This document shows positions 1 to 64,000 of a stretch of 64,000 nt of DNA, in pieces. The stretch's first letter is position 1. Each line of letters opens with the position of its first letter. The position numbers were made by a program, and so were the translations under genes. The notes beneath the pieces are model-generated. The model was not told the origin of the DNA and searched no databases. It saw only the letters and a program-made list of their open reading frames with translations. The DNA is from Umboniibacter marinipuniceus (GTDB taxonomy: Bacteria; Pseudomonadota; Gammaproteobacteria; Pseudomonadales; DSM-25080): NCBI RefSeq assembly GCF_003688415.1, contig NZ_REFJ01000001.1, positions 602,645-666,644 of the forward strand, written 5' to 3'.

Positions 1-776
1 TTGACGACTTGAGAAAGTATAACGAGAAGACTTAGGATACCAAGGGCGAAGGGGACGACTAGCAGCTGATAGTTAGCGCTCTTCGCCTGCTCAAGATGGC
101 TTGCGAGAGCCGAGACGCTGCCAGAACTGAGGTTGTTATCAATCTCGGTCAATGTTAAATCAGCCTGTGTATCAGCTTCTAAGACATAGTTGAACTGCCT
201 CTCTAGTAGGTTTAGCTCGGCTAGACTGTGTTCGCTGGCCTGTGCTTTGGCGGCAAAAATTGCGGTACTAACCTGTTCTGAGTTGGTTGAAGACTTATCA
301 CCTAGGTAGCGCAAAAGGCTTTCGTTTAAATTGCTTACTAGTACAGGGGGTGCTTCCCAGGTCTCATTGATGAGATCTACGCGATAGGAGAGGAAGCGCT
401 TAGCGTTACGAGAAATGGCATCGAGGCCTTTGAAATTCTCAACTTTGGTTGAGGTGTCTTGAAAGGAGGATGCAAGCTCATTGGCTAACCGATGCTCTGT
501 TTCGCCGCCACGCTGCTCGAGAGCTACCATCAACTCAACGAGTTGCTGATTCATTTCTCGTTGAACCTGATTGAGGGTGTCGTAGTTGTTTTGTCTGCCG
601 AAGTATAAATTCAAAACCGTCACTCTAAGTTCCGCATAATTCGCTTGAAATGCGTTCAGCTGACGGTTGATGCCGTCTATCTCTCGAATGTTAGAGAGTT
701 GCCAAAGCAGAGCGCCTAGCGAAACCACCAATACCATGGCGGCGAGAAAAGTTCCTTGGCTACGCTGAGTTTTCAC
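1..776 (-). CDS. Membrane sensor protein with DAHL-like periplasmic domain (N-terminal part, runs off the left edge)
   Basis: The frame is open from a GTG at 776 to the window edge, about 258 codons. It begins MKTQRSQGTF and has a membrane segment at about residues 11-28. A long all-helical periplasmic region follows, then a second membrane segment just before the edge. The signature FGRQNNYDTL near residue 60 resembles the NYD motif of DAHL (double all-helical ligand-binding) domains, which usually precede histidine kinase or diguanylate cyclase outputs; the output domain lies outside the window. A strong GGAGG stands six bases before the GTG. The start overlaps the stop of the upstream cytochrome peroxidase gene (GTGA), so the two are probably translationally coupled. 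The ligand is unknown. Confidence 0.7.
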   Translation of the reverse strand, partial: MKTQRSQGTFLAAMVLVVSLGALLWQLSNIREIDGINRQLNAFQANYAELRVTVLNLYFGRQNNYDTLNQVQREMNQQLVELMVALEQRGGETEHRLANELASSFQDTSTKVENFKGLDAISRNAKRFLSYRVDLINETWEAPPVLVSNLNESLLRYLGDKSSTNSEQVSTAIFAAKAQASEHSLAELNLLERQFNYVLEADTQADLTLTEIDNNLSSGSVSALASHLEQAKSANYQLLVVPFALGILSLLVILSQVV

Positions 777-1831
777 TGTTGACCTCCGTCATCCTTGGCG
801 CTGGTATCAGTACCTGTTGAGGCGGTCCGAACTTCTAGCGGGGGTGCGCTGAGCGAGGTTAAGAATGCGGCCAAAAGATGGACTTCACCGCTGCTTAAAG
901 GTACTCCGAGTTGATACTGTGCCATGGTTTGAATGGCGTCTTCTACGGTAGTTGCGGAACCATCATGGAAGTAGGGTGCGGTGTCTGCAATATTTCTTAG
1001 TGACGGTACTTTAAACTTAAAGCGATCAGTCTCTATTCCGGTGACATTGTAGAGGCCAAAGTCTGCTTCAGTTATGTTGCCGCGATCGGCAAAATAATCT
1101 CCCATCACACCAATTCGTTGATACATATTTCCGCCAATATTTATGCCTTGATGACAGCTGACACAACCCAAGTCCTGAAAGAGCTCATAGCCGGCGAGTT
1201 GCTCGTCATTGAGTGCTGTGTCGTCACCACGTAAATACAGATCAAAGGGGCTGTTAGCGGTTATCAAGGTGCGCTGAAACGCGGCGAGGGCAGCAACCAC
1301 GTTACCTGGGGTAATTTGGTCCGGGAAGAGGTTGTCGAATTGTTGAACGTAGTCGCCGTCTTTTTCAAGATAGGCCAGAATGTTGTCCCAAGTATTGTTC
1401 ATTTCAATTGGGTTGGTTAACGGCCCGTGGGCCTGCTCTTCAAGAGACTCAGCTCGGCCATCCCAGAACTGTCGAAAATTAAAACCAGAATTTAAAACGG
1501 TTGGTGAATTAACCTGCGATAGCTCACCAGTGACTCCCGGAGATCTAGGAAGTCGATCAACTCCACCACGATCAATATCATGACAACTAGCGCAGGAGAT
1601 AGTGCCGGAAGAGCTTAATGCGGTGTCATGAAATAGTTGCTGGCCGAGTGCAGCTAAGTCTTCGTCCTGGAAGTGTGCAGTGGGCAACGGAGAAATACTG
1701 CCACCTTTTAGTTCGGGTGTTGATACGACCTCTTGATCTGCCGGAGCATGAGAGGACGCACTGTTATCGCACGCCGAGATCGACAATATCATAGCGACCA
1801 TCAAATAACTCTTCGATATTCTGCGAGGCAT
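773..1831 (-). CDS. Di-haem cytochrome c peroxidase / MauG-family lipoprotein
   Basis: Likely reduces H2O2, or oxidises another substrate, using two c-type haems in the periplasm. The chosen ATG (a TTG lies two codons upstream) gives a lipoprotein signal with lipobox ISAC, lipid-modified Cys near residue 21. Two haem-binding motifs are visible, CASCH near residue 80 and CVSCH near residue 223. Family landmarks FWDGRA and APYFHDG, with the distal-haem region around ETDRFKFKVPSLRN, are present. The roughly 350-residue length is normal for the family. The stop overlaps the start of the DAHL-like sensor by four bases, which points to co-expression and a redox or peroxide sensing link (inference). 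Peroxidase and MauG-like functions cannot be separated from sequence alone. Confidence 0.88.
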   Translation of the reverse strand: MPRRISKSYLMVAMILSISACDNSASSHAPADQEVVSTPELKGGSISPLPTAHFQDEDLAALGQQLFHDTALSSSGTISCASCHDIDRGGVDRLPRSPGVTGELSQVNSPTVLNSGFNFRQFWDGRAESLEEQAHGPLTNPIEMNNTWDNILAYLEKDGDYVQQFDNLFPDQITPGNVVAALAAFQRTLITANSPFDLYLRGDDTALNDEQLAGYELFQDLGCVSCHQGINIGGNMYQRIGVMGDYFADRGNITEADFGLYNVTGIETDRFKFKVPSLRNIADTAPYFHDGSATTVEDAIQTMAQYQLGVPLSSGEVHLLAAFLTSLSAPPLEVRTASTGTDTSAKDDGGQQ

Positions 1832-2053
1832 TAGCAACTAGCTCATTTTTAATTGGAATAGCCTGAGTATAGTCAAGCTAGCGCTAGCGCAAGTTCAATG
1901 CATGATATTAGTTCGCGCAGGCCATCTCAAAACTAGCGCAATAGAGGGTAGTAGAATTAAACCTCAAAGAGGTGGCTTTAAATTGCACCGGGGCCCCAGT
2001 TGGCACAGAGTAGACTGCGCCAACTAGCATAGCGGGGTTCATGACAGCGGCAA

Positions 2054-3253
2054 TTAGCGACGTTGGTTCTTGGGTACGTAATTAAGGATGGAGATCGGTA
2101 CCGTTTTGCGAACCGGGAACGCTTCCACCTCTCTGCGTTCGATAAGATGGCCAAGACTGCTTTCTATTGCGCAGAGTTTCTTGAAGTCACCCCATGTGAC
2201 CAGTGAAATGGCTTCACCCGCGGCACCTGCTCGACCAGTTCGGCCAATTCGATGAATGTATTCTTCGGGCTTAAAAGGTAAATCATAGTTAACTACTCTC
2301 GATAGCTTGCCAATATCAATGCCCCTCGCGGCGACACCAGTGGCTACCAAATACTTAAGTTTTCCTGATTTGAACTGCGCAAGTACCTTTTCGCGCTGTG
2401 CCTGACTGCGATCTGCATGAATACAATCGGCTTCTATGCCGCGTTTCCCTAACTGAGCAACGAGCTTGGCGGCAACATGCTTTTGTTCAGTAAAGATGAG
2501 TGCCTGATCCCAGTTGCCCCCCTTAATAAGGTGGCTCAGTAACGCAGATCGGGTGTCTTTATCTACCGTGATGAGCCATTGCTCAATACTACTCGCGGCC
2601 TCATTCTTGGCGGACATACGAATTTCAATCACGTCACCATTAGTACCGTAGTGAGTGAGGTCATCACCTAAGTTCTGAACGTCATCTGACATGGTGGCTG
2701 AAAACAGCAGGTTCTGGCGTTGCTGTGGTAGGCGGTCAATGATGTCATAGATATCTTTGCTGAAGCCCATGTCCAGCATTCGGTCTGCTTCATCCAGCAC
2801 TAAGATCTTAAGCTCATCAAAATGCAAAGCACGCTGATGAGCCATATCTAATAAACGACCAGGTGTGGCCACTAACACATCTACACCTTCTATAAGGCGC
2901 TGTTTCTGTGCGTCAATGTCGGTTCCACCGTACATCGCCATTGACGTTAAGCTTAGGTTTTTGGCGTAAGCAACAACGTTATCATGAACTTGAATGGCTA
3001 ATTCACGGGTGGGGACCAAGATTAGCGAGCGAATGCGCTTACCTCTTAGCTTATGACCGTTATCCAGCTGCTGGAGAATAGGTAGCACGAATCCAGCAGT
3101 CTTACCGGTGCCAGTTTGTGCCGCAGCAATCACGTCACGCCCTTTTAGAATCACCGGAATGGTCTTGGCTTGAATAGGCGTTGGTGTGTTGTAGCCCTTC
3201 TCGGTTACAGCGGAAGCGATGGAAGACTTTAGGCCTAGTTCAGAAAATGACAT
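2054..3253 (-). CDS. rhlE: DEAD-box ATP-dependent RNA helicase, RhlE-like
   Basis: Unwinds RNA duplexes, in ribosome assembly or RNA turnover. All core motifs are present: Q motif TPTPIQ, motif I AQTGTGKT, Ia PTRELA, Ib TPGR, II DEAD, III SAT, V ARGIDI and VI HRIGRTGRAG. The N-terminus MSFSELGL is very like Escherichia coli RhlE, so I start at this ATG rather than at a GTG 60 bases upstream, which would add a non-conserved tail. The protein has about 399 residues and a short C-terminal tail, so it is close to the minimal helicase core. It is a single gene between the peroxidase and a permease. The assignment to RhlE rather than another DEAD-box paralogue rests on the N-terminal similarity. 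Confidence 0.9.
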   Translation of the reverse strand: MSFSELGLKSSIASAVTEKGYNTPTPIQAKTIPVILKGRDVIAAAQTGTGKTAGFVLPILQQLDNGHKLRGKRIRSLILVPTRELAIQVHDNVVAYAKNLSLTSMAMYGGTDIDAQKQRLIEGVDVLVATPGRLLDMAHQRALHFDELKILVLDEADRMLDMGFSKDIYDIIDRLPQQRQNLLFSATMSDDVQNLGDDLTHYGTNGDVIEIRMSAKNEAASSIEQWLITVDKDTRSALLSHLIKGGNWDQALIFTEQKHVAAKLVAQLGKRGIEADCIHADRSQAQREKVLAQFKSGKLKYLVATGVAARGIDIGKLSRVVNYDLPFKPEEYIHRIGRTGRAGAAGEAISLVTWGDFKKLCAIESSLGHLIERREVEAFPVRKTVPISILNYVPKNQRR

Positions 3254-3440
3254 GTGCGTTCTCGGGGTGATTGGGGTAGCGGGAGTATAGCGATATAAGT
3301 TTAGAAATATCACATTTGGCGCGAATTATTTAGCCAGAACGCATGTATGTAAAACGATTCGCAGGCTATTCCGCCTATTGTTTACCGTTGCGGCGAATTA
3401 TCAACGTGGCTTGGCAACGAATCCCAAGTCTGAAAATCGG

Positions 3441-4679
3441 CTAATGCGAGACCATGAAGCCAGTGGTGAAAAGTTGGTAAATTTGGCTGGCGAGAAAGCC
3501 GATACAAATTAGTGCGCCAAGTGCTGGAATCAGAGGGTTAGCCTCTAGGCTAGGGTCGCGCTTGATTAGGCGTAGCAATGACACGTTAACCAAAAAGAAG
3601 ATCACAATAATGATAAAACTAGTGATTTTAGCGAGCAGGGTGAGCTCAAATCCCGATGCCAAAACCCAGACAACGGAACCGATCACAGCGGTGGAGACAT
3701 AAGGTGTACGACGTGAAGCATGGATGACAGCAAACTGCTGGGGAGCTAATCCTTGAGATGCCATACCAAATAGAACCCTAGAGCCCATAATAATCTGCAC
3801 CAAAGCGCCGTTGATGATGGCCGCTAAACTAATCAAACTGACCACACGTGCAGCGGTGGGGCTGTGTTGCTGCATCACATCCGCTAGCGGCGCACTGCTA
3901 GTTCTAAGCGCCTCAATACTCAGCTGACTCACAGCGGCAATGGCAACCAAGACATAGAGCAAACTGCTAACAATAATGGCTAGCATGATAGCGGTTGGCA
4001 TGGCTTTTTCCGGTTCTTTCACTTCCTCTGCCATATTGACGATATCTTCGAAGCCAATAAACGCATAGAAAGCGAGAAATGCACCCAATACGATACCAAA
4101 CCACAAACTGGAGTCATGGGCAGGGGGGATGAGCTGAGCGAACGATTCAGGGTGGTTAATGAGGTGTGGTGCACTATAAAACAAAACAATAGCCAGCCCA
4201 ATCAGCCCCAGTATGGTGGCTATCGACGTGGCAATCACTGATTCGGCGGCCCCCCAGATAGCGAGCAAAGTCATGATTAGTACCAACCCGGTGATGGCTA
4301 ATACGTAAGGCACGTCAATAAACACCTGTAAGTAGCCAACGAAGCCTCGAGTGATTGTAGCGGCGCTCACCACGCCAGTGAGGACCACTAACCAGCCTAC
4401 CGCTCGAGACAGGGCGCTAAGGTGGAAGGCGTTCTGAACGTAAACCACCTCGCCTGCGCTTTTGGGGTAGCGGGCACTGAGTTTGGCGTAGCTATAGCCA
4501 CTCAAGGTTGCTAAAAGTGCTGCTAAAAGAAAGGCCGCTGGCGCGTAGATACCAGCGTAACCCGCTACCTTCCCAACTAAGATGTAAATACCTGCGCCCA
4601 GAATAGTCCCAAGACCATAAAGCGTCAGTAAACCTGTCCCGATGTTTCGTTTTAGTTTGAGCTCGGAGCGATGTTCCAT
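3441..4679 (-). CDS. APC-superfamily amino acid permease
   Basis: Inner-membrane transporter of about 412 residues with some eleven or twelve hydrophobic helices. The first helix carries the glycine-rich signature GLGTILGAGIYILVG, typical of amino acid-polyamine-organocation carriers, where this unwound segment binds the substrate amine and carboxylate. The conserved FYAFIGFED in the middle of the protein is the usual helix 6 signature. There is no long hydrophilic C-terminal domain. The substrate cannot be told from sequence. The gene stands alone, about 190 bp upstream of the helicase on the same strand. Confidence 0.85.
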   Translation of the reverse strand: MEHRSELKLKRNIGTGLLTLYGLGTILGAGIYILVGKVAGYAGIYAPAAFLLAALLATLSGYSYAKLSARYPKSAGEVVYVQNAFHLSALSRAVGWLVVLTGVVSAATITRGFVGYLQVFIDVPYVLAITGLVLIMTLLAIWGAAESVIATSIATILGLIGLAIVLFYSAPHLINHPESFAQLIPPAHDSSLWFGIVLGAFLAFYAFIGFEDIVNMAEEVKEPEKAMPTAIMLAIIVSSLLYVLVAIAAVSQLSIEALRTSSAPLADVMQQHSPTAARVVSLISLAAIINGALVQIIMGSRVLFGMASQGLAPQQFAVIHASRRTPYVSTAVIGSVVWVLASGFELTLLAKITSFIIIVIFFLVNVSLLRLIKRDPSLEANPLIPALGALICIGFLASQIYQLFTTGFMVSH

Positions 4680-5007
4680 AGTAGTTGACCTATTCTATTA
4701 GGAAGTATTTGCCTGACAGAGCAACCTTTAAATTTAGTCTAACGTAGAAGCGCTTTCGTTTGCCAAGAAATAGTAACCGCTAGAAACTTTAATCCACATT
4801 AAGTGTGTAAAGAGCTGTGTGTAACTCAAGGATATGTCTTCCTCAGTAAGCTATGTCAGGGCTTGGCGCTAGCGGTTAGCTTTTGACCAGCGAAGAAACG
4901 AGGCCCTAAAGTTGATCGAATAGGGTGCAGAATGATTAGATAATCAACAGTGGGATATCAGCCTGTGCATAATAAACTCACGGAGAAGGAGCGCGCTGAA
5001 GAGTTAC
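4680..5007. other. Intergenic region, no gene seen
   Basis: This stretch separates the permease start from the 3' end of the DUF2235 gene, both on the minus strand. It should carry the permease promoter. I see no convincing open frame, hairpin terminator or repeat in it. Confidence 0.5.
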
Positions 5008-6777
5008 TCACAACCTATTGTTAGTTTCCGTCTTAGTCTCGCTCTCTTTGATCGTCTCAGTGGATTCAGCCGCCTCAACAGCCTCAAGAGTATCAAGAGT
5101 ATCAAGAGTCTCAACAGTATCAACAGCCTCAAGAGTATCAAGAGTATCAAGAGCCTCAACAGTATCAACAGTATCAACAGTATCAACAGTCTCAAGAGTA
5201 TCAGCAGAACCGGCTGACTCGGCAGACGCAGAAGGTGCAGCAGACTCGCCAAACACGGCGGACTCAGTATCAGAAAGCTGTTCCACATTTACCTCAAGTG
5301 ACCCACTATTGTGACCATAATGAGCCCAGGCATCATTGGCGAAGAGATAGAGATAGCCGCTGCTAGCGGCGGTCCATGTTAGCGACTTGCCAACTCTAAG
5401 TACCTTATGATGAGGAGGCGTGCCATCGTGGCTTGGATTGGGGGCGTCAGCAATGGCGGCCATCACACAAAACCAAGGTTCCTTGGGAATACGGCGAGAG
5501 AGGAACAAGTCGGCACGCTGTTTGTTGATGATGCGTTTAACCGCCCATTCAAGATGGTCAATCAGTGAACCGCCAAGTTGGAGCAAAATACGTAGCCGCA
5601 TCTGCGGCAACCTAATCCCATTTGATGCTACCTCTAAGGGCGCATCTACCCATTCATCGGCGCATTGAATGCGATAGCTAACACCCGCTTGAATGTAAAC
5701 GCCGGTCCAGTTCCAGGCTTCATTGGCCGAAATAGTTAGACTTACGCCGCTGGTACAAACACCGCATTCGGGGCGGTAAATAGGATGTAGGTCGGCATTC
5801 TGACGCTGTCTCACCGAGTCATGAACGGTTACTTCATCGGCAAGATTGGGAATGCTGCGTGGATGGGGTAACAGAAAGCGCATGATGCCTTGGTAGGTGT
5901 TATGGATAGGCGCTTCGGGGTTCGGTGCTAATATCGCGGTAACGTCATGGCTGAAACTTAAAGCGGGAACCTCCCCATTTAGGTGGGGGCTGCAAGCCTC
6001 GTCAATCATCCATGCCAAGCTAATGTCGGCGCTCCCGCGTTCGGCATAGCCGCCACCCACATCCCCATGTGCGCCCGCAAACCAAACCTGTTTCACGGAC
6101 GGATGATGTTTATTACTCCAAAGGGTAGGAAAGAAACTAGAGCGTTGTTCGTCGATGGCAAGGGCGTGCCTGCCATTCAGTACGGCTGGACTGAGTTCAA
6201 CATCGTGGAAGCGATAACGCCTCGGGGCATCAAAAAGATCGAAGAGAACTAGGTCATCGGGAATGCCTAAAGCGCCTACAGTGTCCCAAACGCCTACAAA
6301 ACCAATAGCGGTAGAGTGAGGGTGAAAATCCATCGGCCTCGGCAGTTGGTAGTCCTCAAGTCCGTACTGATAGCCCTTGCGATAGAGCGTTTTCACGGCT
6401 TTTGAAAGTGCCTTGGCCGAGTCAAACCGATTACATAATATCCCATAGCGGTTGATGAGTCCGGCCAAACTTCGAGCACAAAAGGCACCGCGGCTGAACC
6501 CGATGAGATAGATGATGTCGCCCGGTTGGTATTCGGTGACTAACCACTGGTAGCAAGCCATGATTTGTTTACCCAAACCTCGGCCATACATGCCGCCAAT
6601 ATGCCGATCAAAAAAGCCACCCGTGCCCACGCCCGGCTGATAAAAGCACCGTTGGTTGGCTTGACCCTGATCTAGTAGGTTGTAGAAGCGGGCAACGTTG
6701 GTAGTTTCAAACTCATTACTACCTTTTTGGGTAGCATCGTTCCACGTGCCATCGCAGCAGACTACCAATTTCCTCAT
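5008..6777 (-). CDS. DUF2235-family alpha/beta hydrolase (Tle1-like fold) with acidic repeat tail
   Basis: I start at the ATG giving MRKLVVCCDGTWND, the family N-terminus; a frame extension 26 codons longer is not conserved. The DUF2235 domain spans about residues 1-330. It has the nucleophile elbow GFSRGAF and an acidic/histidine region FAGAHGDVGGGY, the expected Ser-Asp-His machinery. Members include phospholipase effectors of type VI secretion as well as housekeeping proteins. A second, beta-rich part (about 350-520) contains FANDAWAHYGHNSGS, which recalls LecA-like or carbohydrate-binding modules (weak resemblance). The last 60 residues are a low-complexity acidic tail made of 15 tripeptides of the pattern (D/E)(T/A)(V/L). 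No signal peptide, VgrG, PAAR or immunity gene is nearby, so a secreted effector role is not supported. Confidence 0.8.
   Translation of the reverse strand: MRKLVVCCDGTWNDATQKGSNEFETTNVARFYNLLDQGQANQRCFYQPGVGTGGFFDRHIGGMYGRGLGKQIMACYQWLVTEYQPGDIIYLIGFSRGAFCARSLAGLINRYGILCNRFDSAKALSKAVKTLYRKGYQYGLEDYQLPRPMDFHPHSTAIGFVGVWDTVGALGIPDDLVLFDLFDAPRRYRFHDVELSPAVLNGRHALAIDEQRSSFFPTLWSNKHHPSVKQVWFAGAHGDVGGGYAERGSADISLAWMIDEACSPHLNGEVPALSFSHDVTAILAPNPEAPIHNTYQGIMRFLLPHPRSIPNLADEVTVHDSVRQRQNADLHPIYRPECGVCTSGVSLTISANEAWNWTGVYIQAGVSYRIQCADEWVDAPLEVASNGIRLPQMRLRILLQLGGSLIDHLEWAVKRIINKQRADLFLSRRIPKEPWFCVMAAIADAPNPSHDGTPPHHKVLRVGKSLTWTAASSGYLYLFANDAWAHYGHNSGSLEVNVEQLSDTESAVFGESAAPSASAESAGSADTLETVDTVDTVDTVEALDTLDTLEAVDTVETLDTLDTLEAVEAAESTETIKESETKTETNNRL
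5073..5207. repeat. 9-bp tandem repeat, 15 units, inside the DUF2235 coding region
   Basis: Fifteen head-to-tail units of YMTCAASAG-type sequence (for example TATCAACAG, TATCAAGAG, CCTCAACAG) fill the 3' end of the gene. Each unit encodes one (D/E)(T/A)(V/L) tripeptide on the minus strand. Because the unit is a multiple of three, copy-number change would alter tail length without breaking the frame. Confidence 0.95.
6720..6733 (-). promoter_or_regulatory. Intragenic copy of the TACMCAAAWRGGTA motif
   Basis: The minus strand reads TACCCAAAAAGGTA, an exact match to the motif found upstream of other loci in this window. It lies 44 bases inside the DUF2235 coding sequence, where it encodes A-T-Q-K-G-S. 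It may be coincidence, or a site near the promoter. Confidence 0.3.
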
Positions 6778-6999
6778 GGAAGACTCAATATGTTTGCCTA
6801 TGCAACTATAGAATATGGATAAATTACACCTTGAGAGCAAGAGTTTTTTGGGCACAGAGCGCCCGAAAGGAGAAGTTCAGCTAAGTCCCGATGACTTCTG
6901 TTGGCCTCAACGCTGAATGAGCTGAAGCCGAAGCCTCATCTGCCGGACGCTAGAGAAATAACGCTAGGTCAATAAAATCAATGGCTCTAGGCAATGTGA

Positions 7000-7095
7000 C
7001 ACCTCACTGTCACAGCGAAATTGGCGCTGACAGTGAGGTGACAGCTATCTGTCAGCCTTGTGACAGGCATATTGGTGTCGTTTCGGACATGACAG
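7000..7095. promoter_or_regulatory. Cluster of six TGACAG/CTGTCA hexamers (probable operator array)
   Basis: Between 7000 and 7095 the hexamer TGACAG or its complement occurs six times (7007, 7028, 7039, 7049, 7061, 7090). A perfect 13-base inverted repeat, CACCTCACTGTCA at 7000-7012 and its complement at 7028-7040, is followed by the palindrome TGACAG-CTAT-CTGTCA at 7039-7054. The array ends 43 bases before the start codon of the two-gene operon whose second product is a DNA-binding HTH protein. The natural inference is autoregulation by that protein. Confidence 0.65.
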
Positions 7096-7138
7096 CGTTA
7101 TGTGAATCTGGCATCGTACTTTCATCAAGGAGAAAAAC

Positions 7139-7555
7139 ATGTCACAGGAAATAACCAATAAGCCATTATCAGTTTCAGTACTTAATGGCGTTACCGCACA
7201 CTTTAATATTGATGGCCAAGAGCTGATTGTATGGGGCTCTAGCTGGACCGGTATGGAGAAAGTGTGGTTAGACGGAAAACTAGTTTCGAAAAAGCTGAGT
7301 TTGCGTTTTAAAACCGTGCACACCTTTTGCGTAGACGGCGTTGATTATGAGGTTGAGCTAGATATCACCAAAGCTTACAAGAGTGATGTCTCGGTGAGCG
7401 TGGTTAAAGATGGCGCCCACTTGAAAACGGTCACCTTCAACTACTATCGTGACGAGAATGGTAAGTTTGACTGGAAAAAATTGGCCACCGGTTTGTTGGC
7501 AGGCGCTGCAGTAGGCTTTAGCGGTGTAATGATCTTTGAATTGTTATTTAAGTAG
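7139..7555 (+). CDS. Hypothetical protein with C-terminal transmembrane anchor
   Basis: A 138-residue protein I do not recognise. About 115 residues are predicted soluble and beta-rich, with alternating hydrophobic residues and motifs such as IVWGSSWTGMEKVWLDG. A glycine-rich hydrophobic segment at about residues 117-136 (ATGLLAGAAVGFSGVMIFEL) would anchor it by its tail in the inner membrane. A clear AAGGAG ribosome site precedes the ATG. It is the first gene of an operon with a membrane-tethered XRE regulator 11 bases downstream, and the two have similar glycine-rich anchors. A role as membrane partner or signal receptor for that regulator is inference. Confidence 0.75.
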   Translation: MSQEITNKPLSVSVLNGVTAHFNIDGQELIVWGSSWTGMEKVWLDGKLVSKKLSLRFKTVHTFCVDGVDYEVELDITKAYKSDVSVSVVKDGAHLKTVTFNYYRDENGKFDWKKLATGLLAGAAVGFSGVMIFELLFK

Positions 7556-7566
7556 GGAGCGTTGGG

Positions 7567-7872
7567 ATGAATATCGACGCTCAACAACTTAAAGCACTTC
7601 GCTCCGCGAAAGCTTGGACGCAACAGCAGCTTGCTGATACGTCGGGGCTTAGTTTGCGAACTATCCAGCGAATTGAACGCTATGGCACCGGCGCAAGTGA
7701 ATCCGTTTTGTGTATTGCGGCAGCGCTGGATATTGATGCGAGCACCATCATTTCGGATCAAGCTTTTGAGGTGGTCGAAGTGGTTCAAAGCTATAGTTTC
7801 GCCCAGTTAATTGGCGGCGTATTGGCGGGTGGTGCAGTTGGCGCCGCCATCGTATTACTGCTAGTGAGCTAA
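7567..7872 (+). CDS. XRE-family HTH protein with C-terminal transmembrane segment
   Basis: Residues 3-60 form a lambda-repressor/XRE helix-turn-helix (LRSAKAWTQQQLADTSGLSL, then RTIQRIERYGTG). Residues 78-100 are hydrophobic and glycine-rich (LIGGVLAGGAVGAAIVLLLV), so the DNA-binding domain is probably tethered to the cytoplasmic face of the membrane. GGGAG nine bases before the ATG is the ribosome site. It is co-transcribed with the tail-anchored protein upstream and probably controls its own operon through the TGACAG cluster (inference). Membrane-tethered one-component regulators are known in other families; I do not recognise this pair as characterised. Confidence 0.8.
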   Translation: MNIDAQQLKALRSAKAWTQQQLADTSGLSLRTIQRIERYGTGASESVLCIAAALDIDASTIISDQAFEVVEVVQSYSFAQLIGGVLAGGAVGAAIVLLLVS

Positions 7873-7888
7873 TCCTCAGCTCCGTTGT

Positions 7889-7920
7889 GAGCGTTAGCCG
7901 AGATCATTCGGCTAGCGCTC
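7889..7920 (+). terminator. Stem-loop after the tail-anchored protein/HTH operon
   Basis: A 13-base stem with one G-T wobble (GAGCGTTAGCCGA and TCGGCTAGCGCTC) closes a six-base loop 17 bases after the HTH stop codon. There is no long T-run, so factor-independent termination is likely but not certain. Confidence 0.55.
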
Positions 7921-8041
7921 GACATTGCCTCCGTTTACTGTCTATCATTACCTCTTCATTTCCCTATTATTCGTTTTGGCACCGATGTCGGTGACGAAGC
8001 TGGGCTGATTCGCTAAATTAAGCAAGGTTGTGATGTGGTGT

Positions 8042-8084
8042 AAATAGCCTTTAGTCGGACTTTAGCCGCTATCAAAGGCTATTT
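8042..8084 (-). terminator. Stem-loop overlapping the stop codon of the spermidine-synthase-like gene
   Basis: A perfect 11-base inverted repeat (AAATAGCCTTT and AAAGGCTATTT) flanks a 21-base loop. Read on the minus strand it begins within the stop codon of the gene at 8079-8771 and ends in an A/T-rich stretch. Confidence 0.5.
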
Positions 8085-8771
8085 AATGGCTACGTAAACA
8101 CCATTTGAGGCATCGAGCTCTTGGTAGGGATTCGGGAAGGTAATCCGAGTGCCCTCTACACGGCTGAATACCGTTTCTAACAGCGCCATAAATTCAGGGT
8201 CGGGATCATCGTCTGACCAAAGTGCGAAAACGCCACCAGGTTTTAGCTTATCGGCAATAGCGCGTAACCCTTGCACACTGTAGAAACCTTCATTACTGGC
8301 CGTTAGCCAATGTGCAGGGGTGTGATCAATGTCCAGCAATACCGCGTCTAGACAGGCCTGATCGCGTTCGCCATCCAGTGCCCAGGCAAAGAAGTCATCG
8401 AGCACCAATTCACAGCGCTCGTCGTAAGTTAGCGCTTTGGCCATCGGGACTAGGCCGCGTTGATGCCAGCTAATTACTGGCGCCATGACATCAATGACTC
8501 GCAGCTGTGCAACACGATCATCTTCCAGCGCCGCACCGGCGGTGTAGCCAAGCCCTAGGCCGCCCACCACCACATTAAGTTCATCGCGATCCAGTGCCGC
8601 TAAGCCAAGATAGGAAAGTTGTAACTCGGCCTCATAGAAAAGGCTAGACATCAGAAACTCATCATTCATCTTCACCTCGTAGACAATACGATTATTCAAC
8701 CGTGGTTCGCTACGACGTCGCAGGCTAATAGAGCCAAGCGGTGTTTCCTGATAATCCAGTTCTTCAAACAT
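8079..8771 (-). CDS. Spermidine synthase-like (aminopropyltransferase-fold) protein
   Basis: About 230 residues from the ATG (MFEELDYQETPLG); a GTG start 36 bases upstream is possible. The Rossmann methyltransferase-like core is visible: VVVGGLGLGYTAGAAL is the nucleotide-binding glycine loop, RVIDVMAPVISWHQ the acidic strand that follows, and LDAVLLDIDHTPAHW the conserved aspartate region seen in spermidine synthases and their relatives. FGL proteins of this group often lack a proven polyamine activity, so a substrate should not be assumed. The gene stands alone and is followed by its own stem-loop. Confidence 0.75.
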   Translation of the reverse strand: MFEELDYQETPLGSISLRRRSEPRLNNRIVYEVKMNDEFLMSSLFYEAELQLSYLGLAALDRDELNVVVGGLGLGYTAGAALEDDRVAQLRVIDVMAPVISWHQRGLVPMAKALTYDERCELVLDDFFAWALDGERDQACLDAVLLDIDHTPAHWLTASNEGFYSVQGLRAIADKLKPGGVFALWSDDDPDPEFMALLETVFSRVEGTRITFPNPYQELDASNGVYVAIK

Positions 8772-8904
8772 AGTCGGTACGCCTTTAAGTTCAGCTTCAT
8801 CATACACTGAGTTATCTCACCGTGGGCACAAAAATAGATCGCTTTGAGTGGCGAGTATCGGTACAGGCCTCAGAGCAATTTCAACTCAATATTGAGCTAC
8901 TCGG

Positions 8905-9675
8905 TTAACCTGCAGCGGCCACCATGCCACCATCCACAGTGAGCGTATGCCCAGTTACGTAAGCACCGGCGCGTGAAGACAAATAGATCACGGTACCTGC
9001 TGCGTCTTCGTAACTCCCCAGACGTTTGAGCGGCACCGATTCCTTGAGGGCGTCATCGGCTTCAATAATGTGTGCCGTCATTTTGCTCGGGAAGTACCCC
9101 GGCGCAATGGCGTTGACCGTGATGAACTCTTCGGCCAGATCAGCGGCCAAGTGACGTGTTAGCTGGTGAACTGCGGCCTTACTGGCTGAATAGCTGTAAT
9201 TGTTCATCTTCGGGTTGGTTAAACCGTTGATGGATCCAATGTTAATCACCCTAGCAGGGTCCGCTTGGGTAGCGCTTTGTTTGAGTTGCTGGTGGAATTT
9301 CTGAACTAGGAAGAAGATTGATTTCACGTTGAGGTCCATGACTTTATCAAAACCTTCCTCGGCGAAGTTATCTATGGTGTCGCCCCAAGCCGCCCCAGCG
9401 TTGTTCACGAGAATATCAATGCTGGTCTCGCGCTGACTCACCGCCGCAACGAATTGACTGATACCTTGCGTTGTTGAGAGGTCAGAGGCAATGGCAATGC
9501 ATTCACCGAATTCACTAAGGCGGGAGGCGGTGGCATTGAGTTCCTCGGCACGACGTGCAGTGATGTAAACCTTGGCGCCAGACTGAAGTAAGCCGGTGGC
9601 TATCATCTCACCGATACCGCGTGAACCGCCGGTTACTACTGCTACTTTTCCCGCCACACTAAAGAAATTATTCAT
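8905..9675 (-). CDS. Short-chain dehydrogenase/reductase (SDR), RhlG/FabG-like
   Basis: Classical SDR of 256 residues. The cofactor loop is TGGSRGIG (residues 15-22), with a basic residue pair after the second strand (TARRAEEL) favouring NADP(H). NNAG and the catalytic Ser-Tyr-Lys (INIGSINGL, then YSYSASKAA) are intact, and the C-terminus ends in the usual YVTGHTLTVDGG. A GGAG ribosome site precedes the ATG. The overall pattern is like 3-oxoacyl-reductase RhlG and many secondary alcohol dehydrogenases; the substrate is undetermined. It is divergent from the serine hydrolase gene, with 235 bp between them. Confidence 0.85.
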   Translation of the reverse strand: MNNFFSVAGKVAVVTGGSRGIGEMIATGLLQSGAKVYITARRAEELNATASRLSEFGECIAIASDLSTTQGISQFVAAVSQRETSIDILVNNAGAAWGDTIDNFAEEGFDKVMDLNVKSIFFLVQKFHQQLKQSATQADPARVINIGSINGLTNPKMNNYSYSASKAAVHQLTRHLAADLAEEFITVNAIAPGYFPSKMTAHIIEADDALKESVPLKRLGSYEDAAGTVIYLSSRAGAYVTGHTLTVDGGMVAAAG

Positions 9676-9910
9676 TGCAAACTCCGTGATTAGTTAGTGT
9701 TTAAAGTGTGCGGTAAGGATAGGTAAATAGCTAGTAACGCAGGTGACAGTGTCTTGTAACGAGCTCACTGGAACAGAGCGCAAGACGGTAAGCTAAGTGA
9801 TATTAGGAGCAGTGAGGTTAGCCCGTGGGGCCTACTCTCGTCTTTCCGCAAATTGCTCCAGGCCTAGCTAGGGTGTAACGTAAGCGTTCAAATAATAATG
9901 AGTAACAAAC

Positions 9911-11101
9911 ATGAAAAAATGGTTTCTAGCAGTACTAGTAGTGATATTGGGGTCTGGTACCTACTATTGGCAAACTATTGATCGCGATGTTCGCAGTCTG
10001 ATCTTGACCTTCCCAACCAACAAAGACCTGCTGTTCTGGACAAACGAACAGCGCGATTATGCCTTCCGAGCCTTGGACAAAGTACCACTGTTAGCCAAGT
10101 CCCGTGTGATAGCAAGCGGAGACAATGTCTTGGCGCTGCCTGAAGGCGAGCCATTGGCATTGGATGTGGACGTGGACGCCTACATGGCGGCTCAGCGTGC
10201 CGCCGGTATGGTGATTATCCACAAGGGTGCGGTTCGCTATGAAAGCTATCAAAATGCGTTCACCGCCGATGGGCGTTGGACCAGTTTCTCGGTAGCCAAG
10301 TCATTTACCTCAACGCTCGTGGGTGCAGCCATTGAAGACGGCTATATTGACAGCATTGATGACAATATAGCCATCTATCTACCGGGATTGGCGGGCTCAG
10401 TTTACGACGGCGTATCAATTCGCCAACTGCTGACCATGACCTCGGGTGTCCGCTGGAATGAAGACTATGGTGATCCTGAGTCCGATGTGGCCAAGTTTAA
10501 TAACCACGTGCCTGAACCGGGTGTGGATACCACAATCTCTTATATGCGCAGTCTTGAGCGCGAAGCCCCGGCGGGGGAAAAGTGGGTGTATAAAACGGGT
10601 GAAACCAACCTTATTGGTCTGCTTGTTAGCACGGCAACTAACAAAACCCTTGCCGAGTATCTTTCGGAAAAAATCTGGGCGCCATTCGGCATGGAAGCGG
10701 ATGCAAGCTGGCTACTCAGTTCCTCTGGGCAGGAGATTAGCGGTTGTTGTATCCAAGCAACGGTGCGAGATTTCGCTAGGATGGGCTTATTTATGCTAGG
10801 CGGGGGTGAAGTTCAGGGCGAATCCATTCTACCGGACGGTTGGATTGTTAACGCTACCACCAATCAGGTGGGAAGCGATACGGCTGAAACCGGGTACGGC
10901 TACCAGTGGTGGACGCTTGATAACGGTGCTTACATGGCTCGCGGTATCTTCGGCCAAGGGATCTTCATTGATCCAGCGCGAAATCTAGTTATTGCCTCAA
11001 ACGGTAACTGGGAAGTCGCCAGTGATCGCACGCAAATTCCGGAACGGCTAGCATTTTATCGCGCTGTACAACAGGCAATTGATGCTGAAATAGCGCAATA
11101 A
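9911..11101 (+). CDS. Serine hydrolase, class C beta-lactamase/esterase family
   Basis: A 396-residue protein with an N-terminal hydrophobic segment (residues 2-19, uncleaved anchor or signal). The family nucleophile motif SxxK is present as SVAKS after RWTSF. The second motif is the tyrosine of YKTGETN, and the third region reads GIFGQGIF in place of the classic KTG/HxG. Members include esterases, DD-peptidases and 6-aminohexanoate-dimer hydrolases as well as AmpC, and this sequence is nearer the EstB/nylon-hydrolase branch, so antibiotic resistance should not be inferred. Single gene with its own promoter region. No strong ribosome site is seen before the ATG. Confidence 0.82.
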   Translation: MKKWFLAVLVVILGSGTYYWQTIDRDVRSLILTFPTNKDLLFWTNEQRDYAFRALDKVPLLAKSRVIASGDNVLALPEGEPLALDVDVDAYMAAQRAAGMVIIHKGAVRYESYQNAFTADGRWTSFSVAKSFTSTLVGAAIEDGYIDSIDDNIAIYLPGLAGSVYDGVSIRQLLTMTSGVRWNEDYGDPESDVAKFNNHVPEPGVDTTISYMRSLEREAPAGEKWVYKTGETNLIGLLVSTATNKTLAEYLSEKIWAPFGMEADASWLLSSSGQEISGCCIQATVRDFARMGLFMLGGGEVQGESILPDGWIVNATTNQVGSDTAETGYGYQWWTLDNGAYMARGIFGQGIFIDPARNLVIASNGNWEVASDRTQIPERLAFYRAVQQAIDAEIAQ

Positions 11102-11348
11102 AATGCTTGACTGTTGGCGTTTAATTCAAGTTTTAGGCTGCTTTTTAATCACTGGTCATTCGCCAACCATTGCTCCCAACGCCCGTGAATACCGGCTATC
11201 GGGAAGTTACCCACAGGGTTGTTAGGTGTTTGCTGGGGGTAAGGGCGACAGGCGAAGATTCGCGATACTACCGTGCCCTCTCAGGTGCGGGAATTTTTGG
11301 TTCTTGGACGAGGGCCACCGAGAATGAGCTCTCCGTGAAGTGTTTAGG

Positions 11349-11651
11349 TTATGAATCTGAAGATTTCACTTTGCTGGCGGTGACATCAAGTAATGATCCC
11401 GAAACGTATTTGTGAAGAACGCTGGAGATCAGTGTTTGATATGGAATGCCCTCTTGAAGAGAGCGAGACTGAATGGCCTGTAGATCTCGGCTAGAAATAC
11501 GGATATTGATGCGCTTATCCTTCTTAAAGGTGTTCTCCACGGCAGTGGAGAGCTCCTGTTGACGAGCTTCCGACAGTTTGGATTCAAAGTTACCAGCTTC
11601 TACTTCGTCCAGTAGCGACTGTTCTTCATTGCTAAGCAGTTGGTCTTTCAT
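11349..11651 (-). CDS. CopG/ribbon-helix-helix antitoxin
   Basis: A 100-residue protein. The C-terminal half carries a ribbon-helix-helix-like DNA-binding segment (INIRISSRDLQAIQSRSLQE) and the family ending GIPYQTLISSVLHKYVSG. The N-terminal half is acidic and probably contacts the toxin. Its ATG overlaps the toxin stop codon by four bases, so the order is toxin first, which is the reverse of the classic arrangement but usual for BrnT/BrnA-like pairs. It should neutralise the toxin and repress the operon. Confidence 0.8.
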   Translation of the reverse strand: MKDQLLSNEEQSLLDEVEAGNFESKLSEARQQELSTAVENTFKKDKRINIRISSRDLQAIQSRSLQEGIPYQTLISSVLHKYVSGSLLDVTASKVKSSDS

Positions 11652-11929
11652 GACTCCGAACTCCGTAGGTAACGTTTGGTGAGCTTGCGACTAGGTATAA
11701 TAGTTTTTAAGAAAATTTCGCTATCAGACTCAACGTAAGGGACAAGGTAAGCATAGTCATTCAGTGCAACCACGAACACACTTTGGTTGGGGTAGTCTTG
11801 GCTGTTGGGGTACCTAAGGTCATCTAATAGGCCACCGTTTTGCAGAAAAAACAGCACTTCCTCAAATGAAACTCCGCGGGTTTCAATGAGTGATTGGTTC
11901 TTTACTGCATTCCAGTTGAATAGCTTCAT
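11648..11929 (-). CDS. BrnT-like toxin (RelE-fold)
   Basis: About 93 residues from the ATG giving MKLFNWNAVKNQSLIETRG. The WNxxKNxxxxxxxGVSFEEV pattern is that of BrnT-type ribonuclease toxins, followed by a beta-rich core and a C-terminal basic segment (IIPSRKLTKRYL) where RelE-fold toxins place catalytic residues. An upstream GTG in frame would add six residues. It is the first gene of the operon with the CopG-type antitoxin. A copy of the TACMCAAAWRGGTA motif lies about 120 bases upstream. Confidence 0.75.
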   Translation of the reverse strand: MKLFNWNAVKNQSLIETRGVSFEEVLFFLQNGGLLDDLRYPNSQDYPNQSVFVVALNDYAYLVPYVESDSEIFLKTIIPSRKLTKRYLRSSES

Positions 11930-12051
11930 GTGCAGCTTATCATACACGTATGTGTGCCTTTTGTCATCAGGTGGCGATTGCTCGATGGCTGGTTCGTCAT
12001 ACGGCGCGGGGGGTATAACATGATGATCTGCCCATTGGCTTAACTAGTAAC

Positions 12052-12065
12052 TACCCAAATAGGTA
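12052..12065 (+). promoter_or_regulatory. TACMCAAAWRGGTA motif, copy upstream of the toxin operon and the TonB/TPR gene
   Basis: TACCCAAATAGGTA lies inside a larger inverted repeat, AACTACC and GGTAGTT, at 12049-12068. It sits in the divergent region between the BrnT-like operon and the TonB/TPR gene, so either could be its target. Confidence 0.5.
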
Positions 12066-12126
12066 GTTCTTTGCCAAACCTAACGATGTTCATGTTGATG
12101 TCAGGGCACGACACCGGTTAGCGCGA

Positions 12127-12160
12127 CTCGGCGGGGTGCCGAGCTGGAGGCGTTCCTCCA
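12127..12160. other. Two adjacent perfect stem-loops in the leader region of the TonB/TPR gene
   Basis: CTCGGC-GGGGT-GCCGAG (12127-12143) and TGGAGG-CGTT-CCTCCA (12145-12160) are separated by one base. They lie in a 400-bp gap between the BrnT-like toxin and the TonB/TPR gene. They could be part of a structured 5' leader, a small RNA, or a REP-like element. No T-run follows, so a terminator role is not obvious. Confidence 0.55.
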
Positions 12161-12330
12161 TAGAAAGATCGAGACGCAAATAGCGGCGCTTGCGCAGTCA
12201 ATCACTGGCTTAGTAAGATAGTGGTTTATTGTTTTAACTAATCATCGGCAACGCAGCAGGGTTATTATCCTGTTCGGTCTATCCAGAAAAGGACTTCCAC
12301 CAGAATGGATGTCCACAGAAAAGGACTTCT

Positions 12331-13413
12331 ATGTTAACTAGCCTTATTTTTTCATTGGCTACCGCAGCCACTAATCCAGTTGAACTTAAACAGGATGAGT
12401 CAATCTCCACCACGCCAAGTGAGCATGTTGTCCAGCTTTCCGCTCAAAGTGAATTTGTGGCACCGGTTGCGATACAAAAATTTGCACCGCAGTTTCCCCG
12501 GCAGGAATTAAGGGAGGGTCGCGAAGGGTGGGCCGTTGTCAGTTACGTTGTGGATACACAGGGGAATGTGGTCAATGCCGTCATTGATGATTCAAGTGGC
12601 AGTCGTTATTTCGAGCGTGCGGCCATTGCCGCGGCGCTTAAGGCGAAATACGAACCGGCAACACTAAATGGTGAAGCCATTGAGTCCTGTGATAACGCTA
12701 ATATGTTCACCTTCGAGTTTCAAAATAGTGATGGCAGCCCATCGAACGATGGTGGCTCCCGTCGTTATCGAACAGCGAACAACGCCGCCGTGGAGGCCTA
12801 TCAGCAAGCGAATTGGACTGAGTTTAGCGCGGCGGTAGCCGAGCTGGCAGAGATCTCTCGCGGTAGTTTCTACGAAGAGGCTAACTTCCAAATGCTAAAC
12901 GGCTTAGATTTGGAATTAAGAAATGAGCCAACGGAAGCGTTGAAGGCATACCAGAAGGCGGTAAATTGGGGGGTTGAACGCTTATCCATGGATAATGCCG
13001 CAGTGGTGGTTAAACAGGGCTTTGCGTTGCTCTTAGATACCGAAGATTATGTTGGCGCCGTGGATTGGGCAGCGGGTATTCCTGAGGAATGGCGGGAAGT
13101 ACCACAGATTATGGAAGTGATTGCACTGGGTGATCAGATTAATGCTCAGCTTGAACAGCGCGAGTATGTGGTGGCTAACGCAAGCTTGGGCGAACGCGGG
13201 GCGTGGTCGAAAAAACTGGCTCGTCCCGTGTTTGAGCTAGCGGTTAATGAGGGTGAAGTATCGGCCTTTGAACTGCGCTGCAGCGGTAAATTCAAACGCT
13301 ACGATTATACCGGTCAAGGTGCCTTCACCATCCCAAGTAGTTGGGGAGAGTGTTCACTGCGATTAGAAGGTTCGACCAACGCGAACGTGAGTGTCTATCA
13401 ATTCAATAGCTAA
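12331..13413 (+). CDS. TonB C-terminal-domain protein with TPR-like region (paralogue 1)
   Basis: A 360-residue exported protein with a short hydrophobic N-terminus (LTSLIFSLATAAT). Residues about 45-135 form a TonB C-terminal-like domain: EGWAVVSYVVDTQGNVV, then DDSSGSRYFERAAIAAALKA. About 150-270 is helical and TPR-like (AYQQANWTEFSAAVAELAEI; EALKAYQKAVNWG). The last 90 residues are a beta-rich module with two cysteines (ELRCSGKFKRYDY; WGECSLRLEG). A close relative lies at 50804-51895 with the same order. The ATG follows an AAAAGGACTTCT ribosome site that is the second copy of a 13-base direct repeat. It is probably periplasmic or envelope-associated; the lack of a long proline-rich spacer argues against a canonical energy-transducing TonB. 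Confidence 0.72.
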   Translation: MLTSLIFSLATAATNPVELKQDESISTTPSEHVVQLSAQSEFVAPVAIQKFAPQFPRQELREGREGWAVVSYVVDTQGNVVNAVIDDSSGSRYFERAAIAAALKAKYEPATLNGEAIESCDNANMFTFEFQNSDGSPSNDGGSRRYRTANNAAVEAYQQANWTEFSAAVAELAEISRGSFYEEANFQMLNGLDLELRNEPTEALKAYQKAVNWGVERLSMDNAAVVVKQGFALLLDTEDYVGAVDWAAGIPEEWREVPQIMEVIALGDQINAQLEQREYVVANASLGERGAWSKKLARPVFELAVNEGEVSAFELRCSGKFKRYDYTGQGAFTIPSSWGECSLRLEGSTNANVSVYQFNS

Positions 13414-13464
13414 TTGGCCGGGGAAGACTCGCTGTTGTTTCCATTGGAACGCTAGATCTAGCCG

Positions 13465-13779
13465 TTAGAGCGAACTAATTTTCTCCAGCGTCTCGGGATG
13501 CTGTTGCACTAATTTTAACAGGGTGAGCGCAGGCCCATTGGGTACGCTGCGCCCTTGCTCCCAGTTCTCAAGGGTGCGAGGCGAAGTGCGTAGCAAATGC
13601 GCAAAAACGCTCCGCGATATATTCAAGCGCTCGCGAAGATCCATGATTTCGTAGGGTGCAATTTCAAGTTGAGGCAATGTTGAAACACCCAAGCTGCGCA
13701 AGGTTATTTTGCCTTCGCTGTGCTGCTTTACTTCGTTGAGAGAATTTGTCAGCTCGTTGAATAAATCACGTTTGTTCAT
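13465..13779 (-). CDS. HigA-like XRE antitoxin
   Basis: A 104-residue protein with a C-terminal helix-turn-helix (LRERLNISRSVFAHLLRTSP, then RTLENWEQGR) and the ending NGPALTLLKLVQQHPETL that is typical of HigA/NadS-type antitoxins. It binds and neutralises the toxin encoded just upstream and should repress the operon. Its start lies 14 bases inside the toxin gene, so the two are translationally coupled in the toxin-first order usual for HigBA. Confidence 0.85.
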   Translation of the reverse strand: MNKRDLFNELTNSLNEVKQHSEGKITLRSLGVSTLPQLEIAPYEIMDLRERLNISRSVFAHLLRTSPRTLENWEQGRSVPNGPALTLLKLVQQHPETLEKISSL

Positions 13780-14098
13780 CTAGCCAAGCCTCCATAAATC
13801 GTTTTATTTGCTGCTTCTGCACAGGCGATAAATCGCTCATTTCGCCTTTACGATAGATCGCTAGTAGGTAAATGGTTTCAGCGCAATGCCTATGGCAGTA
13901 GATCACTCGAAGACCACCCCGTTTACCCGATGTGCCACGCTTGAAACGAAGCTTTCGCAGACCTCCCGTACCTTGGATAACATCTCCCGTAAGCGGGTAC
14001 ATTAACAGCAAGTTTTGGAGCTCATTAAATTCCCCGTCGTTCAGATAAGAGCGACGCATTCTCATAAAAATCGTAGATTCAATAAATAGCCAGTTCAT
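13766..14098 (-). CDS. HigB/RelE-type toxin
   Basis: A 110-residue protein. The RelE-fold core shows TGDVIQGTGGLRKLRFKRG, then GGLRVIYC and a hydrophobic strand IYLLAIYRKGE, with a C-terminal helix PVQKQQIKRFMEAWLDEQ. These match the HigB-2/RelE-like superfamily of ribosome-dependent mRNA interferases. It pairs with the HigA-like antitoxin downstream. A TATACGTATA palindrome stands 17 bases upstream of the ATG and may be the operator. Confidence 0.83.
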   Translation of the reverse strand: MNWLFIESTIFMRMRRSYLNDGEFNELQNLLLMYPLTGDVIQGTGGLRKLRFKRGTSGKRGGLRVIYCHRHCAETIYLLAIYRKGEMSDLSPVQKQQIKRFMEAWLDEQT

Positions 14099-14115
14099 TA
14101 AATCACTCTACGCAT

Positions 14116-14125
14116 TATACGTATA
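14116..14125. promoter_or_regulatory. Palindrome TATACGTATA upstream of the HigBA-like operon
   Basis: Perfect 10-base palindrome overlapping the expected promoter of the toxin-antitoxin operon. Its position suits autorepression by the HigA-like protein. Confidence 0.4.
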
Positions 14126-14271
14126 GTTTCGGGATCGCACCAATAGCTAGTTTTTATGACAGGTTGGCAGGTTGGCAGGGTAATCTAAAGTCACCAGCGG
14201 CGTTGGAAAAATGCTGGTAACTAAGATAGGGTGAAGAAGTAACGCAATCTTGCCACTCAGGGAGCGAAACG

Positions 14272-15015
14272 ATGAAAGCAAAAGACAGATTAACGCTTAC
14301 GGCTAAAAAACTACTCAGCGGGCTCTTCCTGGTTGGTTTTACGGCTTCTTCTCTAACAGTTGCCGAAGAGCAATCCGATAACTCAGCGCCGGTCGTCAAA
14401 CAGGTCGATCACATACTCTATGCCGCGCCCGACCTCGAAACCGGTATGGATGAAATCGAACAGCTACTTGGGGTGAGACCAGCCATTGGCGGTAAGCATC
14501 CTCAATACGGCACGCACAACGCGCTGTTGTCGTTAGGCAACGGACAATATTTCGAAGTGATTGCGGCCGACCCTGAGGCATCACCGCCGATTCGCGGCAT
14601 GCTCTTCGATATAGACAGCCTAGATAGTTCGCGCCTGATTGCTTGGGTTATGCAGGTGGATGATCTCGCTAACCAAGAAGCTAAGTATGACGGTGCCGGC
14701 ATTGGTGCAGTATCTTCGGGTGTTCGTGAACAGCCCGACGGTACGGTGCTTCACTGGGCACTTTCCGATCCGTATGCTTTATCTCCAAGCGGGGCAATTC
14801 CTGCACTCATCGATTGGGGTAATACGCCTCATCCCTCAACGGGTGCTCCGCTTGCAGGCGAGTTGGTGAGCTTTGCGATCTATCATCCTAATCCTAACGA
14901 GATGACCGAAAAGCTCGCTATTCTCGGGGTAGATCTCGAGGTAAAAGAATCAGCGCAGCCACGACTCGTCGTCCGAATCAAACGTCTCGATGGTCAGGTG
15001 GTGGAAATTGAATAG
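14272..15015 (+). CDS. Exported glyoxalase-like (Glyoxalase_3-type) domain protein
   Basis: A 247-residue protein with an N-terminal signal peptide (residues about 1-31, ending SSLTVAEEQ). The mature part begins VDHILYAAPDLETGMDEIEQ and contains GGKHPQYGTHNALLSLGNGQ, YFEVIAADPEA and later AELVSFAIYHPNP, the hallmarks of the Glyoxalase_3 group of the VOC superfamily. Potential metal ligands are the His of VDHI, the His of THNALL and the Glu of FEVI. A GGGAG ribosome site precedes the ATG. A second VOC protein follows after 42 bases, so the two are probably one operon. The substrate is unknown. Confidence 0.82.
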   Translation: MKAKDRLTLTAKKLLSGLFLVGFTASSLTVAEEQSDNSAPVVKQVDHILYAAPDLETGMDEIEQLLGVRPAIGGKHPQYGTHNALLSLGNGQYFEVIAADPEASPPIRGMLFDIDSLDSSRLIAWVMQVDDLANQEAKYDGAGIGAVSSGVREQPDGTVLHWALSDPYALSPSGAIPALIDWGNTPHPSTGAPLAGELVSFAIYHPNPNEMTEKLAILGVDLEVKESAQPRLVVRIKRLDGQVVEIE

Positions 15016-15057
15016 CGCGGTCTTGAACATACATTTCTGAATCTATAAGGCACTTAC

Positions 15058-15531
15058 ATGAAAGCATTTCGATTGACCAAATCACTCGTCGCGCTGTTGC
15101 TTAGCCTAGTAACCATCTTAACGAGTTTAAACACCCGTGCAGAGCCCGCGCCCGAGTTCCAGCTAGATCACGTGGCATTATCGGTGGCTGATGTCGATGC
15201 CTCCGCCGAGTTTTACCACAACATACTAGGGCTTGAGGAAATCAATAATCGAACACAGATAGCGGGCATTCGATGGTTCCGTTTTTTCGATGGCCGAGAA
15301 TTGCACCTAATTTCGTTGTTAAATGACGAAGTTAAGGTAAACAAGGCGGTTCACTTTGCGCTGACCGCCACCAACTTCGACGCCTTTATCGATCGCCTAG
15401 ATGCCAACGGCATTGTTTACTCCGATTGGCCGGGCGAAGAGGGCAGAATTAATCAACGAGCCGACGGTGTGCAGCAGGTATTCATTCAAGACCCCGACGG
15501 CTATTGGATTGAAGTGAATAGCGCTCGTTGA
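15058..15531 (+). CDS. Exported VOC-family (glyoxalase/dioxygenase fold) protein
   Basis: A 157-residue protein with a signal peptide (cleavage near TRA-EPAPE, residue 28). The single VOC domain has LDHVALSVADVDASAEFYHN at its start, ELHLIS and HFALTATNFDAF in the middle and DPDGYWIEVNSAR at the end. The His of DHVAL, the His of HFAL and the Glu of WIEV are the expected metal ligands. The AAGG ribosome site and 42-base gap to the Glyoxalase_3-type gene suggest co-expression. Export of both proteins is unusual for glyoxalase-fold enzymes, which are mostly cytoplasmic. Confidence 0.82.
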   Translation: MKAFRLTKSLVALLLSLVTILTSLNTRAEPAPEFQLDHVALSVADVDASAEFYHNILGLEEINNRTQIAGIRWFRFFDGRELHLISLLNDEVKVNKAVHFALTATNFDAFIDRLDANGIVYSDWPGEEGRINQRADGVQQVFIQDPDGYWIEVNSAR

Positions 15532-15545
15532 GTCCCACCTATTAA

Positions 15546-15572
15546 CTGTGAGGTAATTCCCCTACCTCACAG
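15546..15572. terminator. Perfect stem-loop after the VOC gene
   Basis: CTGTGAGGTA and TACCTCACAG form a 10-base stem round a seven-base loop, 14 bases after the VOC stop codon. The right arm is also the first part of the duplicated DUF1254 remnant. No T-run follows. Confidence 0.5.
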
Positions 15573-15790
15573 CTACTATTCGCCAAGGCGGCTGCGGCAT
15601 TCTCGTCATCACCAATAGCCGACACTCGCAATAACATAACCCCTCATCCTCGACCCTCCCTCCAGACGGACCGATAGGCAGCCAATTGACCTCCACGCGC
15701 GCACTGCATGCGTGGTCGGGACCGATTGATAGATTGAACCCCGCGGCAAAGCCCAACGCCCAATTTCCCATTATTTCGTGTGATTGCTCA
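15562..15790 (-). pseudogene. Decayed, internally deleted copy of the DUF1214/DUF1254 gene pair
   Basis: About 70 bases from 15571 match the 3' end of the DUF1254 gene at 16561-16635 almost exactly. They are joined directly to about 50 bases that match the DUF1214 gene around 17172-17222 (peptide NWLPIGPSGGR in both). Some 540 bases that separate these parts in the intact pair are missing. Further upstream the remnant reads GNWALGFAAGF, recalling GNWATHMNIG in the intact gene. The order and strand are the same as in the functional locus 1 kb away, so this is a direct duplication, or a relic of an older copy, that has lost its middle. Confidence 0.8.
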
Positions 15791-15850
15791 GCGCACTAAA
15801 TCCAACTACAATGTGTATAAACTAATAATTTATGTGTATAGGCTGGGGTT

Positions 15851-16045
15851 ATGCGAACTAACATTGTTATCGACGATCAACTCATGGCCAACGCGCTAAA
15901 AGCAACCGGTCTGCGCACTAAGCGCGAGGTGGTTGAGGAAGCGTTAAAACTCATCGTGCGCCAACGCCAGCAACAGTCAATCAAATCCCTCCGTGGGAAG
16001 CTTGATTGGCAGGGTGACCTAAATGAACTCCGCAGCGCCGAATGA
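15851..16045 (+). CDS. vapB: VapB-type ribbon-helix-helix antitoxin
   Basis: A 64-residue protein: MRTNIVIDDQLMANALKATG and LRTKREVVEEALKLIVRQRQ make up a classic type II VapB (VapB/AbrB-independent RHH) DNA-binding half. The C-terminal tail LRGKLDWQGDLNELR would wrap the toxin. A GGGG ribosome site precedes the ATG. An AT-rich stretch with a repeated TGTGTATA (about 15811 and 15833) lies just upstream and may hold the operator. The stop overlaps the toxin start by four bases. Confidence 0.9.
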   Translation: MRTNIVIDDQLMANALKATGLRTKREVVEEALKLIVRQRQQQSIKSLRGKLDWQGDLNELRSAE

Positions 16046-16431
16046 TATTTGTTGATACCAGCGTTTGGGTTGATTACTTTAACGGGGTAAGTTCACCTCA
16101 AGTTAACGAATTAGATCGAAGGCTTGATCATGATGTGGTGGCGATGGGCGACCTGATTCTCCTCGAAATTCTTCAAGGGTTTAATAACGACCGTCACTAT
16201 AACCTTGCGCGTGAGCGTCTGCTGCAACTAGCGCAACATGAGTTTCTGAATTACCGATTAGCGCTTAAGGCTTCCGAGAATTTTCGCTATCTCCGCAAGA
16301 AAGGAATAACGGTTCGAAAATCAAATGACGTCATTATCGCCACGTATTGTATTGAGTATGGCGTACCGCTGTTATTTTCTGATCGCGATTTCGAGCCGTT
16401 TGTGAAGCATTTGGGATTGCAGGCGGTATAG
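16042..16431 (+). CDS. vapC: VapC-type PIN-domain ribonuclease toxin
   Basis: A 129-residue PIN domain with the four acidic positions in place: D5 in IFVDTSVWVDY, the Glu of LILLEILQG, the Asp of KSNDVIIATYC and the Asp of LLFSDRDFEPF. PIN toxins of this family cleave tRNA or rRNA in a metal-dependent manner. Translation is coupled to the VapB gene by an ATGA overlap. Confidence 0.92.
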   Translation: MIFVDTSVWVDYFNGVSSPQVNELDRRLDHDVVAMGDLILLEILQGFNNDRHYNLARERLLQLAQHEFLNYRLALKASENFRYLRKKGITVRKSNDVIIATYCIEYGVPLLFSDRDFEPFVKHLGLQAV

Positions 16432-16436
16432 GTTCC

Positions 16437-16465
16437 CCGACCGAGCACTTAGTGCAAGTGGTCGG
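16437..16465. terminator. Nested stem-loop after vapC
   Basis: CCGACC and GGTCGG enclose a second small palindrome GCACT-T-AGTGC. It starts six bases after the vapC stop codon. There is no T-run, so it is a candidate only. Confidence 0.4.
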
Positions 16466-16542
16466 AGGCTCCGTAGACTAGAGGTATGGGTTAAAGTGGT
16501 CACTTCCCACGGTATGGGACGGTGACCTCGCAAATTATGGCC

Positions 16543-17073
16543 CTAAACCTCCACCTCACAGCTACTATTTGCCAAGGCGGCTGCGGCATTCTCGTCATCA
16601 CCAATAGCCGACACTCGCAATAACATAACCCCTCTAGAGGTAGGCGATTGAATCACTTCGCCCGCTTGGCTGTGCACATTACTGTTAGGTCCAACCAAGG
16701 TGACATTAACCTGAGTGCCAATGCGGAAACGCTGTTCACGCTGGTTAGTCAGGCCGGCAAAGTTGCTGGTGTCCATTTGATAGAACTGCATTGACCAATA
16801 GCGCTCCGGTACTTCGGCGCGGATGGTAATGGGGCCCTCATCAAGGTCATAAATGCACAATGCGTACAGCAGATCGGGACTTGGCCGCACAATAGTGCGA
16901 AAGTTTTCGTCGGGCTTGGCGCGAACATGCAGGGTGTTGTAGCTCATGGTTTCGCCAGCTTTGCTATAAAGACGTTCCATGATGAGGTGGGGTACTAGCA
17001 TCGCCAGCGGGAATTGCCCTAACCAACCCAGTGCCAGGATGGCTACTATCCAACGTAGATACATCATGCGCAA
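16543..17073 (-). CDS. DUF1254-domain membrane-anchored protein
   Basis: A 176-residue protein with an N-terminal membrane helix (LRWIVAILALGWLGQFPLAM). The rest has the DUF1254 pattern YNTLHVRAKPDENFRTIVRP, SPDLLYALCIYDLDEGP and RYWSMQFYQMDTSNFAGLTN. In most bacteria DUF1254 is the N-terminal half of one protein whose C-terminal half is DUF1214. Here the halves are separate genes, with the DUF1214 gene upstream and overlapping by 10 bases. Function of the family is unproven. A truncated duplicate of this pair lies at 15562-15790. Confidence 0.8.
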   Translation of the reverse strand: MRMMYLRWIVAILALGWLGQFPLAMLVPHLIMERLYSKAGETMSYNTLHVRAKPDENFRTIVRPSPDLLYALCIYDLDEGPITIRAEVPERYWSMQFYQMDTSNFAGLTNQREQRFRIGTQVNVTLVGPNSNVHSQAGEVIQSPTSRGVMLLRVSAIGDDENAAAALANSSCEVEV

Positions 17074-17699
17074 CCCTCCAACTTAACGTGAGGAAGCGAG
17101 GCAGACTCTGGGCGCTGCAGGTAGTCATCACCGGGGGTGTAGAGCCTAAGCAGTAGATCAAAATCGTTATCCACGGACTTATCCTCGGCCCTCCCTCCAG
17201 ACGGACCTATAGGTAGCCAATTGCCCTCGGCGGCCGCTGCGCTAACGGTAATTTCCCAAGAGTTATTGGCATTGCGAATAAGGTTCTCATTGTTGAATGA
17301 GTAGCGCTTTTGTTCATTGGGGATGAGATAGAAGTCCCAGCCGTAGGCGGTAATGCTCCACCAATCTGCATCATAGTCATCGCCGGTGATGGTATAGCGG
17401 CAATTTAGTTTAAGCGGCTCACCGTTGAGTGATTTCAGCGAATAATAGATGGAGTCTTCGCGGGTGGATGCCAGTAAGCCGGCAATAGCAACCAAGGCTT
17501 TCAGTCTTGGGCCGGCTTCTTCCGAGCCGATGTTCATATGGGTGGCCCAGTTGCCGTTCATAATGGCTGTATTACCCAAGCCGTCTTTTATGTAAATGCT
17601 GAGCAATAGCGCTGACAGCGCCAGCGTAGCGATGGCCGCCAGTGGCCACCGCAGTAACTTGAATAGGCGTGATGATACTGGGGGTGTGGTGGCTGTCAT
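17064..17699 (-). CDS. DUF1214-domain membrane-anchored protein
   Basis: About 211 residues from the ATG giving MTATTPPVSSRLFK; longer in-frame starts exist up to 17798 but lack better ribosome sites. One membrane helix (residues about 20-38) is followed by DUF1214 landmarks: DADWWSITAYGWDFYLIPNE, then RYSFNNENL, NWLPIGPSGG and DLLLRLYTPGDDYL. It forms an operon with the DUF1254 gene. A copy of the TACMCAAAWRGGTA motif at 17853 is in the promoter region. Confidence 0.8.
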   Translation of the reverse strand: MTATTPPVSSRLFKLLRWPLAAIATLALSALLLSIYIKDGLGNTAIMNGNWATHMNIGSEEAGPRLKALVAIAGLLASTREDSIYYSLKSLNGEPLKLNCRYTITGDDYDADWWSITAYGWDFYLIPNEQKRYSFNNENLIRNANNSWEITVSAAAAEGNWLPIGPSGGRAEDKSVDNDFDLLLRLYTPGDDYLQRPESASLPHVKLEGCA

Positions 17700-17852
17700 C
17701 GAATATTCTCTGTCATGCTTGCCTACGGAAGGCGCGCTTATTCTGTTGTTATTATGATGTTTAAACATGACTATTCGGTGTTGAGCGCTTGGTGTCAAGT
17801 TGGGCGGATGGATGAGCGTTGAGAGTGTATTGAGCGTGCGGGCTGTACCCCC

Positions 17853-17866
17853 TACACAAATGGGTA
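17853..17866 (+). promoter_or_regulatory. TACMCAAAWRGGTA motif upstream of the DUF1214/DUF1254 operon
   Basis: TACACAAATGGGTA inside CCTAC...GTAGG at 17851-17868. It lies between the divergent DUF1214 operon and the channel-like gene, 70-150 bases from either start. Confidence 0.5.
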
Positions 17867-17935
17867 GGTTTAGGTTAGATTTACTTAATAAGTAATAGCT
17901 AGCGCCGTAACGACAATTTATGCATGGAGCGCATA

Positions 17936-18637
17936 ATGAAGAAAAATAATTCGAAAAGCGTGGTCGGCGCTTCGAGTTTTTCGCTAAAGATGGATCGCCT
18001 AAAGAAAAATGATTCTTTCATTGTCGACTTTTGGGCCTTGGTATTTAGCGCGCTTGGTAAATTATCGTTATTCACCTTGGTGAGGAAGATATTTCCAAAA
18101 GCTCGAACGGGGTTCTTTTCCGAGGTCTGGGCCCTAGGCCATGTCTTTCTATCAATTGCAGCAGTTCCAGCGGTGTTGTACATCGAGAATCGGACGGCTG
18201 GCATCGCAATATCTATTTATGCGCTAATACGTGTTTTCGAAGTGGTGGTTTATCAAACCAACGTGCTGCTCTTCGATGAATATCGCGCAACCAAAGCCTC
18301 TAAAGAATATGCGCTAAAAGGTTACCGCCGCATTGTTATTTTGCTCATGCAGAACTATTTCGAAATTATTTTCTGGTTCGCGGCGCAATATATTGTCTTT
18401 CAAGGGATGTTTTCATTCGCGGTGGAGGGTTCTCATGAGAGCGTGTTAGGTGCTGTTTACACAAGCTTTGTGGTGATGACAAGCTTCGGCTACTACAACG
18501 TCACCCCGCTTGGTGTTCTCGCATATTCACTGGTTATAGGTCAGGCAATGATTGGTTTGTTTATGACGTTGCTGAGCTTAGCTCGCTTTATTGGCCTCAT
18601 TCCCACTCCTAAATCAATGGATGTTCACGAGCAGTAG
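17936..18637 (+). CDS. Multi-spanning membrane protein with ion-channel-like pore segment
   Basis: A protein of about 233 residues. I choose the ATG at 17936 because GGAG stands six bases before it; an ATG 12 bases earlier has no such site. Four or five hydrophobic segments are visible. The C-terminal pair frames YTSFVVMTSFGYYNVTPLG followed by a helix LAYSLVIGQAMIGLFMTLLS, the layout of a two-helix K+-channel (Ion_trans_2) pore: filter helix, filter, turn, inner helix. The canonical filter TxGYGD is replaced by TSFGYYN, so ion selectivity is doubtful. It is a single gene. Confidence 0.65.
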   Translation: MKKNNSKSVVGASSFSLKMDRLKKNDSFIVDFWALVFSALGKLSLFTLVRKIFPKARTGFFSEVWALGHVFLSIAAVPAVLYIENRTAGIAISIYALIRVFEVVVYQTNVLLFDEYRATKASKEYALKGYRRIVILLMQNYFEIIFWFAAQYIVFQGMFSFAVEGSHESVLGAVYTSFVVMTSFGYYNVTPLGVLAYSLVIGQAMIGLFMTLLSLARFIGLIPTPKSMDVHEQ

Positions 18638-18754
18638 CAGGTTGTCTTATACAACGGCCATATCACGGCTCCATTAAAACCAGTTCAATCTTGGGAGATC
18701 TGTGCCAAACTGAACTTAACACCAAAAACTACCTAAAAAGGGAATTGACGTAGT

Positions 18755-20500
18755 TTGACCGATTTCTACGAAAGCCAAGCCGAAGAGCTGGCGGCGCAAT
18801 ACAATGCGATTGCGGCGCCCTCGGTTCACGACAGCTGGAAGGACTACTGGCCAACACAAGACCAGCCTATTACCGCGCTGGACGTTGGTGCGGGTACCGG
18901 TCGCGATGCCAAATGGTTGGCCGAGCTTGGCGCTGAAGTGTATGCCGTAGAACCAGCGCAGGCGATGCGCGCAATTGGTAAGCAATACACGCAATACCTC
19001 AATTCCACTACCCACGTAACTTGGCTGGATGATGCCTTACCTGGTTTGGCCACAACTCATCAGCTTGGACTGCGCTTCGATCTCATTCTTGTTAGTGCCG
19101 TGTGGATGCACATTCCCAAGGGTGAACGTCAGCGTGCTTTTCGTAAGCTCACTAACCTCTTAGCACCCAACGGTAAGTTAGTGATTACGCTTCGTCATGG
19201 TGAGTTCACTGATGGCAGAACTACCCATGGGGTAAGCGTTAGCGAGCTGGAGGCCTTTGCCAAACACCACGGTATGCTGGTTAAGCACGTAGGCACAGAT
19301 GGGGATCAGCTAAAGCGCGGTAATGTGTGGTGGGAGACGGTGGTGTTGCAACTACCGGACGACGGCTCAGGTGAGCTACTTAAGGTCCGTCATGCATTGG
19401 TGAACGACAGTAAGTCCGCTACCTATAAGCTGGCCTTACTCAGATCACTAGTTCGTATTGCTGATACCCATGCGGGTTGCGTGGTAGATAAGTCAGACGG
19501 CAGGGTAGCTATTCCGCTGGGCTTGGTGGCGTTGTACTGGGCGAAACAGTACAAAAAGCTCTTACAGTTCCCCATTCAAAAACCAGTGAATGCCAACGAG
19601 GTTGATCCGTGCCATTGGGGTATTCAACAGGCCACGAATACCAGCCGAGGTTTGGGTTTTGTGAAGGAAGGTTGGCGTACTCTAGGCCATCTTCAGGCGG
19701 ATGACCTACACATTGGGGGAGTTTTTCTGGCAGAAGAAGCCAAAGCAATTAGCTCCTTACTCAGTGACAGCGCAAAAACTATTAAAGAGATGCCCGTTAA
19801 GCACCTGTGGCACAAGGAAAAGACCAACTACCTGTTTGAAGTGAATCGCCGCTCCGTTAGAAAGGCCGATTCAGTGGTGCTTGATAAAACCTACTTCGAA
19901 AGCTTTGGTGAGTTCATCTTGGATGAATCCCTCTGGCAGTGCTTTAAGGTATTCGGCAGCTGGATTGAACCGCTGATTGTTAATCAATGGGTGGCCCTCA
20001 TGCAAAGCTACCCGCTTAACGCTAAACGACAACTCAGCCAGGAACACTACCGCGCCGCCTTGGCTTGGATTGATGCTGACCACGATACCTCTCAGGCACG
20101 AAAACGCGCCGACGAATTGCGTAAAGACGGCTACGATCTCCGATCGGTATGGAGTGGTAAGTTAGTAAGCGATAACTACCATATGGACCATTGTGTTCCT
20201 TTTGCTCACTGGCCCAGTAATGATCTTTGGAATTTACTTCCAACCACCGCCAAGGAGAACCTGAGTAAGAGCGATAAGGTGCCGAGTCAGGCTAAGCTCA
20301 TTAAGGCAAAGGCCCAAGTGATCAGCTGGTGGCAGGATGCCTGGGATAACAGCTCAACCAAATCGACTTTTATGATTCAAAGTGCGATGGCGCTGCCGGG
20401 GTTAAGTGGTGAAGTGAATAGCTTTGATGAGGTGTATGAAGCCATGACGGTTCAGGTTCGAGGAGTGAAGGATCGGTTGTTGGTGAGGGAGTGGGTGTAA
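18755..20500 (+). CDS. Class I SAM methyltransferase fused to an HNH endonuclease
   Basis: A 581-residue protein starting at TTG (MTDFYESQAE), preceded by AAGGGA. Residues about 40-190 are a Rossmann methyltransferase: motif I LDVGAGTGRDAKWL (42-55), acidic residue E66 after AEVYAV, then LILVSAVWMHI. No N6-adenine or C5-cytosine catalytic motif (NPPY, PCQ) is visible, so the methyl acceptor is unknown. About 215-345 is a distinct helical region (NDSKSATYKLALLRSLVRIA; AIPLGLVALYWAKQY). The C-terminus has a beta-beta-alpha HNH motif, MDHCVPFAHW...NDLWNLLP...ENLSKSDK, with H479, N493, N502 and K505. It stands at the edge of a defence-rich stretch, upstream of a restriction-modification operon on the same strand. 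A role in nucleic-acid defence is inference. Confidence 0.8.
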   Translation: MTDFYESQAEELAAQYNAIAAPSVHDSWKDYWPTQDQPITALDVGAGTGRDAKWLAELGAEVYAVEPAQAMRAIGKQYTQYLNSTTHVTWLDDALPGLATTHQLGLRFDLILVSAVWMHIPKGERQRAFRKLTNLLAPNGKLVITLRHGEFTDGRTTHGVSVSELEAFAKHHGMLVKHVGTDGDQLKRGNVWWETVVLQLPDDGSGELLKVRHALVNDSKSATYKLALLRSLVRIADTHAGCVVDKSDGRVAIPLGLVALYWAKQYKKLLQFPIQKPVNANEVDPCHWGIQQATNTSRGLGFVKEGWRTLGHLQADDLHIGGVFLAEEAKAISSLLSDSAKTIKEMPVKHLWHKEKTNYLFEVNRRSVRKADSVVLDKTYFESFGEFILDESLWQCFKVFGSWIEPLIVNQWVALMQSYPLNAKRQLSQEHYRAALAWIDADHDTSQARKRADELRKDGYDLRSVWSGKLVSDNYHMDHCVPFAHWPSNDLWNLLPTTAKENLSKSDKVPSQAKLIKAKAQVISWWQDAWDNSSTKSTFMIQSAMALPGLSGEVNSFDEVYEAMTVQVRGVKDRLLVREWV

Positions 20501-20880
20501 TGGATTTGATATCTACGTTGTTTGCAGGTTATTTTAGTGTGGCAAGGATGGCTAGCAGCGCGAATAAAATAGCGTGGGATTGTAGGCTCATAGCGTACCG
20601 ACAGCCAATAGAAGTTTAAAGCCTAAGGCGAACAATACGGCTAAAGTGCGTGTAGCGTGACCTATGAAAACGCGGCTTATTGTCTTCCTAGGCGAAAAAT
20701 ATCCTTGCGCTATTATCAGTTGTTGATAAGATATGGAAGGCATGTATAGGCATACAGTTGTTTCGAATGAGCAAACGCTGTTTTACACTCGCTCTGTTGC
20801 TTTGTCACTTTGAGCATCGGAAGGGAATTTAGAGAGTAGCGAGCAAGCAAATAATTCGAGCAAGCAATACGAGTTACTCA
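20501..20880. other. Intergenic promoter region of the restriction-modification operon
   Basis: No gene seen. It contains an inverted repeat TTATCA-gttgt-TGATAA at 20713-20729 and an 11-base direct repeat CGAGCAAGCAA at 20840-20850 and 20857-20867, the latter ending 13 bases before the start of the winged-helix gene. Either could be the binding site of that regulator. Confidence 0.5.
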
Positions 20881-21213
20881 ATGAAAAACGCTAAACAATC
20901 GCGCTGTGTAATCGGGATTAAGGGACAAAGCCCCGACCCAGATTATCCCATCGATATCTGGTTCGATTCGCTGAAATCGGTGGCCAATGTGCTGTCGAGA
21001 GAAAACCGACAGTTGTTAAAAATAATTGCTGAGAAACAGCCGCAGTCGGTAACTGAGCTGGCCACGCTTACAGGCAGAGCGGTTAGTAATGTGTCGAGAA
21101 CATTGAAAACATTGAGCAAGTACAACTTAGTTGAAATGCAAAGTACAAAAAACATGCTTCGCCCTACAGTCAACCATCAAAATTTTTTAATAGTAGTTAA
21201 TGATGAGAAATAA
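20881..21213 (+). CDS. Winged-helix transcriptional regulator (MarR/ArsR-like), likely controller of the R-M operon
   Basis: A 110-residue protein. The N-terminal 35 residues include YPIDIWFDSLKSVANVLSRE. A winged helix-turn-helix follows: NRQLLKIIAEKQPQSVTELA, TLTGRAVSNVSRTLKTLSKY, and the wing LVEMQSTKNMLRPTV. The layout is like small predicted transcriptional regulators with an ArsR/MarR-type domain. The methyltransferase gene begins inside its last codons (14-base overlap), so it is the first gene of the R-M operon and probably times expression. It is not a classic XRE-type C protein. Confidence 0.8.
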   Translation: MKNAKQSRCVIGIKGQSPDPDYPIDIWFDSLKSVANVLSRENRQLLKIIAEKQPQSVTELATLTGRAVSNVSRTLKTLSKYNLVEMQSTKNMLRPTVNHQNFLIVVNDEK

Positions 21214-22501
21214 GAACGACATCCTTCTGCAAGCGGAAGAAATTATTAAACCTTTAGCACTAGAGCATGTGCCACAAGCCAGTAACGTCGCAGCAGTAGT
21301 TGATCAATGGCTGCACGCCATTGCGACTGATAGCCAGTTTTACTGTAATCCTGATGTCTGCAAACCAGCACAGCTAAAGAAAAGTGTAATAACTCAGTTA
21401 CAACATAATGGTTTATATACAAAGCGAGACACATTCTTTGACGATGTTTTCGGTGGCTTAAATTTGAAGCCTGAATTTGATACTAAATTTCGTTTTATCG
21501 ACCTATTTGCGGGAATAGGTGGGATCAGATTAGGCGCTCAATCTAACGGTGGGGCTTGTGTATTTTCTTCGGAGTTCGATACGTTCGCTCAAAATACCTA
21601 TTCATGTAACCATGGCGAGTACCCATTTGGTGACATAACAAACATTCGGGAAAAGAACATTCCAGATCACGATCTTTTATTAGCGGGATTCCCCTGTCAA
21701 CCATTCAGCTATTCAGGGCGCTGTGAAGGTTTTGAGGATAAAACGAGAGGCACATTATTTTTTGATGTTCTTAGAATATTGGAGCAAAAAAAACCAAAGT
21801 TTGCACTTTTAGAGAACGTGAAAGGTTTTAAATCCCATAACAACGGGGAGACTATGTTTATAGCGCTTAAAGCGTTAGATGAAGCAGGTTATGTCCCTCA
21901 TTGGACTATTCTGAATAGCTACGATTATGGTGTGCCGCAATATCGAGAAAGGTGGTACTGCGTAGCTATTCGAAAGGATCTCGGTATTACTGATTTTTCA
22001 TTTCCAGACTTTAAAGATAGAAAAACTAAACTTAAAGACATAGTCGACTTAAGCGATGATGATGAGTCTTTATCAATTACGAATTTTGAGAAAAATAGAA
22101 TTAAGTATCATTTTGATAATTATGAAAAACAGGAAAGAGTTCAGCATGACAACTCAATGTATGAACCTCATACGAAGAAAGGAAGACATGGAGTATTTTC
22201 ATTTTTGAAGCCTGATGGCGCTCTTAGGTTTCATGTTGGAGACGTTGCAAAAACTCAGATACAAGAAGCGTTTTACGCTAGCTTAGAAACGTATGCGCCT
22301 ACTATTATTGCCAATCGAGTCCCGAAATTATGGGATATTCAACGAAAGCTATCTGTAACAGAATCGTTGCGTCTCCAAGGCTTTCCTGATGAATTTCATT
22401 TTAGAGTTTCCAAAGCTCAAGCATATAAGCAACTAGGTAACTCCGTGACTCTAAACGTTGTCCAAGCAATTATTGGGAATATTATAAAAATTAAGGACTG
22501 A
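21200..22501 (+). CDS. DNA (cytosine-5)-methyltransferase
   Basis: A 433-residue C5-cytosine methyltransferase. Motif I is FIDLFAGIGGIRLG (about 99-112), motif IV with the catalytic Cys is GFPCQPFSYSGR (163-174), motif VI is LLENVKGF, motif VIII YGVPQYRERWY, and motif X QLGNSVTLNVV near the end. The target-recognition region lies between VIII and IX. An extra 90 or so residues precede motif I, longer than in minimal enzymes of this family. It modifies host DNA to protect it from the McrB/McrC-like nuclease encoded downstream (inference from gene order). Coding sequence is AT-richer than flanking chromosomal genes. Confidence 0.93.
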   Translation: MMRNKNDILLQAEEIIKPLALEHVPQASNVAAVVDQWLHAIATDSQFYCNPDVCKPAQLKKSVITQLQHNGLYTKRDTFFDDVFGGLNLKPEFDTKFRFIDLFAGIGGIRLGAQSNGGACVFSSEFDTFAQNTYSCNHGEYPFGDITNIREKNIPDHDLLLAGFPCQPFSYSGRCEGFEDKTRGTLFFDVLRILEQKKPKFALLENVKGFKSHNNGETMFIALKALDEAGYVPHWTILNSYDYGVPQYRERWYCVAIRKDLGITDFSFPDFKDRKTKLKDIVDLSDDDESLSITNFEKNRIKYHFDNYEKQERVQHDNSMYEPHTKKGRHGVFSFLKPDGALRFHVGDVAKTQIQEAFYASLETYAPTIIANRVPKLWDIQRKLSVTESLRLQGFPDEFHFRVSKAQAYKQLGNSVTLNVVQAIIGNIIKIKD

Positions 22502-22506
22502 TTATT

Positions 22507-24732
22507 ATGGCGTACTTGTCTTTATCTAAAATCCAAGACGCAAGAACCTATGTTGAACAAAACATAAGACAGCCCGAGACCTTTATGGGATTAGTGTTGT
22601 TTTTGATATGTGTCGTAGAGAGAAAGAGAAATGGTTCTTATCTAAAGTCAGATATGAATCGGTTTTCAAAGCTTGCGGATGATGCTTTCTACTTATCTAA
22701 TGCACCGTCGTCGTACTCAGCTAGGTACTGGTTTGCATTACTCACAAATGACTGGGTTGATCAAGTCAGAGATCACTTTCTCAAAGGAAATAAAGTTTCG
22801 GCAAATAAAGTTATGCAGTCACTTTTTTGGCGAGACAGCTTTGTCGAGCTTGAATCCAAAGCCAGTTTAATTCCAAACGATATTTTAGAGTCACTATTCA
22901 TAGTAGATCTCGATGAATCAGAATTCAATCAACCCAGCAACGTAACAGCAGCTGATTTTTTAAGTAATTATGGGGGGACACAAGAAGCATTAACCATCAA
23001 ATTCGATGGTACTTTTGTAAAGAAAAAAGCCGGAGATTTGAGTGCTGGGCCTTTTGGGCAGACCTTGTATGCAGCTAGGGAAATAAAAAAGATAATATCA
23101 ATTTATGACTTTGACTTTATAGAGAAATTCGACTTGTCTTCTGAATACGCAAGGCCAAGCGTTAAACTTGATGTGATTGTTAATGCGATAAAAGAGAAAT
23201 TTAGCTTATGGATGTTAAGTAAAGGTTTGTCTGAAGCAACCGCATCATCGTATTCTGGATCCGGAATCGCCTACTGCGATAAGTTCACAAGTAATATCAC
23301 TGCCAATGTACGTAGTTTTTATCAATTAAACTCTGAACAAGTATTAGCCGCTTTAGGTGAACTTGAGCAGGTAGCTGAATGGATGCAAGCTGATGAAAGT
23401 GGTAATCGAATGTATAGTGCCGCTTGCAAAAAGCTAGCTGAATTCTTGGATGAAGAGTATTCGAGTTCATTTACGACCTTATCCAAACCATTTCTCCTAC
23501 TCGCTGGTATCTCAGGCACGGGTAAAACCCGCTTTGTACGTGAGCAAGCAAAAGCTTCAGGCAAATTTACTGAAACCTATTGTTTAACTTCTGTACGACC
23601 CGACTGGAATGAGCCGAGTGATTTACTTGGTTACATATCGCGCCTAAATGGCGCTGCTGAATACATTACCACCGATGTATTGCAGTTTATCGCCAAAGCT
23701 TGGCGTGCCATTACTGATAGCGGCTTAGCCGTTGAAGTACAGGAGAGAGAGGGCCAAGGTAAGCGTTTAGTAGTGGCAGGCGAACGGAATGAATTAAATA
23801 GGGTATTGCCTTATTGGTTGTGCTTGGACGAAATGAATCTTGCCCCCGTTGAACAGTATTTCGCTGACTATTTATCGGTAATGGAAACCCGCGAATGGCG
23901 TTGGACCGACGAGAGCTTCACCTACGGCAGTGATGCCTTATTAAAACCTGCCACTATCAACGAGGTCGCTGATAAAGAAAAGCTACGCGAAGCGCTAGGC
24001 TTTAAAGGTACACAATACGATGAGCTGTGGGGGCATATTTGCCTGTATGGTTTAGGTATACCGTTTAACCTGCTTGTCGCTGGCACGGTAAATATGGATG
24101 AAACCACACATGGCTTCTCACGAAAAGTAATTGATCGTGCGCTGAGCTTTGATTTCGGTGCCTTTTTCCCGAACGATTATAACGACTTTTTCACTCCGAC
24201 TAGTTGTAATAAGCGTCTAAGTTATCCCATTTGGTCAAATGCTAATAAAGCAGACTTAGCCAATACCTTCGACACTGATGGTACAAAAACGGTGGTGTTT
24301 TTATCGGCTGTCAATGCAGTGCTTAAAAACACACCCTTTGAATTGGCATTCCGTGCTTTAAATGAACTCCTTCTGGCTGTTGCCAGTAGTCAACCACAAG
24401 ATGATGCGGCCCTAAAAGCCGTGTGGGATGACTTTATGATGTGTAAAGTTTTACCGCGTATAGAAGGTGATACCGACAAGCTCACCACATCAGATGGTAA
24501 GGGTTTATTGGAAGAGCTTAATACTGTGCTAGCTACTCAGTTAGCTCTGATTTGGGAAACATCTGAAACGGACGAGGTGAATTGGCGCCCCGACTTATAT
24601 CGCGAGAAAATCGTGGCCGATGGTGCTACGGATGAGGAAAACGTACTTCGCATAACTTGCCGTTCGAAAGCAAAGTTGGAGTGGATGAGTGATCGATTAG
24701 CTAGTGCCACGTTTACCAGTTTCTGGCCTTAA
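22507..24732 (+). CDS. McrB-like AAA+ NTPase, motor subunit of restriction system
   Basis: A 741-residue protein. Residues 1-320 form an unrecognised N-terminal region, probably the DNA-recognition part, AT-rich in codon use. The AAA+ core follows: Walker A AGISGTGKTRFV (about 333-344), Walker B WLCLDEMNLAPVEQYFADYL (437-456), and the McrB-type motif GTVNMDETTHGFSRKVIDRA. In McrB, GTP hydrolysis drives translocation and activates the McrC nuclease; McrB-like subunits also occur in LlaJI and BsuMI type systems with C5-methyltransferases. The gene starts five bases after the methyltransferase stop and is followed after 26 bases by the McrC-like gene. Confidence 0.9.
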   Translation: MAYLSLSKIQDARTYVEQNIRQPETFMGLVLFLICVVERKRNGSYLKSDMNRFSKLADDAFYLSNAPSSYSARYWFALLTNDWVDQVRDHFLKGNKVSANKVMQSLFWRDSFVELESKASLIPNDILESLFIVDLDESEFNQPSNVTAADFLSNYGGTQEALTIKFDGTFVKKKAGDLSAGPFGQTLYAAREIKKIISIYDFDFIEKFDLSSEYARPSVKLDVIVNAIKEKFSLWMLSKGLSEATASSYSGSGIAYCDKFTSNITANVRSFYQLNSEQVLAALGELEQVAEWMQADESGNRMYSAACKKLAEFLDEEYSSSFTTLSKPFLLLAGISGTGKTRFVREQAKASGKFTETYCLTSVRPDWNEPSDLLGYISRLNGAAEYITTDVLQFIAKAWRAITDSGLAVEVQEREGQGKRLVVAGERNELNRVLPYWLCLDEMNLAPVEQYFADYLSVMETREWRWTDESFTYGSDALLKPATINEVADKEKLREALGFKGTQYDELWGHICLYGLGIPFNLLVAGTVNMDETTHGFSRKVIDRALSFDFGAFFPNDYNDFFTPTSCNKRLSYPIWSNANKADLANTFDTDGTKTVVFLSAVNAVLKNTPFELAFRALNELLLAVASSQPQDDAALKAVWDDFMMCKVLPRIEGDTDKLTTSDGKGLLEELNTVLATQLALIWETSETDEVNWRPDLYREKIVADGATDEENVLRITCRSKAKLEWMSDRLASATFTSFWP

Positions 24733-24758
24733 ACAATTGGCTAGGGGAGGGTGAATAG

Positions 24759-27269
24759 ATGCCGGAGTTATTAAGGCTTAAAACAGACGAATTTTTATTC
24801 ACCGTCAAATCGAAGTCTATTGAAAATAAAAGCCAAACTTTCAATAGAACAATGCACACACGCCGTTCTGGAGGCTCTGAAGTATTTATTAGAGTTGAGC
24901 CTGCACTAAAACTAAGCGAAGCACCAAGAGGTTTTTGCGATGGGGCGTGTTCGCTTTTGCGCGCAGTGGAAGATCTAAATCATTGCGATCAAGTGAATAT
25001 AGATACTCCTATATTTTTTGAGAATACGCTTTATCAGATTGAGTGGATATTTCTGCAAGACGCTCAACGCGCGAGACTAAATCATCGCTCTAAGTCGGTT
25101 TGTGATTCATTTATCTTTACATCTAGTGAAGACGGATTAAGTGCGCGTTTAACCGGTACCATCAATACTGGCAACGATGTGGGGTGGTTAAGTTTACCAG
25201 TTACTTTTGAGTTGAATGGAGAAACGCAAACCCAACACATAGCGTTTGAAGTACTACCAACCAAAATGGCAATGCACCAAGACTTGCCTGCTATGTACGA
25301 AACCATCGACAGAGTTTACCCACTTTGGCGCTTTAGTTTAGTAGAGAAAACACAGCAAGACGCTGCGGCTAGCCAACAACGCGGGAATTTTCCACTCATG
25401 TGGTTGGCGAATTTTGCCTCATTAAGGGAGCGCTTTGAGCAAGGTTTAAAGGTGATTTGTGCCGCGCCTCATAGTCGCTTACAACCCACGGTGGCCCAGA
25501 TAAAGGCCGCCAAGTTAAAAGGTCGTTTGTCACATAAATTAGCCGAGCGAGTGAAGCAAGACTTTGCGAACGGCCAGTACGATAAGCGCTACTCGATCGA
25601 GAAAAAGCAGCTGAGTGTCGACACCCCAGAAAACCGTTTTATCAAAATGGCGGTGAGTAAAAGCAAACGGCAATTAGCAGCGTTCGAGCAAAAGCTTAGG
25701 GAAACTAATGAATCGCCAGAGCGGCAACGGTTGTCGGATTCATTTCTGAGCGAACTTCATAGTTGGCAGCAACCGCTGCAAAAAGTGTTGGGCCAAAGTT
25801 TTCTAAAAGAGGTTGGTGCGTACTCTGGGTTAAGCAGCGAGTCGTTAGTTCTGCAGCAAAAAACAGGTTACAGCGCGGCCTATCGTGTTTGGCAAGAGCT
25901 GAAATTTTATTTAGATGTGCTTGGTAATCAATCGAGTATTTCGATTAAATCGGTGGCTGAGATTTACGAAGTGTGGTGCTTTTTGTGTTTGAAACAGATT
26001 TTAGAGCACGACCTTGGCTTTGAGATGGTGGAAAACAACGCGACGAAGCTTGCTCAGAATGATTTTTTTGAGTACCAGCTAAAGGATGGTTTTGCCGGCG
26101 CTTTTAGTTTTAAACGAAGTGATGGCGTCACTGCTAGGTTGGCGCACGAGCCTAAATTTACCAAAAAAGGTAAAACCATTCGTTCCTACTTAGTTAACCA
26201 AGAGCCGGATATCGTTTTGGAAGTCACTTTGCCAAAAGACGCGAGCTCAGCTGTAGGTTCATCGGAACAAAGGCAGTTTGTTTGGCTGTTTGATGCCAAG
26301 TACCGTATTAAAACCGATAGAAGTCGCTTTGATGATAGTGATGAAGATATTGAAGGTACCGATTACGTCCCAGATGATGCCATTAACCAAATGCACCGTT
26401 ATCGTGATGCGCTGATACGTTTATCAGAGCCACGCGTGCCGCATTCTGCTTCAGGTTCCATTGTAGGACAACCTAGTAAGAAAAGCCGTCCTGTTTTTGG
26501 AGCGTTCGCTTTATACCCCGGATTTTTTGATCAATCCATAACACCTAATCCTTACGCAACCGCAATAGAAGAAGTGGGTATTGGCGCATTTGCATTACTA
26601 CCGAGCCAGGATGAGAGCGGGTATTCTGGCCACCAGTGGTTGTTAGAGTTCTTGCAAGCTCAGATTGGAAGAGCTCCGAGTACGGCGATAGGGCGAGGCA
26701 ATAAGATAAATTATCCGTTGGCCAGTCTGGCTGAAAAACTCTATGTACAAGAGGCTGCACGCATACCGTATTACGGCATGCGACAAGTACTTTATCCTGA
26801 TCTAACTATGTCAGCGTCTTTGAGTGGACAACGTGGCCGAGATAAAGGCTATTTTGAAAAATTTGAGCAAGGCACAGCAGAGTGGTATCACCTTCCGAAA
26901 AGCACATTTCTTAACAAGTTCAAGCAGCACATCGCAGAGGAGATTAGGTATTTAGCGTTGGCAACGACTTCAGAGATGCAAAGCTCAACCAAGAAAATTG
27001 ACAAACTTTGGCCGGTGAAACGAGCGTCGCTCGTACCTCGTTATACCATTACCGAGGATCAAGCAGGTAAACAGTCAGACTCAGCTGATTTGTACTATTT
27101 ATTCGAACTAGGCAAGCCGCTCTTGCTACAGACACCGGTAACCAATGTTCCACATCGGCCAATGAAAAATTCAATGAAACTTACAACGTTATCGCGCCTT
27201 GAGGGCGCAACTCAGTTTGCCGAGGTTGAAAAAGTATACGAGGAGGCATTGTCGGTCCCTATTCGATAA
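24759..27269 (+). CDS. McrC-like DUF2357-family nuclease subunit
   Basis: An 836-residue protein with a strong GGGGAGG ribosome site. The N-terminal half fits the DUF2357-type region of McrC-like proteins. In the middle, VAEIYEVWCFLCLKQILE is the conserved YExWC-like helix before the nuclease. The PD-(D/E)XK core is visible as NQEPDIVLEV (D484), then FVWLFDAKYRIK (D512, K514), followed by AINQMHRYRDAL. The extra 300 C-terminal residues after the nuclease core include two short stretches with aromatic clusters. It should cut DNA that the McrB-like motor engages. This is larger than Escherichia coli McrC (about 350 residues). Confidence 0.87.
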   Translation: MPELLRLKTDEFLFTVKSKSIENKSQTFNRTMHTRRSGGSEVFIRVEPALKLSEAPRGFCDGACSLLRAVEDLNHCDQVNIDTPIFFENTLYQIEWIFLQDAQRARLNHRSKSVCDSFIFTSSEDGLSARLTGTINTGNDVGWLSLPVTFELNGETQTQHIAFEVLPTKMAMHQDLPAMYETIDRVYPLWRFSLVEKTQQDAAASQQRGNFPLMWLANFASLRERFEQGLKVICAAPHSRLQPTVAQIKAAKLKGRLSHKLAERVKQDFANGQYDKRYSIEKKQLSVDTPENRFIKMAVSKSKRQLAAFEQKLRETNESPERQRLSDSFLSELHSWQQPLQKVLGQSFLKEVGAYSGLSSESLVLQQKTGYSAAYRVWQELKFYLDVLGNQSSISIKSVAEIYEVWCFLCLKQILEHDLGFEMVENNATKLAQNDFFEYQLKDGFAGAFSFKRSDGVTARLAHEPKFTKKGKTIRSYLVNQEPDIVLEVTLPKDASSAVGSSEQRQFVWLFDAKYRIKTDRSRFDDSDEDIEGTDYVPDDAINQMHRYRDALIRLSEPRVPHSASGSIVGQPSKKSRPVFGAFALYPGFFDQSITPNPYATAIEEVGIGAFALLPSQDESGYSGHQWLLEFLQAQIGRAPSTAIGRGNKINYPLASLAEKLYVQEAARIPYYGMRQVLYPDLTMSASLSGQRGRDKGYFEKFEQGTAEWYHLPKSTFLNKFKQHIAEEIRYLALATTSEMQSSTKKIDKLWPVKRASLVPRYTITEDQAGKQSDSADLYYLFELGKPLLLQTPVTNVPHRPMKNSMKLTTLSRLEGATQFAEVEKVYEEALSVPIR

Positions 27270-27359
27270 TTAATTTCTTATTAAGTCTGTCTTATTTTAG
27301 GGAAGGGACCAAATAACCCCGGTGCCTTAAGGACGTGGTTGATTAACTCGTTACCTGCA

Positions 27360-27934
27360 TCACCGCATAAGTATCTTAGCAGTGATGATTGAAGGCTCAT
27401 TTTCATAGCCCTTTGAGGCCAAGTCAGTTACTTTCTCGCGGATATCCTCTGGCGACAAGAAATGCCACCCTTTTGAATTTAAGAATTCACGTATTTCTTT
27501 GGACTTAGATTGATATACATTGCCCGCGGCTAATCCTAGAGTAATTTCTGTTTCATTTGTACCCATTCCTAAGTCAATTAAGTCCTGCTTCATACGTGAA
27601 AAAACAATGTTTCGATAGTTATCGCAAGTGAATAGCTTATACCTACCTTCGGGAATTTCGTGTTTCTGCTGAAGCTCTATAGCTCGCTCAATTTGACGCC
27701 TGGAGAGTCGAGGTGTGACTTGGCCTCGAAGGCAATGATCTCATTTTTTTCTTGTTTAAAGGCAAGAATGTCAACTTCTGGTCGTGGAATTGAGTGCTTA
27801 CCAATATCACGCTTTTCTTGCTTAGTAAGGTTTACTTTAAAAGACTGTTTAACCCAGTACCCGTCGTGCTCCAGCAATGTTTTTATTAATCCTTCAAAGT
27901 AATCCATGAACTCTCCTGTGCACGTAACGCCCAA
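27360..27934 (-). pseudogene. Frameshifted PD-(D/E)XK nuclease-like gene
   Basis: Two adjoining frames together make one plausible protein of about 190 residues. The first, starting near 27907 (MDYFEGLIKTLLEHDGYWV), contains RPEVDILAFKQEKNEIIAFE followed by AKSHLDSPGV, a PD-(D/E)XK signature (D...ExK). It stops at 27677. The other frame is open across this point and reads ELQQKHEIPEGRYKLFTCD, then NYRNIVFSRMKQDLIDLG and ends near 27360 with ENEPSIITAKILMR. The break lies between about 27680 and 27710. It may be a true mutation, a sequencing error or programmed frameshift. It is the last gene of a minus-strand cluster with a small protein and a membrane sensor-like protein. Confidence 0.7.
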
Positions 27935-27935
27935 A

Positions 27936-28145
27936 TCAGCGGCTAGCTTTAGCTAGTCCGCTGGATTTGCTTGTTAGCTGCTCTTCTCGACTAACTGAGT
28001 AATCTCGTACCTGTATGTCTTTGCGAGCTTTCTTGATAGAAGTTGCAAATTGAATTACATATTCTCGGTCATTCTTTAACTGCAACTCTCTATCACTTAT
28101 ATCGTTATTAAATATTTTTACAATAAAGTTTATGACTTGATTCAT
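27936..28145 (-). CDS. Small hypothetical protein in the membrane sensor cluster
   Basis: A 69-residue protein with no family I recognise. The N-terminus is hydrophobic-helical (MNQVINFIVKIFNNDISDRE) and the rest charged. Its ATG overlaps the stop of the preceding membrane protein gene by four bases, which supports it as a real, co-translated gene. It ends just before the frameshifted nuclease-like gene. Confidence 0.55.
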   Translation of the reverse strand: MNQVINFIVKIFNNDISDRELQLKNDREYVIQFATSIKKARKDIQVRDYSVSREEQLTSKSSGLAKASR

Positions 28146-29158
28146 GCCACACTCCTAGATTTGTTTGTGTGAAACTCATACTGCCACTTCTTAATTGAGT
28201 TTAGTGTAAGTTCTAAATCTATTCTTCGGCAAATATCCGAAAAAATTTCTGATATTGCTTCTGATTGCTGTTCATCCAAAGGGTCACATAGCCTACGACC
28301 GTAAGTTACAATTGAAATAATGTAGTTATCTCTATAATCACTGTTAACAGTGAAAGCTGGATAGCAAAAAACACTACCATCTCCGGTACGACCATCCCTT
28401 TCGGACAAGTAGTATTTTCCCTTTTTGTGGGCTTGTCTTTTACATGCGTGGAAAACAGGCTCTCCAATCGAAAGACACTCAGCGGCAGCAGACTTCCCTT
28501 CGATCAGCTTGATCGCTTTTGTGTGCTTCCAACTTCGATTAGTCTCGTATTCGTAATACCAAGTGTCACTTTGGGGATCATTGTGCATTATTGTTATGCA
28601 GATTTGATTACGTTTAAGGGAAAAGTTATTTAGTAATAGCGATTCAATTTCACCTAAAATTAAGTTTATCTGCTCTTTAGGTTGAGTGATCTGTTTGAAA
28701 GTATTTCCGTTTGGCTTTAACTTCCCAGATTCGTCTTTAAATCTATCTAACTTTTTTTGTACCACCCTTGTGGTAAGCAATGTAAAGCCTTCAAGAAACT
28801 TTTTGTAAGCATCCCCAGATTGCTCTTCATACCAATCCGCAATGCCTCGGATTAGTAAAGCTAGCAATGAAACAACAATTAAGATTGAAAATGCGACTTC
28901 ATGCTTATCTGTGTGGTTTTTTATTATATCCCATTGCTCTCCCCATACATCTAATGTAATGAAATATGCACCTGTAAAACCTGGCAAGAATACTTGTAAA
29001 AACCTGTTTCTTATAGTCCTGACTACTGTATTTTCATAAAGAACTTTTCTGAAAAGCTTTCTATGAAAATACCTAGACTGTTCAAAGAATAAACTAAGCA
29101 ACCAAATGGCAACCACCCCAACTACGATAATCATCTGGTTGTTTGACACATTTTCCAA
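28142..29158 (-). CDS. Membrane protein with cytoplasmic GAF-like sensor domain
   Basis: A 338-residue protein. Hydrophobic segments lie at about 9-25 (IIVVGVVAIWLLSLFF), 52-70 and 88-104 (FSILIVVSLLALLIRG). The C-terminal 200 residues are soluble; SLLLNNFSLKRNQICITIMH, then AAAECLSIGEPVFHACKR and GDGSVFCYPAFTV followed by YIISIVTYGRR suggest a GAF-like fold (inference from pattern only). No kinase, cyclase or nuclease output is seen. AT-rich coding, between two defence loci, with a coupled small gene and a broken nuclease-like gene downstream. It could be the sensor or effector of an uncharacterised system. Confidence 0.6.
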   Translation of the reverse strand: MENVSNNQMIIVVGVVAIWLLSLFFEQSRYFHRKLFRKVLYENTVVRTIRNRFLQVFLPGFTGAYFITLDVWGEQWDIIKNHTDKHEVAFSILIVVSLLALLIRGIADWYEEQSGDAYKKFLEGFTLLTTRVVQKKLDRFKDESGKLKPNGNTFKQITQPKEQINLILGEIESLLLNNFSLKRNQICITIMHNDPQSDTWYYEYETNRSWKHTKAIKLIEGKSAAAECLSIGEPVFHACKRQAHKKGKYYLSERDGRTGDGSVFCYPAFTVNSDYRDNYIISIVTYGRRLCDPLDEQQSEAISEIFSDICRRIDLELTLNSIKKWQYEFHTNKSRSVA

Positions 29159-29323
29159 TCTTATATTTCCTTTTGTATATTCAATTTAAGCACAATGCTA
29201 CGATGGAGCAGCTAACTAATTAATTATACGGAAGCGTTTCTAGCTAATCCGTAAAACAGACTTTGCAAGAGTCTTCCTTTTAACAACATACTCCACGACT
29301 AACGCTGCATGGTCATTTTAAAA

Positions 29324-31354
29324 TCACTCCAAACTCGCCAACATCGCCGCCTCAGCCTTCGCGACCCAACCCCTTATCTCGTCCACTTCAACGCCATACT
29401 TCGCAGCACACTCCGCCACCTTACTTGCGTCACCACGCACGGTATCCACGATCTCTTTTTTAATCACGGGCGGCAGCTCACTGCGCTTAAACTTCTGCGC
29501 TAATGCCGTTTTAAAGTACGCGCGTGTTTCGGCATCTTCGCTGTATACATACGCGCCTTTTTGACCTCGCGTGAGTAGAGTGCGGTAGGTGTTCTTAATG
29601 ATTTCGTCGGCGCGTTGGTGTGCCAGTGTCGGGTTTTCTTTGAGCAGCTTTTTAAAGCCCTTTAGGGTTTGGTCTTGGCTCGATCGTGCTAGGCCATTGG
29701 TGATTACTTCGCCATCGCGAATGATTAAATCGGGGCCGATAATCACGCCCACGTAATCGAGCTCTAAGCCCTGACATGTATGAATACAGCCCACTTCGCT
29801 AACCGATTCTTCGTGAATGATCCAATGCATGCCATAGTCGGCTAGGTTCCAGCGTGCTTTAAACTCAAAACCCTCGAATGCAATGTCGTAGGCTTTTGGG
29901 TCTTTCTTGCTGGTCCAATTCCAGCAGTAGCCCGCCACTATGCGGGCTTTGTTGTTGATGAGGTTCTTGGCTTTAATGATGTGCTCTAGTTCATCGGGTG
30001 AGTCGAGCACCTGTAGGTCGAACTCTTCTGTATCAAGCTTAATATTGGCGGTTTCTCGAATATTCAGTGTGTTGTCGAGCCACGCTAAGTAGGCGTCGGA
30101 ACCGTTACAGCGGAACTGCGACTTAAGATCGAGCTCAATCACTTCTGCGTTAAGAAGGCTAGCCCATTGTTTGATGGCATCTACCGAGCCGATGTCTTTT
30201 ATGTGAATGCGCTGCGCTTCATCAATGAAAAACACCGAGCACTTGGCGGCGCTGATGATTTCTTTAATTTGGTTTTCGCCCAGGTTTTGGAACATGCCCG
30301 ACTTTTCGTTTAAGCGGTGGGCTTCGTCTACCAGCAGTAGGTCGAAGAAGTTTTCGTCTGAATTAACGTAGCTGCCCGAACCTTTGAACAAATTGTCGAT
30401 GTTGGTTTTCTTCAAAGTACCCGTGAGTTTGGATTTGAACACTTCCCGTGGGGCAGAGTTACGAGAAATGTATTGCGCCACGGCTTGTCGCTTCGTGGCC
30501 TCAACGAGTAAATTGATAGCGAGTACTGACTTTCCGGTGCCGGGGCCGCCTTTAATTACCACTACCTGTTTGTGTGGTTTTTGGGTGGCGGTAGTTAGGG
30601 CTTGCAGTACCTCTTCGTAACAGACCTTCTGGTCGTCGAGTAAGATGAACTCTTGATTGCCGCTGATCATCGATGCCAATGAATCGGCTAGATTCTTCGA
30701 CGGCTTAATCTTGCCGTGTTCAATGCGATACATCAGATCGGTTTTGTCACCGTAGCGGATATGCTCGGCGAGGAATTTTTGTAGCTTCGCGAAATCACTT
30801 TTAATGAACACGGGGGCTTTCAGCACATGATCGCTGTAGCACGGGTCGTTGATGGCATCGCGGTTGGTTAAGTTGTGTAGGTGCGCACAGGGCACGAGTT
30901 TGGCGTTCATTTGGCGCACGGTGGCGTTGTAGTCTTCGATATGCGCGGCGTAACTCCATGCCTGATACGACGGGTGGTTGGTTGTTCGTAAACCGCCACC
31001 TAAGTAGGTTTTTACAATGCCGTCGAGCGGGGTGCTTTCTACCTCGCTCCATTGTTTTAGTTCGATAATAACGGCGGTGCTTTGTTGGTTTTGGTTTTCA
31101 CCGGTCAGCACCAAATCAATCCGCTTCGAGGTAAGCGGAATGTTGTACTCAATGGCCACGCCGGCATCATCAGGAATGCTGGCATGGTTTAACACATTGC
31201 CCATATGGGTGAGTGAATTCTTCCACGAAAGTAGCTCATTTTTGGCAACTTTCGTGCCTAATCGCTGCAGAACCTTCTCTTCAACGATATTGGCAATGGC
31301 ATCACTGGATGCGTCGGTTACAAACTGAGCTTTGCTTTGGCTGTAAACGATCAT
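29324..31354 (-). CDS. DUF2075-family superfamily I helicase with N-terminal PD-(D/E)XK nuclease domain
   Basis: A 676-residue protein. Residues about 60-102 carry KRIDLVLTGENQ (D80) and AVIIELKQW (E98, K100), a nuclease-like PD-(D/E)XK core. The NTPase starts near 262: Walker A VIKGGPGTGKSVLA (267-280), Walker B FDLLLVDEAHR, motif III-like VFFIDEAQRIH, then GCIHTCQGLELDYVGVIIGP and YRTLLTRGQKGAYVY, characteristic of DUF2075 (Schlafen group 3-like) helicases. It starts three bases after the stop of the MazG-like gene, so the two form an operon. The same pairing recurs in bacterial accessory regions, consistent with a defence or stress role (inference). Confidence 0.85.
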   Translation of the reverse strand: MIVYSQSKAQFVTDASSDAIANIVEEKVLQRLGTKVAKNELLSWKNSLTHMGNVLNHASIPDDAGVAIEYNIPLTSKRIDLVLTGENQNQQSTAVIIELKQWSEVESTPLDGIVKTYLGGGLRTTNHPSYQAWSYAAHIEDYNATVRQMNAKLVPCAHLHNLTNRDAINDPCYSDHVLKAPVFIKSDFAKLQKFLAEHIRYGDKTDLMYRIEHGKIKPSKNLADSLASMISGNQEFILLDDQKVCYEEVLQALTTATQKPHKQVVVIKGGPGTGKSVLAINLLVEATKRQAVAQYISRNSAPREVFKSKLTGTLKKTNIDNLFKGSGSYVNSDENFFDLLLVDEAHRLNEKSGMFQNLGENQIKEIISAAKCSVFFIDEAQRIHIKDIGSVDAIKQWASLLNAEVIELDLKSQFRCNGSDAYLAWLDNTLNIRETANIKLDTEEFDLQVLDSPDELEHIIKAKNLINNKARIVAGYCWNWTSKKDPKAYDIAFEGFEFKARWNLADYGMHWIIHEESVSEVGCIHTCQGLELDYVGVIIGPDLIIRDGEVITNGLARSSQDQTLKGFKKLLKENPTLAHQRADEIIKNTYRTLLTRGQKGAYVYSEDAETRAYFKTALAQKFKRSELPPVIKKEIVDTVRGDASKVAECAAKYGVEVDEIRGWVAKAEAAMLASLE

Positions 31355-31357
31355 CGA

Positions 31358-31708
31358 CTAGTACTCGTTGTACTTCTTAGCCGAACCCTTCACCAGCTCG
31401 GCGGGGTACTTGGCTTCGTTCTTAAGGATTTTGTTTTCGATGATGGTTTTAGGGTCTAGCTTGAGTTTATCGGCCAGCAGTAGGGCGAAGGTCAATACGT
31501 CGGCGAGTTCGTCGCTGAGCTTTTCGCGATCAATGCTGGCGATGTCGTCGTCGGAGTTCTTCCACAAGAACAGTTCATTCAGCTCGGCGGCTTCAATGGA
31601 GAGCGCAAGGGCGAGGTTTTTCGCATCGTGGAACTGAGCCCAATCGCGCTCGTCGCGGAAAGCTCTTAGCTTTTCGGTAAGTAGACTGATGTCTGATGGA
31701 GTACTCAC
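31358..31708 (-). CDS. MazG-like nucleotide pyrophosphohydrolase
   Basis: A 116-residue all-helical protein starting at GTG (MSTPSDISLL), preceded by AAGGA seven bases away. The MazG signature EAAELNELFLWKN (ExxE) and KLSDELADVLTFALLLADKL (ExxD) supply the magnesium-binding residues. Single-domain MazG proteins hydrolyse non-canonical or excess (d)NTPs. It is co-transcribed with the DUF2075 helicase-nuclease. A copy of the TACMCAAAWRGGTA motif lies 46 bases upstream of the start, close enough to overlap the promoter. Confidence 0.88.
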   Translation of the reverse strand: MSTPSDISLLTEKLRAFRDERDWAQFHDAKNLALALSIEAAELNELFLWKNSDDDIASIDREKLSDELADVLTFALLLADKLKLDPKTIIENKILKNEAKYPAELVKGSAKKYNEY

Positions 31709-31753
31709 GCGCTATCCTTGCTTGGTGATTAGGCAACTAATGTAGCGTAAAAC

Positions 31754-31767
31754 TACCTTTTTGGGTA
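31754..31767 (-). promoter_or_regulatory. TACMCAAAWRGGTA motif upstream of the MazG/DUF2075 operon
   Basis: The minus strand reads TACCCAAAAAGGTA, with extended ends ACTACC and GGTAGGT on the plus strand. It lies 46 bases upstream of the GTG start of the MazG-like gene. Confidence 0.5.
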
Positions 31768-31822
31768 GGTGCTAATTCACTCGCTGAAGCCGAAATCGCT
31801 CATCAATGTCAATCACGAGGAA

Positions 31823-32182
31823 TTAATCGCTCGGTAGTGAGCATCTGATTAGTATAAATTCTTCACCGGTTCGAGGATGAATGCTAACTAGCATGCCGTT
31901 TCGTATCTCCCATTGATGGCTACCAGTGTAGTGATTGCCATCGAAGGTAAACTCATAATCGATCTTGATGACATTTTCGGCTAGCCACTCTACTGCGGTA
32001 ACGTGCTTTCTTGCGCCGTAGCCGTGAATAACGTGTTTTTTAATACCTGCCAGAGCGTCGGTACTTCTTTCGCCTTCATTGCAGTGACGGTCCCAAGTGC
32101 CCCAAAGCGACTGTGGAATTGACGGCGGCTCTGCCTTCGCGGGCATGGCTAATAGCATCGCGCATAAGAAGATATGTTTCAT
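31823..32182 (-). CDS. Small secreted protein of unknown function
   Basis: A 119-residue protein with a signal peptide cleaved after PAKA (residue 17). The mature part begins EPPSIPQSLWGTWDRHCNEG and has two cysteines (DRHC and LIRCSLP) that could form a disulfide. The pattern of a Trp-rich start followed by beta strands (VIKIDYEFTFDGNHYTGSHQ) recalls small lipocalin-like or protease-inhibitor-like periplasmic proteins, but I cannot assign a family. Single gene. Confidence 0.65.
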   Translation of the reverse strand: MKHIFLCAMLLAMPAKAEPPSIPQSLWGTWDRHCNEGERSTDALAGIKKHVIHGYGARKHVTAVEWLAENVIKIDYEFTFDGNHYTGSHQWEIRNGMLVSIHPRTGEEFILIRCSLPSD

Positions 32183-32377
32183 TCATGGGCCTTGAATTAT
32201 CTGTTGGGTTTGATCGGTTTGTTGTTAAATAGGTTGCCAGATCAGCGAAGTTTCGACAACACCGAGGTTCGGTTGAATAGTTGGGCGGTTGTGGTGGCTC
32301 GCCTTGCCAGGTCGAGCCCCCAGACGACTCGTGCTATGCGCTCGCTGGGGGAGTTGTCGTGGCTAGCGCTAACTTAG

Positions 32378-33382
32378 TTACAACATCCCGTCTGAGAGCT
32401 CACTCAATAGGAAATCATGCGAATGAGTGCTCGACTTAGACCAAATACCTATGTCGTATCCGTGTACAAAAGTTACGTTGATAACGTCTTGGTTTACGGC
32501 GTTAGGGTAGGTTTGCATTACCAATTTAGCGATTTCTTTGGCACGTTCTCGGTCGTCAACCGAATCCTGGCCGATTTGAGCTGTGGCGCTAACGTAGTTG
32601 AGGTTATGGGAATCCCCGTCTCGCCAGATGGTGTTTGTGCCGATGGTGACTCCGACTTGGATGACGTCAGCTTCTTCAGAAAGGGCGAGCTGTGCCGCTA
32701 ATAACTCTTGAAAGGGCTGTTGTTCGAGCAGTTTCTCGCTTAACACCGGTGCTAATGCGGCAAGTACCACAAGTAGCCCCGTAACAACCCAGTGCCCATT
32801 CCATACTGCTCGAGGTGCTTCGTATTTTGCATCGGATTTTACCACGTAGGTGCCGGTAATAACGTCGTGTAACGACTGCCTAGTGCGGCGATTAAATATG
32901 ATCAGATAGGTGATAACGAAAATGCCGCCAAAAAGCAGGATTGAGAGTGGGTAGACCGCTACCGACATTAATAATTCCATTGAAATCGGGGCGCCATTAA
33001 GCAAAAAAGGTACCGCAAGAATGCTGTAGCGTGCCATCGAGCGGCCGAGCCCGATTAGCTGGTTGTTTCGATCAACAACAACGATACCGAGTAGACGTTT
33101 TCCTAAGGTTTTTCCACCGCCGATTCGACTGTTCAACACACCGAAGTAAGCAATGCCAACGCCAAAGCCGACCAGTCGTGCCCAACCTCCTAGCTCGATA
33201 AAAATGCTTTCGAACAACGAACCCAGTAAGAAGCCAACGAAAGCCAAAATCGACACATCAATAACGTACCCTAAAACTCGTCGCCAGAAGCCGGCAATCC
33301 ATTCTGGTGTTGGTTTAGGTGTGGTTGTTTCAGTCGTTGGTGCGGCGTTTGGAGTTAGATCGGAAGTAGTAGCTGTTGTCAT
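32378..33382 (-). CDS. RDD-family membrane protein
   Basis: A 334-residue protein. After a Thr/Pro-rich cytoplasmic N-terminus, the RDD domain starts with WRRVLGYVIDVSILAFVGFL (Arg...Asp) and includes GGKTLGKRLLGIVVVDRNNQ and RRTRQSLHDVITGTYVV, the standard signature. Three or four helices lie in it. A further helix at about 205-225 precedes a 110-residue soluble domain predicted outside. RDD proteins have been linked to Na+/H+ antiport or transport of unknown ligands. Monocistronic, oriented toward the small secreted protein gene. Confidence 0.82.
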   Translation of the reverse strand: MTTATTSDLTPNAAPTTETTTPKPTPEWIAGFWRRVLGYVIDVSILAFVGFLLGSLFESIFIELGGWARLVGFGVGIAYFGVLNSRIGGGKTLGKRLLGIVVVDRNNQLIGLGRSMARYSILAVPFLLNGAPISMELLMSVAVYPLSILLFGGIFVITYLIIFNRRTRQSLHDVITGTYVVKSDAKYEAPRAVWNGHWVVTGLLVVLAALAPVLSEKLLEQQPFQELLAAQLALSEEADVIQVGVTIGTNTIWRDGDSHNLNYVSATAQIGQDSVDDRERAKEIAKLVMQTYPNAVNQDVINVTFVHGYDIGIWSKSSTHSHDFLLSELSDGML

Positions 33383-33562
33383 GGGTTGAACGCCTTGCTG
33401 CTTAGTTGTTTTTGTTTGCTATTATATTTTTAATTTCTGCCGTTACATTATCGCAAAAACTAAAATTGAGGTAGGAGTTCGCGTCAATAAAACAGTTGAC
33501 CACTCACCCATAACTCGTAAAGCTAAGAGCTTATGGAGCCACTAGTAATAAGGATGTAGGAA

Positions 33563-34429
33563 ATGGCAAAACGGAAGGACCTAGGCGTCTATGATATTCT
33601 CGCGAGCTTCCCGTGGTGGGTAAGTGTCATTGTTGCCTCGTTGGTGTATTGCTTTTTGAAATTCGCGCTGCCGCTAATAAGTTTCGACAATCAAATCTTT
33701 GATGTGGTGGCTCGGTCATTTTCTCAAGTTGCCTGGGTTTTCGGTCTCACACTGTTGATGCCGGCGTTAGTGGGTCCCGTTATTCGAGCACGAAAGCGTC
33801 GTTTGCTAGATACCCAACAGGGTATTAGTACTATTCGGAGTTTGTCTTGGCGCGATTTTGAGCTGTTGGTAGCTGAAGTTTTCCGTCGTAAAGGTTATGC
33901 GGTCATCGAGAACGACGGGGTAGGTGCCGACGGCGGTATCGATATGAAACTGCGCAAAGACGGCGCCCTGCATTTAGTGCAGTGCAAGCATTGGCAGCAG
34001 TACAAGGTAGGCGTGCCCATTATTCGCGAGATGTACGGAGTCATGGTGGCAGAGCATGCACTGAGTACCACCATCGTAACATCGGGCGTGTTTACCCAGC
34101 AGGCGCAAGACTTCGCTCGCGATAAGCCCATTGACCTAATAAACGGCGCAGCGTTGGTTGCCTGGATGAAACAGGCTCAGTCGGGCTCTGTGAAAGCAGC
34201 GGGTGATGCCGAGTACAGCAACGCGGGAGAGTCTTCCGCCGCTTCGCCGAAGGTTGAAGATAAGCCGATTTCAACTGAAGCTCCGAGTACAAATGATGAC
34301 TCGATGGAGTGCCCGAAGTGCGATAGCCCATTGGTGTTACGCACGGCAACGAAGGGCGACTATGCGGGGCGTCAGTTTTACGGTTGCTCGAGTTTTCCGA
34401 GTTGTCGGTATATTAGGAACTTGGCGTAG
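33563..34429 (+). CDS. Membrane-anchored Mrr-like restriction endonuclease with C4 zinc finger
   Basis: A 288-residue protein. Two N-terminal helices (residues about 18-38 and 55-75) anchor it. The Mrr_cat domain spans about 95-200: WRDFELLVAEVFRRKGYAVI, then GADGGIDMKL (Asp) and LHLVQCKHWQQYKVG (QCK catalytic motif), followed by MYGVMVAEHALSTTIVTSG. The C-terminal 45 residues are a topoisomerase-type zinc finger with CPKCDSPL and a second Cys pair in FYGCSSFPSCRY. This architecture is widespread and its target is unclear; an Mrr-type role against modified or foreign DNA is possible. A good AGGA ribosome site precedes the ATG. Confidence 0.85.
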   Translation: MAKRKDLGVYDILASFPWWVSVIVASLVYCFLKFALPLISFDNQIFDVVARSFSQVAWVFGLTLLMPALVGPVIRARKRRLLDTQQGISTIRSLSWRDFELLVAEVFRRKGYAVIENDGVGADGGIDMKLRKDGALHLVQCKHWQQYKVGVPIIREMYGVMVAEHALSTTIVTSGVFTQQAQDFARDKPIDLINGAALVAWMKQAQSGSVKAAGDAEYSNAGESSAASPKVEDKPISTEAPSTNDDSMECPKCDSPLVLRTATKGDYAGRQFYGCSSFPSCRYIRNLA

Positions 34430-34463
34430 TGGAGCATCGTGATTTTATGCAGGGTCTGCGTTT

Positions 34464-34772
34464 ATGAAGTCGAAGTGGCGATTTAGTGTTAACAAATTTT
34501 GCGTCGGCGCGGGGATAGCGTGCGTAATCAGTTTGGTCACAGGGTTACTCGCTTACTATTACGGTAACGACGACTTATCTGACAACGCGATTCTACTTTA
34601 CATCTTGTTTGTGTTGGTATTTTTGCTATCCGTTTTTGTTGTTCTGCTTCGCCGGGCCAATCTTTCAAAGTATGCTTATATTTTTTACAGGCCGTTTGCG
34701 ATCGTTGGCGCCATCTTCGTCGCGTTCATATTTTATTGGATGGTGATACCAGTGATCGCCGTTATCTCCTGA
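34464..34772 (+). CDS. Small membrane protein of unknown function
   Basis: A 102-residue protein with three predicted helices (about 14-32, 43-62 and 75-101) and short basic connecting loops. No family recognised. It follows the Mrr-like gene after 34 bases on the same strand and precedes another membrane-linked protein by 46 bases, so the three may be one transcript. Confidence 0.55.
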   Translation: MKSKWRFSVNKFCVGAGIACVISLVTGLLAYYYGNDDLSDNAILLYILFVLVFLLSVFVVLLRRANLSKYAYIFYRPFAIVGAIFVAFIFYWMVIPVIAVIS

Positions 34773-34818
34773 ATAAACAGAAAAAAAAGTACTGAATCCA
34801 TCGAGGCTGTGAGAGAAC

Positions 34819-35367
34819 ATGGTTGAAAAATTAAAAGGCGTATTCGGCCTGTTGTTTGGCGGTCTATTAGCCGTCAAGCTTATTCAATCGGTAATTATCC
34901 TTGAAGATCCTTTTGTGGTTGCGGTGTATTTCACGCTATCACTAACCTTTCTTTACGTTGGCGTAATTCAGCTAGATGCCTTGAATCATCTACGTCGACT
35001 ATTCGGCCTTATCGAGGGAGTCGTCATTACTGTGTCTCCCAATCAAATGATCGCAAAGAACTTGAATAACGCTAAAACCGCTCGCCTCACGCGTAAAAAC
35101 CCGCACCCGAGAATGCTTTCGGGTAACTTCCGTGAACTAGAGGCGGATTTCAAGGAAGTTATCGGTCAATTAGCGCTGAAGCGACGGGCGAAACTTAATG
35201 TAATGATTACGTTAAACGGTAAAAGCGAAGGCGGTTATACAGATATCGAAAGCCGCGCATTTCGGGAGGCCATTCTATCGAGTGGTGTGAACGAGGTGTA
35301 TTTAAGCAAGCAAAACGTATCGGATGAAAAAGCCTACGGCATTTTAATTGAGGGTAAGATTGAGTAA
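34819..35367 (+). CDS. Hypothetical membrane-anchored protein with MreB-like C-terminal segment
   Basis: A 182-residue protein. Two N-terminal hydrophobic segments (about 8-26 and 33-52) precede a soluble domain. In the latter, EGGYTDIESRAFREAILSSG, followed by VNEVYL, resembles the actin-fold phosphate-2 region of MreB (EGGLTxxExRAFxEAxxxAG). The rest of an actin ATPase fold is absent. Function unknown. Ribosome site GAGAG lies close to the ATG. Confidence 0.5.
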   Translation: MVEKLKGVFGLLFGGLLAVKLIQSVIILEDPFVVAVYFTLSLTFLYVGVIQLDALNHLRRLFGLIEGVVITVSPNQMIAKNLNNAKTARLTRKNPHPRMLSGNFRELEADFKEVIGQLALKRRAKLNVMITLNGKSEGGYTDIESRAFREAILSSGVNEVYLSKQNVSDEKAYGILIEGKIE

Positions 35368-35487
35368 AAGATCAAAACGGTTCCTTGTTCTTCGATTAAT
35401 CCAGTGCGATGTATTCACCCTAGTATAACCTACAAACGCTCCCCAGCTTTAGCTTGAAATTCACGAAGAAACTAAGCAAGTGAGGTA

Positions 35488-35541
35488 GCTTCGGCACAGC
35501 AAAAAGCACCGAAGCCAGGGACGACGTGTTACGGCCGTCCC
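35488..35541. terminator. Pair of stem-loops between convergent genes
   Basis: GCTTCGG...CCGAAGC (35488-35515) and GGGACG...CGTCCC (35518-35541) lie side by side between the plus-strand gene ending at 35367 and the minus-strand gene ending at 35563. They probably act as a bidirectional terminator. Confidence 0.5.
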
Positions 35542-35562
35542 CGATAACCGGTTGCTAGTAAG

Positions 35563-36984
35563 CTACTCGCTCACCTTCTGCACCGCTGGAATTTCCCATG
35601 TCCCATCGAGTATTGAAGGCGACTCTTCGGAGGGCCAGTAGAGGCGAAGCATAAGGGTGAATCGGCCAGATGGTGAAGGAAGCCAGTTAGACTCCTTCTC
35701 GGGGCCTGGGTTGCTATGCTGTAGGTAGAGGTCTAAAGAGCCATCTGCATTCAATTTATAATCATTGCGAGAACTGATGGTATAACGATTGAGCGGATTA
35801 TCTACGAAGAAATAATCCTCGTTATACATCGTCAGAGACCAAAAGCCTTCAACCGGCGGAACTTGGCCTTTCGGAAAATGCATGACGTAATTATTTTCGC
35901 CCGAATAGTGGTTTCCTTCAGTGTCCCGCTCCAACGTTGGATAAATAGCATCCTGAGGGCGATTTGCGCCTAAACCTATTGCTGTAATGAGGGCGCGCTG
36001 GAGGTAGTCTGTCTCATAGATACCCGTCTGCGTGGTAAATAACCACCCGTTAATATTTTCGCCGGCACTTGAGAAATGTCCCATGATCTTCGCAACGGCT
36101 GATTTAGGTACACCCTCCATCGCAGCCTGCACATCAGCATCAAACTGGGTGACGTCAAATGGCTTTCCTGCCTCAATGCCAAGTTCGGCCATCTTTTCAA
36201 TAATTGGCGCGTCTGCGGCAGAGGCTGGGTTGTTAACCATCAATGTTGCCAGCAAGTTGAAGTAGCTGGCGATGTCTAGGTCGTGGACCTGATCACGCAC
36301 AGCGGTGTTCATGTCAACACTGGTATCAACATTACCGGCAGCTGGGGTAAATGGTTGATCATAATAGCTAAGCGGAGTGAGTGAGATGTCATCTTGCATC
36401 CTGTGGACCTTGGCGTAGTCTTCAGGCGTGCCATCACAATAGATACGCCCAAGAAGCCATACGATGCTAGTAGGTGACTTATATTCAGTTACGCCATCAG
36501 GAAGCTCGCCAGCCCAGCCAGGACCGGTAATAGCGTACTTCTGCGGGCCCGTTCCGGTAGTGCGTTTACCCGGTACCTGAAAAACGTCGGTCCAACCACT
36601 AAGCATGGGGAAGAGCGCGTAGCGATTATCCGAATCAGGTAGACTTAGAATCCAGGGCTCATTGGTTACGTCAACCCAAGCCGAGGTATAAAGTGTGTCT
36701 GCATTGGGGGCCGTCACATCGCGGAATTCAGCTGTAGGATAGGACCGGTACTTTAGCAGATGCCCCATGGGCGCCCTCGCGCCGTCTGGCTCAGGGACAT
36801 TGGTCATTACTCGGCGAGTCATTTCCATGGTAACTAATGGGTAGCCAAAAATATAAGCTTCCTCTGCAATCTGCTGTGCTTCTTGTGCAGACAGAGTTTT
36901 GGCAGGTGGCGAGCACGCCGTTAAAACGGATAAGGGTAATAGCACTACAAGTATGTAAAGAATGTTCCTAAAGATTCGCATCAT
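35563..36984 (-). CDS. Lipoprotein with fused DUF1254-DUF1214 domains
   Basis: A 473-residue lipoprotein (lipobox LTAC, Cys 24). DUF1254 occupies about 35-170: AYIFGYPLVTMEMTRRVMTN, then NADTLYTSAWVDVTNEPWIL and WTDVFQVPGKRT. DUF1214 occupies about 340-460: GFWSLTMYNEDYFFVDNPLN, then YTISSRNDYKLNADGSLDLY, NWLPSPSGRFTLMLRLYWPS. This is the standard full-length arrangement of the family and contrasts with the split pair at 16.5-17.7 kb. Exported to the periplasm or outer membrane; the enzymatic role is unproven. Single gene with about 290 bp of upstream region where I see no other feature. Confidence 0.9.
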   Translation of the reverse strand: MMRIFRNILYILVVLLPLSVLTACSPPAKTLSAQEAQQIAEEAYIFGYPLVTMEMTRRVMTNVPEPDGARAPMGHLLKYRSYPTAEFRDVTAPNADTLYTSAWVDVTNEPWILSLPDSDNRYALFPMLSGWTDVFQVPGKRTTGTGPQKYAITGPGWAGELPDGVTEYKSPTSIVWLLGRIYCDGTPEDYAKVHRMQDDISLTPLSYYDQPFTPAAGNVDTSVDMNTAVRDQVHDLDIASYFNLLATLMVNNPASAADAPIIEKMAELGIEAGKPFDVTQFDADVQAAMEGVPKSAVAKIMGHFSSAGENINGWLFTTQTGIYETDYLQRALITAIGLGANRPQDAIYPTLERDTEGNHYSGENNYVMHFPKGQVPPVEGFWSLTMYNEDYFFVDNPLNRYTISSRNDYKLNADGSLDLYLQHSNPGPEKESNWLPSPSGRFTLMLRLYWPSEESPSILDGTWEIPAVQKVSE

Positions 36985-37275
36985 GTTTCTCCGCAGCAGT
37001 CTTTTAATCGCAATAATTGCATTTTGTAGGGTGATTAGTTAACTAAGTTAGCGCAAAGCTAATTAAAAGGGTAGTGCACAGCTTGAACCCAAGCTTTGGT
37101 CGTGGTTAACATCTCTTGAAATAAATAATCCTGATAAAGCAAGTCATGAGTGGCGATTGTGTACCCACCTAAATCTCCGTGACAGATTCGTTCATTAAGG
37201 ATGTTAACGTGAACCATCGTAAAGTTGCGTGGTCAATTTACTTCTCAACAGGGACGTTTGTCGTTAAGGCATGTT

Positions 37276-38424
37276 ATGAACAATGAATATGAGTACCAGG
37301 AGCGGGTTGTTCACAAGAACAGCGATAAAGAATTTCGGCTGGGTGAAGGGCGCATCAGCGGATACTTGTCCTTTACGCTGGGACTACTGAGTTTACTGGC
37401 GGTATTTGCCTACCTCTACCCTTCGCACTTAACCACTACAGAACTGCGCGCCGTGTATGACGCTGAAGCGCTGCAGCTGGTGCTGAAGTATGGAATGTAT
37501 TTCTCGCTATTCTTCGCATTGCTCACGGTGGTGTTGAATCGCGGGCGCTATAAAAAGCTCGGCTTTTGGGGAGGTGGATTTACACTACTGGGTTTTGCGC
37601 TGGGCGGTTACTCCATTCCCGTAGGTGACGTTGCACCGCGGGCGCTGTCACTAGGTGTGGATTGGTTGATTCTGGCATTTCTGTTATCCACGCTTGTGTT
37701 TATGCTGTTGGAGAAGTTGTTTCCTAAATATAAAGATCAGTTGATTCTGCGCCCGCAGTGGGGGCTTGATCTCTACTATTTCTGTTTTAATCATTTAGCC
37801 ATATCGGCCATTTTGATTTTCACTAACTACCATGTTGGCCATTTTGATTGGGCCTTGAGCCAGTCCTTCCAGGCATGGGTGCAGTCCATCCCCGTGTGGG
37901 CCCAGGTGGTGATGATTATCATCTGTGCGGACTTTGTGCTGTATTGGGAGCATCGTCTTTACCACGAGGTGAAGCCGCTTTGGCCTATTCATGCGGTGCA
38001 TCATTCGGTAGAAGATCTGGATTGGCTAGCGGGTTCACGCGGCCACTTTATTCAGGTGTTCTCGGAGAGAGCCATGGTCATGGTGCCGCTATATCTGCTT
38101 GGTGCGGATACCGAGGCCTTAAACATCTACGTTACCTTTGCGGCGTTGCAGGCGGTCTATATCCACTGCAACACCTCAATCAGTCTTGGCCCGCTGAAGT
38201 ATGTGCTGGTAACGCCGCAGTTTCACCACTGGCATCATAGTTCCGAAAAGCCGGCCATCGACACCAACTACTCCGCTCACACGGTATTGTTTGATCGTCT
38301 CTTCGGCACCTATCACATGCCAAACCAACACTGGCCGGCTAAGTACGGTACAACGGTGCCGTTACCAACGGATGTGGTAGGGCAAACGCTCTACCCAATC
38401 ACGGCATTAGTTAAGAAGAAATAA
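37276..38424 (+). CDS. Sterol desaturase/fatty acid hydroxylase family membrane protein
   Basis: About 382 residues from the ATG giving MNNEYEYQERVVHK; a frame extension of 17 codons upstream looks non-coding. Several helices in the first 200 residues precede the di-iron histidine cluster: HRLYH after LYWE, HAVHH after LWPI, and HHWHH after TPQF. These eight or so histidines bind two irons for oxygen-dependent hydroxylation or desaturation of a lipid. A second family member lies at 62315-63151. Substrate unknown. Confidence 0.88.
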   Translation: MNNEYEYQERVVHKNSDKEFRLGEGRISGYLSFTLGLLSLLAVFAYLYPSHLTTTELRAVYDAEALQLVLKYGMYFSLFFALLTVVLNRGRYKKLGFWGGGFTLLGFALGGYSIPVGDVAPRALSLGVDWLILAFLLSTLVFMLLEKLFPKYKDQLILRPQWGLDLYYFCFNHLAISAILIFTNYHVGHFDWALSQSFQAWVQSIPVWAQVVMIIICADFVLYWEHRLYHEVKPLWPIHAVHHSVEDLDWLAGSRGHFIQVFSERAMVMVPLYLLGADTEALNIYVTFAALQAVYIHCNTSISLGPLKYVLVTPQFHHWHHSSEKPAIDTNYSAHTVLFDRLFGTYHMPNQHWPAKYGTTVPLPTDVVGQTLYPITALVKKK

Positions 38425-38476
38425 CGGCGTTGCACAGGGTGCTATAGGCCAGTCACACTCAGCCCTAGGAGGCTCT

Positions 38477-39364
38477 ATGAAAAAAGGATTTATATCAGGC
38501 GTGTTATTAGCGGCTAGCGCCGCGTTAGCCACTTCTGCGTTGGCTCAGGATGAACTACCCGTCCTCAGCGGGCCCTACTTAGGTCAAACGCCGGCGGGCA
38601 AGGTGGCAGAGCCGTTTGGCCTAGGCGTCATCTCCACCCAAGGCTATGAGTACAACGGTGTGTTCGCGCCGGGGATGGAGGAGTTCTATTTCATCCGCGG
38701 AATAGAGGGCAGCCGAGACCAAGTATTGATTCGCTATAAACAAGTGGGCGAGCAGTGGTTTGGCGAGGTGATGTCCCCAAGACTTGGACAGCACACCTTC
38801 TCCCCAGATGGAAAAACTATGCATTTAGGTAGGCGCTACTTAACGCGTACCGATGAAGGCTGGTCTGAGCGTCAGGAACTGGGCTCACCCTTCGCCCAGA
38901 GTTTTATTATGCGCCTCACATCATCGCAAAACGGCACCTATTACTTTGACACCTACGACGAGACCAATGAGGCGTTTCCAATCCGCGCTTCACGATTGGT
39001 GGACGGCGTGCGCCAAGCACCCGAAGCACTCAGCAGTGCCATTAATACCGGTACCTATATTAGCCACCCGTTTATTGCTCCCGATGAATCCTACCTGATA
39101 TGGGACGCCACTAAAGCGGATGGTTTTGGGGATTCGGACCTCTATATTAGTTACCGCCAGGCAGATGGCTCTTGGGGCGAGGCCATCAACCTCGGCGCCG
39201 AGATCAACTCCGAGGGTTGGGACGGGGCAGGCTATGTAACGCCTGACGGCAAGTATTTGTTCTTCAACCGGACGGTTTCCCCCGGGGTGGGAGAGGGGCT
39301 GCCAAACGTTGATCTGTACTGGGTTGATGCCCAGTTTATTGAAGCGCTTCGGCCGAAGAATTAG
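38477..39364 (+). CDS. Exported PD40/TolB-like beta-propeller protein
   Basis: A 295-residue protein with a signal peptide cleaved after ALA (residue 23). Repeated beta-propeller strands with PD40 signatures are visible: HTFSPDGKTMHLGRR, PFIAPDESYLIWDATKADGF followed by GDSDLYISYR, and GYVTPDGKYLFFNR. The gene has a strong AGGAGG ribosome site and follows the hydroxylase gene after 52 bases, so the two are probably co-transcribed. Role unknown; propellers of this kind usually bind ligands or partners. Confidence 0.82.
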   Translation: MKKGFISGVLLAASAALATSALAQDELPVLSGPYLGQTPAGKVAEPFGLGVISTQGYEYNGVFAPGMEEFYFIRGIEGSRDQVLIRYKQVGEQWFGEVMSPRLGQHTFSPDGKTMHLGRRYLTRTDEGWSERQELGSPFAQSFIMRLTSSQNGTYYFDTYDETNEAFPIRASRLVDGVRQAPEALSSAINTGTYISHPFIAPDESYLIWDATKADGFGDSDLYISYRQADGSWGEAINLGAEINSEGWDGAGYVTPDGKYLFFNRTVSPGVGEGLPNVDLYWVDAQFIEALRPKN

Positions 39365-39421
39365 GCAGCCTTCTAGCGTAGTGATGGTTTAGGTGTTCAC
39401 CTGCGCTCCTGTGGCGCCGCG

Positions 39422-40255
39422 TTAAATCCGCGGCAGCCACATTCCCATTGTTGCGCCAAACACACCCAAGATCATGACTAACGTCAGTAACACAACACCT
39501 GTAGCAGTCAGTAGTTTTTGAACGGCTGTGCCATTCGCTTGGGCGCGTAGATACACCTCTAAAAACAGCAGCGGCAGCACATATACCGTGGTGTATAACG
39601 CCGTTAGGAAGGGGCCCGTAAAGGTGCGCGGATCAAATCCAACGGGTTCGCCATGGAAGCTCAACCACGCCATTAGGCCAATGCGGAAAAACCACACACC
39701 ACTCACCGCAATGAACAAGCGAAGTGCCCAGCGGCGGTGCACGGCGAATTGACGATTACGCGCAGTTTTAAACGCTAATACGGCGCATACCATGATGATT
39801 AAACCGTTAATCATGAGTGTGGTGTGGCCTATCGTGCTGCCGAAGATCTTATCCCAGCGGGTGAGAATCATGAATGAACCGCTCAAGCTCATGATGAAGG
39901 CAATCAGAATATAGAGGCGTCCATTCCAGCGGTGGAGAGCCGGAAGCTTCTTACGAATGATGGGGATGAGCTGCATCAAACCGCCAATGGTAATGATGGC
40001 GGCGAAAATCACGTGCGCAATCACGGCTACGTTGCCCCAAAAATCCCCCTCAATGTAACCGGCAGGCATGATGCTATTAAAGTGCTCTATATCCCGGTTG
40101 ATGGTCGCGGTGTAATAGAACGCAATGATGTAGTAGGAAAATATCGCTTGGCCGACGAGTACCGCCGAAAACCAAAACTTAGCTGCGTGGTTGATTGCTT
40201 GCGTGGCGAACGCATTGGATAGCCAAGTTAGGCTCTTAGAAGATGGCATGGTCAT
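39422..40255 (-). CDS. DUF2306-family membrane protein
   Basis: A 277-residue protein with about seven helices. The landmark HVIFAAIITIGGLMQLIPII, then LHRWNGRLYILIAFIMSLSG and AVHRRWALRLFIAV, fits DUF2306, where conserved histidines in the helices suggest haem or quinone binding (inference from family pattern). An alternative ATG two codons downstream is equally possible. Immediately upstream lie three 70-bp tandem repeats, each with a copy of the TACMCAAAWRGGTA motif, so this gene appears strongly regulated by the factor that binds it. Confidence 0.82.
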   Translation of the reverse strand: MTMPSSKSLTWLSNAFATQAINHAAKFWFSAVLVGQAIFSYYIIAFYYTATINRDIEHFNSIMPAGYIEGDFWGNVAVIAHVIFAAIITIGGLMQLIPIIRKKLPALHRWNGRLYILIAFIMSLSGSFMILTRWDKIFGSTIGHTTLMINGLIIMVCAVLAFKTARNRQFAVHRRWALRLFIAVSGVWFFRIGLMAWLSFHGEPVGFDPRTFTGPFLTALYTTVYVLPLLFLEVYLRAQANGTAVQKLLTATGVVLLTLVMILGVFGATMGMWLPRI

Positions 40256-40270
40256 AATGTATAAATCCTT

Positions 40271-40480
40271 AACTACCTTTTTGTGTAGGATATCCAGCTG
40301 TTATCAGTGAAGCTGAACTAGCAACTCGCTCGCCAAACTGAACTACCTTTTTGTGTAGGGTATCCAGCTGTTATCAGTGAAGCTGAACTAGCAACTCACT
40401 CGCCAAACTGAACTACCTTTTTGTGTAGGGTATCCAGCTGCTGTCAGGGAAACTGAGCTAGCAACTCACTCCGCAAAACC
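40271..40480. repeat. Three 70-bp tandem repeats, each with a TACMCAAAWRGGTA site
   Basis: Units start at 40271, 40341 and 40411. Units 1 and 2 are nearly identical; unit 3 diverges in its second half. Each begins AACTACCTTTTTGTGTAGG, so the minus strand carries TACACAAAAAGGTA at 40274-40287, 40344-40357 and 40414-40427. The first copy is 19 bases from the start codon of the DUF2306 gene. The sites are exactly 70 bases apart, near seven helical turns, so the same face of DNA would be presented. Confidence 0.9.
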
Positions 40481-40666
40481 ACTCATCAAGGTATCAGCGG
40501 TTGAGCGCTGACTTATGCAATGAAGCGTGGTGTGTTAGTATTTGCTTAGCACGCTAACTAGGTGTGTAGGCAAGTGATACCAGTATCGTCAGCGGCGTTC
40601 ACAATGCTTGCTGTTTTGGAAATCGACGATTAATAGTCAAAAAAAGAGCCAAATTAGGACCCAATC

Positions 40667-41746
40667 ATGTGGACTGAGAGCGTTATACATTATCTTCGTG
40701 CGTTCCCTATCACTGACACGCCGGTGTCAGATGACGAGTCACTGTATGGTTCGTTGAAGGCCCGCTTTCAACGCATGGAACCGCTCAGATTAATCTGGTG
40801 GATGTTGGTCTTTACCATCACCGCGTCAACCCTTGCACGAACGCTCGCGTTGCCAGCCGGTGTGCTGCACACCTTAACGGTCATAGCGGGCTCCGGTGCC
40901 TGTGCGTGGATTTGGTTTCTTAGCCGTTTACTGTTCCGAAGTAAGGCGAGCATTACCACGGGCGCTATTGCCCTAGTGCCGGTAGTGATTGTGGTGGAGG
41001 CGGTAGCGCATCTGGTGGTGCCGCTAAGCGGCGGTTTGGTGGGTGCAGAGACCGCTAGGGTGATTGCGAATTCCGCCTCATTCATCTGTATTACGGCTAT
41101 TGCTTTCACCTTTAGTGAACCCCTGCAGGGCCTTAATAATATTCGTTCAACACAGTAGCGCCGCTTCCGTTTAGCTTTTGTGGCCGGAATAGTGCTGCTG
41201 GTGGCGTTGGCCATACTCTGGGTAGCAGGGGCATCCGCTGATTCCTTTGCGGCACAATGGAAAGCACATATTTTGTCCCTCTGTGGGCTTATTGCATTGG
41301 TGGGTAGTCGCTGTGCAGTGGAGTACCGCCTTAAGCATCCACTTTTAGTTAAGAAGGCCGCGGTAACGGCGGTCATGTCAGCTAGCGCGGAGGCCGATGA
41401 AACCATGGCGCTGGCGAAGCGTATTCAGGAAGCGCTCAATGACGATGCCTTACTCACCACGCCAAACTTGAAGGTGGCGGAGTTTGCTGAGCGTATTAAT
41501 GAGCAGGAATATAAAGTTACCCGCTGTCTTACCGGCCAACTTCAGTACCGAAACTTTAATCAGTTCCTCAATCACCATCGGGTAGAGCGCGCCAAACGCT
41601 TACTGGTGGATGGGAAGCATGCCCACCAAAGTATTTCTACCATTGCCTTTGATTGCGGTTATAACTCCATTGGCCCCTTTAATCGCGCCTTTAAAGAACT
41701 CACGGGCTTCACCCCGAAGGTCTATCGGGATAGCCAATCTCGCTGA
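40667..41746 (+). pseudogene. AraC-type regulator with N-terminal membrane domain, interrupted by in-frame TAG
   Basis: One frame runs from the ATG at 40667 (ribosome site AGGA) through a TAG at 41156-41158 to 41746. Before the stop, about 163 codons encode a membrane-spanning region (RLIWWMLVFTITASTLARTL and further helices). After it, the same frame continues RRFRLAFVAGIVLLVALAIL and ends with a full AraC HTH: NFNQFLNHHRVERAKRLLVD, then ISTIAFDCGYNSIGPFNRAF and FKELTGFTPKVYRD. A GTG at 41180 could restart translation but has no ribosome site. The intact product would be a membrane-bound AraC regulator. The downstream half is well preserved, so the stop is recent, suppressed, or a sequence error. 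Confidence 0.82.
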
Positions 41747-41934
41747 GCTTTCGTTGTGAACGCTGGCGGCTTAACGAAAGGCGTTTAGCGACAACAGAAG
41801 TTTAAATGGGGCTAAAAGTAGGGGTGAAAGTAGGGGCGGAACGGTGCCCCGGAACCGGATGTGGATGGGCAGAGCTTCTACCCATCAACGGCGTTACTAT
41901 TAAAAATAGCGATACTCGCAAAGTTCAAACGTTG

Positions 41935-42456
41935 TTAGTTAGCGTAAAGCTGACTAACAAACTCATTGATTGGTTCAGCAAGCAGGTCTTGTGGGTGATC
42001 GCCGCCCAACGTGCTCCACTTACTATTACTCACGAATGAGGTCTTTGCTAACTCTTCTTTAGTGGCCGCAGCATAAACGGTTAAATGTACTTCAATTCGG
42101 TCCGGCTTTCCTGTCCACTCGGTTGCACGGTCTTCCCAGTGAAATATCTCGGCCTTGACGAAATAGCCATACTGGTTGGCATCAATACCCTGTAAGCAGC
42201 TGACCCCTTGGCAACTATTCGTGATATCAGCTCGCTCGGTGTGTTCAACAAAAGCATCACGAAGCGCGTTAGCGGTCATAGAGCCAGACCCTTCATAAAC
42301 AATATCTTCAAATTTACCATCTACTGGAGTGGCAATGAGCACGCCGAGGTCACGGTCCAGTTTACTCGTTGGCACTGATACATCGGTGGACTGATAACTC
42401 GATGAACAGCCAATTATGGCGCTGCCTAGAAGAACGATTAACAGTTTTTTTAGCAT
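41935..42456 (-). CDS. DUF4823-like lipoprotein
   Basis: About 173 residues from the ATG giving MLKKLLIVLLGSAIIGCSSS, with lipobox IIGC (Cys 17). The preceding GGAAATAAG ribosome site supports this start over an upstream in-frame one. The body contains RDLGVLIATPVDGKFEDIVY, then GSGSMTANALRDAFVEH and DRIEVHLTVYAAATKEEL, a pattern like the DUF4823 group of small outer-membrane lipoproteins. Two internal cysteines (NSCQGVSC) may form a disulfide. Role unknown. Confidence 0.7.
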   Translation of the reverse strand: MLKKLLIVLLGSAIIGCSSSYQSTDVSVPTSKLDRDLGVLIATPVDGKFEDIVYEGSGSMTANALRDAFVEHTERADITNSCQGVSCLQGIDANQYGYFVKAEIFHWEDRATEWTGKPDRIEVHLTVYAAATKEELAKTSFVSNSKWSTLGGDHPQDLLAEPINEFVSQLYAN

Positions 42457-42599
42457 AATCTTATTTCCGTTTGGTTGAGGTTTTAACAATTATATTAGAC
42501 TTTTTAGCTAAGTCTAGGGATGGTCTTAGGGGCTCCTTCTTGCTATTGGGTTTCACTAAATTCGCGGTAGCTTCGCCGCGCTAGTTAGGGCCTTGCAAC

Positions 42600-43190
42600 T
42601 CAGTCAGTAGGCTTGAGGGCTTGGTACACCTCATCCAGAAGGGAGCGCGTAAAAGTCTGTGCGCCAATGTAATCATAGCGTGGTGATTGAGGATTCATGA
42701 AACCGTGGTGATACTCGCTAATGGTGCACGAAAAGAATGGCTTTGAGCGCAGCGTCTCGGCCATGGTAACCACATCAAATTGACTCTCTTCGCAGGGGAA
42801 AATGATGGTTGTCTTACACGGTGGCGTAACCGCTTCTGCGTTGTTAATTTGGTTTGGATAGAAACCAATGAAATGGATCACCTCGTCAGCTTGTGTAGCT
42901 GAAAGGGTACGCCAAATTGCGTTGGCTCCGGCGCTAAAGCCAATGGCCAAGATCAAGTCGTCGGTAGCCGATATCGCCTGTTGTACCTGCGAGCTATAAT
43001 AGTCATGGCCACACACTTCAAGGAACTGCTCATAAACGGCATTTTCTTCTAACCCTTGCTCGGGTTGATCCTCAGATGACGAGTAGGGAGTGAGAATCTG
43101 AATGTCGTCGCACAGTTCGCTCAACTGTAACCGTAATTCATCAAGATGTGAGTCTCGTCCGTAGATATCGCTTACTAGGATAATCTTCAT
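42600..43190 (-). CDS. Small alpha/beta hydrolase (dienelactone hydrolase-like)
   Basis: A 196-residue cytoplasmic protein. It starts MKIILVSDIYGRDSHLDELR, has the nucleophile elbow ILAIGFSAGANAIWRTLS, an acidic residue region (IIFPCEESQFDV) and a C-terminal His in EYHHGFMN. This layout matches small dienelactone hydrolase-like proteins; the nucleophile here is Ser rather than Cys. Substrate unknown. It stands divergent from the AbgT gene. Confidence 0.75.
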   Translation of the reverse strand: MKIILVSDIYGRDSHLDELRLQLSELCDDIQILTPYSSSEDQPEQGLEENAVYEQFLEVCGHDYYSSQVQQAISATDDLILAIGFSAGANAIWRTLSATQADEVIHFIGFYPNQINNAEAVTPPCKTTIIFPCEESQFDVVTMAETLRSKPFFSCTISEYHHGFMNPQSPRYDYIGAQTFTRSLLDEVYQALKPTD

Positions 43191-43501
43191 TTTTTAAAAA
43201 AGAGCCTCTTTGAAGTTAAGTATCGGTCAATCAACCGGGTGCTAATTACTGTTGATCTGTGTCTAAGATTAAGCGCGAAAAGCATGAATCTTAGCTTTAC
43301 CGATATATTGCCGTGATCTAACGCTAACAAATCCTTTCAAAAAACCGCCATAACGTGCAAAATTCAGTCTACTAAATTCAGTAGCTCAACTGCGACTACC
43401 ATTTTTCCGCTAATTGGCGAATAACAATAATGACGAGGCGGCAGAAACGCACTCTCAGCCAGATTGATTTAGCGTGAAGTATCTTAGGAGACTAGTACAC
43501 A
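43191..43501. other. Divergent intergenic region, no gene seen
   Basis: This gap must hold the promoters of the hydrolase and of the abgT-like gene. An AGGAG at 43486-43490 precedes the abgT-like ATG with an eleven-base spacing. No hairpin or repeat stands out. Confidence 0.4.
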
Positions 43502-45046
43502 ATGACCGAAATAGCCGAAGCCAACGAGAAGATCTCGTTTATTGAGCGGGTGGGGAAGAAAATTCCTGATCCCGTGATCATCTTTATGTTCCTGCTGGCA
43601 TTCTGCCTAGTGCTTACCGCTATGGTTGGCGGCTTAAGTTTTGAGACCCCCAACGCGGGTGGAGGCTTCACTTCGCACGTTATTAAAGACATGACGGAAA
43701 CGGAGAACGTACGTTGGTTGTTCGACAATGCCCTGGTGAATAACTGGCTGGCATTCGGTAACGGCGTATTAGGGGTGATTCTTATTGTGATGCTAGGTGT
43801 GGGCGTAGCCGAAAGCTCGGGTCTGCTTACCGCTATCATCAAGAAGTTAGGCACCAAGTTGCCGGACCGTTTTCTTGCGCCGGCAATTGTCTTCCTAGGC
43901 ATCATGAGCTCCATTGCTACGGATGCGGGGTATCTGGTTCTTATTCCGCTAGCCGGCTTGTTGTACGCGGGCCTGGGCAAGAATCCGCTCATTGGTATGG
44001 CGGCGGCATTTGCCGGGGTTTCAGCAGGTTTTAGTGCCAACCTTATTCCGGCTACGCCAGTGGACGTGATTATTGGTATGAATGCTCAAGTGTTTGCGGA
44101 AGCGCAGGGTGTTCCCTTCGAACGTGCCGACGGTACACCGCTAACTCCGGCTACCATGCATTACTACTTCATTTTTGCCTCTACCTTCTTATTGGCAGGC
44201 TTGGGTGCATGGGTAACCAACCGCTTTGTAGCACCTCGTTTAGAGAAGATGGATTACCAAGTTCCCGAAGATATTAGCATCTCCGACTTTGAAACCACTG
44301 CCGAGGAAAGCCGAGGCCTAAAGGCGGCGTTACTTGGATTGGTGGTTGCACTGGGCTTGGTGGCATTCTTAGCACTGGGGCCATTGGCTACCTTCACCGA
44401 TGAAACGGGCCGCACGGTATCGCCGTACCTCAACAACGTGATCCTATTGATTGCCATGGTGTTTATCATTGTGGGTGTGTCATTTGGTTTCGCCGCTAAG
44501 AAATTCAGCTCCATGATGGATGTGGTTCAAGCCATGGTGGGACAGATGAATACCATGGGTTACATTTTGGTACTCACCTTCTTCTGTTATAACTTCCTAG
44601 GCCTACTGGCGCATTCTGGTTTAGGTACCTATGTAACCTATTTGGGTGCAAGCTTCCTACAAATGCTGGGCCTTCAGGAATTCCCCATTCTGCTGATTAT
44701 TGGCTTTGTGATTACCACGGCGCTTATCAACCTATTCGTAGGTGGCTTAACCTCAAAGTGGATGCTATTGGGGCCTATCTTTATCCCCATGCTCTACGCG
44801 GTAAATCCAGAGATGACGCCAGATCTTGTGGCAGCAGCGTATCGTGTGGCGGATTCCTCCACCAACATCATTACACCAATGATGAGCTACGCGGGTGTTA
44901 TCTTGGCGTTCATGCGTAAGTACAAGCCAGACCTAAGTTTCGGTGACATGATCTTTATGATGGTGCCGTACTCGGTGGCCTTTATGATTGTGTGGACCAC
45001 GCTGTTGGTTTGCTTCTTTGCCTTCGGAATTCCGTTAGGCTTCTAA
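43502..45046 (+). CDS. abgT: AbgT-family transporter (p-aminobenzoyl-glutamate/antimetabolite type)
   Basis: A 514-residue inner-membrane protein with ten or more helices. It starts SFIERVGKKIPDPVIIFMFL, as AbgT and MtrF do. Further landmarks are VAESSGLLTAIIKKLGTKLP, then SSIATDAGYLVLIPLAGLLY and AGFSANLIPATPVDVIIGMN in the first half, and VGGLTSKWMLLGPIFIPMLY and YRVADSSTNIITPMMSYAGV in the second, which are the two hairpin regions of the fold. Family members import p-aminobenzoyl-glutamate or export sulfonamide-like compounds; which applies here is not decided by sequence. Confidence 0.92.
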   Translation: MTEIAEANEKISFIERVGKKIPDPVIIFMFLLAFCLVLTAMVGGLSFETPNAGGGFTSHVIKDMTETENVRWLFDNALVNNWLAFGNGVLGVILIVMLGVGVAESSGLLTAIIKKLGTKLPDRFLAPAIVFLGIMSSIATDAGYLVLIPLAGLLYAGLGKNPLIGMAAAFAGVSAGFSANLIPATPVDVIIGMNAQVFAEAQGVPFERADGTPLTPATMHYYFIFASTFLLAGLGAWVTNRFVAPRLEKMDYQVPEDISISDFETTAEESRGLKAALLGLVVALGLVAFLALGPLATFTDETGRTVSPYLNNVILLIAMVFIIVGVSFGFAAKKFSSMMDVVQAMVGQMNTMGYILVLTFFCYNFLGLLAHSGLGTYVTYLGASFLQMLGLQEFPILLIIGFVITTALINLFVGGLTSKWMLLGPIFIPMLYAVNPEMTPDLVAAAYRVADSSTNIITPMMSYAGVILAFMRKYKPDLSFGDMIFMMVPYSVAFMIVWTTLLVCFFAFGIPLGF

Positions 45047-45104
45047 GTGGCGGGGTCTTGTTGGTGCAGGCTAATTAGTTGCAGTTAATGTAAATTGCAG
45101 TTAG

Positions 45105-45830
45105 TTAGCGTGCACCGCTTGGCATATTAACGCTGCGTATCTCTTCGGTTGTTAATGCTCTAGCCTCTCCCGGTGCTAACTCGGGATCTAATAGTATCTC
45201 CCCAATACTCACTCGGTGAAGCGACAAAACAGGGTTGCGAAAGCGCCCGAACATCCGTTTTATCTGGTGGTATTTACCTTCCTTGAGCCAAACCTTGGCT
45301 TGGTATGTTGAAACGATTTCTAGTTTTGCTGGTTGCGTTACGATGTCCTCAAAGGGGAAGTGCATACCAGCGGCAAAGGCGTGGATATAGGCTTCATCCA
45401 GAGGGTTGGCGAGGGTCACATGATAAAGTTTCGCAACCTTGTTGCCAGGGTGAGCCAACGCTTCGGACCATCTACTGTCATTGGTGAGCAGTATGAGCCC
45501 AGTGGAGTGCAAATCTAGTCGCCCGGCAATATGCAGCTCAGATTTATCGGTAGTGTTGAGTAGGTCCACAACCGTTGGGTGCTGCGCGTCAACGGTGGCC
45601 GAAACTACGCCATTTGGCTTATTGAGCATAAAGTAACGAGGGCGATTTGCTTGGAGAATTTTGCCCTCTACCACAATGCGCGAGAAATGATTGATTCGCT
45701 GGGCTCGGTCATGTGCAATAACGTCATCTACTTCCACCAAGTTACGCGCCAACAATTGCTGGACATCTCGCTGGTTAAGTAAGAGTTGTTGGCGAAGAAA
45801 CTTATCTAAGCGTTGCGTGTCCCGGGGCAT
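45105..45830 (-). CDS. rsuA: RsuA/RluB/RluE-family rRNA pseudouridine synthase
   Basis: A 241-residue protein. The N-terminal 50 residues are an S4 RNA-binding domain (MPRDTQRLDKFLRQQLLLNQ). The catalytic core has YFMLNKPNGVVSA and the aspartate motif AGRLDLHSTGLILLTNDSRW, followed by KLYHVTLANPLDE and LKEGKYHQIKRMFGR. The presence of S4 and the overall length fit RsuA, which makes pseudouridine 516 in 16S rRNA; RluB, RluE and RluF share the fold, so the exact target is not certain. Confidence 0.88.
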   Translation of the reverse strand: MPRDTQRLDKFLRQQLLLNQRDVQQLLARNLVEVDDVIAHDRAQRINHFSRIVVEGKILQANRPRYFMLNKPNGVVSATVDAQHPTVVDLLNTTDKSELHIAGRLDLHSTGLILLTNDSRWSEALAHPGNKVAKLYHVTLANPLDEAYIHAFAAGMHFPFEDIVTQPAKLEIVSTYQAKVWLKEGKYHQIKRMFGRFRNPVLSLHRVSIGEILLDPELAPGEARALTTEEIRSVNMPSGAR

Positions 45831-45975
45831 GTTTCGTATTTACCGCCATAGTAGAGTGCGTTAAAGCGAGCTTGGATTAATGGCGAATTACCGCGCCTTG
45901 GCTTACAAGATGTAGAGTATCTCAATAATGAGATATAGTTTACAGTCTTCCCTACACGGCACTGAGAAAAGTACT

Positions 45976-47391
45976 ATGACCCTTCTACCTCGTTCGCTTA
46001 ACCCTCGTTCATCTAAGCGCCTGCCGCGCTGGATTTCTCCGCGCTACATGGTGTTGGCAATATTGTGCTTGGTTGCAAGCGTGCACGGATCAGCGCTAGC
46101 TGGTGAAAATACATCTGTTCACGAGCTCCCCTCCTTAAGAGCGCGTGCTGAGATCATCGATACCGTGCTCGAAGAGCGAATCAATAACGTTTTACCTATG
46201 ATCATGGAGCGCTCAGACGTTGATCTCTGGGTGGTGATGTCCCGCGAATATAATGAAGACCCAGTGCTGAAAACCCTACTTCCTGCGGATTGGATGTCGG
46301 CGCGCCGACACACTATGTTGGTGATGCATAACCCGGGTGAGGGTGCGCCAATTGAAGCGCTGGCGGTATCGCGTTATGGCGTGGGTGACTTATTCACCCA
46401 AGCGTGGAACAAAGAGGAACAACCTGATCAGTGGGCGGCGTTGGCTAAGGTCATTGCCGAGCGCTCCCCCGAGGTCATTGCCATTAATAAAGATGCCCAT
46501 TTCGCCCTAGCCGATGGCATGAGTGCTAGCGAGTATGAACAGTTCATTGCGGTACTCACCGCCGAGCAACGGGAAAAACTGGTGTCGTCTCGTGCTCTGG
46601 CAATTGGCTGGTTAGAAACGCGAAGCGAATCCGAGCTGAAGATCTTTCGGCAGCTTGTTGGCATTGGTCATGAACTGATTGCTCGGGCCTTTTCGAACGA
46701 AGTGGTTACACCCGGTGTGACGACTACCGATGACATTGCCTGGTGGTTGCGGGAACAATCGGCGGCGCTCAACATGGGGAACTGGTTTCACCCCTCGGTA
46801 TCGCTACAGCGCTTCGATAATACTGAGTTCGATCAAATAACAGCTTTTAGCAATTCCGTTGATGAAAACGTCATTTACCCCGGTGATTTGTTGCATGTGG
46901 ACTTTGGTTTGAGCTACTTACGCTTGCACACGGATCAGCAGCAGCACGCCTATGTGCTTAAACCCAATGAAACTAACGTGCCGGAATCACTGGTCAACGC
47001 CTTGGCGCAGGGCAACCTACTCCAGGATATTCTGATGGATGGTTTTGAAACGGGGATCACCGGTAATGCGCTCTTGGCTCAATCACTGGAGCAAGCCAGC
47101 GAGGCGGGCTTAAAACCCACCATCTATACCCATCCGTTAGGCCTTCATGGCCACGCAGCAGGGCCAACCATTGGTATGTGGGATGCTCAGGAAGGTGTGC
47201 CTGTAGTGGGCGACTACCCCGTGTACCCGAATACCGCCTATTCCATTGAGCTAAACGTGGCCGTGAACATTCCCGAGTGGGACAATCAGGAAATCCGCAT
47301 TATGCTGGAGGAGGACGCCTTCTTTGATGGTGAGTCCATTGAATTCCTATCTGGGCGACAAACTCAGCTGCATGTGATTGAGGCCAACTAG
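45976..47391 (+). CDS. Exported M24-family metallopeptidase (Xaa-Pro peptidase-like)
   Basis: About 471 residues from this ATG; an ATG 48 bases upstream is also possible, and neither has a strong ribosome site. A hydrophobic signal segment (MVLAILCLVASVHGSALAG) precedes the mature protein. The pita-bread core has the five metal ligands: Asp in LLHVDFGLSY, Asp in RLHTDQQQHAY, His in GLHGHAAGP, Glu in YSIELNVAV and Glu in RIMLEEDA. The order D, D, H, E, E is the M24 hallmark. It probably removes N-terminal residues before proline in the periplasm. Single gene upstream of a two-component system. Confidence 0.85.
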   Translation: MTLLPRSLNPRSSKRLPRWISPRYMVLAILCLVASVHGSALAGENTSVHELPSLRARAEIIDTVLEERINNVLPMIMERSDVDLWVVMSREYNEDPVLKTLLPADWMSARRHTMLVMHNPGEGAPIEALAVSRYGVGDLFTQAWNKEEQPDQWAALAKVIAERSPEVIAINKDAHFALADGMSASEYEQFIAVLTAEQREKLVSSRALAIGWLETRSESELKIFRQLVGIGHELIARAFSNEVVTPGVTTTDDIAWWLREQSAALNMGNWFHPSVSLQRFDNTEFDQITAFSNSVDENVIYPGDLLHVDFGLSYLRLHTDQQQHAYVLKPNETNVPESLVNALAQGNLLQDILMDGFETGITGNALLAQSLEQASEAGLKPTIYTHPLGLHGHAAGPTIGMWDAQEGVPVVGDYPVYPNTAYSIELNVAVNIPEWDNQEIRIMLEEDAFFDGESIEFLSGRQTQLHVIEAN

Positions 47392-47512
47392 AGCACCTTT
47401 ACTAGGTGTTGCGGTGGATGAAAAGATGCCAATAGGATGGCATAGGCATGCCGATTTCACCGTAATTTTACCCCCAAGATGTTACAACAGTGTTTGAACA
47501 GAGAGAGTGACT

Positions 47513-48190
47513 ATGAAAATTCTACTGGTTGAAGACAATGTTGAGATAGCTACCCAGGTTATCGACTTTTTAACGGGATTGGGTTGGGACGTCGACTTCG
47601 CTCGCAATGCTACGCAGGGTGCCGAACTGGCGGTTGCTGACAACTTCGATGTCATTCTATTGGATCTTAATCTCCCCGACGGCGATGGCGTGACCTTGTG
47701 TGCGCAGATCAAGGCCAACGCGACCATTGAGCCGGCGATCATCATGGTGACCGCCCGTAACAGTTTTGAAGACAAGGCTGAGGGCTTTAATCATGGCGCT
47801 GACGACTACTTGGTAAAGCCCTATGATCTGCGTGAACTGCCGCTGCGCTGCCAAGCACTCCTACGCCGTAAGCAACTGTATCAATCCAAGAAACTCAGCC
47901 TGGGCGAACTGAGCTTAGATGCACACACGCACGAGGTAACACGGCAGGATCAGCCCCTCAAGCTCACCAAGATTGGCTTTAATATCCTGTTACAGCTGGC
48001 CCGTGCCTACCCAAAACCTGTCTCCAAGTCACAGTTAGTAGCCGAACTATGGCCAAACGATGTACCGGATAGCGATCCGCTTAAGGCGCATATCTATGCG
48101 TTGCGCCAAGTGCTCGATAAACCTTTTTCCACACCTATGCTGGCAACGGTTCAGAGCTTAGGTTATCGCCTTGAGGTAGCCAATGCTTAA
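47513..48190 (+). CDS. OmpR-family response regulator
   Basis: A 225-residue regulator from the ATG giving MKILLVEDNVEIATQ; GAGAGAG lies upstream. The receiver domain has the acidic pair at residues 8-9, the phospho-acceptor D51 in VILLDLNLPDGDG, Thr in MVTAR and Lys in YLVKPYD. The C-terminal winged helix (about 130-225) contains LTKIGFNILLQLARAYPKPV, then SKSQLVAELWPNDVPDSDPL. The stop lies inside the kinase gene (eight-base overlap), so the partners are coupled. Target genes are unknown; the DJ-1-like gene downstream is a candidate. Confidence 0.93.
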   Translation: MKILLVEDNVEIATQVIDFLTGLGWDVDFARNATQGAELAVADNFDVILLDLNLPDGDGVTLCAQIKANATIEPAIIMVTARNSFEDKAEGFNHGADDYLVKPYDLRELPLRCQALLRRKQLYQSKKLSLGELSLDAHTHEVTRQDQPLKLTKIGFNILLQLARAYPKPVSKSQLVAELWPNDVPDSDPLKAHIYALRQVLDKPFSTPMLATVQSLGYRLEVANA

Positions 48191-49397
48191 GCCAAAGGGA
48201 CTGCGAGCGTATACAACTGGGTTGTTGGTAGCCTTTACCTTAATCTTTTCTAGCCTGTTCCTGGCGGTAGGTGTGCTCACGGCGTACATTGTGGAAGATA
48301 CGATTATTATGCGGCTGGTAGGCGCGCAAGTAGATCAAATTGAACAATCGCTTGCGCAAGGCGAATCGCCACAACTGAACGCAAAGCAACGGCTCTATAC
48401 AGAGGCCGAGGACATACCTTCAGCGTGGCAAGCCATCATCCTTAAGTATCCGTCTGGTGAGCTATTTACGGACACCGAAGATCACTATCACTTTCAGCAT
48501 CTTTCCACCCCCTCTGGTGATTTCGCGGTACTGGTGGTGGAGGTATCGGAGGTGCTTGTGGTGACGGAATCCCCGCGCGCGTTCATCATCTTTGTCGTGG
48601 TCTTTGCGGTGATGGTCTTGGTGGCGGTGGGGGTGGCGCTAAAAATTGCTAATCGGGTCACCAAGCCCGTGTTGGATCTCTCGACCGCGGTGGCACAGCG
48701 CGCGTTGGTTACGGAGCCTATGCCAGATTTACCCTTCGAGTTGAAACAACTGGCCAGTAATTTCGAGGCAAGTTTCAGTAAGATTGAGCAGATGTTACAG
48801 CGCGAGCGAGATTTCACCACCGATGTGGGTCACGAGCTAAAAACACCGCTTACGGCGTTTAATAATCTGCTGGTTATCGCCAGTGGGCGACCGCTCAGCT
48901 CAGCGGAGGTGGAGCAACTGGGGCGGATCAATGCCGACCTTGCCAACACCGTTGAGGTGTTACTCGCGCTCGCTCGCGAAGAATCGCTGACAAAGCAGCC
49001 CGTTAACGTGATGGCTTGTATCGAGCAACTCGCCATTGACCAGCCACAGGTGGTAGCAGGGGAGTTTTCGATAGCGCTCACGGGCGATCGCTCGGTGGTG
49101 ATTCAAGGCAACCCCGTGCTCACTAAATTACTGTTTCTTAATGTGATTCAGAATGCGATTCGTCACGCTGATTCGCCCCAACTCAACATTGATATCGCGG
49201 CCGATAGAATCGTTTTAGCTAATTCCGCCGCGTCAAGGAAACAGCTGGATTTCATGGCACCTGGGGTTCGCGATGAGACGAGTACGGGTGTAGGTCAGGG
49301 GCTCTATTTGGTGCGTCGCATTGCCGAAAAACTAGCACTGAGGGTTGAGCTGAATCTGGGCAATGAGCAATTCGAAATCGTTTTTCATATTAATTGA
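48183..49397 (+). CDS. Membrane sensor histidine kinase
   Basis: A 404-residue kinase. Helices at about 12-36 and 134-155 bracket a short periplasmic sensor of about 95 residues. A HAMP-like linker follows (KIANRVTKPVLDLSTAVAQR), then the dimerisation box FTTDVGHELKTPLTAFNNLL with phospho-acceptor H217. In the ATPase domain the N box is LFLNVIQNAIRHA and the G-box region is GVGQGLYLVRRIAEKL. The box reads DVGHELKTPL, where DVSHELRTPL is commoner. It pairs with the OmpR-type regulator upstream. Confidence 0.92.
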   Translation: MLKPKGLRAYTTGLLVAFTLIFSSLFLAVGVLTAYIVEDTIIMRLVGAQVDQIEQSLAQGESPQLNAKQRLYTEAEDIPSAWQAIILKYPSGELFTDTEDHYHFQHLSTPSGDFAVLVVEVSEVLVVTESPRAFIIFVVVFAVMVLVAVGVALKIANRVTKPVLDLSTAVAQRALVTEPMPDLPFELKQLASNFEASFSKIEQMLQRERDFTTDVGHELKTPLTAFNNLLVIASGRPLSSAEVEQLGRINADLANTVEVLLALAREESLTKQPVNVMACIEQLAIDQPQVVAGEFSIALTGDRSVVIQGNPVLTKLLFLNVIQNAIRHADSPQLNIDIAADRIVLANSAASRKQLDFMAPGVRDETSTGVGQGLYLVRRIAEKLALRVELNLGNEQFEIVFHIN

Positions 49398-49454
49398 CTC
49401 CGATTTTACCGCTTGGGCGATAGCCTAGCGGTAAATAACTTGGAGACTACTACT

Positions 49455-50528
49455 ATGAACATCAAAAAAATTGCTATTCGCGTTTCACTTTTTCTAGCCG
49501 TTATTGGACTCTTGATAGCCGCCGCTATCTTTTGGCTTTTTAGCTTTATACCCGAATCCGGAATGAAGCAGCTTGAGGAAAGCCAGGCTCACGAAATTCC
49601 CTATCTGATGTCTGCAACGGGCGATACCAACGGTCGTATCCTAGCGGTTGTCACCAGTGTGGATAAGATGGGTGAGAGCGGTAAAAAAACCGGCTATGAA
49701 TTAACGGAGTTGGCACGAGCTTACTGGGTATTTAATGTTAACGGCTTTGAGGTAGACATTGCCAGTACGCAGGGCGGTGATGCCCCGAAGATTCTAGACT
49801 TGGATGATATGGGCCGCTACGACTACGCCTTCCTTAATCACCCCGAAGTACAGTTGCAGTTAGCTAACACATTGTTGATTGATGAGTTGAACCCAGCCGA
49901 TTATGACGCCGTGTACTTCGTTGGCGGCAAAGGCGCAATGTTTGACTTTGTTGATAACGCCGCAATTAAATCGTTCATCGCGCAGATGGACAGTGAAGGA
50001 GGCATCATTTCGGCCGTTTGTCATGGCCCAGCCGCACTGCTAAATGTGGTGACTGCAGAGGGTGAAAATCTACTCCGCGGCACACAGGTGACCGCCTTTA
50101 GCAATAGCGAGGAGATCTTTCTCATCCCTGACGCTGAGCAGATTTTTGGTTTTCTACTCGAAGATGGAATGACGGCACAGGGAGCGAGTTTTTCGGCAGC
50201 TGACAATTACTTAAACCGCGTAGTAGTGGATGGTAATGTTATTACTGGGCAAAACCCATGGTCGGTTTGGACGCTTGCAGAAGAGGTGGTACGAAGCCTT
50301 GGCGTTGACCCCGTTGAACGACCAGTAACCGCTGAAGAACGCTCGGTTGATCTGCTAGCAATCCTGCAAGAGCAAGGTTATTCGGCGGCTAAAGCGTCAA
50401 TTGAAGAAAATGAGTACGAGTACCAATCTTTGCTTATCCTAATGCACGCCATCATAGCGGCTATGGAGCTAGATTTGGTTTCCACCGTAAAACTAATGCT
50501 ATTGGCGGAGGCGTCAAAAACGGCGTAA
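49455..50528 (+). CDS. Membrane-anchored DJ-1/PfpI-family protein
   Basis: About 357 residues from the ATG giving MNIKKIAIRVSLFLAVIGLL; GGAG lies nine bases upstream. One N-terminal helix anchors it. The DJ-1/PfpI domain has GRILAVVTSVDKMGESGKKT, then DYDAVYFVGGKGAMFDFVDN and the nucleophile elbow GGIISAVCHGPAALLNVV with the reactive cysteine. Later QGASFSAADNYLNRVVVDGN and VITGQNPWS are typical of the Hsp31-like glyoxalase/chaperone branch. About 90 extra residues follow the domain. It lies 57 bases behind the sensor kinase on the same strand and is followed by a clear terminator. Confidence 0.85.
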   Translation: MNIKKIAIRVSLFLAVIGLLIAAAIFWLFSFIPESGMKQLEESQAHEIPYLMSATGDTNGRILAVVTSVDKMGESGKKTGYELTELARAYWVFNVNGFEVDIASTQGGDAPKILDLDDMGRYDYAFLNHPEVQLQLANTLLIDELNPADYDAVYFVGGKGAMFDFVDNAAIKSFIAQMDSEGGIISAVCHGPAALLNVVTAEGENLLRGTQVTAFSNSEEIFLIPDAEQIFGFLLEDGMTAQGASFSAADNYLNRVVVDGNVITGQNPWSVWTLAEEVVRSLGVDPVERPVTAEERSVDLLAILQEQGYSAAKASIEENEYEYQSLLILMHAIIAAMELDLVSTVKLMLLAEASKTA

Positions 50529-50564
50529 CTTACCGTTTAATCGCAAGGTATCCCCCCCCAAAAG

Positions 50565-50595
50565 AATGCCCACAACTCGGTGGGCATTTTCTATT
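50565..50595 (+). terminator. Rho-independent terminator after the DJ-1-like gene
   Basis: A perfect nine-base stem AATGCCCAC and GTGGGCATT with a six-base loop, followed by TTTCTATTC. It starts 36 bases after the stop codon. Confidence 0.85.
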
Positions 50596-50803
50596 CTTTC
50601 AATTCACTTAGCTGCTTGCGCCACTTCCTAGACAGCTTTGTCGATTTCAAGGTCACCCCTGAATAGCGAGCTTGGGTGATAAAGTAGGTTAGTGATCAAT
50701 CACATTGCTTGCAGGCCAGGTAATAATTGGTTATTGTTACTTTGAAGCAGTAGTTAGTACAGCACATTGCTTACTGGCATATTTCATAGAAAAAGGATTT
50801 TTT

Positions 50804-51895
50804 ATGTCATTCTTGCTTATTGTCACTATTTGTTTGATCGTACCGTGCGTAGCGCAGGCGCAGACTAACCCTTTTGTGTCACCATCAATACCTACCAGTT
50901 CGTCCACCTCTTCTTCACCTGCAAGCTTTGATTATTCAGAGACTGAACCACTCATTCCTGCTCGCAGGCTTGATAGAGATTCGTTGGTGTATTCGAGTTA
51001 TGAGTTGGGGCTGCAATACGAAGGCTGGGTAGTTGTGAGCTCGGTAATTGATCCCGAGGGTCAGGTGGTTAAAGTTATCATCGATAACTCAAGTGGGAAC
51101 ATTATACTTGAAGAGGCCGCGCGTGAGTTAGCCCTGAATGCTAAGTTCGCTCCTGCAATGCTGTATGGTAGGGCGGTTAGATCTAGTGTTAATCAACAGC
51201 AATATCGTTTTAACTTCAACGATGGTGTTCAAGGGCTGTCGCCGTTCTATCGATCCGCCAATAGCAGAGCGTTAAGCGCCTACGGCGAGGGTGATTGGGA
51301 GAGATTTCAACAAAGCTTAGAAGCGCTGGCTAACATGCAACGCCGTAATTTCATGGAGGAAGCTCACTTCAGCATGCTGGTGGGGTTGAGCTTAGAGCGT
51401 CAAGGCGATCGACAAGGCGCATTAAGGCAGTATCAACAAGCCATTGACTGGAACATAGAACAGCTTAGCGAAGAGCGAGCCGTTGTTGCCTATCAACATG
51501 CGTTCTCACTATTGGTGGAGAGCGAGAATTATCCTGGGGCCGTTTCTCTCGCCAATAGAATCCCGCCAACATTAGCACCGCTGCCGCAGCTGCAATACAC
51601 GATTGAACTAAGCGAGCAGCTTCGCCAACATATCGCGGGGCAGGTCTACCTTGAAAATCAGTTGGTTTTAGATGAAGAAGGGCGGAGCTCACTTGAGCTG
51701 TGGCGGCAAACATTTGATCTATCCCTGACAGAGGGAACCCTTGACGCTTACGAACTGTGGTGTAGCGGTCGTTATATGCGTTACACATTCACAGCTAATA
51801 CCTCAACGAGCATACCGCGTAATTGGGGAGACTGCACATTGAGGCTTGAGGGTAAGCCGGGTGCCCGCGTCAGTGTATGGCAGTCTAGCGGTTGA
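50804..51895 (+). CDS. TonB C-terminal-domain protein with TPR-like region (paralogue 2)
   Basis: About 363 residues from the ATG giving MSFLLIVTICLIVPCVAQAQ, a signal peptide; AAAAAGG stands upstream. The domain order is the same as in the gene at 12331-13413: TonB-like (EGWVVVSSVIDPEGQVVKVI, then DNSSGNIILEEAAREL), TPR-like (YGEGDWERFQQSLEALANMQ; ALRQYQQAIDWN) and a C-terminal beta module with paired cysteines (YELWCSGRYMRY; WGDCTLRLEG). The C-terminal module ends in GARVSVWQ here and NANVSVYQ in the paralogue. An extra Ser/Thr-rich linker follows the signal peptide. Function unknown; TonB-like domains in such proteins may bind envelope partners rather than transduce energy. Confidence 0.72.
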   Translation: MSFLLIVTICLIVPCVAQAQTNPFVSPSIPTSSSTSSSPASFDYSETEPLIPARRLDRDSLVYSSYELGLQYEGWVVVSSVIDPEGQVVKVIIDNSSGNIILEEAARELALNAKFAPAMLYGRAVRSSVNQQQYRFNFNDGVQGLSPFYRSANSRALSAYGEGDWERFQQSLEALANMQRRNFMEEAHFSMLVGLSLERQGDRQGALRQYQQAIDWNIEQLSEERAVVAYQHAFSLLVESENYPGAVSLANRIPPTLAPLPQLQYTIELSEQLRQHIAGQVYLENQLVLDEEGRSSLELWRQTFDLSLTEGTLDAYELWCSGRYMRYTFTANTSTSIPRNWGDCTLRLEGKPGARVSVWQSSG

Positions 51896-51975
51896 TCACT
51901 TCACTCAATGGGTGCAAGGCAAGAGCCTGCAGACCCTAGAGAGAACAGGGCCTGCAAGACGATGGCGAGTAGCAA

Positions 51976-54831
51976 CTATTGAATCGGCTGTCCCCAGCGA
52001 TCCAGCACAAGCGGCTCCCCAAGTTGCTCAACAAGCGCGTCGTATTGCGTAGCCTTATCACCCACAATAACGTACAGCAGTTGATCTTTCGCTAAGTACT
52101 GATTTAACAGTTCGCTCACACGGTCTGTGGTCATGTTAGCAACACGGGTCTGGCGGGCGGCCACATAATCGCTTGGGCGATGGTAGCGGGCCATCTCAGA
52201 TAACATCCCCGTCTTCTGGCTTAGACTTTCGTAGGCACGTGTTTGCGACTTAATCAGAATATTCTGCGTGGTGGCTAAGTCGGCGTCAGTAAACTGAGCC
52301 TCATAGCCCTCAATGAGCCCCCTAAATACATCCATTGCCTCTGAGGTAACGTTGGCGCGAACACTGCTGTAGGCTAGCGTAGGCCCATTGTAACGGCCAC
52401 CATAAACGGCGGCGTAAGCACCGTAGGTGTAGCCCAGTTGAATACGCAGTGTTTGAAATAGCTGGGCACTACTACCGCCGCCTAAGCGGTTGATTGCAGC
52501 CTCCAAATCAAAGGCGTCCGTTGAGTAAGATGATGGGCCTTGAGTACCCATGAACAGAACCGATTGCTTCGCCTCGGGTAAGTCTACGAACACCCAGTTA
52601 GGTAGTTCGGTTCGCGGCGCACTAATTGCCTCGTTCAAAATATTACTGTGGGAGGCAGAATCGCTATGCCTAGTCCAGTTGCTGAACTGCTGGTTAAAGG
52701 CTGTTTGAATACGCTTACTATCAAGGTCTCCGGCAACACTCAAGGACGCGTTATTCGGCTGGACAGCTTGCTGGTAAAAGGCCTGTACGTCATTCAGTTC
52801 AATACTAGCAACCGAGTCTAATGTACCCACAGTGGGCGATGCCGCACGGAACTCTGCCGGGTAGAGGGTAGCAAACGTAGCGCGCGAAGCGATGCTATTC
52901 GGCGAGGTTTCGCTGGCTTGAATACGCGTGAGTGTTTGCTGTTTCAAACGGTTGAAATCGGCTTCGTCGAAACGCGGCGATTGCAGCATTTCGGAAGCAA
53001 TGGCTAGGGTTGCTTCGAAGTTACGGGCCAAACCACTTCCTCGAACTACCATGCCGTCCATGGACGAGCTGATGCTTAATGAGGAGCCCAGTAGACCGAT
53101 ATCGTCTTCAAGTTCTGCTGGGGTTCGCATTGCGGTCCCTTCGTTCATCAAACTTGCCGTGAGCGCATTGATACCGTATTGGCCTTCCGCTTCTTGCCAA
53201 ACGCCACCAGGAATAAATAATTCGAAGTTAAATAGCGGAAGCTCATTGGATTCAATGCTGAGCAGTCTCACGCCGTTGTCGGCGATGGCGTCATGAACGG
53301 TTGGGGTCTGGATCTCAGGCATTGGCCCCAGCGGTGGCTCGCTTCGATCATGCACAGTAGGCGTGCGTTCGTAGTCCGCTTCGCTATCATCAAAGCTTGG
53401 CTCGGCTCCGGCGACAATAGCCTCTTCTTTAATTCCAGCGTCTACCGAACCTGTCAGCACTAGCTCAGGCGAGGCCTTTGGAACAACACTGGTGTAAACA
53501 GCATTGGCGCCCTTTACGTAGGTGTTATAAACACGAAGCACATCTTCACGACTCACGGCTTGAATGCGCTGGATATCCGTTTGGAAGTAACCAGGATCAC
53601 CCGCGTATTCAGCGTAAGTGGCAAGTTGGAATGCTTTGTTCAAAACCGATGAAACGCCCTGATAAAAGGACGTCTCTAATCCTGCTTTAATACGCTCAAG
53701 ATCGCGATCATCAAAACCATTTTGTTCGAAGTCGGCAAGGGCGCGCTCAAGTGAGGCGTTGATATCATCGAGCACAACGCCGGCATTACCGCGGACAGCA
53801 ATGGAGAATTCACCGGCGAGTTCACTGCTATTTTGGCTGGCGCGTACACTTGGTGCTAAACCATCGTCTTCCACAATGTGACGGTAGAGCGGCGCTCGTT
53901 TGCCATCGGCAAGCAATTGCGCCAAGGCTTCTAGGGCATAGCTGTCGGGGTGGTATTCTTCAACCGTTGGAATGGTGATGCGTAGTTCTGGCAAGCGAGC
54001 GAAATTATCGAGGTGTGAAAGACGCACCGATTGCTCCAACGTCACAGGCATAGGGGCTAAGTCACTAATGTCTTGACCCGCAGGAATTTCACCAAACCAA
54101 GTTTCAACTAGCGCTTTGGTTTCCTCAATATCAATATCGCCAGCAATGACCAGCGTGGCATTCGAAGGACCGTAATAGCGATCATAGAACTCGCGAACAT
54201 CGGCTAGCGTAGCTGCTTGTAAGTCTTCGAGCTCGCCAATCACGGTCCAGGAATAGGGGTGGCCGGCCGGATAGAGCGCACGGCGGATGATGGCTCCGGT
54301 ATGACCGTATGGCTGATTATCTACGCGCTGACGTTTTTCGTTTTTAACGACTTGCTTTTCGCGTTCAAGCGCGGATTCAGTGACGGTGTTAATCATGTAG
54401 CCGAAGCGATCGGAATCAATCCACATGAGCTTTTCCAACGCGTCCTTGGGAACGACTTCGTAATAGATGGTGCCGTCACTCCAGGTGCCGCCATTACGTG
54501 ACCCACCTAACTCTTCAATCATTTGTCTATTGGCGCCGCGGGGTACGTTTTCCGAATCATTGAACGCCATGTGCTCGAACAGGTGAGCGAAACCGGTCCG
54601 ACCGGTCTCTTCGCGCGAGGAACCCACGTGGATAATGGTTGCAGCCGCTACAATCGGGTCAGAATTGTCCCGATGGAGAATCACATTCAAGCCGTTATCA
54701 AGTTGGTAGTATTCGTAGTCAAGCGTTAGCTCATTACTTGGTTGGCTGTTGGCCGCGGTATTTGAGGTGTCGGTGGGTGAGCAGGCAGTGGCTATTGCGA
54801 CCGCCATGAATCCAACAAACAAGTGTTTCAT
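51976..54831 (-). CDS. M16-family zinc peptidase lipoprotein (two-repeat, pitrilysin-like)
   Basis: About 951 residues with lipobox ATAC near residue 17. The N-terminal repeat has the inverted zinc motif HLFEHMAF (HxxEH) after GRTGFA, and the third ligand Glu in REKQVVKNEKRQR. The C-terminal repeat (about 500-950) lacks the metal site, as expected for the family's inactive half. Landmarks such as YYEVVPKDALEKLMWIDSDR and RFDEADFNRLKQQTLTRIQA are present. It probably degrades peptides in the periplasm or at the outer membrane. The start is the ATG with AAGGGA upstream; a TTG lies two codons earlier. Single gene. Confidence 0.92.
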   Translation of the reverse strand: MKHLFVGFMAVAIATACSPTDTSNTAANSQPSNELTLDYEYYQLDNGLNVILHRDNSDPIVAAATIIHVGSSREETGRTGFAHLFEHMAFNDSENVPRGANRQMIEELGGSRNGGTWSDGTIYYEVVPKDALEKLMWIDSDRFGYMINTVTESALEREKQVVKNEKRQRVDNQPYGHTGAIIRRALYPAGHPYSWTVIGELEDLQAATLADVREFYDRYYGPSNATLVIAGDIDIEETKALVETWFGEIPAGQDISDLAPMPVTLEQSVRLSHLDNFARLPELRITIPTVEEYHPDSYALEALAQLLADGKRAPLYRHIVEDDGLAPSVRASQNSSELAGEFSIAVRGNAGVVLDDINASLERALADFEQNGFDDRDLERIKAGLETSFYQGVSSVLNKAFQLATYAEYAGDPGYFQTDIQRIQAVSREDVLRVYNTYVKGANAVYTSVVPKASPELVLTGSVDAGIKEEAIVAGAEPSFDDSEADYERTPTVHDRSEPPLGPMPEIQTPTVHDAIADNGVRLLSIESNELPLFNFELFIPGGVWQEAEGQYGINALTASLMNEGTAMRTPAELEDDIGLLGSSLSISSSMDGMVVRGSGLARNFEATLAIASEMLQSPRFDEADFNRLKQQTLTRIQASETSPNSIASRATFATLYPAEFRAASPTVGTLDSVASIELNDVQAFYQQAVQPNNASLSVAGDLDSKRIQTAFNQQFSNWTRHSDSASHSNILNEAISAPRTELPNWVFVDLPEAKQSVLFMGTQGPSSYSTDAFDLEAAINRLGGGSSAQLFQTLRIQLGYTYGAYAAVYGGRYNGPTLAYSSVRANVTSEAMDVFRGLIEGYEAQFTDADLATTQNILIKSQTRAYESLSQKTGMLSEMARYHRPSDYVAARQTRVANMTTDRVSELLNQYLAKDQLLYVIVGDKATQYDALVEQLGEPLVLDRWGQPIQ

Positions 54832-55046
54832 ATCCAAAGTCCCTTTCTAAAAATCGCAAAGGACTAAACATAGCGCTAAAGGCGGTTGGGCTCAAATTAG
54901 TTTTTAGTGGCGGGGTACCATGGCCAGCCTAAGTTCCAGCAATTTGTTAACTCGCAGGGAAGTATCTAGCGAAGTCTTGCTGCTAGCCCGCCAGATTGAT
55001 CAGAGCGGAATACGCTCTGACCTTAGCAGGTTATCTGGCCTCGGAA

Positions 55047-55295
55047 CTAAGCCGCTTTGTACTTATTGATCATAGTGATCATTTCATCTTTTAGATAAAG
55101 CCGCTTTTTCTTCAGCGACTCAAGGTAGTCATCGGCGGTATTTTCGACCCCGTCTTCAATCCGAATGATCTCATCGTCCACGTCATGATACTCGTGAAAT
55201 AGTTTCGAAAAGTGTCGGTCATTCATCTTTAAGTGGTGAATCGCTTCTTTATGTTGAGGTACATCGTTGACTAAATTATGGCGCTCAATATTCAT
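55047..55295 (-). CDS. YdcH-family (DUF465) small coiled protein
   Basis: An 82-residue, highly charged helical protein beginning MNIERHNLVNDVPQHKEAIH. HLKMNDRHFSKLFHEYHDVD and LKKKRLYLKDEMITMINKYK are the DUF465/YdcH signature; the family forms small helical hairpins. AGGG lies before the ATG. Function unknown. Confidence 0.85.
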   Translation of the reverse strand: MNIERHNLVNDVPQHKEAIHHLKMNDRHFSKLFHEYHDVDDEIIRIEDGVENTADDYLESLKKKRLYLKDEMITMINKYKAA

Positions 55296-55554
55296 GCACA
55301 ATCCCTATGTAAATTCGGTAAATGTAATATGTGTGGTTTGCTCAAATTAAGCATCTTGCGCGCTGCCTCTAACATTTTTCGAGCTAACAACCACAGCCTT
55401 CGCATTGTCTACCACACCCTTTAACTGTAGTTGAGTACAGCGGATTTGCCGCGTTCCATTTGCTTGCTCTATTGATGCTGGTGACTCAGCAGCAAATAGC
55501 GATAGCTCTGATGATCTTGTGCTGTTACACCGCTTAGCTCTGAGAACTGCACCC

Positions 55555-55669
55555 TGACAGATCTTAGCGATGCTCACTGACAGATTTTAGCGACGCTCAC
55601 TGACAGATTTTAGCGACGCTCACTGACAGATTTTAGCGATGCTCACTGACAGATTTTAGTGATGCTCCC
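55555..55669. repeat. Five-copy 23-bp tandem array upstream of katG
   Basis: The hexamer TGACAG recurs at 55555, 55578, 55601, 55624 and 55647, exactly 23 bases apart, inside units of the form TGACAGATTTTAGCGAYGCT plus CAC. No spacers lie between units, so it is not a CRISPR array. The rest of the gap from 55296 to 55789 holds no convincing gene. The array ends about 120 bases before katG and could be regulatory, or a set of transposase-binding repeats left by a lost element. Confidence 0.9.
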
Positions 55670-55759
55670 TCTTTCTATAGTTTTTAGCTATCAGATTAAT
55701 GATGTTAATTGATTTAATGTTTTTTCATCCCGCCACTACACTTACTGGGTAATGTTTAA

Positions 55760-57982
<2,223 letters not shown>

Positions 57983-58057
57983 TATCATGACTAGGTTGAT
58001 CACGGGGGCTAGCTAGTAGTTAGCGCTTAACCTTCTTCAACACGTAGCACCCATTAG

Positions 58058-58088
58058 AAAGGTCACAGCATTCGCTGTGGCCTTTTTT
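58058..58088 (+). terminator. Rho-independent terminator after katG
   Basis: GGTCACAGC and GCTGTGGCC form a nine-base stem with one wobble and a four-base loop, flanked by AAA and a TTTTTT run. Confidence 0.85.
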
Positions 58089-58185
58089 GCGTTACTACAA
58101 AGAGAAACTGCCAGGAAACGTCATAAATTCATTGCGATACATCGCCCTAAACGGTCCATTAACTCATTGGGGTTAGTCATGATTT

Positions 58186-58239
58186 CATTACATTATGTAA
58201 TGCTGGCTTGACATGTAAGGTTTTCATGACATAATGTCA
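58186..58239 (+). promoter_or_regulatory. Promoter with overlapping palindromic operators for the membrane protein/XRE operon
   Basis: A -35 box TTGACA (58208-58213), a 16-base spacer and a -10 box CATAAT (58230-58235) can be read directly. A perfect palindrome CATTACATTATGTAATG (58186-58202) lies just upstream, and TGACATAATGTCA (58227-58239) covers the -10 box. The XRE protein of the operon is the obvious candidate to bind them (inference). Confidence 0.7.
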
Positions 58240-58314
58240 CACATGCCCGACAAAAAACGGGAAATTTAGTGAGTCAGTGTGACTCTCCCCCAAAGCTAAA
58301 ACGAGGATGTATCA

Positions 58315-58716
58315 ATGGATATGATCAGTAAAGTTAAAAACTGTATGCCGAAGTTCGCACTATCAATGGGATTGTTTCTAATCCTGATGGCCATTCAGTC
58401 AGTGACAATGGCAACCTTTGAATTATCACTGGTGCCTAAAGTAATCATCACGTTGATTCCTATATTGCCGCTGTTTTGGGCGTTTGCGATATACCGCCGC
58501 TACTATCTGCGCCAGGATGAATATATGCGCGGTCGCATAGGTGAAGCTTTTATGTGGATACTGGCCACGCTCTGCTTTGTTTCTTATACCTACGGCATGC
58601 TGATGTATAAGTTTGAGATTCCAGCTATCAATCCGGCTTTCATCCTGCCGGTGGTATTTGGCTGTCATGGACTTGTTGTAGAGCTATTGGTAAAGCGAGA
58701 TAGTCATGAAGAATAA
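58315..58716 (+). CDS. Four-helix membrane protein in XRE operon
   Basis: A 133-residue protein with helices at about 13-32, 40-58, 80-97 and 103-124, and a short cytoplasmic loop YRRYYLRQDEYMRGRIGEA. It resembles unnamed small membrane proteins that are regularly found next to short XRE regulators. Its last ten bases overlap the XRE gene. Function unknown; a membrane partner for the regulator is inference. Confidence 0.75.
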   Translation: MDMISKVKNCMPKFALSMGLFLILMAIQSVTMATFELSLVPKVIITLIPILPLFWAFAIYRRYYLRQDEYMRGRIGEAFMWILATLCFVSYTYGMLMYKFEIPAINPAFILPVVFGCHGLVVELLVKRDSHEE

Positions 58717-58924
58717 GATCAAGGTGCTTCGGGCCGAGCAAGATTGGTCCCAGGAAGCCCTAGCGAAACGCTTGGGTGTATCAAGGCAGGCAATTAATGC
58801 ACTGGAGCGAGGCAAACACAGTCCATCACTTCAGCTAGCGTTCGATATTGCTCATGTATTCAGTGTCGATATCACGGATGTCTTTATTCCCGAGGTATCA
58901 GAGCTTCCTGTCACAGAGGAGTGA
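58706..58924 (+). CDS. Short XRE-family transcriptional regulator
   Basis: A 72-residue protein that is almost only a helix-turn-helix: IKVLRAEQDWSQEALAKRLG, then VSRQAINALERGKHSPSLQL and AFDIAHVFSVDITDVFIPE. It belongs to the small YozG-like group and overlaps the membrane protein gene by 11 bases. It probably represses its own operon through the palindromes around the promoter at 58186-58239. Confidence 0.88.
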   Translation: MKNKIKVLRAEQDWSQEALAKRLGVSRQAINALERGKHSPSLQLAFDIAHVFSVDITDVFIPEVSELPVTEE

Positions 58925-59081
58925 CGTATCGTAGAACCGCTGTGAGAGAGCGGTTCTATACAAGCCCGCTAAGTTTTATCGCCGTGGCGTATTCCCCCAC
59001 CTATTGCCCCCATTAGGTTACGCCACAGTGATACCTCCAGAATCTTTCTCCCTAGTCTGTTTAGCTATTGCTGCTGGTTTT

Positions 59082-59159
59082 GCCGTGCTAGCTTCGAGCT
59101 TTTAGATAGTTATTAACTTCGCCCTGCTAGCTTCGAGCGTTTGGATAGTTATTGGTTCT
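59082..59159. repeat. Two 39-bp direct repeats in the leader region of the S9 peptidase gene
   Basis: Copies at 59082-59120 and 59121-59159 share CTAGCTTCGAGC and TAGTTATT with a few differences. The gap from 58925 to 59286 otherwise holds no gene that I can see and should include the peptidase promoter. Confidence 0.8.
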
Positions 59160-59286
59160 GCCAACAGCGTGAGGATATCTCCAGTCAAAGTCATTGACCT
59201 TGCCTGTAGCACCTTGCGATGATAGGTGAGTAAAGTGTCCGCGCAAGCTGCGCAACAACACGATGAATCGTGAAAAAGGAATTGCT

Positions 59287-61461
59287 ATGAATTATTTTGG
59301 ATTACGACCGTTGGCGCTGGGTATCGGTGCCGTGTTTTTTCTAGGAGCCTGCACGCCAGGTTCAGAAACGTCGCCAACAACGATGTCGAAAAGTCAGTTA
59401 AGCGAACTTCCCAATGCCCCGTATGCATCTCAACGTGAGCACGAGTTTAGTCATCACGGTATCACGGTATCGGACCCGTGGAATTGGCTTCGCGATAGCG
59501 ACTACCCTACCGTTGATGACCAAGATGTGCTGGACTACCTCAACGCCGAAAACGCCTATTTTCAAAGTTGGTTACAGCCGCAAGCAGCGTTAACCGATAC
59601 ACTTTTTGAAGAGTTCAAAGGTCGCCTAGATGAGTCGGAGTCCTCGGTGCCGTGGGTGTCAAACGGCTACGAATATTCTTGGGTTTATGAAGAGGGCGAG
59701 GAGTATCGTACTTACTTGCGTAGAGATTTAAGTGATCCCGAAGCGCAGGCCGAAGTGTTCTTGGATCAACCAGGTCTAGCTGAATCCTATGAATACTTTG
59801 TGATGGGTGGATATAGTGTTTCCGATGATAACCGTTACTTAGCCTACTCCTTCGACACCTCAGGTGATGAACGTTACACCGTTCGAGTAAAAGACCTTGT
59901 AAGTGGCGAGTATTTGGATGATGTGATCACCGATACGAATGGTAGCGCGCAGTTTATGAAGGATGGCTCGTTAGTTTATGGCCTCCTAGAAGAGGGTAAG
60001 TGGCGAACCCAGTCTATTAATCGCTACGAGCTTGATTCAAATGCGAGCACTGTCCTGCTGGTGGAATCCGATGACAGCTTCTTCCTTGGCTTTGGTTCGT
60101 CTTCCGATGGGGAGTATTTGTTGTTGGGCTCTGGTCAGGGTGCGGTGTCGGAATACTATGCACTTTCACAGAACAACTTAACGGCCAAACCAATGCTGTT
60201 GGCTTCGCGCTCAGAGGGTTTCTCGTACACCGTAGATCACGCTCATGGTGACTTCTGGATTTTAGCGAACGACCAACACGTCAATTTCCGTATGGCAAAA
60301 GTTGCGGACACTAACCCTAGCTATGAAAACTGGGAAACTGTAATTGCAGGAAGTGACGCGGTCTATCTTCGCAGCTTTCAACCCTTCAATGACTTCATTG
60401 CTATCAAACAGTCCGTTAATGGTTTAGAGCAAATTCACGTTAATGGCTACGATGGCTCGTCACATGAGATCGTATTTCCTGAAGATGTCTTCACGGCTTC
60501 TATTGGCAATAACCCTGAGTTCGATCAGCGCCACCTTCGCCTTAGCTACAGTTCCATGGTCACTCCGTCAACGGTGTTTGACTATCAGCTAGACGAACAA
60601 AGCCTAGAAACGCGGAAAGTCGCGGACATTCCGTCTGGCTACGATAAGAGCCGCTACGAAACGAAACGCTTAATGATTACGGCTAGAGATGGCGCTGAAG
60701 TACCGGTGTCTATGCTTTATTTGAAGGGCACTGAGCTCGATGGCAGCAATCCGCTTCATCTATACGGTTATGGTGCCTATGGCTCGGGCATGTCACCGCG
60801 TTTTTCAACCACTAACTTATCTTTGGTAGATCGCGGTGTGATCTATGCTATTGCGCATGTGCGTGGTGGAGATGAGATGGGCTACCAGTGGTATCTGGAT
60901 GGCAAGCTTGAAAAGCGAACTAACACCTTTAATGATTTCATTGACGTAGCACGTGGCTTGATTGCTCAGAATTATACCGCAGCTGGGAATATAAGTAGCT
61001 CGGGCCGTTCTGCTGGTGGTGAGCTAATGGGGGCGGTAGTTGTTCAAGCTCCCGAACTTTGGAGTAGCGTGATTTTAGGTGTGCCTTTTGTAGATGTACT
61101 CAATACTATGCTTGATGCAACCTTGCCGCTAACACCACCTGAGTGGAGCGAGTGGGGTAATCCTATTGAAGATAAGGCGGCATTTGAATTACTTCAGAGC
61201 TACTCACCCTATGACAATATTGAGGCGCGCGATTACCCATCGATGTTAGTCACCGGCGGTTTGAATGATCCACGTGTGACCTATTGGGAACCGGCCAAAT
61301 GGACGGCGGCAATGCGTCACTATAAGACCGACGATAATCTGTTAATGATGCGGATGAACATGGGTGCTGGGCACTTCGCTAACAGCGGTCGTTATGGCCG
61401 TCTGCGTGATTATGCCGAGGAATACACCTTCATTCTGATGTCCCACGGTATTACTGAGTAA
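59287..61461 (+). CDS. Prolyl oligopeptidase-family (S9) lipoprotein
   Basis: About 724 residues. I start at the ATG that follows AAAAAGGA by six bases; an ATG 24 bases upstream has no ribosome site. The lipobox is LGAC (Cys near 22). A beta-propeller occupies about 75-430 (RYLAYSFDTSGDERYTVRVK). The catalytic domain has the nucleophile Ser in SSGRSAGGELMGAVVVQAPE, the Asp in TGGLNDPRVTYWEPAKW and the His in GAGHFANSGRYG. It is a post-proline endopeptidase, here exported. Followed by a clear terminator. Confidence 0.92.
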   Translation: MNYFGLRPLALGIGAVFFLGACTPGSETSPTTMSKSQLSELPNAPYASQREHEFSHHGITVSDPWNWLRDSDYPTVDDQDVLDYLNAENAYFQSWLQPQAALTDTLFEEFKGRLDESESSVPWVSNGYEYSWVYEEGEEYRTYLRRDLSDPEAQAEVFLDQPGLAESYEYFVMGGYSVSDDNRYLAYSFDTSGDERYTVRVKDLVSGEYLDDVITDTNGSAQFMKDGSLVYGLLEEGKWRTQSINRYELDSNASTVLLVESDDSFFLGFGSSSDGEYLLLGSGQGAVSEYYALSQNNLTAKPMLLASRSEGFSYTVDHAHGDFWILANDQHVNFRMAKVADTNPSYENWETVIAGSDAVYLRSFQPFNDFIAIKQSVNGLEQIHVNGYDGSSHEIVFPEDVFTASIGNNPEFDQRHLRLSYSSMVTPSTVFDYQLDEQSLETRKVADIPSGYDKSRYETKRLMITARDGAEVPVSMLYLKGTELDGSNPLHLYGYGAYGSGMSPRFSTTNLSLVDRGVIYAIAHVRGGDEMGYQWYLDGKLEKRTNTFNDFIDVARGLIAQNYTAAGNISSSGRSAGGELMGAVVVQAPELWSSVILGVPFVDVLNTMLDATLPLTPPEWSEWGNPIEDKAAFELLQSYSPYDNIEARDYPSMLVTGGLNDPRVTYWEPAKWTAAMRHYKTDDNLLMMRMNMGAGHFANSGRYGRLRDYAEEYTFILMSHGITE

Positions 61462-61472
61462 GAGAAACTAAA

Positions 61473-61505
61473 CAGTGGGTCTACGGCCCACTGCTTCCTT
61501 CTTTT
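61473..61505 (+). terminator. Rho-independent terminator after the S9 peptidase gene
   Basis: A perfect seven-base stem CAGTGGG and CCCACTG with a seven-base loop, followed by a pyrimidine-rich CTTCCTTCTTTTG, 12 bases after the stop codon. Confidence 0.75.
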
Positions 61506-61545
61506 GATTAGTGAAACACTGCAGGATAGTGGAACCTCTTCTGGG

Positions 61546-61602
61546 TTAGCGCGTTGCAAAGCGTGCTAGCTTCTATATTAGCGCGTTGCAAAGCGTGCTA
61601 GC
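61546..61602. repeat. 25-bp direct duplication of the 3' end of the Crp/Fnr gene
   Basis: TTAGCGCGTTGCAAAGCGTG plus CTAGC occurs at 61546-61570 and again at 61578-61602. The second copy is the last 25 bases of the Crp/Fnr gene, stop codon included; the first copy lies just beyond the stop, seven bases away. Confidence 0.95.
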
Positions 61603-62225
61603 GCTTCAACGTCAAGCACCTCAATACTACCGTATTGCAATCTAATTAACCCTTCGTTAGCCAGCTTGTTTAAAGCGCGATGAACGGTGAGCACCGTAAG
61701 GCCCAAGTGGTCCGCAAGATCAGTTTGGCGAAGCTTTACCTGAAGTGAATCTTTTGCTACCGAAAAGTTGAGCAGTAATTTGGCAAGACGTTGAGCCACG
61801 TTGAGATGGCGCAGATCGTCCATCAAATCCACACAGGTTCGTAATTTTTCGGCCAACATCGCAAGCATCACATCCTTTATGGCAGGGACTTGGTTGGCAT
61901 AGCGTTCGTAGCTATCGCGACTGACCTGAATAATTTCGCAGCCAGTGAGGGCTTCTACGGTATGACTTCTAGCGTACTGGGTGAATAGCGTGATTTCGCC
62001 AAAAATTTCGAACTCCCCCAAAACCTGAGTTAACAGGTAGTTGCCCTGCTTATCATAGTTCCCCACCTTTACGTTGCCATGGCTGATAATTGAAAAACCA
62101 GGTTTTTGCTCATCGCGTTCATGAATTACTTCGCCTTTTGAATAGCTAACACAGGGGCAAAACGCGGCGAGTGCCAGTAGGTGTTCGTTGGGAAGACGTT
62201 GTGGCGAAAGGTTTGGGGAAATCAT
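61578..62225 (-). CDS. Crp/Fnr-family transcriptional regulator
   Basis: About 215 residues from the ATG giving MISPNLSPQRLPNEHLLALA; an upstream in-frame start adds a non-conserved tail. The cyclic nucleotide-binding-type domain has GEVIHERDEQKPGFSIISHG, then GNVKVGNYDKQGNYLLTQVL and GEFEIFGEITLF. The C-terminal HTH reads LRQTDLADHLGLTVLTVHRA, LNKLANEGLI. There is no Fnr cysteine quartet. It is divergent from a hydroxylase gene and may regulate it; the ligand is unknown. The 3' end is duplicated just past the stop. Confidence 0.9.
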   Translation of the reverse strand: MISPNLSPQRLPNEHLLALAAFCPCVSYSKGEVIHERDEQKPGFSIISHGNVKVGNYDKQGNYLLTQVLGEFEIFGEITLFTQYARSHTVEALTGCEIIQVSRDSYERYANQVPAIKDVMLAMLAEKLRTCVDLMDDLRHLNVAQRLAKLLLNFSVAKDSLQVKLRQTDLADHLGLTVLTVHRALNKLANEGLIRLQYGSIEVLDVEALARFATR

Positions 62226-62314
62226 GGCTACTCTGAAAACTATACAATGATATATTTTATAACACAGTCTCAGGATAGGATGACAGCTCAAACCAAGTTA
62301 ATGAGTTGGCTGTT

Positions 62315-63151
62315 ATGAAAATTGAACTAATTATTCTCTTCATCTTTGCGGGGTTCGCCATTCTTGAGGCTTGGCGAGGTAAGTTGTTTCGTCGCGACGG
62401 TGAAGTGAGTGATGATGCCCGAGTTGAAGCAATTAGCACGTTACTTGTGGTTGCAGTGACTCAGCCAACTATCATCTTTACCGTCAGTTATGTGTTGGGT
62501 TCAATTCTGCCCGAATATCGTGACGCGCTTGTCGGCACCGCTATTATCTTCCAGATTTTGTTGCTGCTGGTGTTTGATGACATGATGCAATATTGGTGGC
62601 ATAGGATGTCTCACACCTTTATTCCTTTGTATAAATTACACCGTGCTCATCATAACGGTAAGTACATGAGTATCCGGATTGTCTATCGTAATAACATCTT
62701 CTACTACGCCATGATGCCATCGCTGTGGCTTTCTGGAGTGCTCATCTATTTGGGATTCGGCGAAGTTTATGCGGTCTATTTGGTGGTGAAGATGACGGTG
62801 ATTTATGGGGCACACTCGGAATGGAAGTGGGATCGCTTTCTCTATAGCCGGCCTTGGTTGAATCCGTTCACGTGGGTGATTGAGCGTACAATTTCCACTC
62901 CCTCAACCCATTCGGCCCACCACGGTCTTGATCCAAGTGACGGCATCACCACCTTTAAGGGTAACTATGGCAATCTACTGTTCTTTTGGGATGTGCTGTT
63001 TGGCACGGCGAAGATTACCCGTAAGTATCCAGAGCGCTACGGTGTGTCCGGTATGCTGCGCGCAGATTGGAAGGAGCAGTTGATTTGGCCCTTGTATACA
63101 ACACCTCGAGCTAAGCAACCACGTCCGTCACCAAAAGAGTCTGACGCCTAA
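62315..63151 (+). CDS. Sterol desaturase/fatty acid hydroxylase family protein
   Basis: About 278 residues from the ATG giving MKIELIILFIFAGFAILEAW; a TTG three codons earlier is less likely. Helices precede the di-iron cluster: WWHRMSH (HxxxH), LHRAHHN (HxxHH) and THSAHHG (HxxHH), with a further H in YGAHSEWKW. It is a membrane di-iron oxygenase acting on a lipid of unknown identity, and a compact relative of the protein at 37276-38424. Divergent from the Crp/Fnr regulator gene. Confidence 0.9.
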   Translation: MKIELIILFIFAGFAILEAWRGKLFRRDGEVSDDARVEAISTLLVVAVTQPTIIFTVSYVLGSILPEYRDALVGTAIIFQILLLLVFDDMMQYWWHRMSHTFIPLYKLHRAHHNGKYMSIRIVYRNNIFYYAMMPSLWLSGVLIYLGFGEVYAVYLVVKMTVIYGAHSEWKWDRFLYSRPWLNPFTWVIERTISTPSTHSAHHGLDPSDGITTFKGNYGNLLFFWDVLFGTAKITRKYPERYGVSGMLRADWKEQLIWPLYTTPRAKQPRPSPKESDA

Positions 63152-63176
63152 ACGCTAAACGCTAAACGCTAAACGC
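63149..63176. repeat. Four copies of 7-bp TAAACGC starting at the stop codon
   Basis: TAAACGC occurs four times without gaps; the first TAA is the stop codon of the hydroxylase gene. It lies in the 34-bp gap between convergent genes. Confidence 0.9.
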
Positions 63177-63185
63177 GCGTAGCCG

Positions 63186-63785
63186 CTAGCTTGGATTGAC
63201 GCTGGCGGCCACTCCACCGAATTCCATGCCGAACAGTGCGATAAAGGCAATATACAAGGCCGCGTAGCCAACAACGAAAACCTTTGTGGCGGTAATGCTA
63301 TCGGACCACCAGAGAACCAATGAGCAAATAATAAACCCGGCGAAGATGGGTGCGGTGGGAGCCATCTGCCCTATGAAAATTGGCATGAAGGCCAACGCCC
63401 AAGCCCAGAATAATGCTGAAATACCGAAGAACATACTTCGGAACTCCATGAAGGTGGCTTTGAGGTCAACCTTAGCGTCCTCGATGTCGGGAACCATGAG
63501 GGAGGTGCATAGATAAAGCAGAGTGGGGCCTATCAGTAGGTAGAGGTATATCAAGAAGTTAATTTGAGCTAATGACCGCATCCCGAGAATAGACCACCAA
63601 AGGAGGAGGTGTGCCATTAACTGAGACGCAACCAGCAAATAGAATGGCCAGAAGGGTTCTACCTTAATTGTCTTGCGTTTCTTTACAAACTCGCCGAATC
63701 CGCCAATGAGTCGAACTAGCCCCATACCATTGACTACGGCTGCTAAGGCAATAATAACTGGCCAGATTGCAGCAACATTATTCAT
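63186..63785 (-). CDS. Multi-spanning membrane protein of unknown function
   Basis: A 199-residue protein with about six helices and short loops (NVAAIWPVIIALAAVVNGMG; WPFYLLVASQLMAHLLLWW; FLIYLYLLIGPTLLYLC and further). No motif I recognise. GGAAG precedes the ATG. Single gene, convergent with the hydroxylase. Confidence 0.65.
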   Translation of the reverse strand: MNNVAAIWPVIIALAAVVNGMGLVRLIGGFGEFVKKRKTIKVEPFWPFYLLVASQLMAHLLLWWSILGMRSLAQINFLIYLYLLIGPTLLYLCTSLMVPDIEDAKVDLKATFMEFRSMFFGISALFWAWALAFMPIFIGQMAPTAPIFAGFIICSLVLWWSDSITATKVFVVGYAALYIAFIALFGMEFGGVAASVNPS

Positions 63786-63855
63786 TAAGGATCTTCCCCC
63801 AAACGTTGGTTAATCTTGTGTCATTACTCTAAAAGATAAGCCTAGCGGTTTTTTT

Positions 63856-63960
63856 CACAACTTGCCGTCTTAGTGGGTTTACACAAGTTGCCGTCTTAGT
63901 GGGTTTTACACAAGTTGCCGTCCCCGCGGGTTTTACACAAGTTGCCGTCCCAGCTGGTCC
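63856..63960. repeat. Four-copy 26-27-bp tandem array near the right edge
   Basis: The core TTGCCGTC recurs at 63862, 63888, 63915 and 63942. Units begin ACACAAGTTGCCGTC and end in a GGGTTTT stretch, without spacers. No gene is visible from 63786 to the edge. It may be the end of an element that continues outside the window, or a promoter-linked array. Confidence 0.85.
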
Positions 63961-64000
63961 TTCAGAACCTTCAAATTGGCACCACATTGCCTACTCGTTC

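Follow-up and report, generated by a model that had tools for sequence, protein, structure and literature searches.

The window analysed here is a 64,000 nucleotide stretch of the Umboniibacter marinipuniceus genome. It contains a gene for a 581 amino acid protein in which a predicted SAM-dependent methyltransferase (MTase), a middle domain and a predicted HNH nuclease follow one another on a single chain (Table 1). The reading frame is open along its full length and starts at TTG, as does that of an orthologue of equal length from the same genus. Comparison of the two (74% identical) gives dN 0.19 and pS 0.74; the gene is under purifying selection, with synonymous sites near saturation at this distance. 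A whole-genome search finds the gene once at full length in its own genome, which elsewhere encodes one weak relative of the MTase part only. The AlphaFold2 model of the whole protein, built with 71 sequences, has a mean pLDDT of 92.5 and a pTM of 0.84, and that of residues 203–581 alone 93.2 and 0.92, respectively.

Table 1 Features of the fused gene and its surroundings, with positions counted from the first nucleotide of the window
Feature	Position	Strand	Description and basis
Whole gene	18755..20500	+	581 aa single-chain MTase / middle domain / HNH protein, TTG start
Residues 1–203	18755..19363	+	Predicted class I Rossmann SAM methyltransferase, small-molecule/tRNA-modifying fold group; Pfam, VIA-align
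SAM-binding motif I, residues 43–51 (DVGAGTGRD)	18881..18907	+	Invariant residues in alignment
Residues 204–443, middle domain	19364..20083	+	Candidate divergent sulfur-binding-domain (SBD)-type (wHTH) DNA-reading domain; ScoMcrA fold match
Y224-K225	19424..19429	+	Expected place of SBD 'HK/HR' pair; placed by eye
Y266-K267-K268	19550..19558	+	Expected place of SBD 'YP' pocket; placed by eye
Residues 444–581, HNH domain	20084..20497	+	Predicted HNH nuclease, Cas9 type; HNH_4, fold and profile matches to Cas9
H479	20189..20191	+	Presumed catalytic; 71/71 rows
N493	20231..20233	+	71/71 rows
N502	20258..20260	+	71/71 rows
K505	20267..20269	+	71/71 rows
Neighbouring R-M operon	20881–27269		HTH, 5-methylcytosine MTase, AAA protein, DUF2357-PDDEXK_7 protein

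A preliminary description of this gene had seen in it one intact polypeptide joining an MTase to an HNH nuclease, and with the reading frame open and both Pfam domains above their cut-offs, this stands. Nor does any database family appear to describe the same fusion: no model covering all of it was found in Pfam, NCBIfam, PHROGs or PADLOC. Pfam matches the MTase and HNH_4 parts only, leaving the middle region uncovered, NCBIfam gives sub-threshold matches only (chiefly to MTases and Cas9), PHROGs gives partial matches (MTase and endonuclease VII) and the 2023 release of PADLOC is without a model for the full protein, its partial matches being to mad2 in the MTase part and to Cas9 in the HNH part. 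The fusion protein was not found described in open-licence PMC papers, and E. coli genomes contain no match to the gene at the DNA level.

Profile matches place residues 1–203 in the class I SAM-dependent methyltransferases, and methylating activity is predicted. Methyltransf_12, Methyltransf_25 and Methyltransf_11 all match between residues 42 and 144 (E 2.7e-12 to 4.1e-12, above their cut-offs). All 71 aligned full-length proteins, the window protein among them, have G45, G47, G49, R50 and D51, in keeping with the Rossmann MTase with an intact motif I described earlier. The amino-MTase motif [DNS]PP[YFW] is absent from the window protein when its sequence is checked for it, again as described. 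Alignment of the modelled domain with ChlM, UbiG, NodS, CmoM and METTL6 (VIA-align) gives Z-scores of about 19–22, and in the model the fold is nearest to those of methyltransferases that act on small molecules and tRNA, and not to those of DNA base methylases. In fold searches with the whole model, the MTase alone is represented among the best 50 matches. The MTase domain also matches PADLOC mad2 (E 3e-16), as do the phi458 and L168 MTases, but the match covers profile positions 294–447 of 492 and positions 1–293 have no counterpart in it, ruling the window protein out as a full-length MADS Mad2; no other mad genes are among the matches listed for four further window ORFs.

At the other end of the protein, HNH_4 matches residues 469–510 (E 1.1e-5, 25.7 bits against a cut-off of 22), Cas9 HNH domains align to the HNH domain with Z-scores of up to 7.5, and both a profile search with this part and PADLOC match it to Cas9. 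The four residues of the HNH motif given in the preliminary description are invariant in the alignment, window protein included, and their spacing is that of H840, N854, N863 and K866 of Cas9. By profile and by residue set, this is a predicted nuclease of the HNH_4 or Cas9 type.

The region between the two domains is harder to place. Previously described as a helical, unassigned domain of roughly 130 residues that looked conserved, it does hold invariant residues, but comprises about 240 amino acids and mixes helix with strand in the AlphaFold2 model. As to its assignment, there is now a fold lead, in that residues 92–252 of ScoMcrA (5zmm_C) align with the middle domain at Z 5.7 (rmsd 4.4, 134 aligned residues), the one relevant match for this domain among the best 50 and one whose Z-score lies in the range below 8 where, by the tool's own warning, it may mean merely a common arrangement. 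The sulfur-binding residues of ScoMcrA given in PMC6224610 (H116, R117, Y164 and P165) fall within 92–252. In the corresponding places, as judged by eye, K225 of the window protein is found in 71 of 71 rows and is preceded by tyrosine in 57 and by histidine in 14, position 266 is tyrosine or phenylalanine in 70 of 71, and position 268 is proline in 42 of 71 and lysine in the window protein. The model of residues 203–581 has no Foldseek match in PDB or BFVD at E ≤ 0.001. A comparison by hhalign of the middle-region family profile with one built from six true SBD proteins found no relation (probability 0.4, in the wrong region); the six-row profile is thin (Neff 2.6) and could miss a remote relation, and does itself find 8h0l and 5zmo. 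Since the Z-score is under the warning level and the profile comparison is negative, the link to SBDs is rated as a lead: going by the model, the middle region appears SBD-like in fold only, and weakly. The SBD has itself been argued to be a winged-helix domain in the work of Rakesh and colleagues (PMC10853773), and a broader winged-helix DNA-binding reading of the middle domain is therefore equally possible.

The enzymes closest in layout are the SBD-HNH Type IV enzymes (SprMcrA, EcoWI, ScoMcrA), in which a reader domain precedes a C-terminal HNH domain and of which the ScoMcrA SBD shows the weak resemblance in fold. The window protein differs from them in having an N-terminal SAM methyltransferase, in having an HNH domain of the Cas9/HNH_4 type, and in its middle region, which shows no sequence-level relation to SBDs and in the window protein itself lacks the pocket proline.

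The fusion belongs to a widespread family. An alignment-based query of GTDB genomes, one per species, found at least 476 relatives among the 598 pattern matches listed, of which the best 80 loci were kept; a single-sequence query of the same genome contigs gave no match. The match begins no later than residue 5 and extends at least to residue 507 in every one of these best 80, which come from Gammaproteobacteria, Alphaproteobacteria, Burkholderiales, Desulfuromonas, Acidobacteria, Nitrospiraceae and one cyanobacterium. Within the order to which U. marinipuniceus belongs, 12 of 293 sampled genomes (8 families) have a strong full-length copy, and of two genomes from the same genus, one has the gene and the other (87% complete) does not. 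Nine places cover at least 80% of the query among the 51 plasmid records with a match. Viral contigs yielded 14 loci (13 MTase-only and one HNH-only) and phage records a single MTase-only match, with no full-length copy in either. The distribution is thus wide and patchy, and the gene is usually solitary; one genome carries two fused copies 34 kb apart.

The alignment used throughout comprises 70 family proteins and the window protein, with 76 of the 80 loci listed (L034 and L087 are short, L081 and L094 were not returned). Beyond the SAM motif and the HNH residues, K220, K225, R230, W262, W466 and W526 are invariant in all 71 proteins, from which it follows that all three parts are under constraint: the protein is one intact chain of three conserved domains with intact SAM and HNH residues. 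The middle domain and HNH domain also occur together in free-standing proteins of cyanobacteria, Deinococcus and Hymenobacter (L009, L010, L018 and L019), which are 22–27% identical to the window protein (that of L009 matches HNH_4) but have no methyltransferase. A small ORF lies upstream of three of these and was considered as a partner, but the three are unrelated and it was rejected.

The gene is followed in the window by a restriction-modification (R-M) operon, whose AAA and DUF2357-PDDEXK_7 proteins match PADLOC PDC-M26A and PDC-M26B, respectively. The operon noted in the preliminary description is therefore real, but it is not a conserved neighbour, as the orthologue from the same genus is followed by a 173-residue ORF and an HNH_2 gene. 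Clustering the neighbours of 87 fused proteins (window included; L094 is missing, having been overlooked by the first gene caller) identified no conserved operon partner. Immediate neighbours are diverse, the largest cluster touching nine loci (TonB-receptor-like by eye) and a second touching eight (restriction-helicase-like). Twenty of the 127 immediate neighbours were sampled at random and three have a PADLOC match (a 5-methylcytosine MTase, a PLD-type Type IV enzyme and an IetA-like ATPase), compared with 12 of 127 control genes if models of the same name are taken as one protein, and at most 15 (Fisher p 0.43 for 3/20 against 12/127). Several of the matched control genes look housekeeping-like. 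Counted as matching models the contrast is much greater, 179 on the 127 neighbours against 14 on the 127 control genes, but this is inflated because models cross-match, the per-protein sample having given only the 3/20.

A targeted search with 13 restriction-type proteins, some of the queries being drawn from the window or from fused loci, gave 27 matching genes in the surroundings of 20 of 87 fused loci; the 19 control stretches, chosen by hand from contigs of the same genomes, contain none (Fisher p 0.02). If the only partners counted are those first met next to MTase-only genes or in the sister genome, the figures are 14/87 and 0/19 (Fisher p 0.07). A PLD-helicase is found no more than 10 kb from the fused gene in 8 of the 87 loci; in four (L073, L085, L094 and L099) it is co-directional with that gene and either adjoins it or is separated from it by a single gene. 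Six of the 87 have nearby relatives of the HNH_2/NOV_C partner nucleases described below; these matches carried the name of the query as their label, and a check of SBD coverage showed that only the one in L059 retains the SBD. Homologues mainly outside defence contexts had been named in advance as evidence against a defence role. The PADLOC sample (3/20) points towards such a setting and the targeted search (20/87 against 0/19) away from it, so that the expectation is neither cleanly borne out nor cleanly contradicted.

Clearer associations come from relatives of the MTase part alone. These proteins are about 200 amino acids in length and 30–49% identical to it, and in some of them a second gene lies directly behind or overlaps. 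Fifty-three regions were surveyed, of which 11 have no called MTase gene and two of the remaining 42 are duplicates. In 15 of the 40 distinct regions that are left, the MTase has a nuclease or helicase partner, as judged by eye and by named searches; the survey took high-scoring matches first, making this a biased rate. The 25 with no recognised partner come mainly from the alphaproteobacterial sample.

The 15 fall into four groups. Six are SBD-nucleases, their N-terminal SBDs giving a profile that matches 8h0l (E 1.7e-57) and, weakly, the SBD of ScoMcrA. On its own, the L168 partner matches the SBDs of ScoMcrA (5zmm, E 2e-8) and of SprMcrA (7cc9 group). C-terminally, these partners have HNH_2 (L168, L172 and L176) or NOV_C (L173), with those of L177 and L174 placed among HNH_2/NOV_C by alignment. 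In six more, a PLD-ResIII-DUF3427 protein is adjacent to the MTase (L170, L234, L236 and, convergently, L238) or fused to it (L179 and L180). The L170 protein matches PADLOC mREase_IV (E 8e-115), and its domain order is that given for SauUSI in PMC3874153. SauUSI-type Type IV enzymes thus recur beside, or fused to, MTases of the family found in the window protein, but have a different nuclease, a helicase and no HNH_4 domain. In L237 and L245 the partner is a separate HNH_4 nuclease, a split version of the architecture seen in the window, and in L246 it is ZacC of Azaca. Prophages L007 and L100–L107 have, adjacent to the MTase, a protein with two membrane helices (by hydropathy), and in Rhizobium (L008 and L017) a two-helix membrane segment, similar by eye to the prophage protein, is fused to the MTase. 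Inspection by eye and the named searches showed no classical toxin among the partners in the 40 regions. The MTase family is, then, coupled to several DNA-targeting nuclease systems: the MTase is the common component across the combinations and it is the DNA-attacking or membrane module that varies.

A midpoint-rooted FastTree of 69 MTase domains (of 71 entries, L015 and L016 were not recovered) places several of these partnered MTases among the fused proteins. That of L168, with its SBD-HNH partner, groups with the window protein and L020 (support 0.87), the Azaca-linked MTase of L246 with two fused proteins (0.91) and the split-HNH MTase of L237 with the fused L072 (0.84), while the PLD-linked L238 and the membrane-fused Rhizobium MTases also fall among fused branches. 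Branching outside are the remaining SBD-linked (five) and PLD-linked (five) MTases, as well as L245 and the divergent fused subfamily. Sixteen of 19 orphan MTases form one clade (support 0.99) that branches among fused proteins, the exceptions being L271, L272 and L002. The tree is consistent with exchange of partners, in either direction, as far as a single domain with moderate support can indicate.

What might the fused protein do? Relatives of its MTase part are paired with known DNA-cutting defence enzymes, and it is for this reason probably a stand-alone anti-phage enzyme. The more specific reading that we favour, tentatively and with slightly less than even confidence, is that of a single-chain, restriction-type enzyme in which the MTase provides a non-classical self mark and the HNH domain cuts unmarked DNA. 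The middle domain would read DNA and position the protein on it. Using SAM, the MTase would act on host DNA, placing or maintaining such a mark or otherwise licensing the DNA, and would in this way protect self. The nuclease module would respect the host mark, and the Cas9-type HNH domain would nick or cut DNA without it, the presumed targets being phages. One DNA-binding part could serve both activities on the same chain, as in Type IIG/IIL R-M enzymes, which likewise combine modification and cleavage domains. The window protein is not itself a member of Type IIG/IIL, as the [DNS]PP[YFW] motif is missing; its MTase is N-terminal and of another fold subgroup, and its nuclease is a Cas9-type HNH. 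The preliminary description drew the same contrast, on the grounds that no N6A or N4C motif is present, and this proved correct. The absence of the amino-MTase motif also means that the chemistry must differ from that of Type IIG/IIL.

The stand-alone defence role proposed earlier gains from the coupling of MTase relatives to restriction-type nucleases and is weakened by the gene's own neighbours, most of which are not recognised as defence genes, although the targeted search does place restriction genes near 20 of the 87 fused loci. Several results count against the restriction reading: the 3/20 PADLOC rate, the 25 of 40 MTase-only regions without a partner, the position of most SBD- and PLD-linked MTases outside the fused proteins in the tree, and the gathering of 16 of the 19 orphans in one clade. 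Several partners, moreover, resemble modification-dependent enzymes, for which reason an MTase that protects by methylation is not an obvious fit. The small-molecule/tRNA type of the MTase fold is a further difficulty, as is the two-helix membrane partner, which a pure R-M model leaves unexplained.

These last two features would suit instead an abortive-infection switch, in which the MTase, by sensing or consuming SAM/SAH or by methylating a small molecule, RNA or protein linked to infection, would free the HNH effector when infection occurs. The exchangeable effectors would be HNH, SBD-nuclease, PLD-helicase and two-helix membrane protein, the last fitting a membrane effector better than it fits R-M. 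Set against this are the other coupled partners, which are restriction-type DNA enzymes, several with helicase domains, and the lack of a classical toxin among the partners seen. We consider this switch doubtful, though it stays in contention. A role outside defence, as a DNA-repair, homing or small-molecule enzyme carried on mobile islands, is unlikely: it would be in keeping with a solitary gene, mostly ordinary neighbours and MTases that exist without a nuclease partner, but not with the way in which this one MTase family is coupled time and again to restriction-type nucleases, Azaca and dnd genes.

The dnd genes bear on a further reading, in which the middle domain is a true SBD, the protein a Type IV-like nuclease for phosphorothioated DNA and the MTase an accessory. 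They adjoin MTase genes in four loci: in L008 and L017 (both Rhizobium), in L168, where dndBCDE is convergent with the MTase gene and a Zorya-like set lies on the other side, and in L237, where dndCDE is convergent with it. In E. coli prophages, the MTase gene follows the two-helix membrane gene and faces a gene of the PAPS-reductase family. PADLOC SspD is matched (2e-135) by a gene immediately beside a fused one, probably the PP-loop gene of L075. No relative of ten Dnd query proteins was found in the 87 fused loci at E ≤ 1e-10, however, and dndC is absent from the window genome. Among 47 genomes with a full-length copy (30, 11 including the window genome, and 6, from separate scans) dndC scores above the cut-off in five, against 4 of 229 genomes of the class (Fisher p 0.009), a comparison subject to confounding, since the 47 genomes and the control were sampled differently. 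From this occurrence, the fused enzyme neither generally needs Dnd phosphorothioation nor is barred by it. Although the ScoMcrA fold match, the tyrosine or histidine before an invariant K225, the pocket proline in 42 of 71 rows, the dnd-linked MTases and the SspD match all lean towards a phosphorothioate-dependent enzyme, we do not adopt it as the main reading and rate it the least probable of all, with the profile comparison negative, pocket residues mixed (lysine in the window protein), dndC lacking in the window genome, Dnd relatives absent from the fused loci and phosphorothioating hosts not excluded, contrary to what a nuclease dependent on that modification predicts.

To return to the restriction-type reading, the simplest account of the partners is that the MTase separates self from non-self and the partner attacks. 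A bolder version, which we also think unlikely, is a new R-M class in which a small-molecule-type MTase writes a novel methyl mark on DNA, such as one on the sugar-phosphate backbone, that is read by an SBD-type domain and enforced by interchangeable nucleases (HNH, SBD-HNH, SBD-NOV and PLD-helicase), the window protein being the all-in-one version. Only with proof that the MTase writes a novel DNA mark would the system count as categorically new.

The original observation of the fusion is sound and more general than first described: one uncharacterised MTase family is found with five or more kinds of DNA-targeting or membrane partner, either as a separate gene or in a fusion. Being without classical DNA-methylase motifs, this family would, if it marks or licenses DNA, be easily overlooked as a modification component, and several Type IV nucleases at present regarded as solitary could then each be one half of an unrecognised pair. 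The single-chain form offers a compact and directly testable model.

Near the fused gene of the window, which joins a SAM methyltransferase (MTase) domain to a Cas9-type HNH domain (HNH_4), lies a four-gene operon whose AAA protein matches the PADLOC model PDC-M26A (E 1e-33) and whose DUF2357-PDDEXK_7 protein matches PDC-M26B (E 2e-8).

Both MTase and HNH_4 are detected by Pfam in L182, a member of a divergent full-length subfamily. A pair of frames in L169 may be a deletion remnant.

Relatives of the MTase domain are also encoded elsewhere (see table), and the ZacC gene of L246 is Azaca-like on the basis of its PADLOC match (E 1e-275). In the E. coli prophage cassette, the phi458 copy of the PAPS-reductase-family gene matches PADLOC SspD (6e-19). 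An SspD match was likewise found among the immediate neighbours of fused genes, and its source is probably the PP-loop gene of L075. The SBD-NOV_C protein (SBD, sulfur-binding domain) of L173 matches the PADLOC candidate PDC-S36 (4e-97), a model also matched, in a PADLOC search of neighbours, by two immediate neighbours of fused MTase-HNH genes; PDC-S36 may represent one half of a two-gene system.

Features in the window and in loci of relatives in other genomes (L-numbers, own coordinates)
Locus	Position	Strand	Feature
Window	13465-14098	-	Possible HigBA-type toxin-antitoxin pair (look-alike ORFs, judged by eye)
Window	16042-16431	+	Possible PIN-domain toxin (look-alike ORF, judged by eye)
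Window	20881-27269	+	Operon: HTH regulator, 5-methylcytosine MTase, AAA protein, DUF2357-PDDEXK_7 protein (Pfam/PADLOC)
L007; also L100-L107	2336-4775 (L007)		E. coli prophage cassette: two-helix membrane gene, then MTase; PAPS-reductase-family gene facing
L075	11842-12684		PP-loop gene, convergent with fused MTase-HNH gene
L168	876-14575		Single island: Zorya-like genes, MTase with SBD-HNH_2 and dndBCDE (DNA phosphorothioation), stacked
L169	95832-96634 (on G072 C9)		MTase-only frame, then 89-residue frame matching HNH tail only
L173	7120-8454		SBD-NOV_C fusion protein, behind MTase gene
L181, L182, L183			Full-length proteins of about 560 residues that form a divergent subfamily (25-27% identity)
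L246	253-7809		MTase-bearing protein, 461 residues, directly behind Azaca-like ZacC gene
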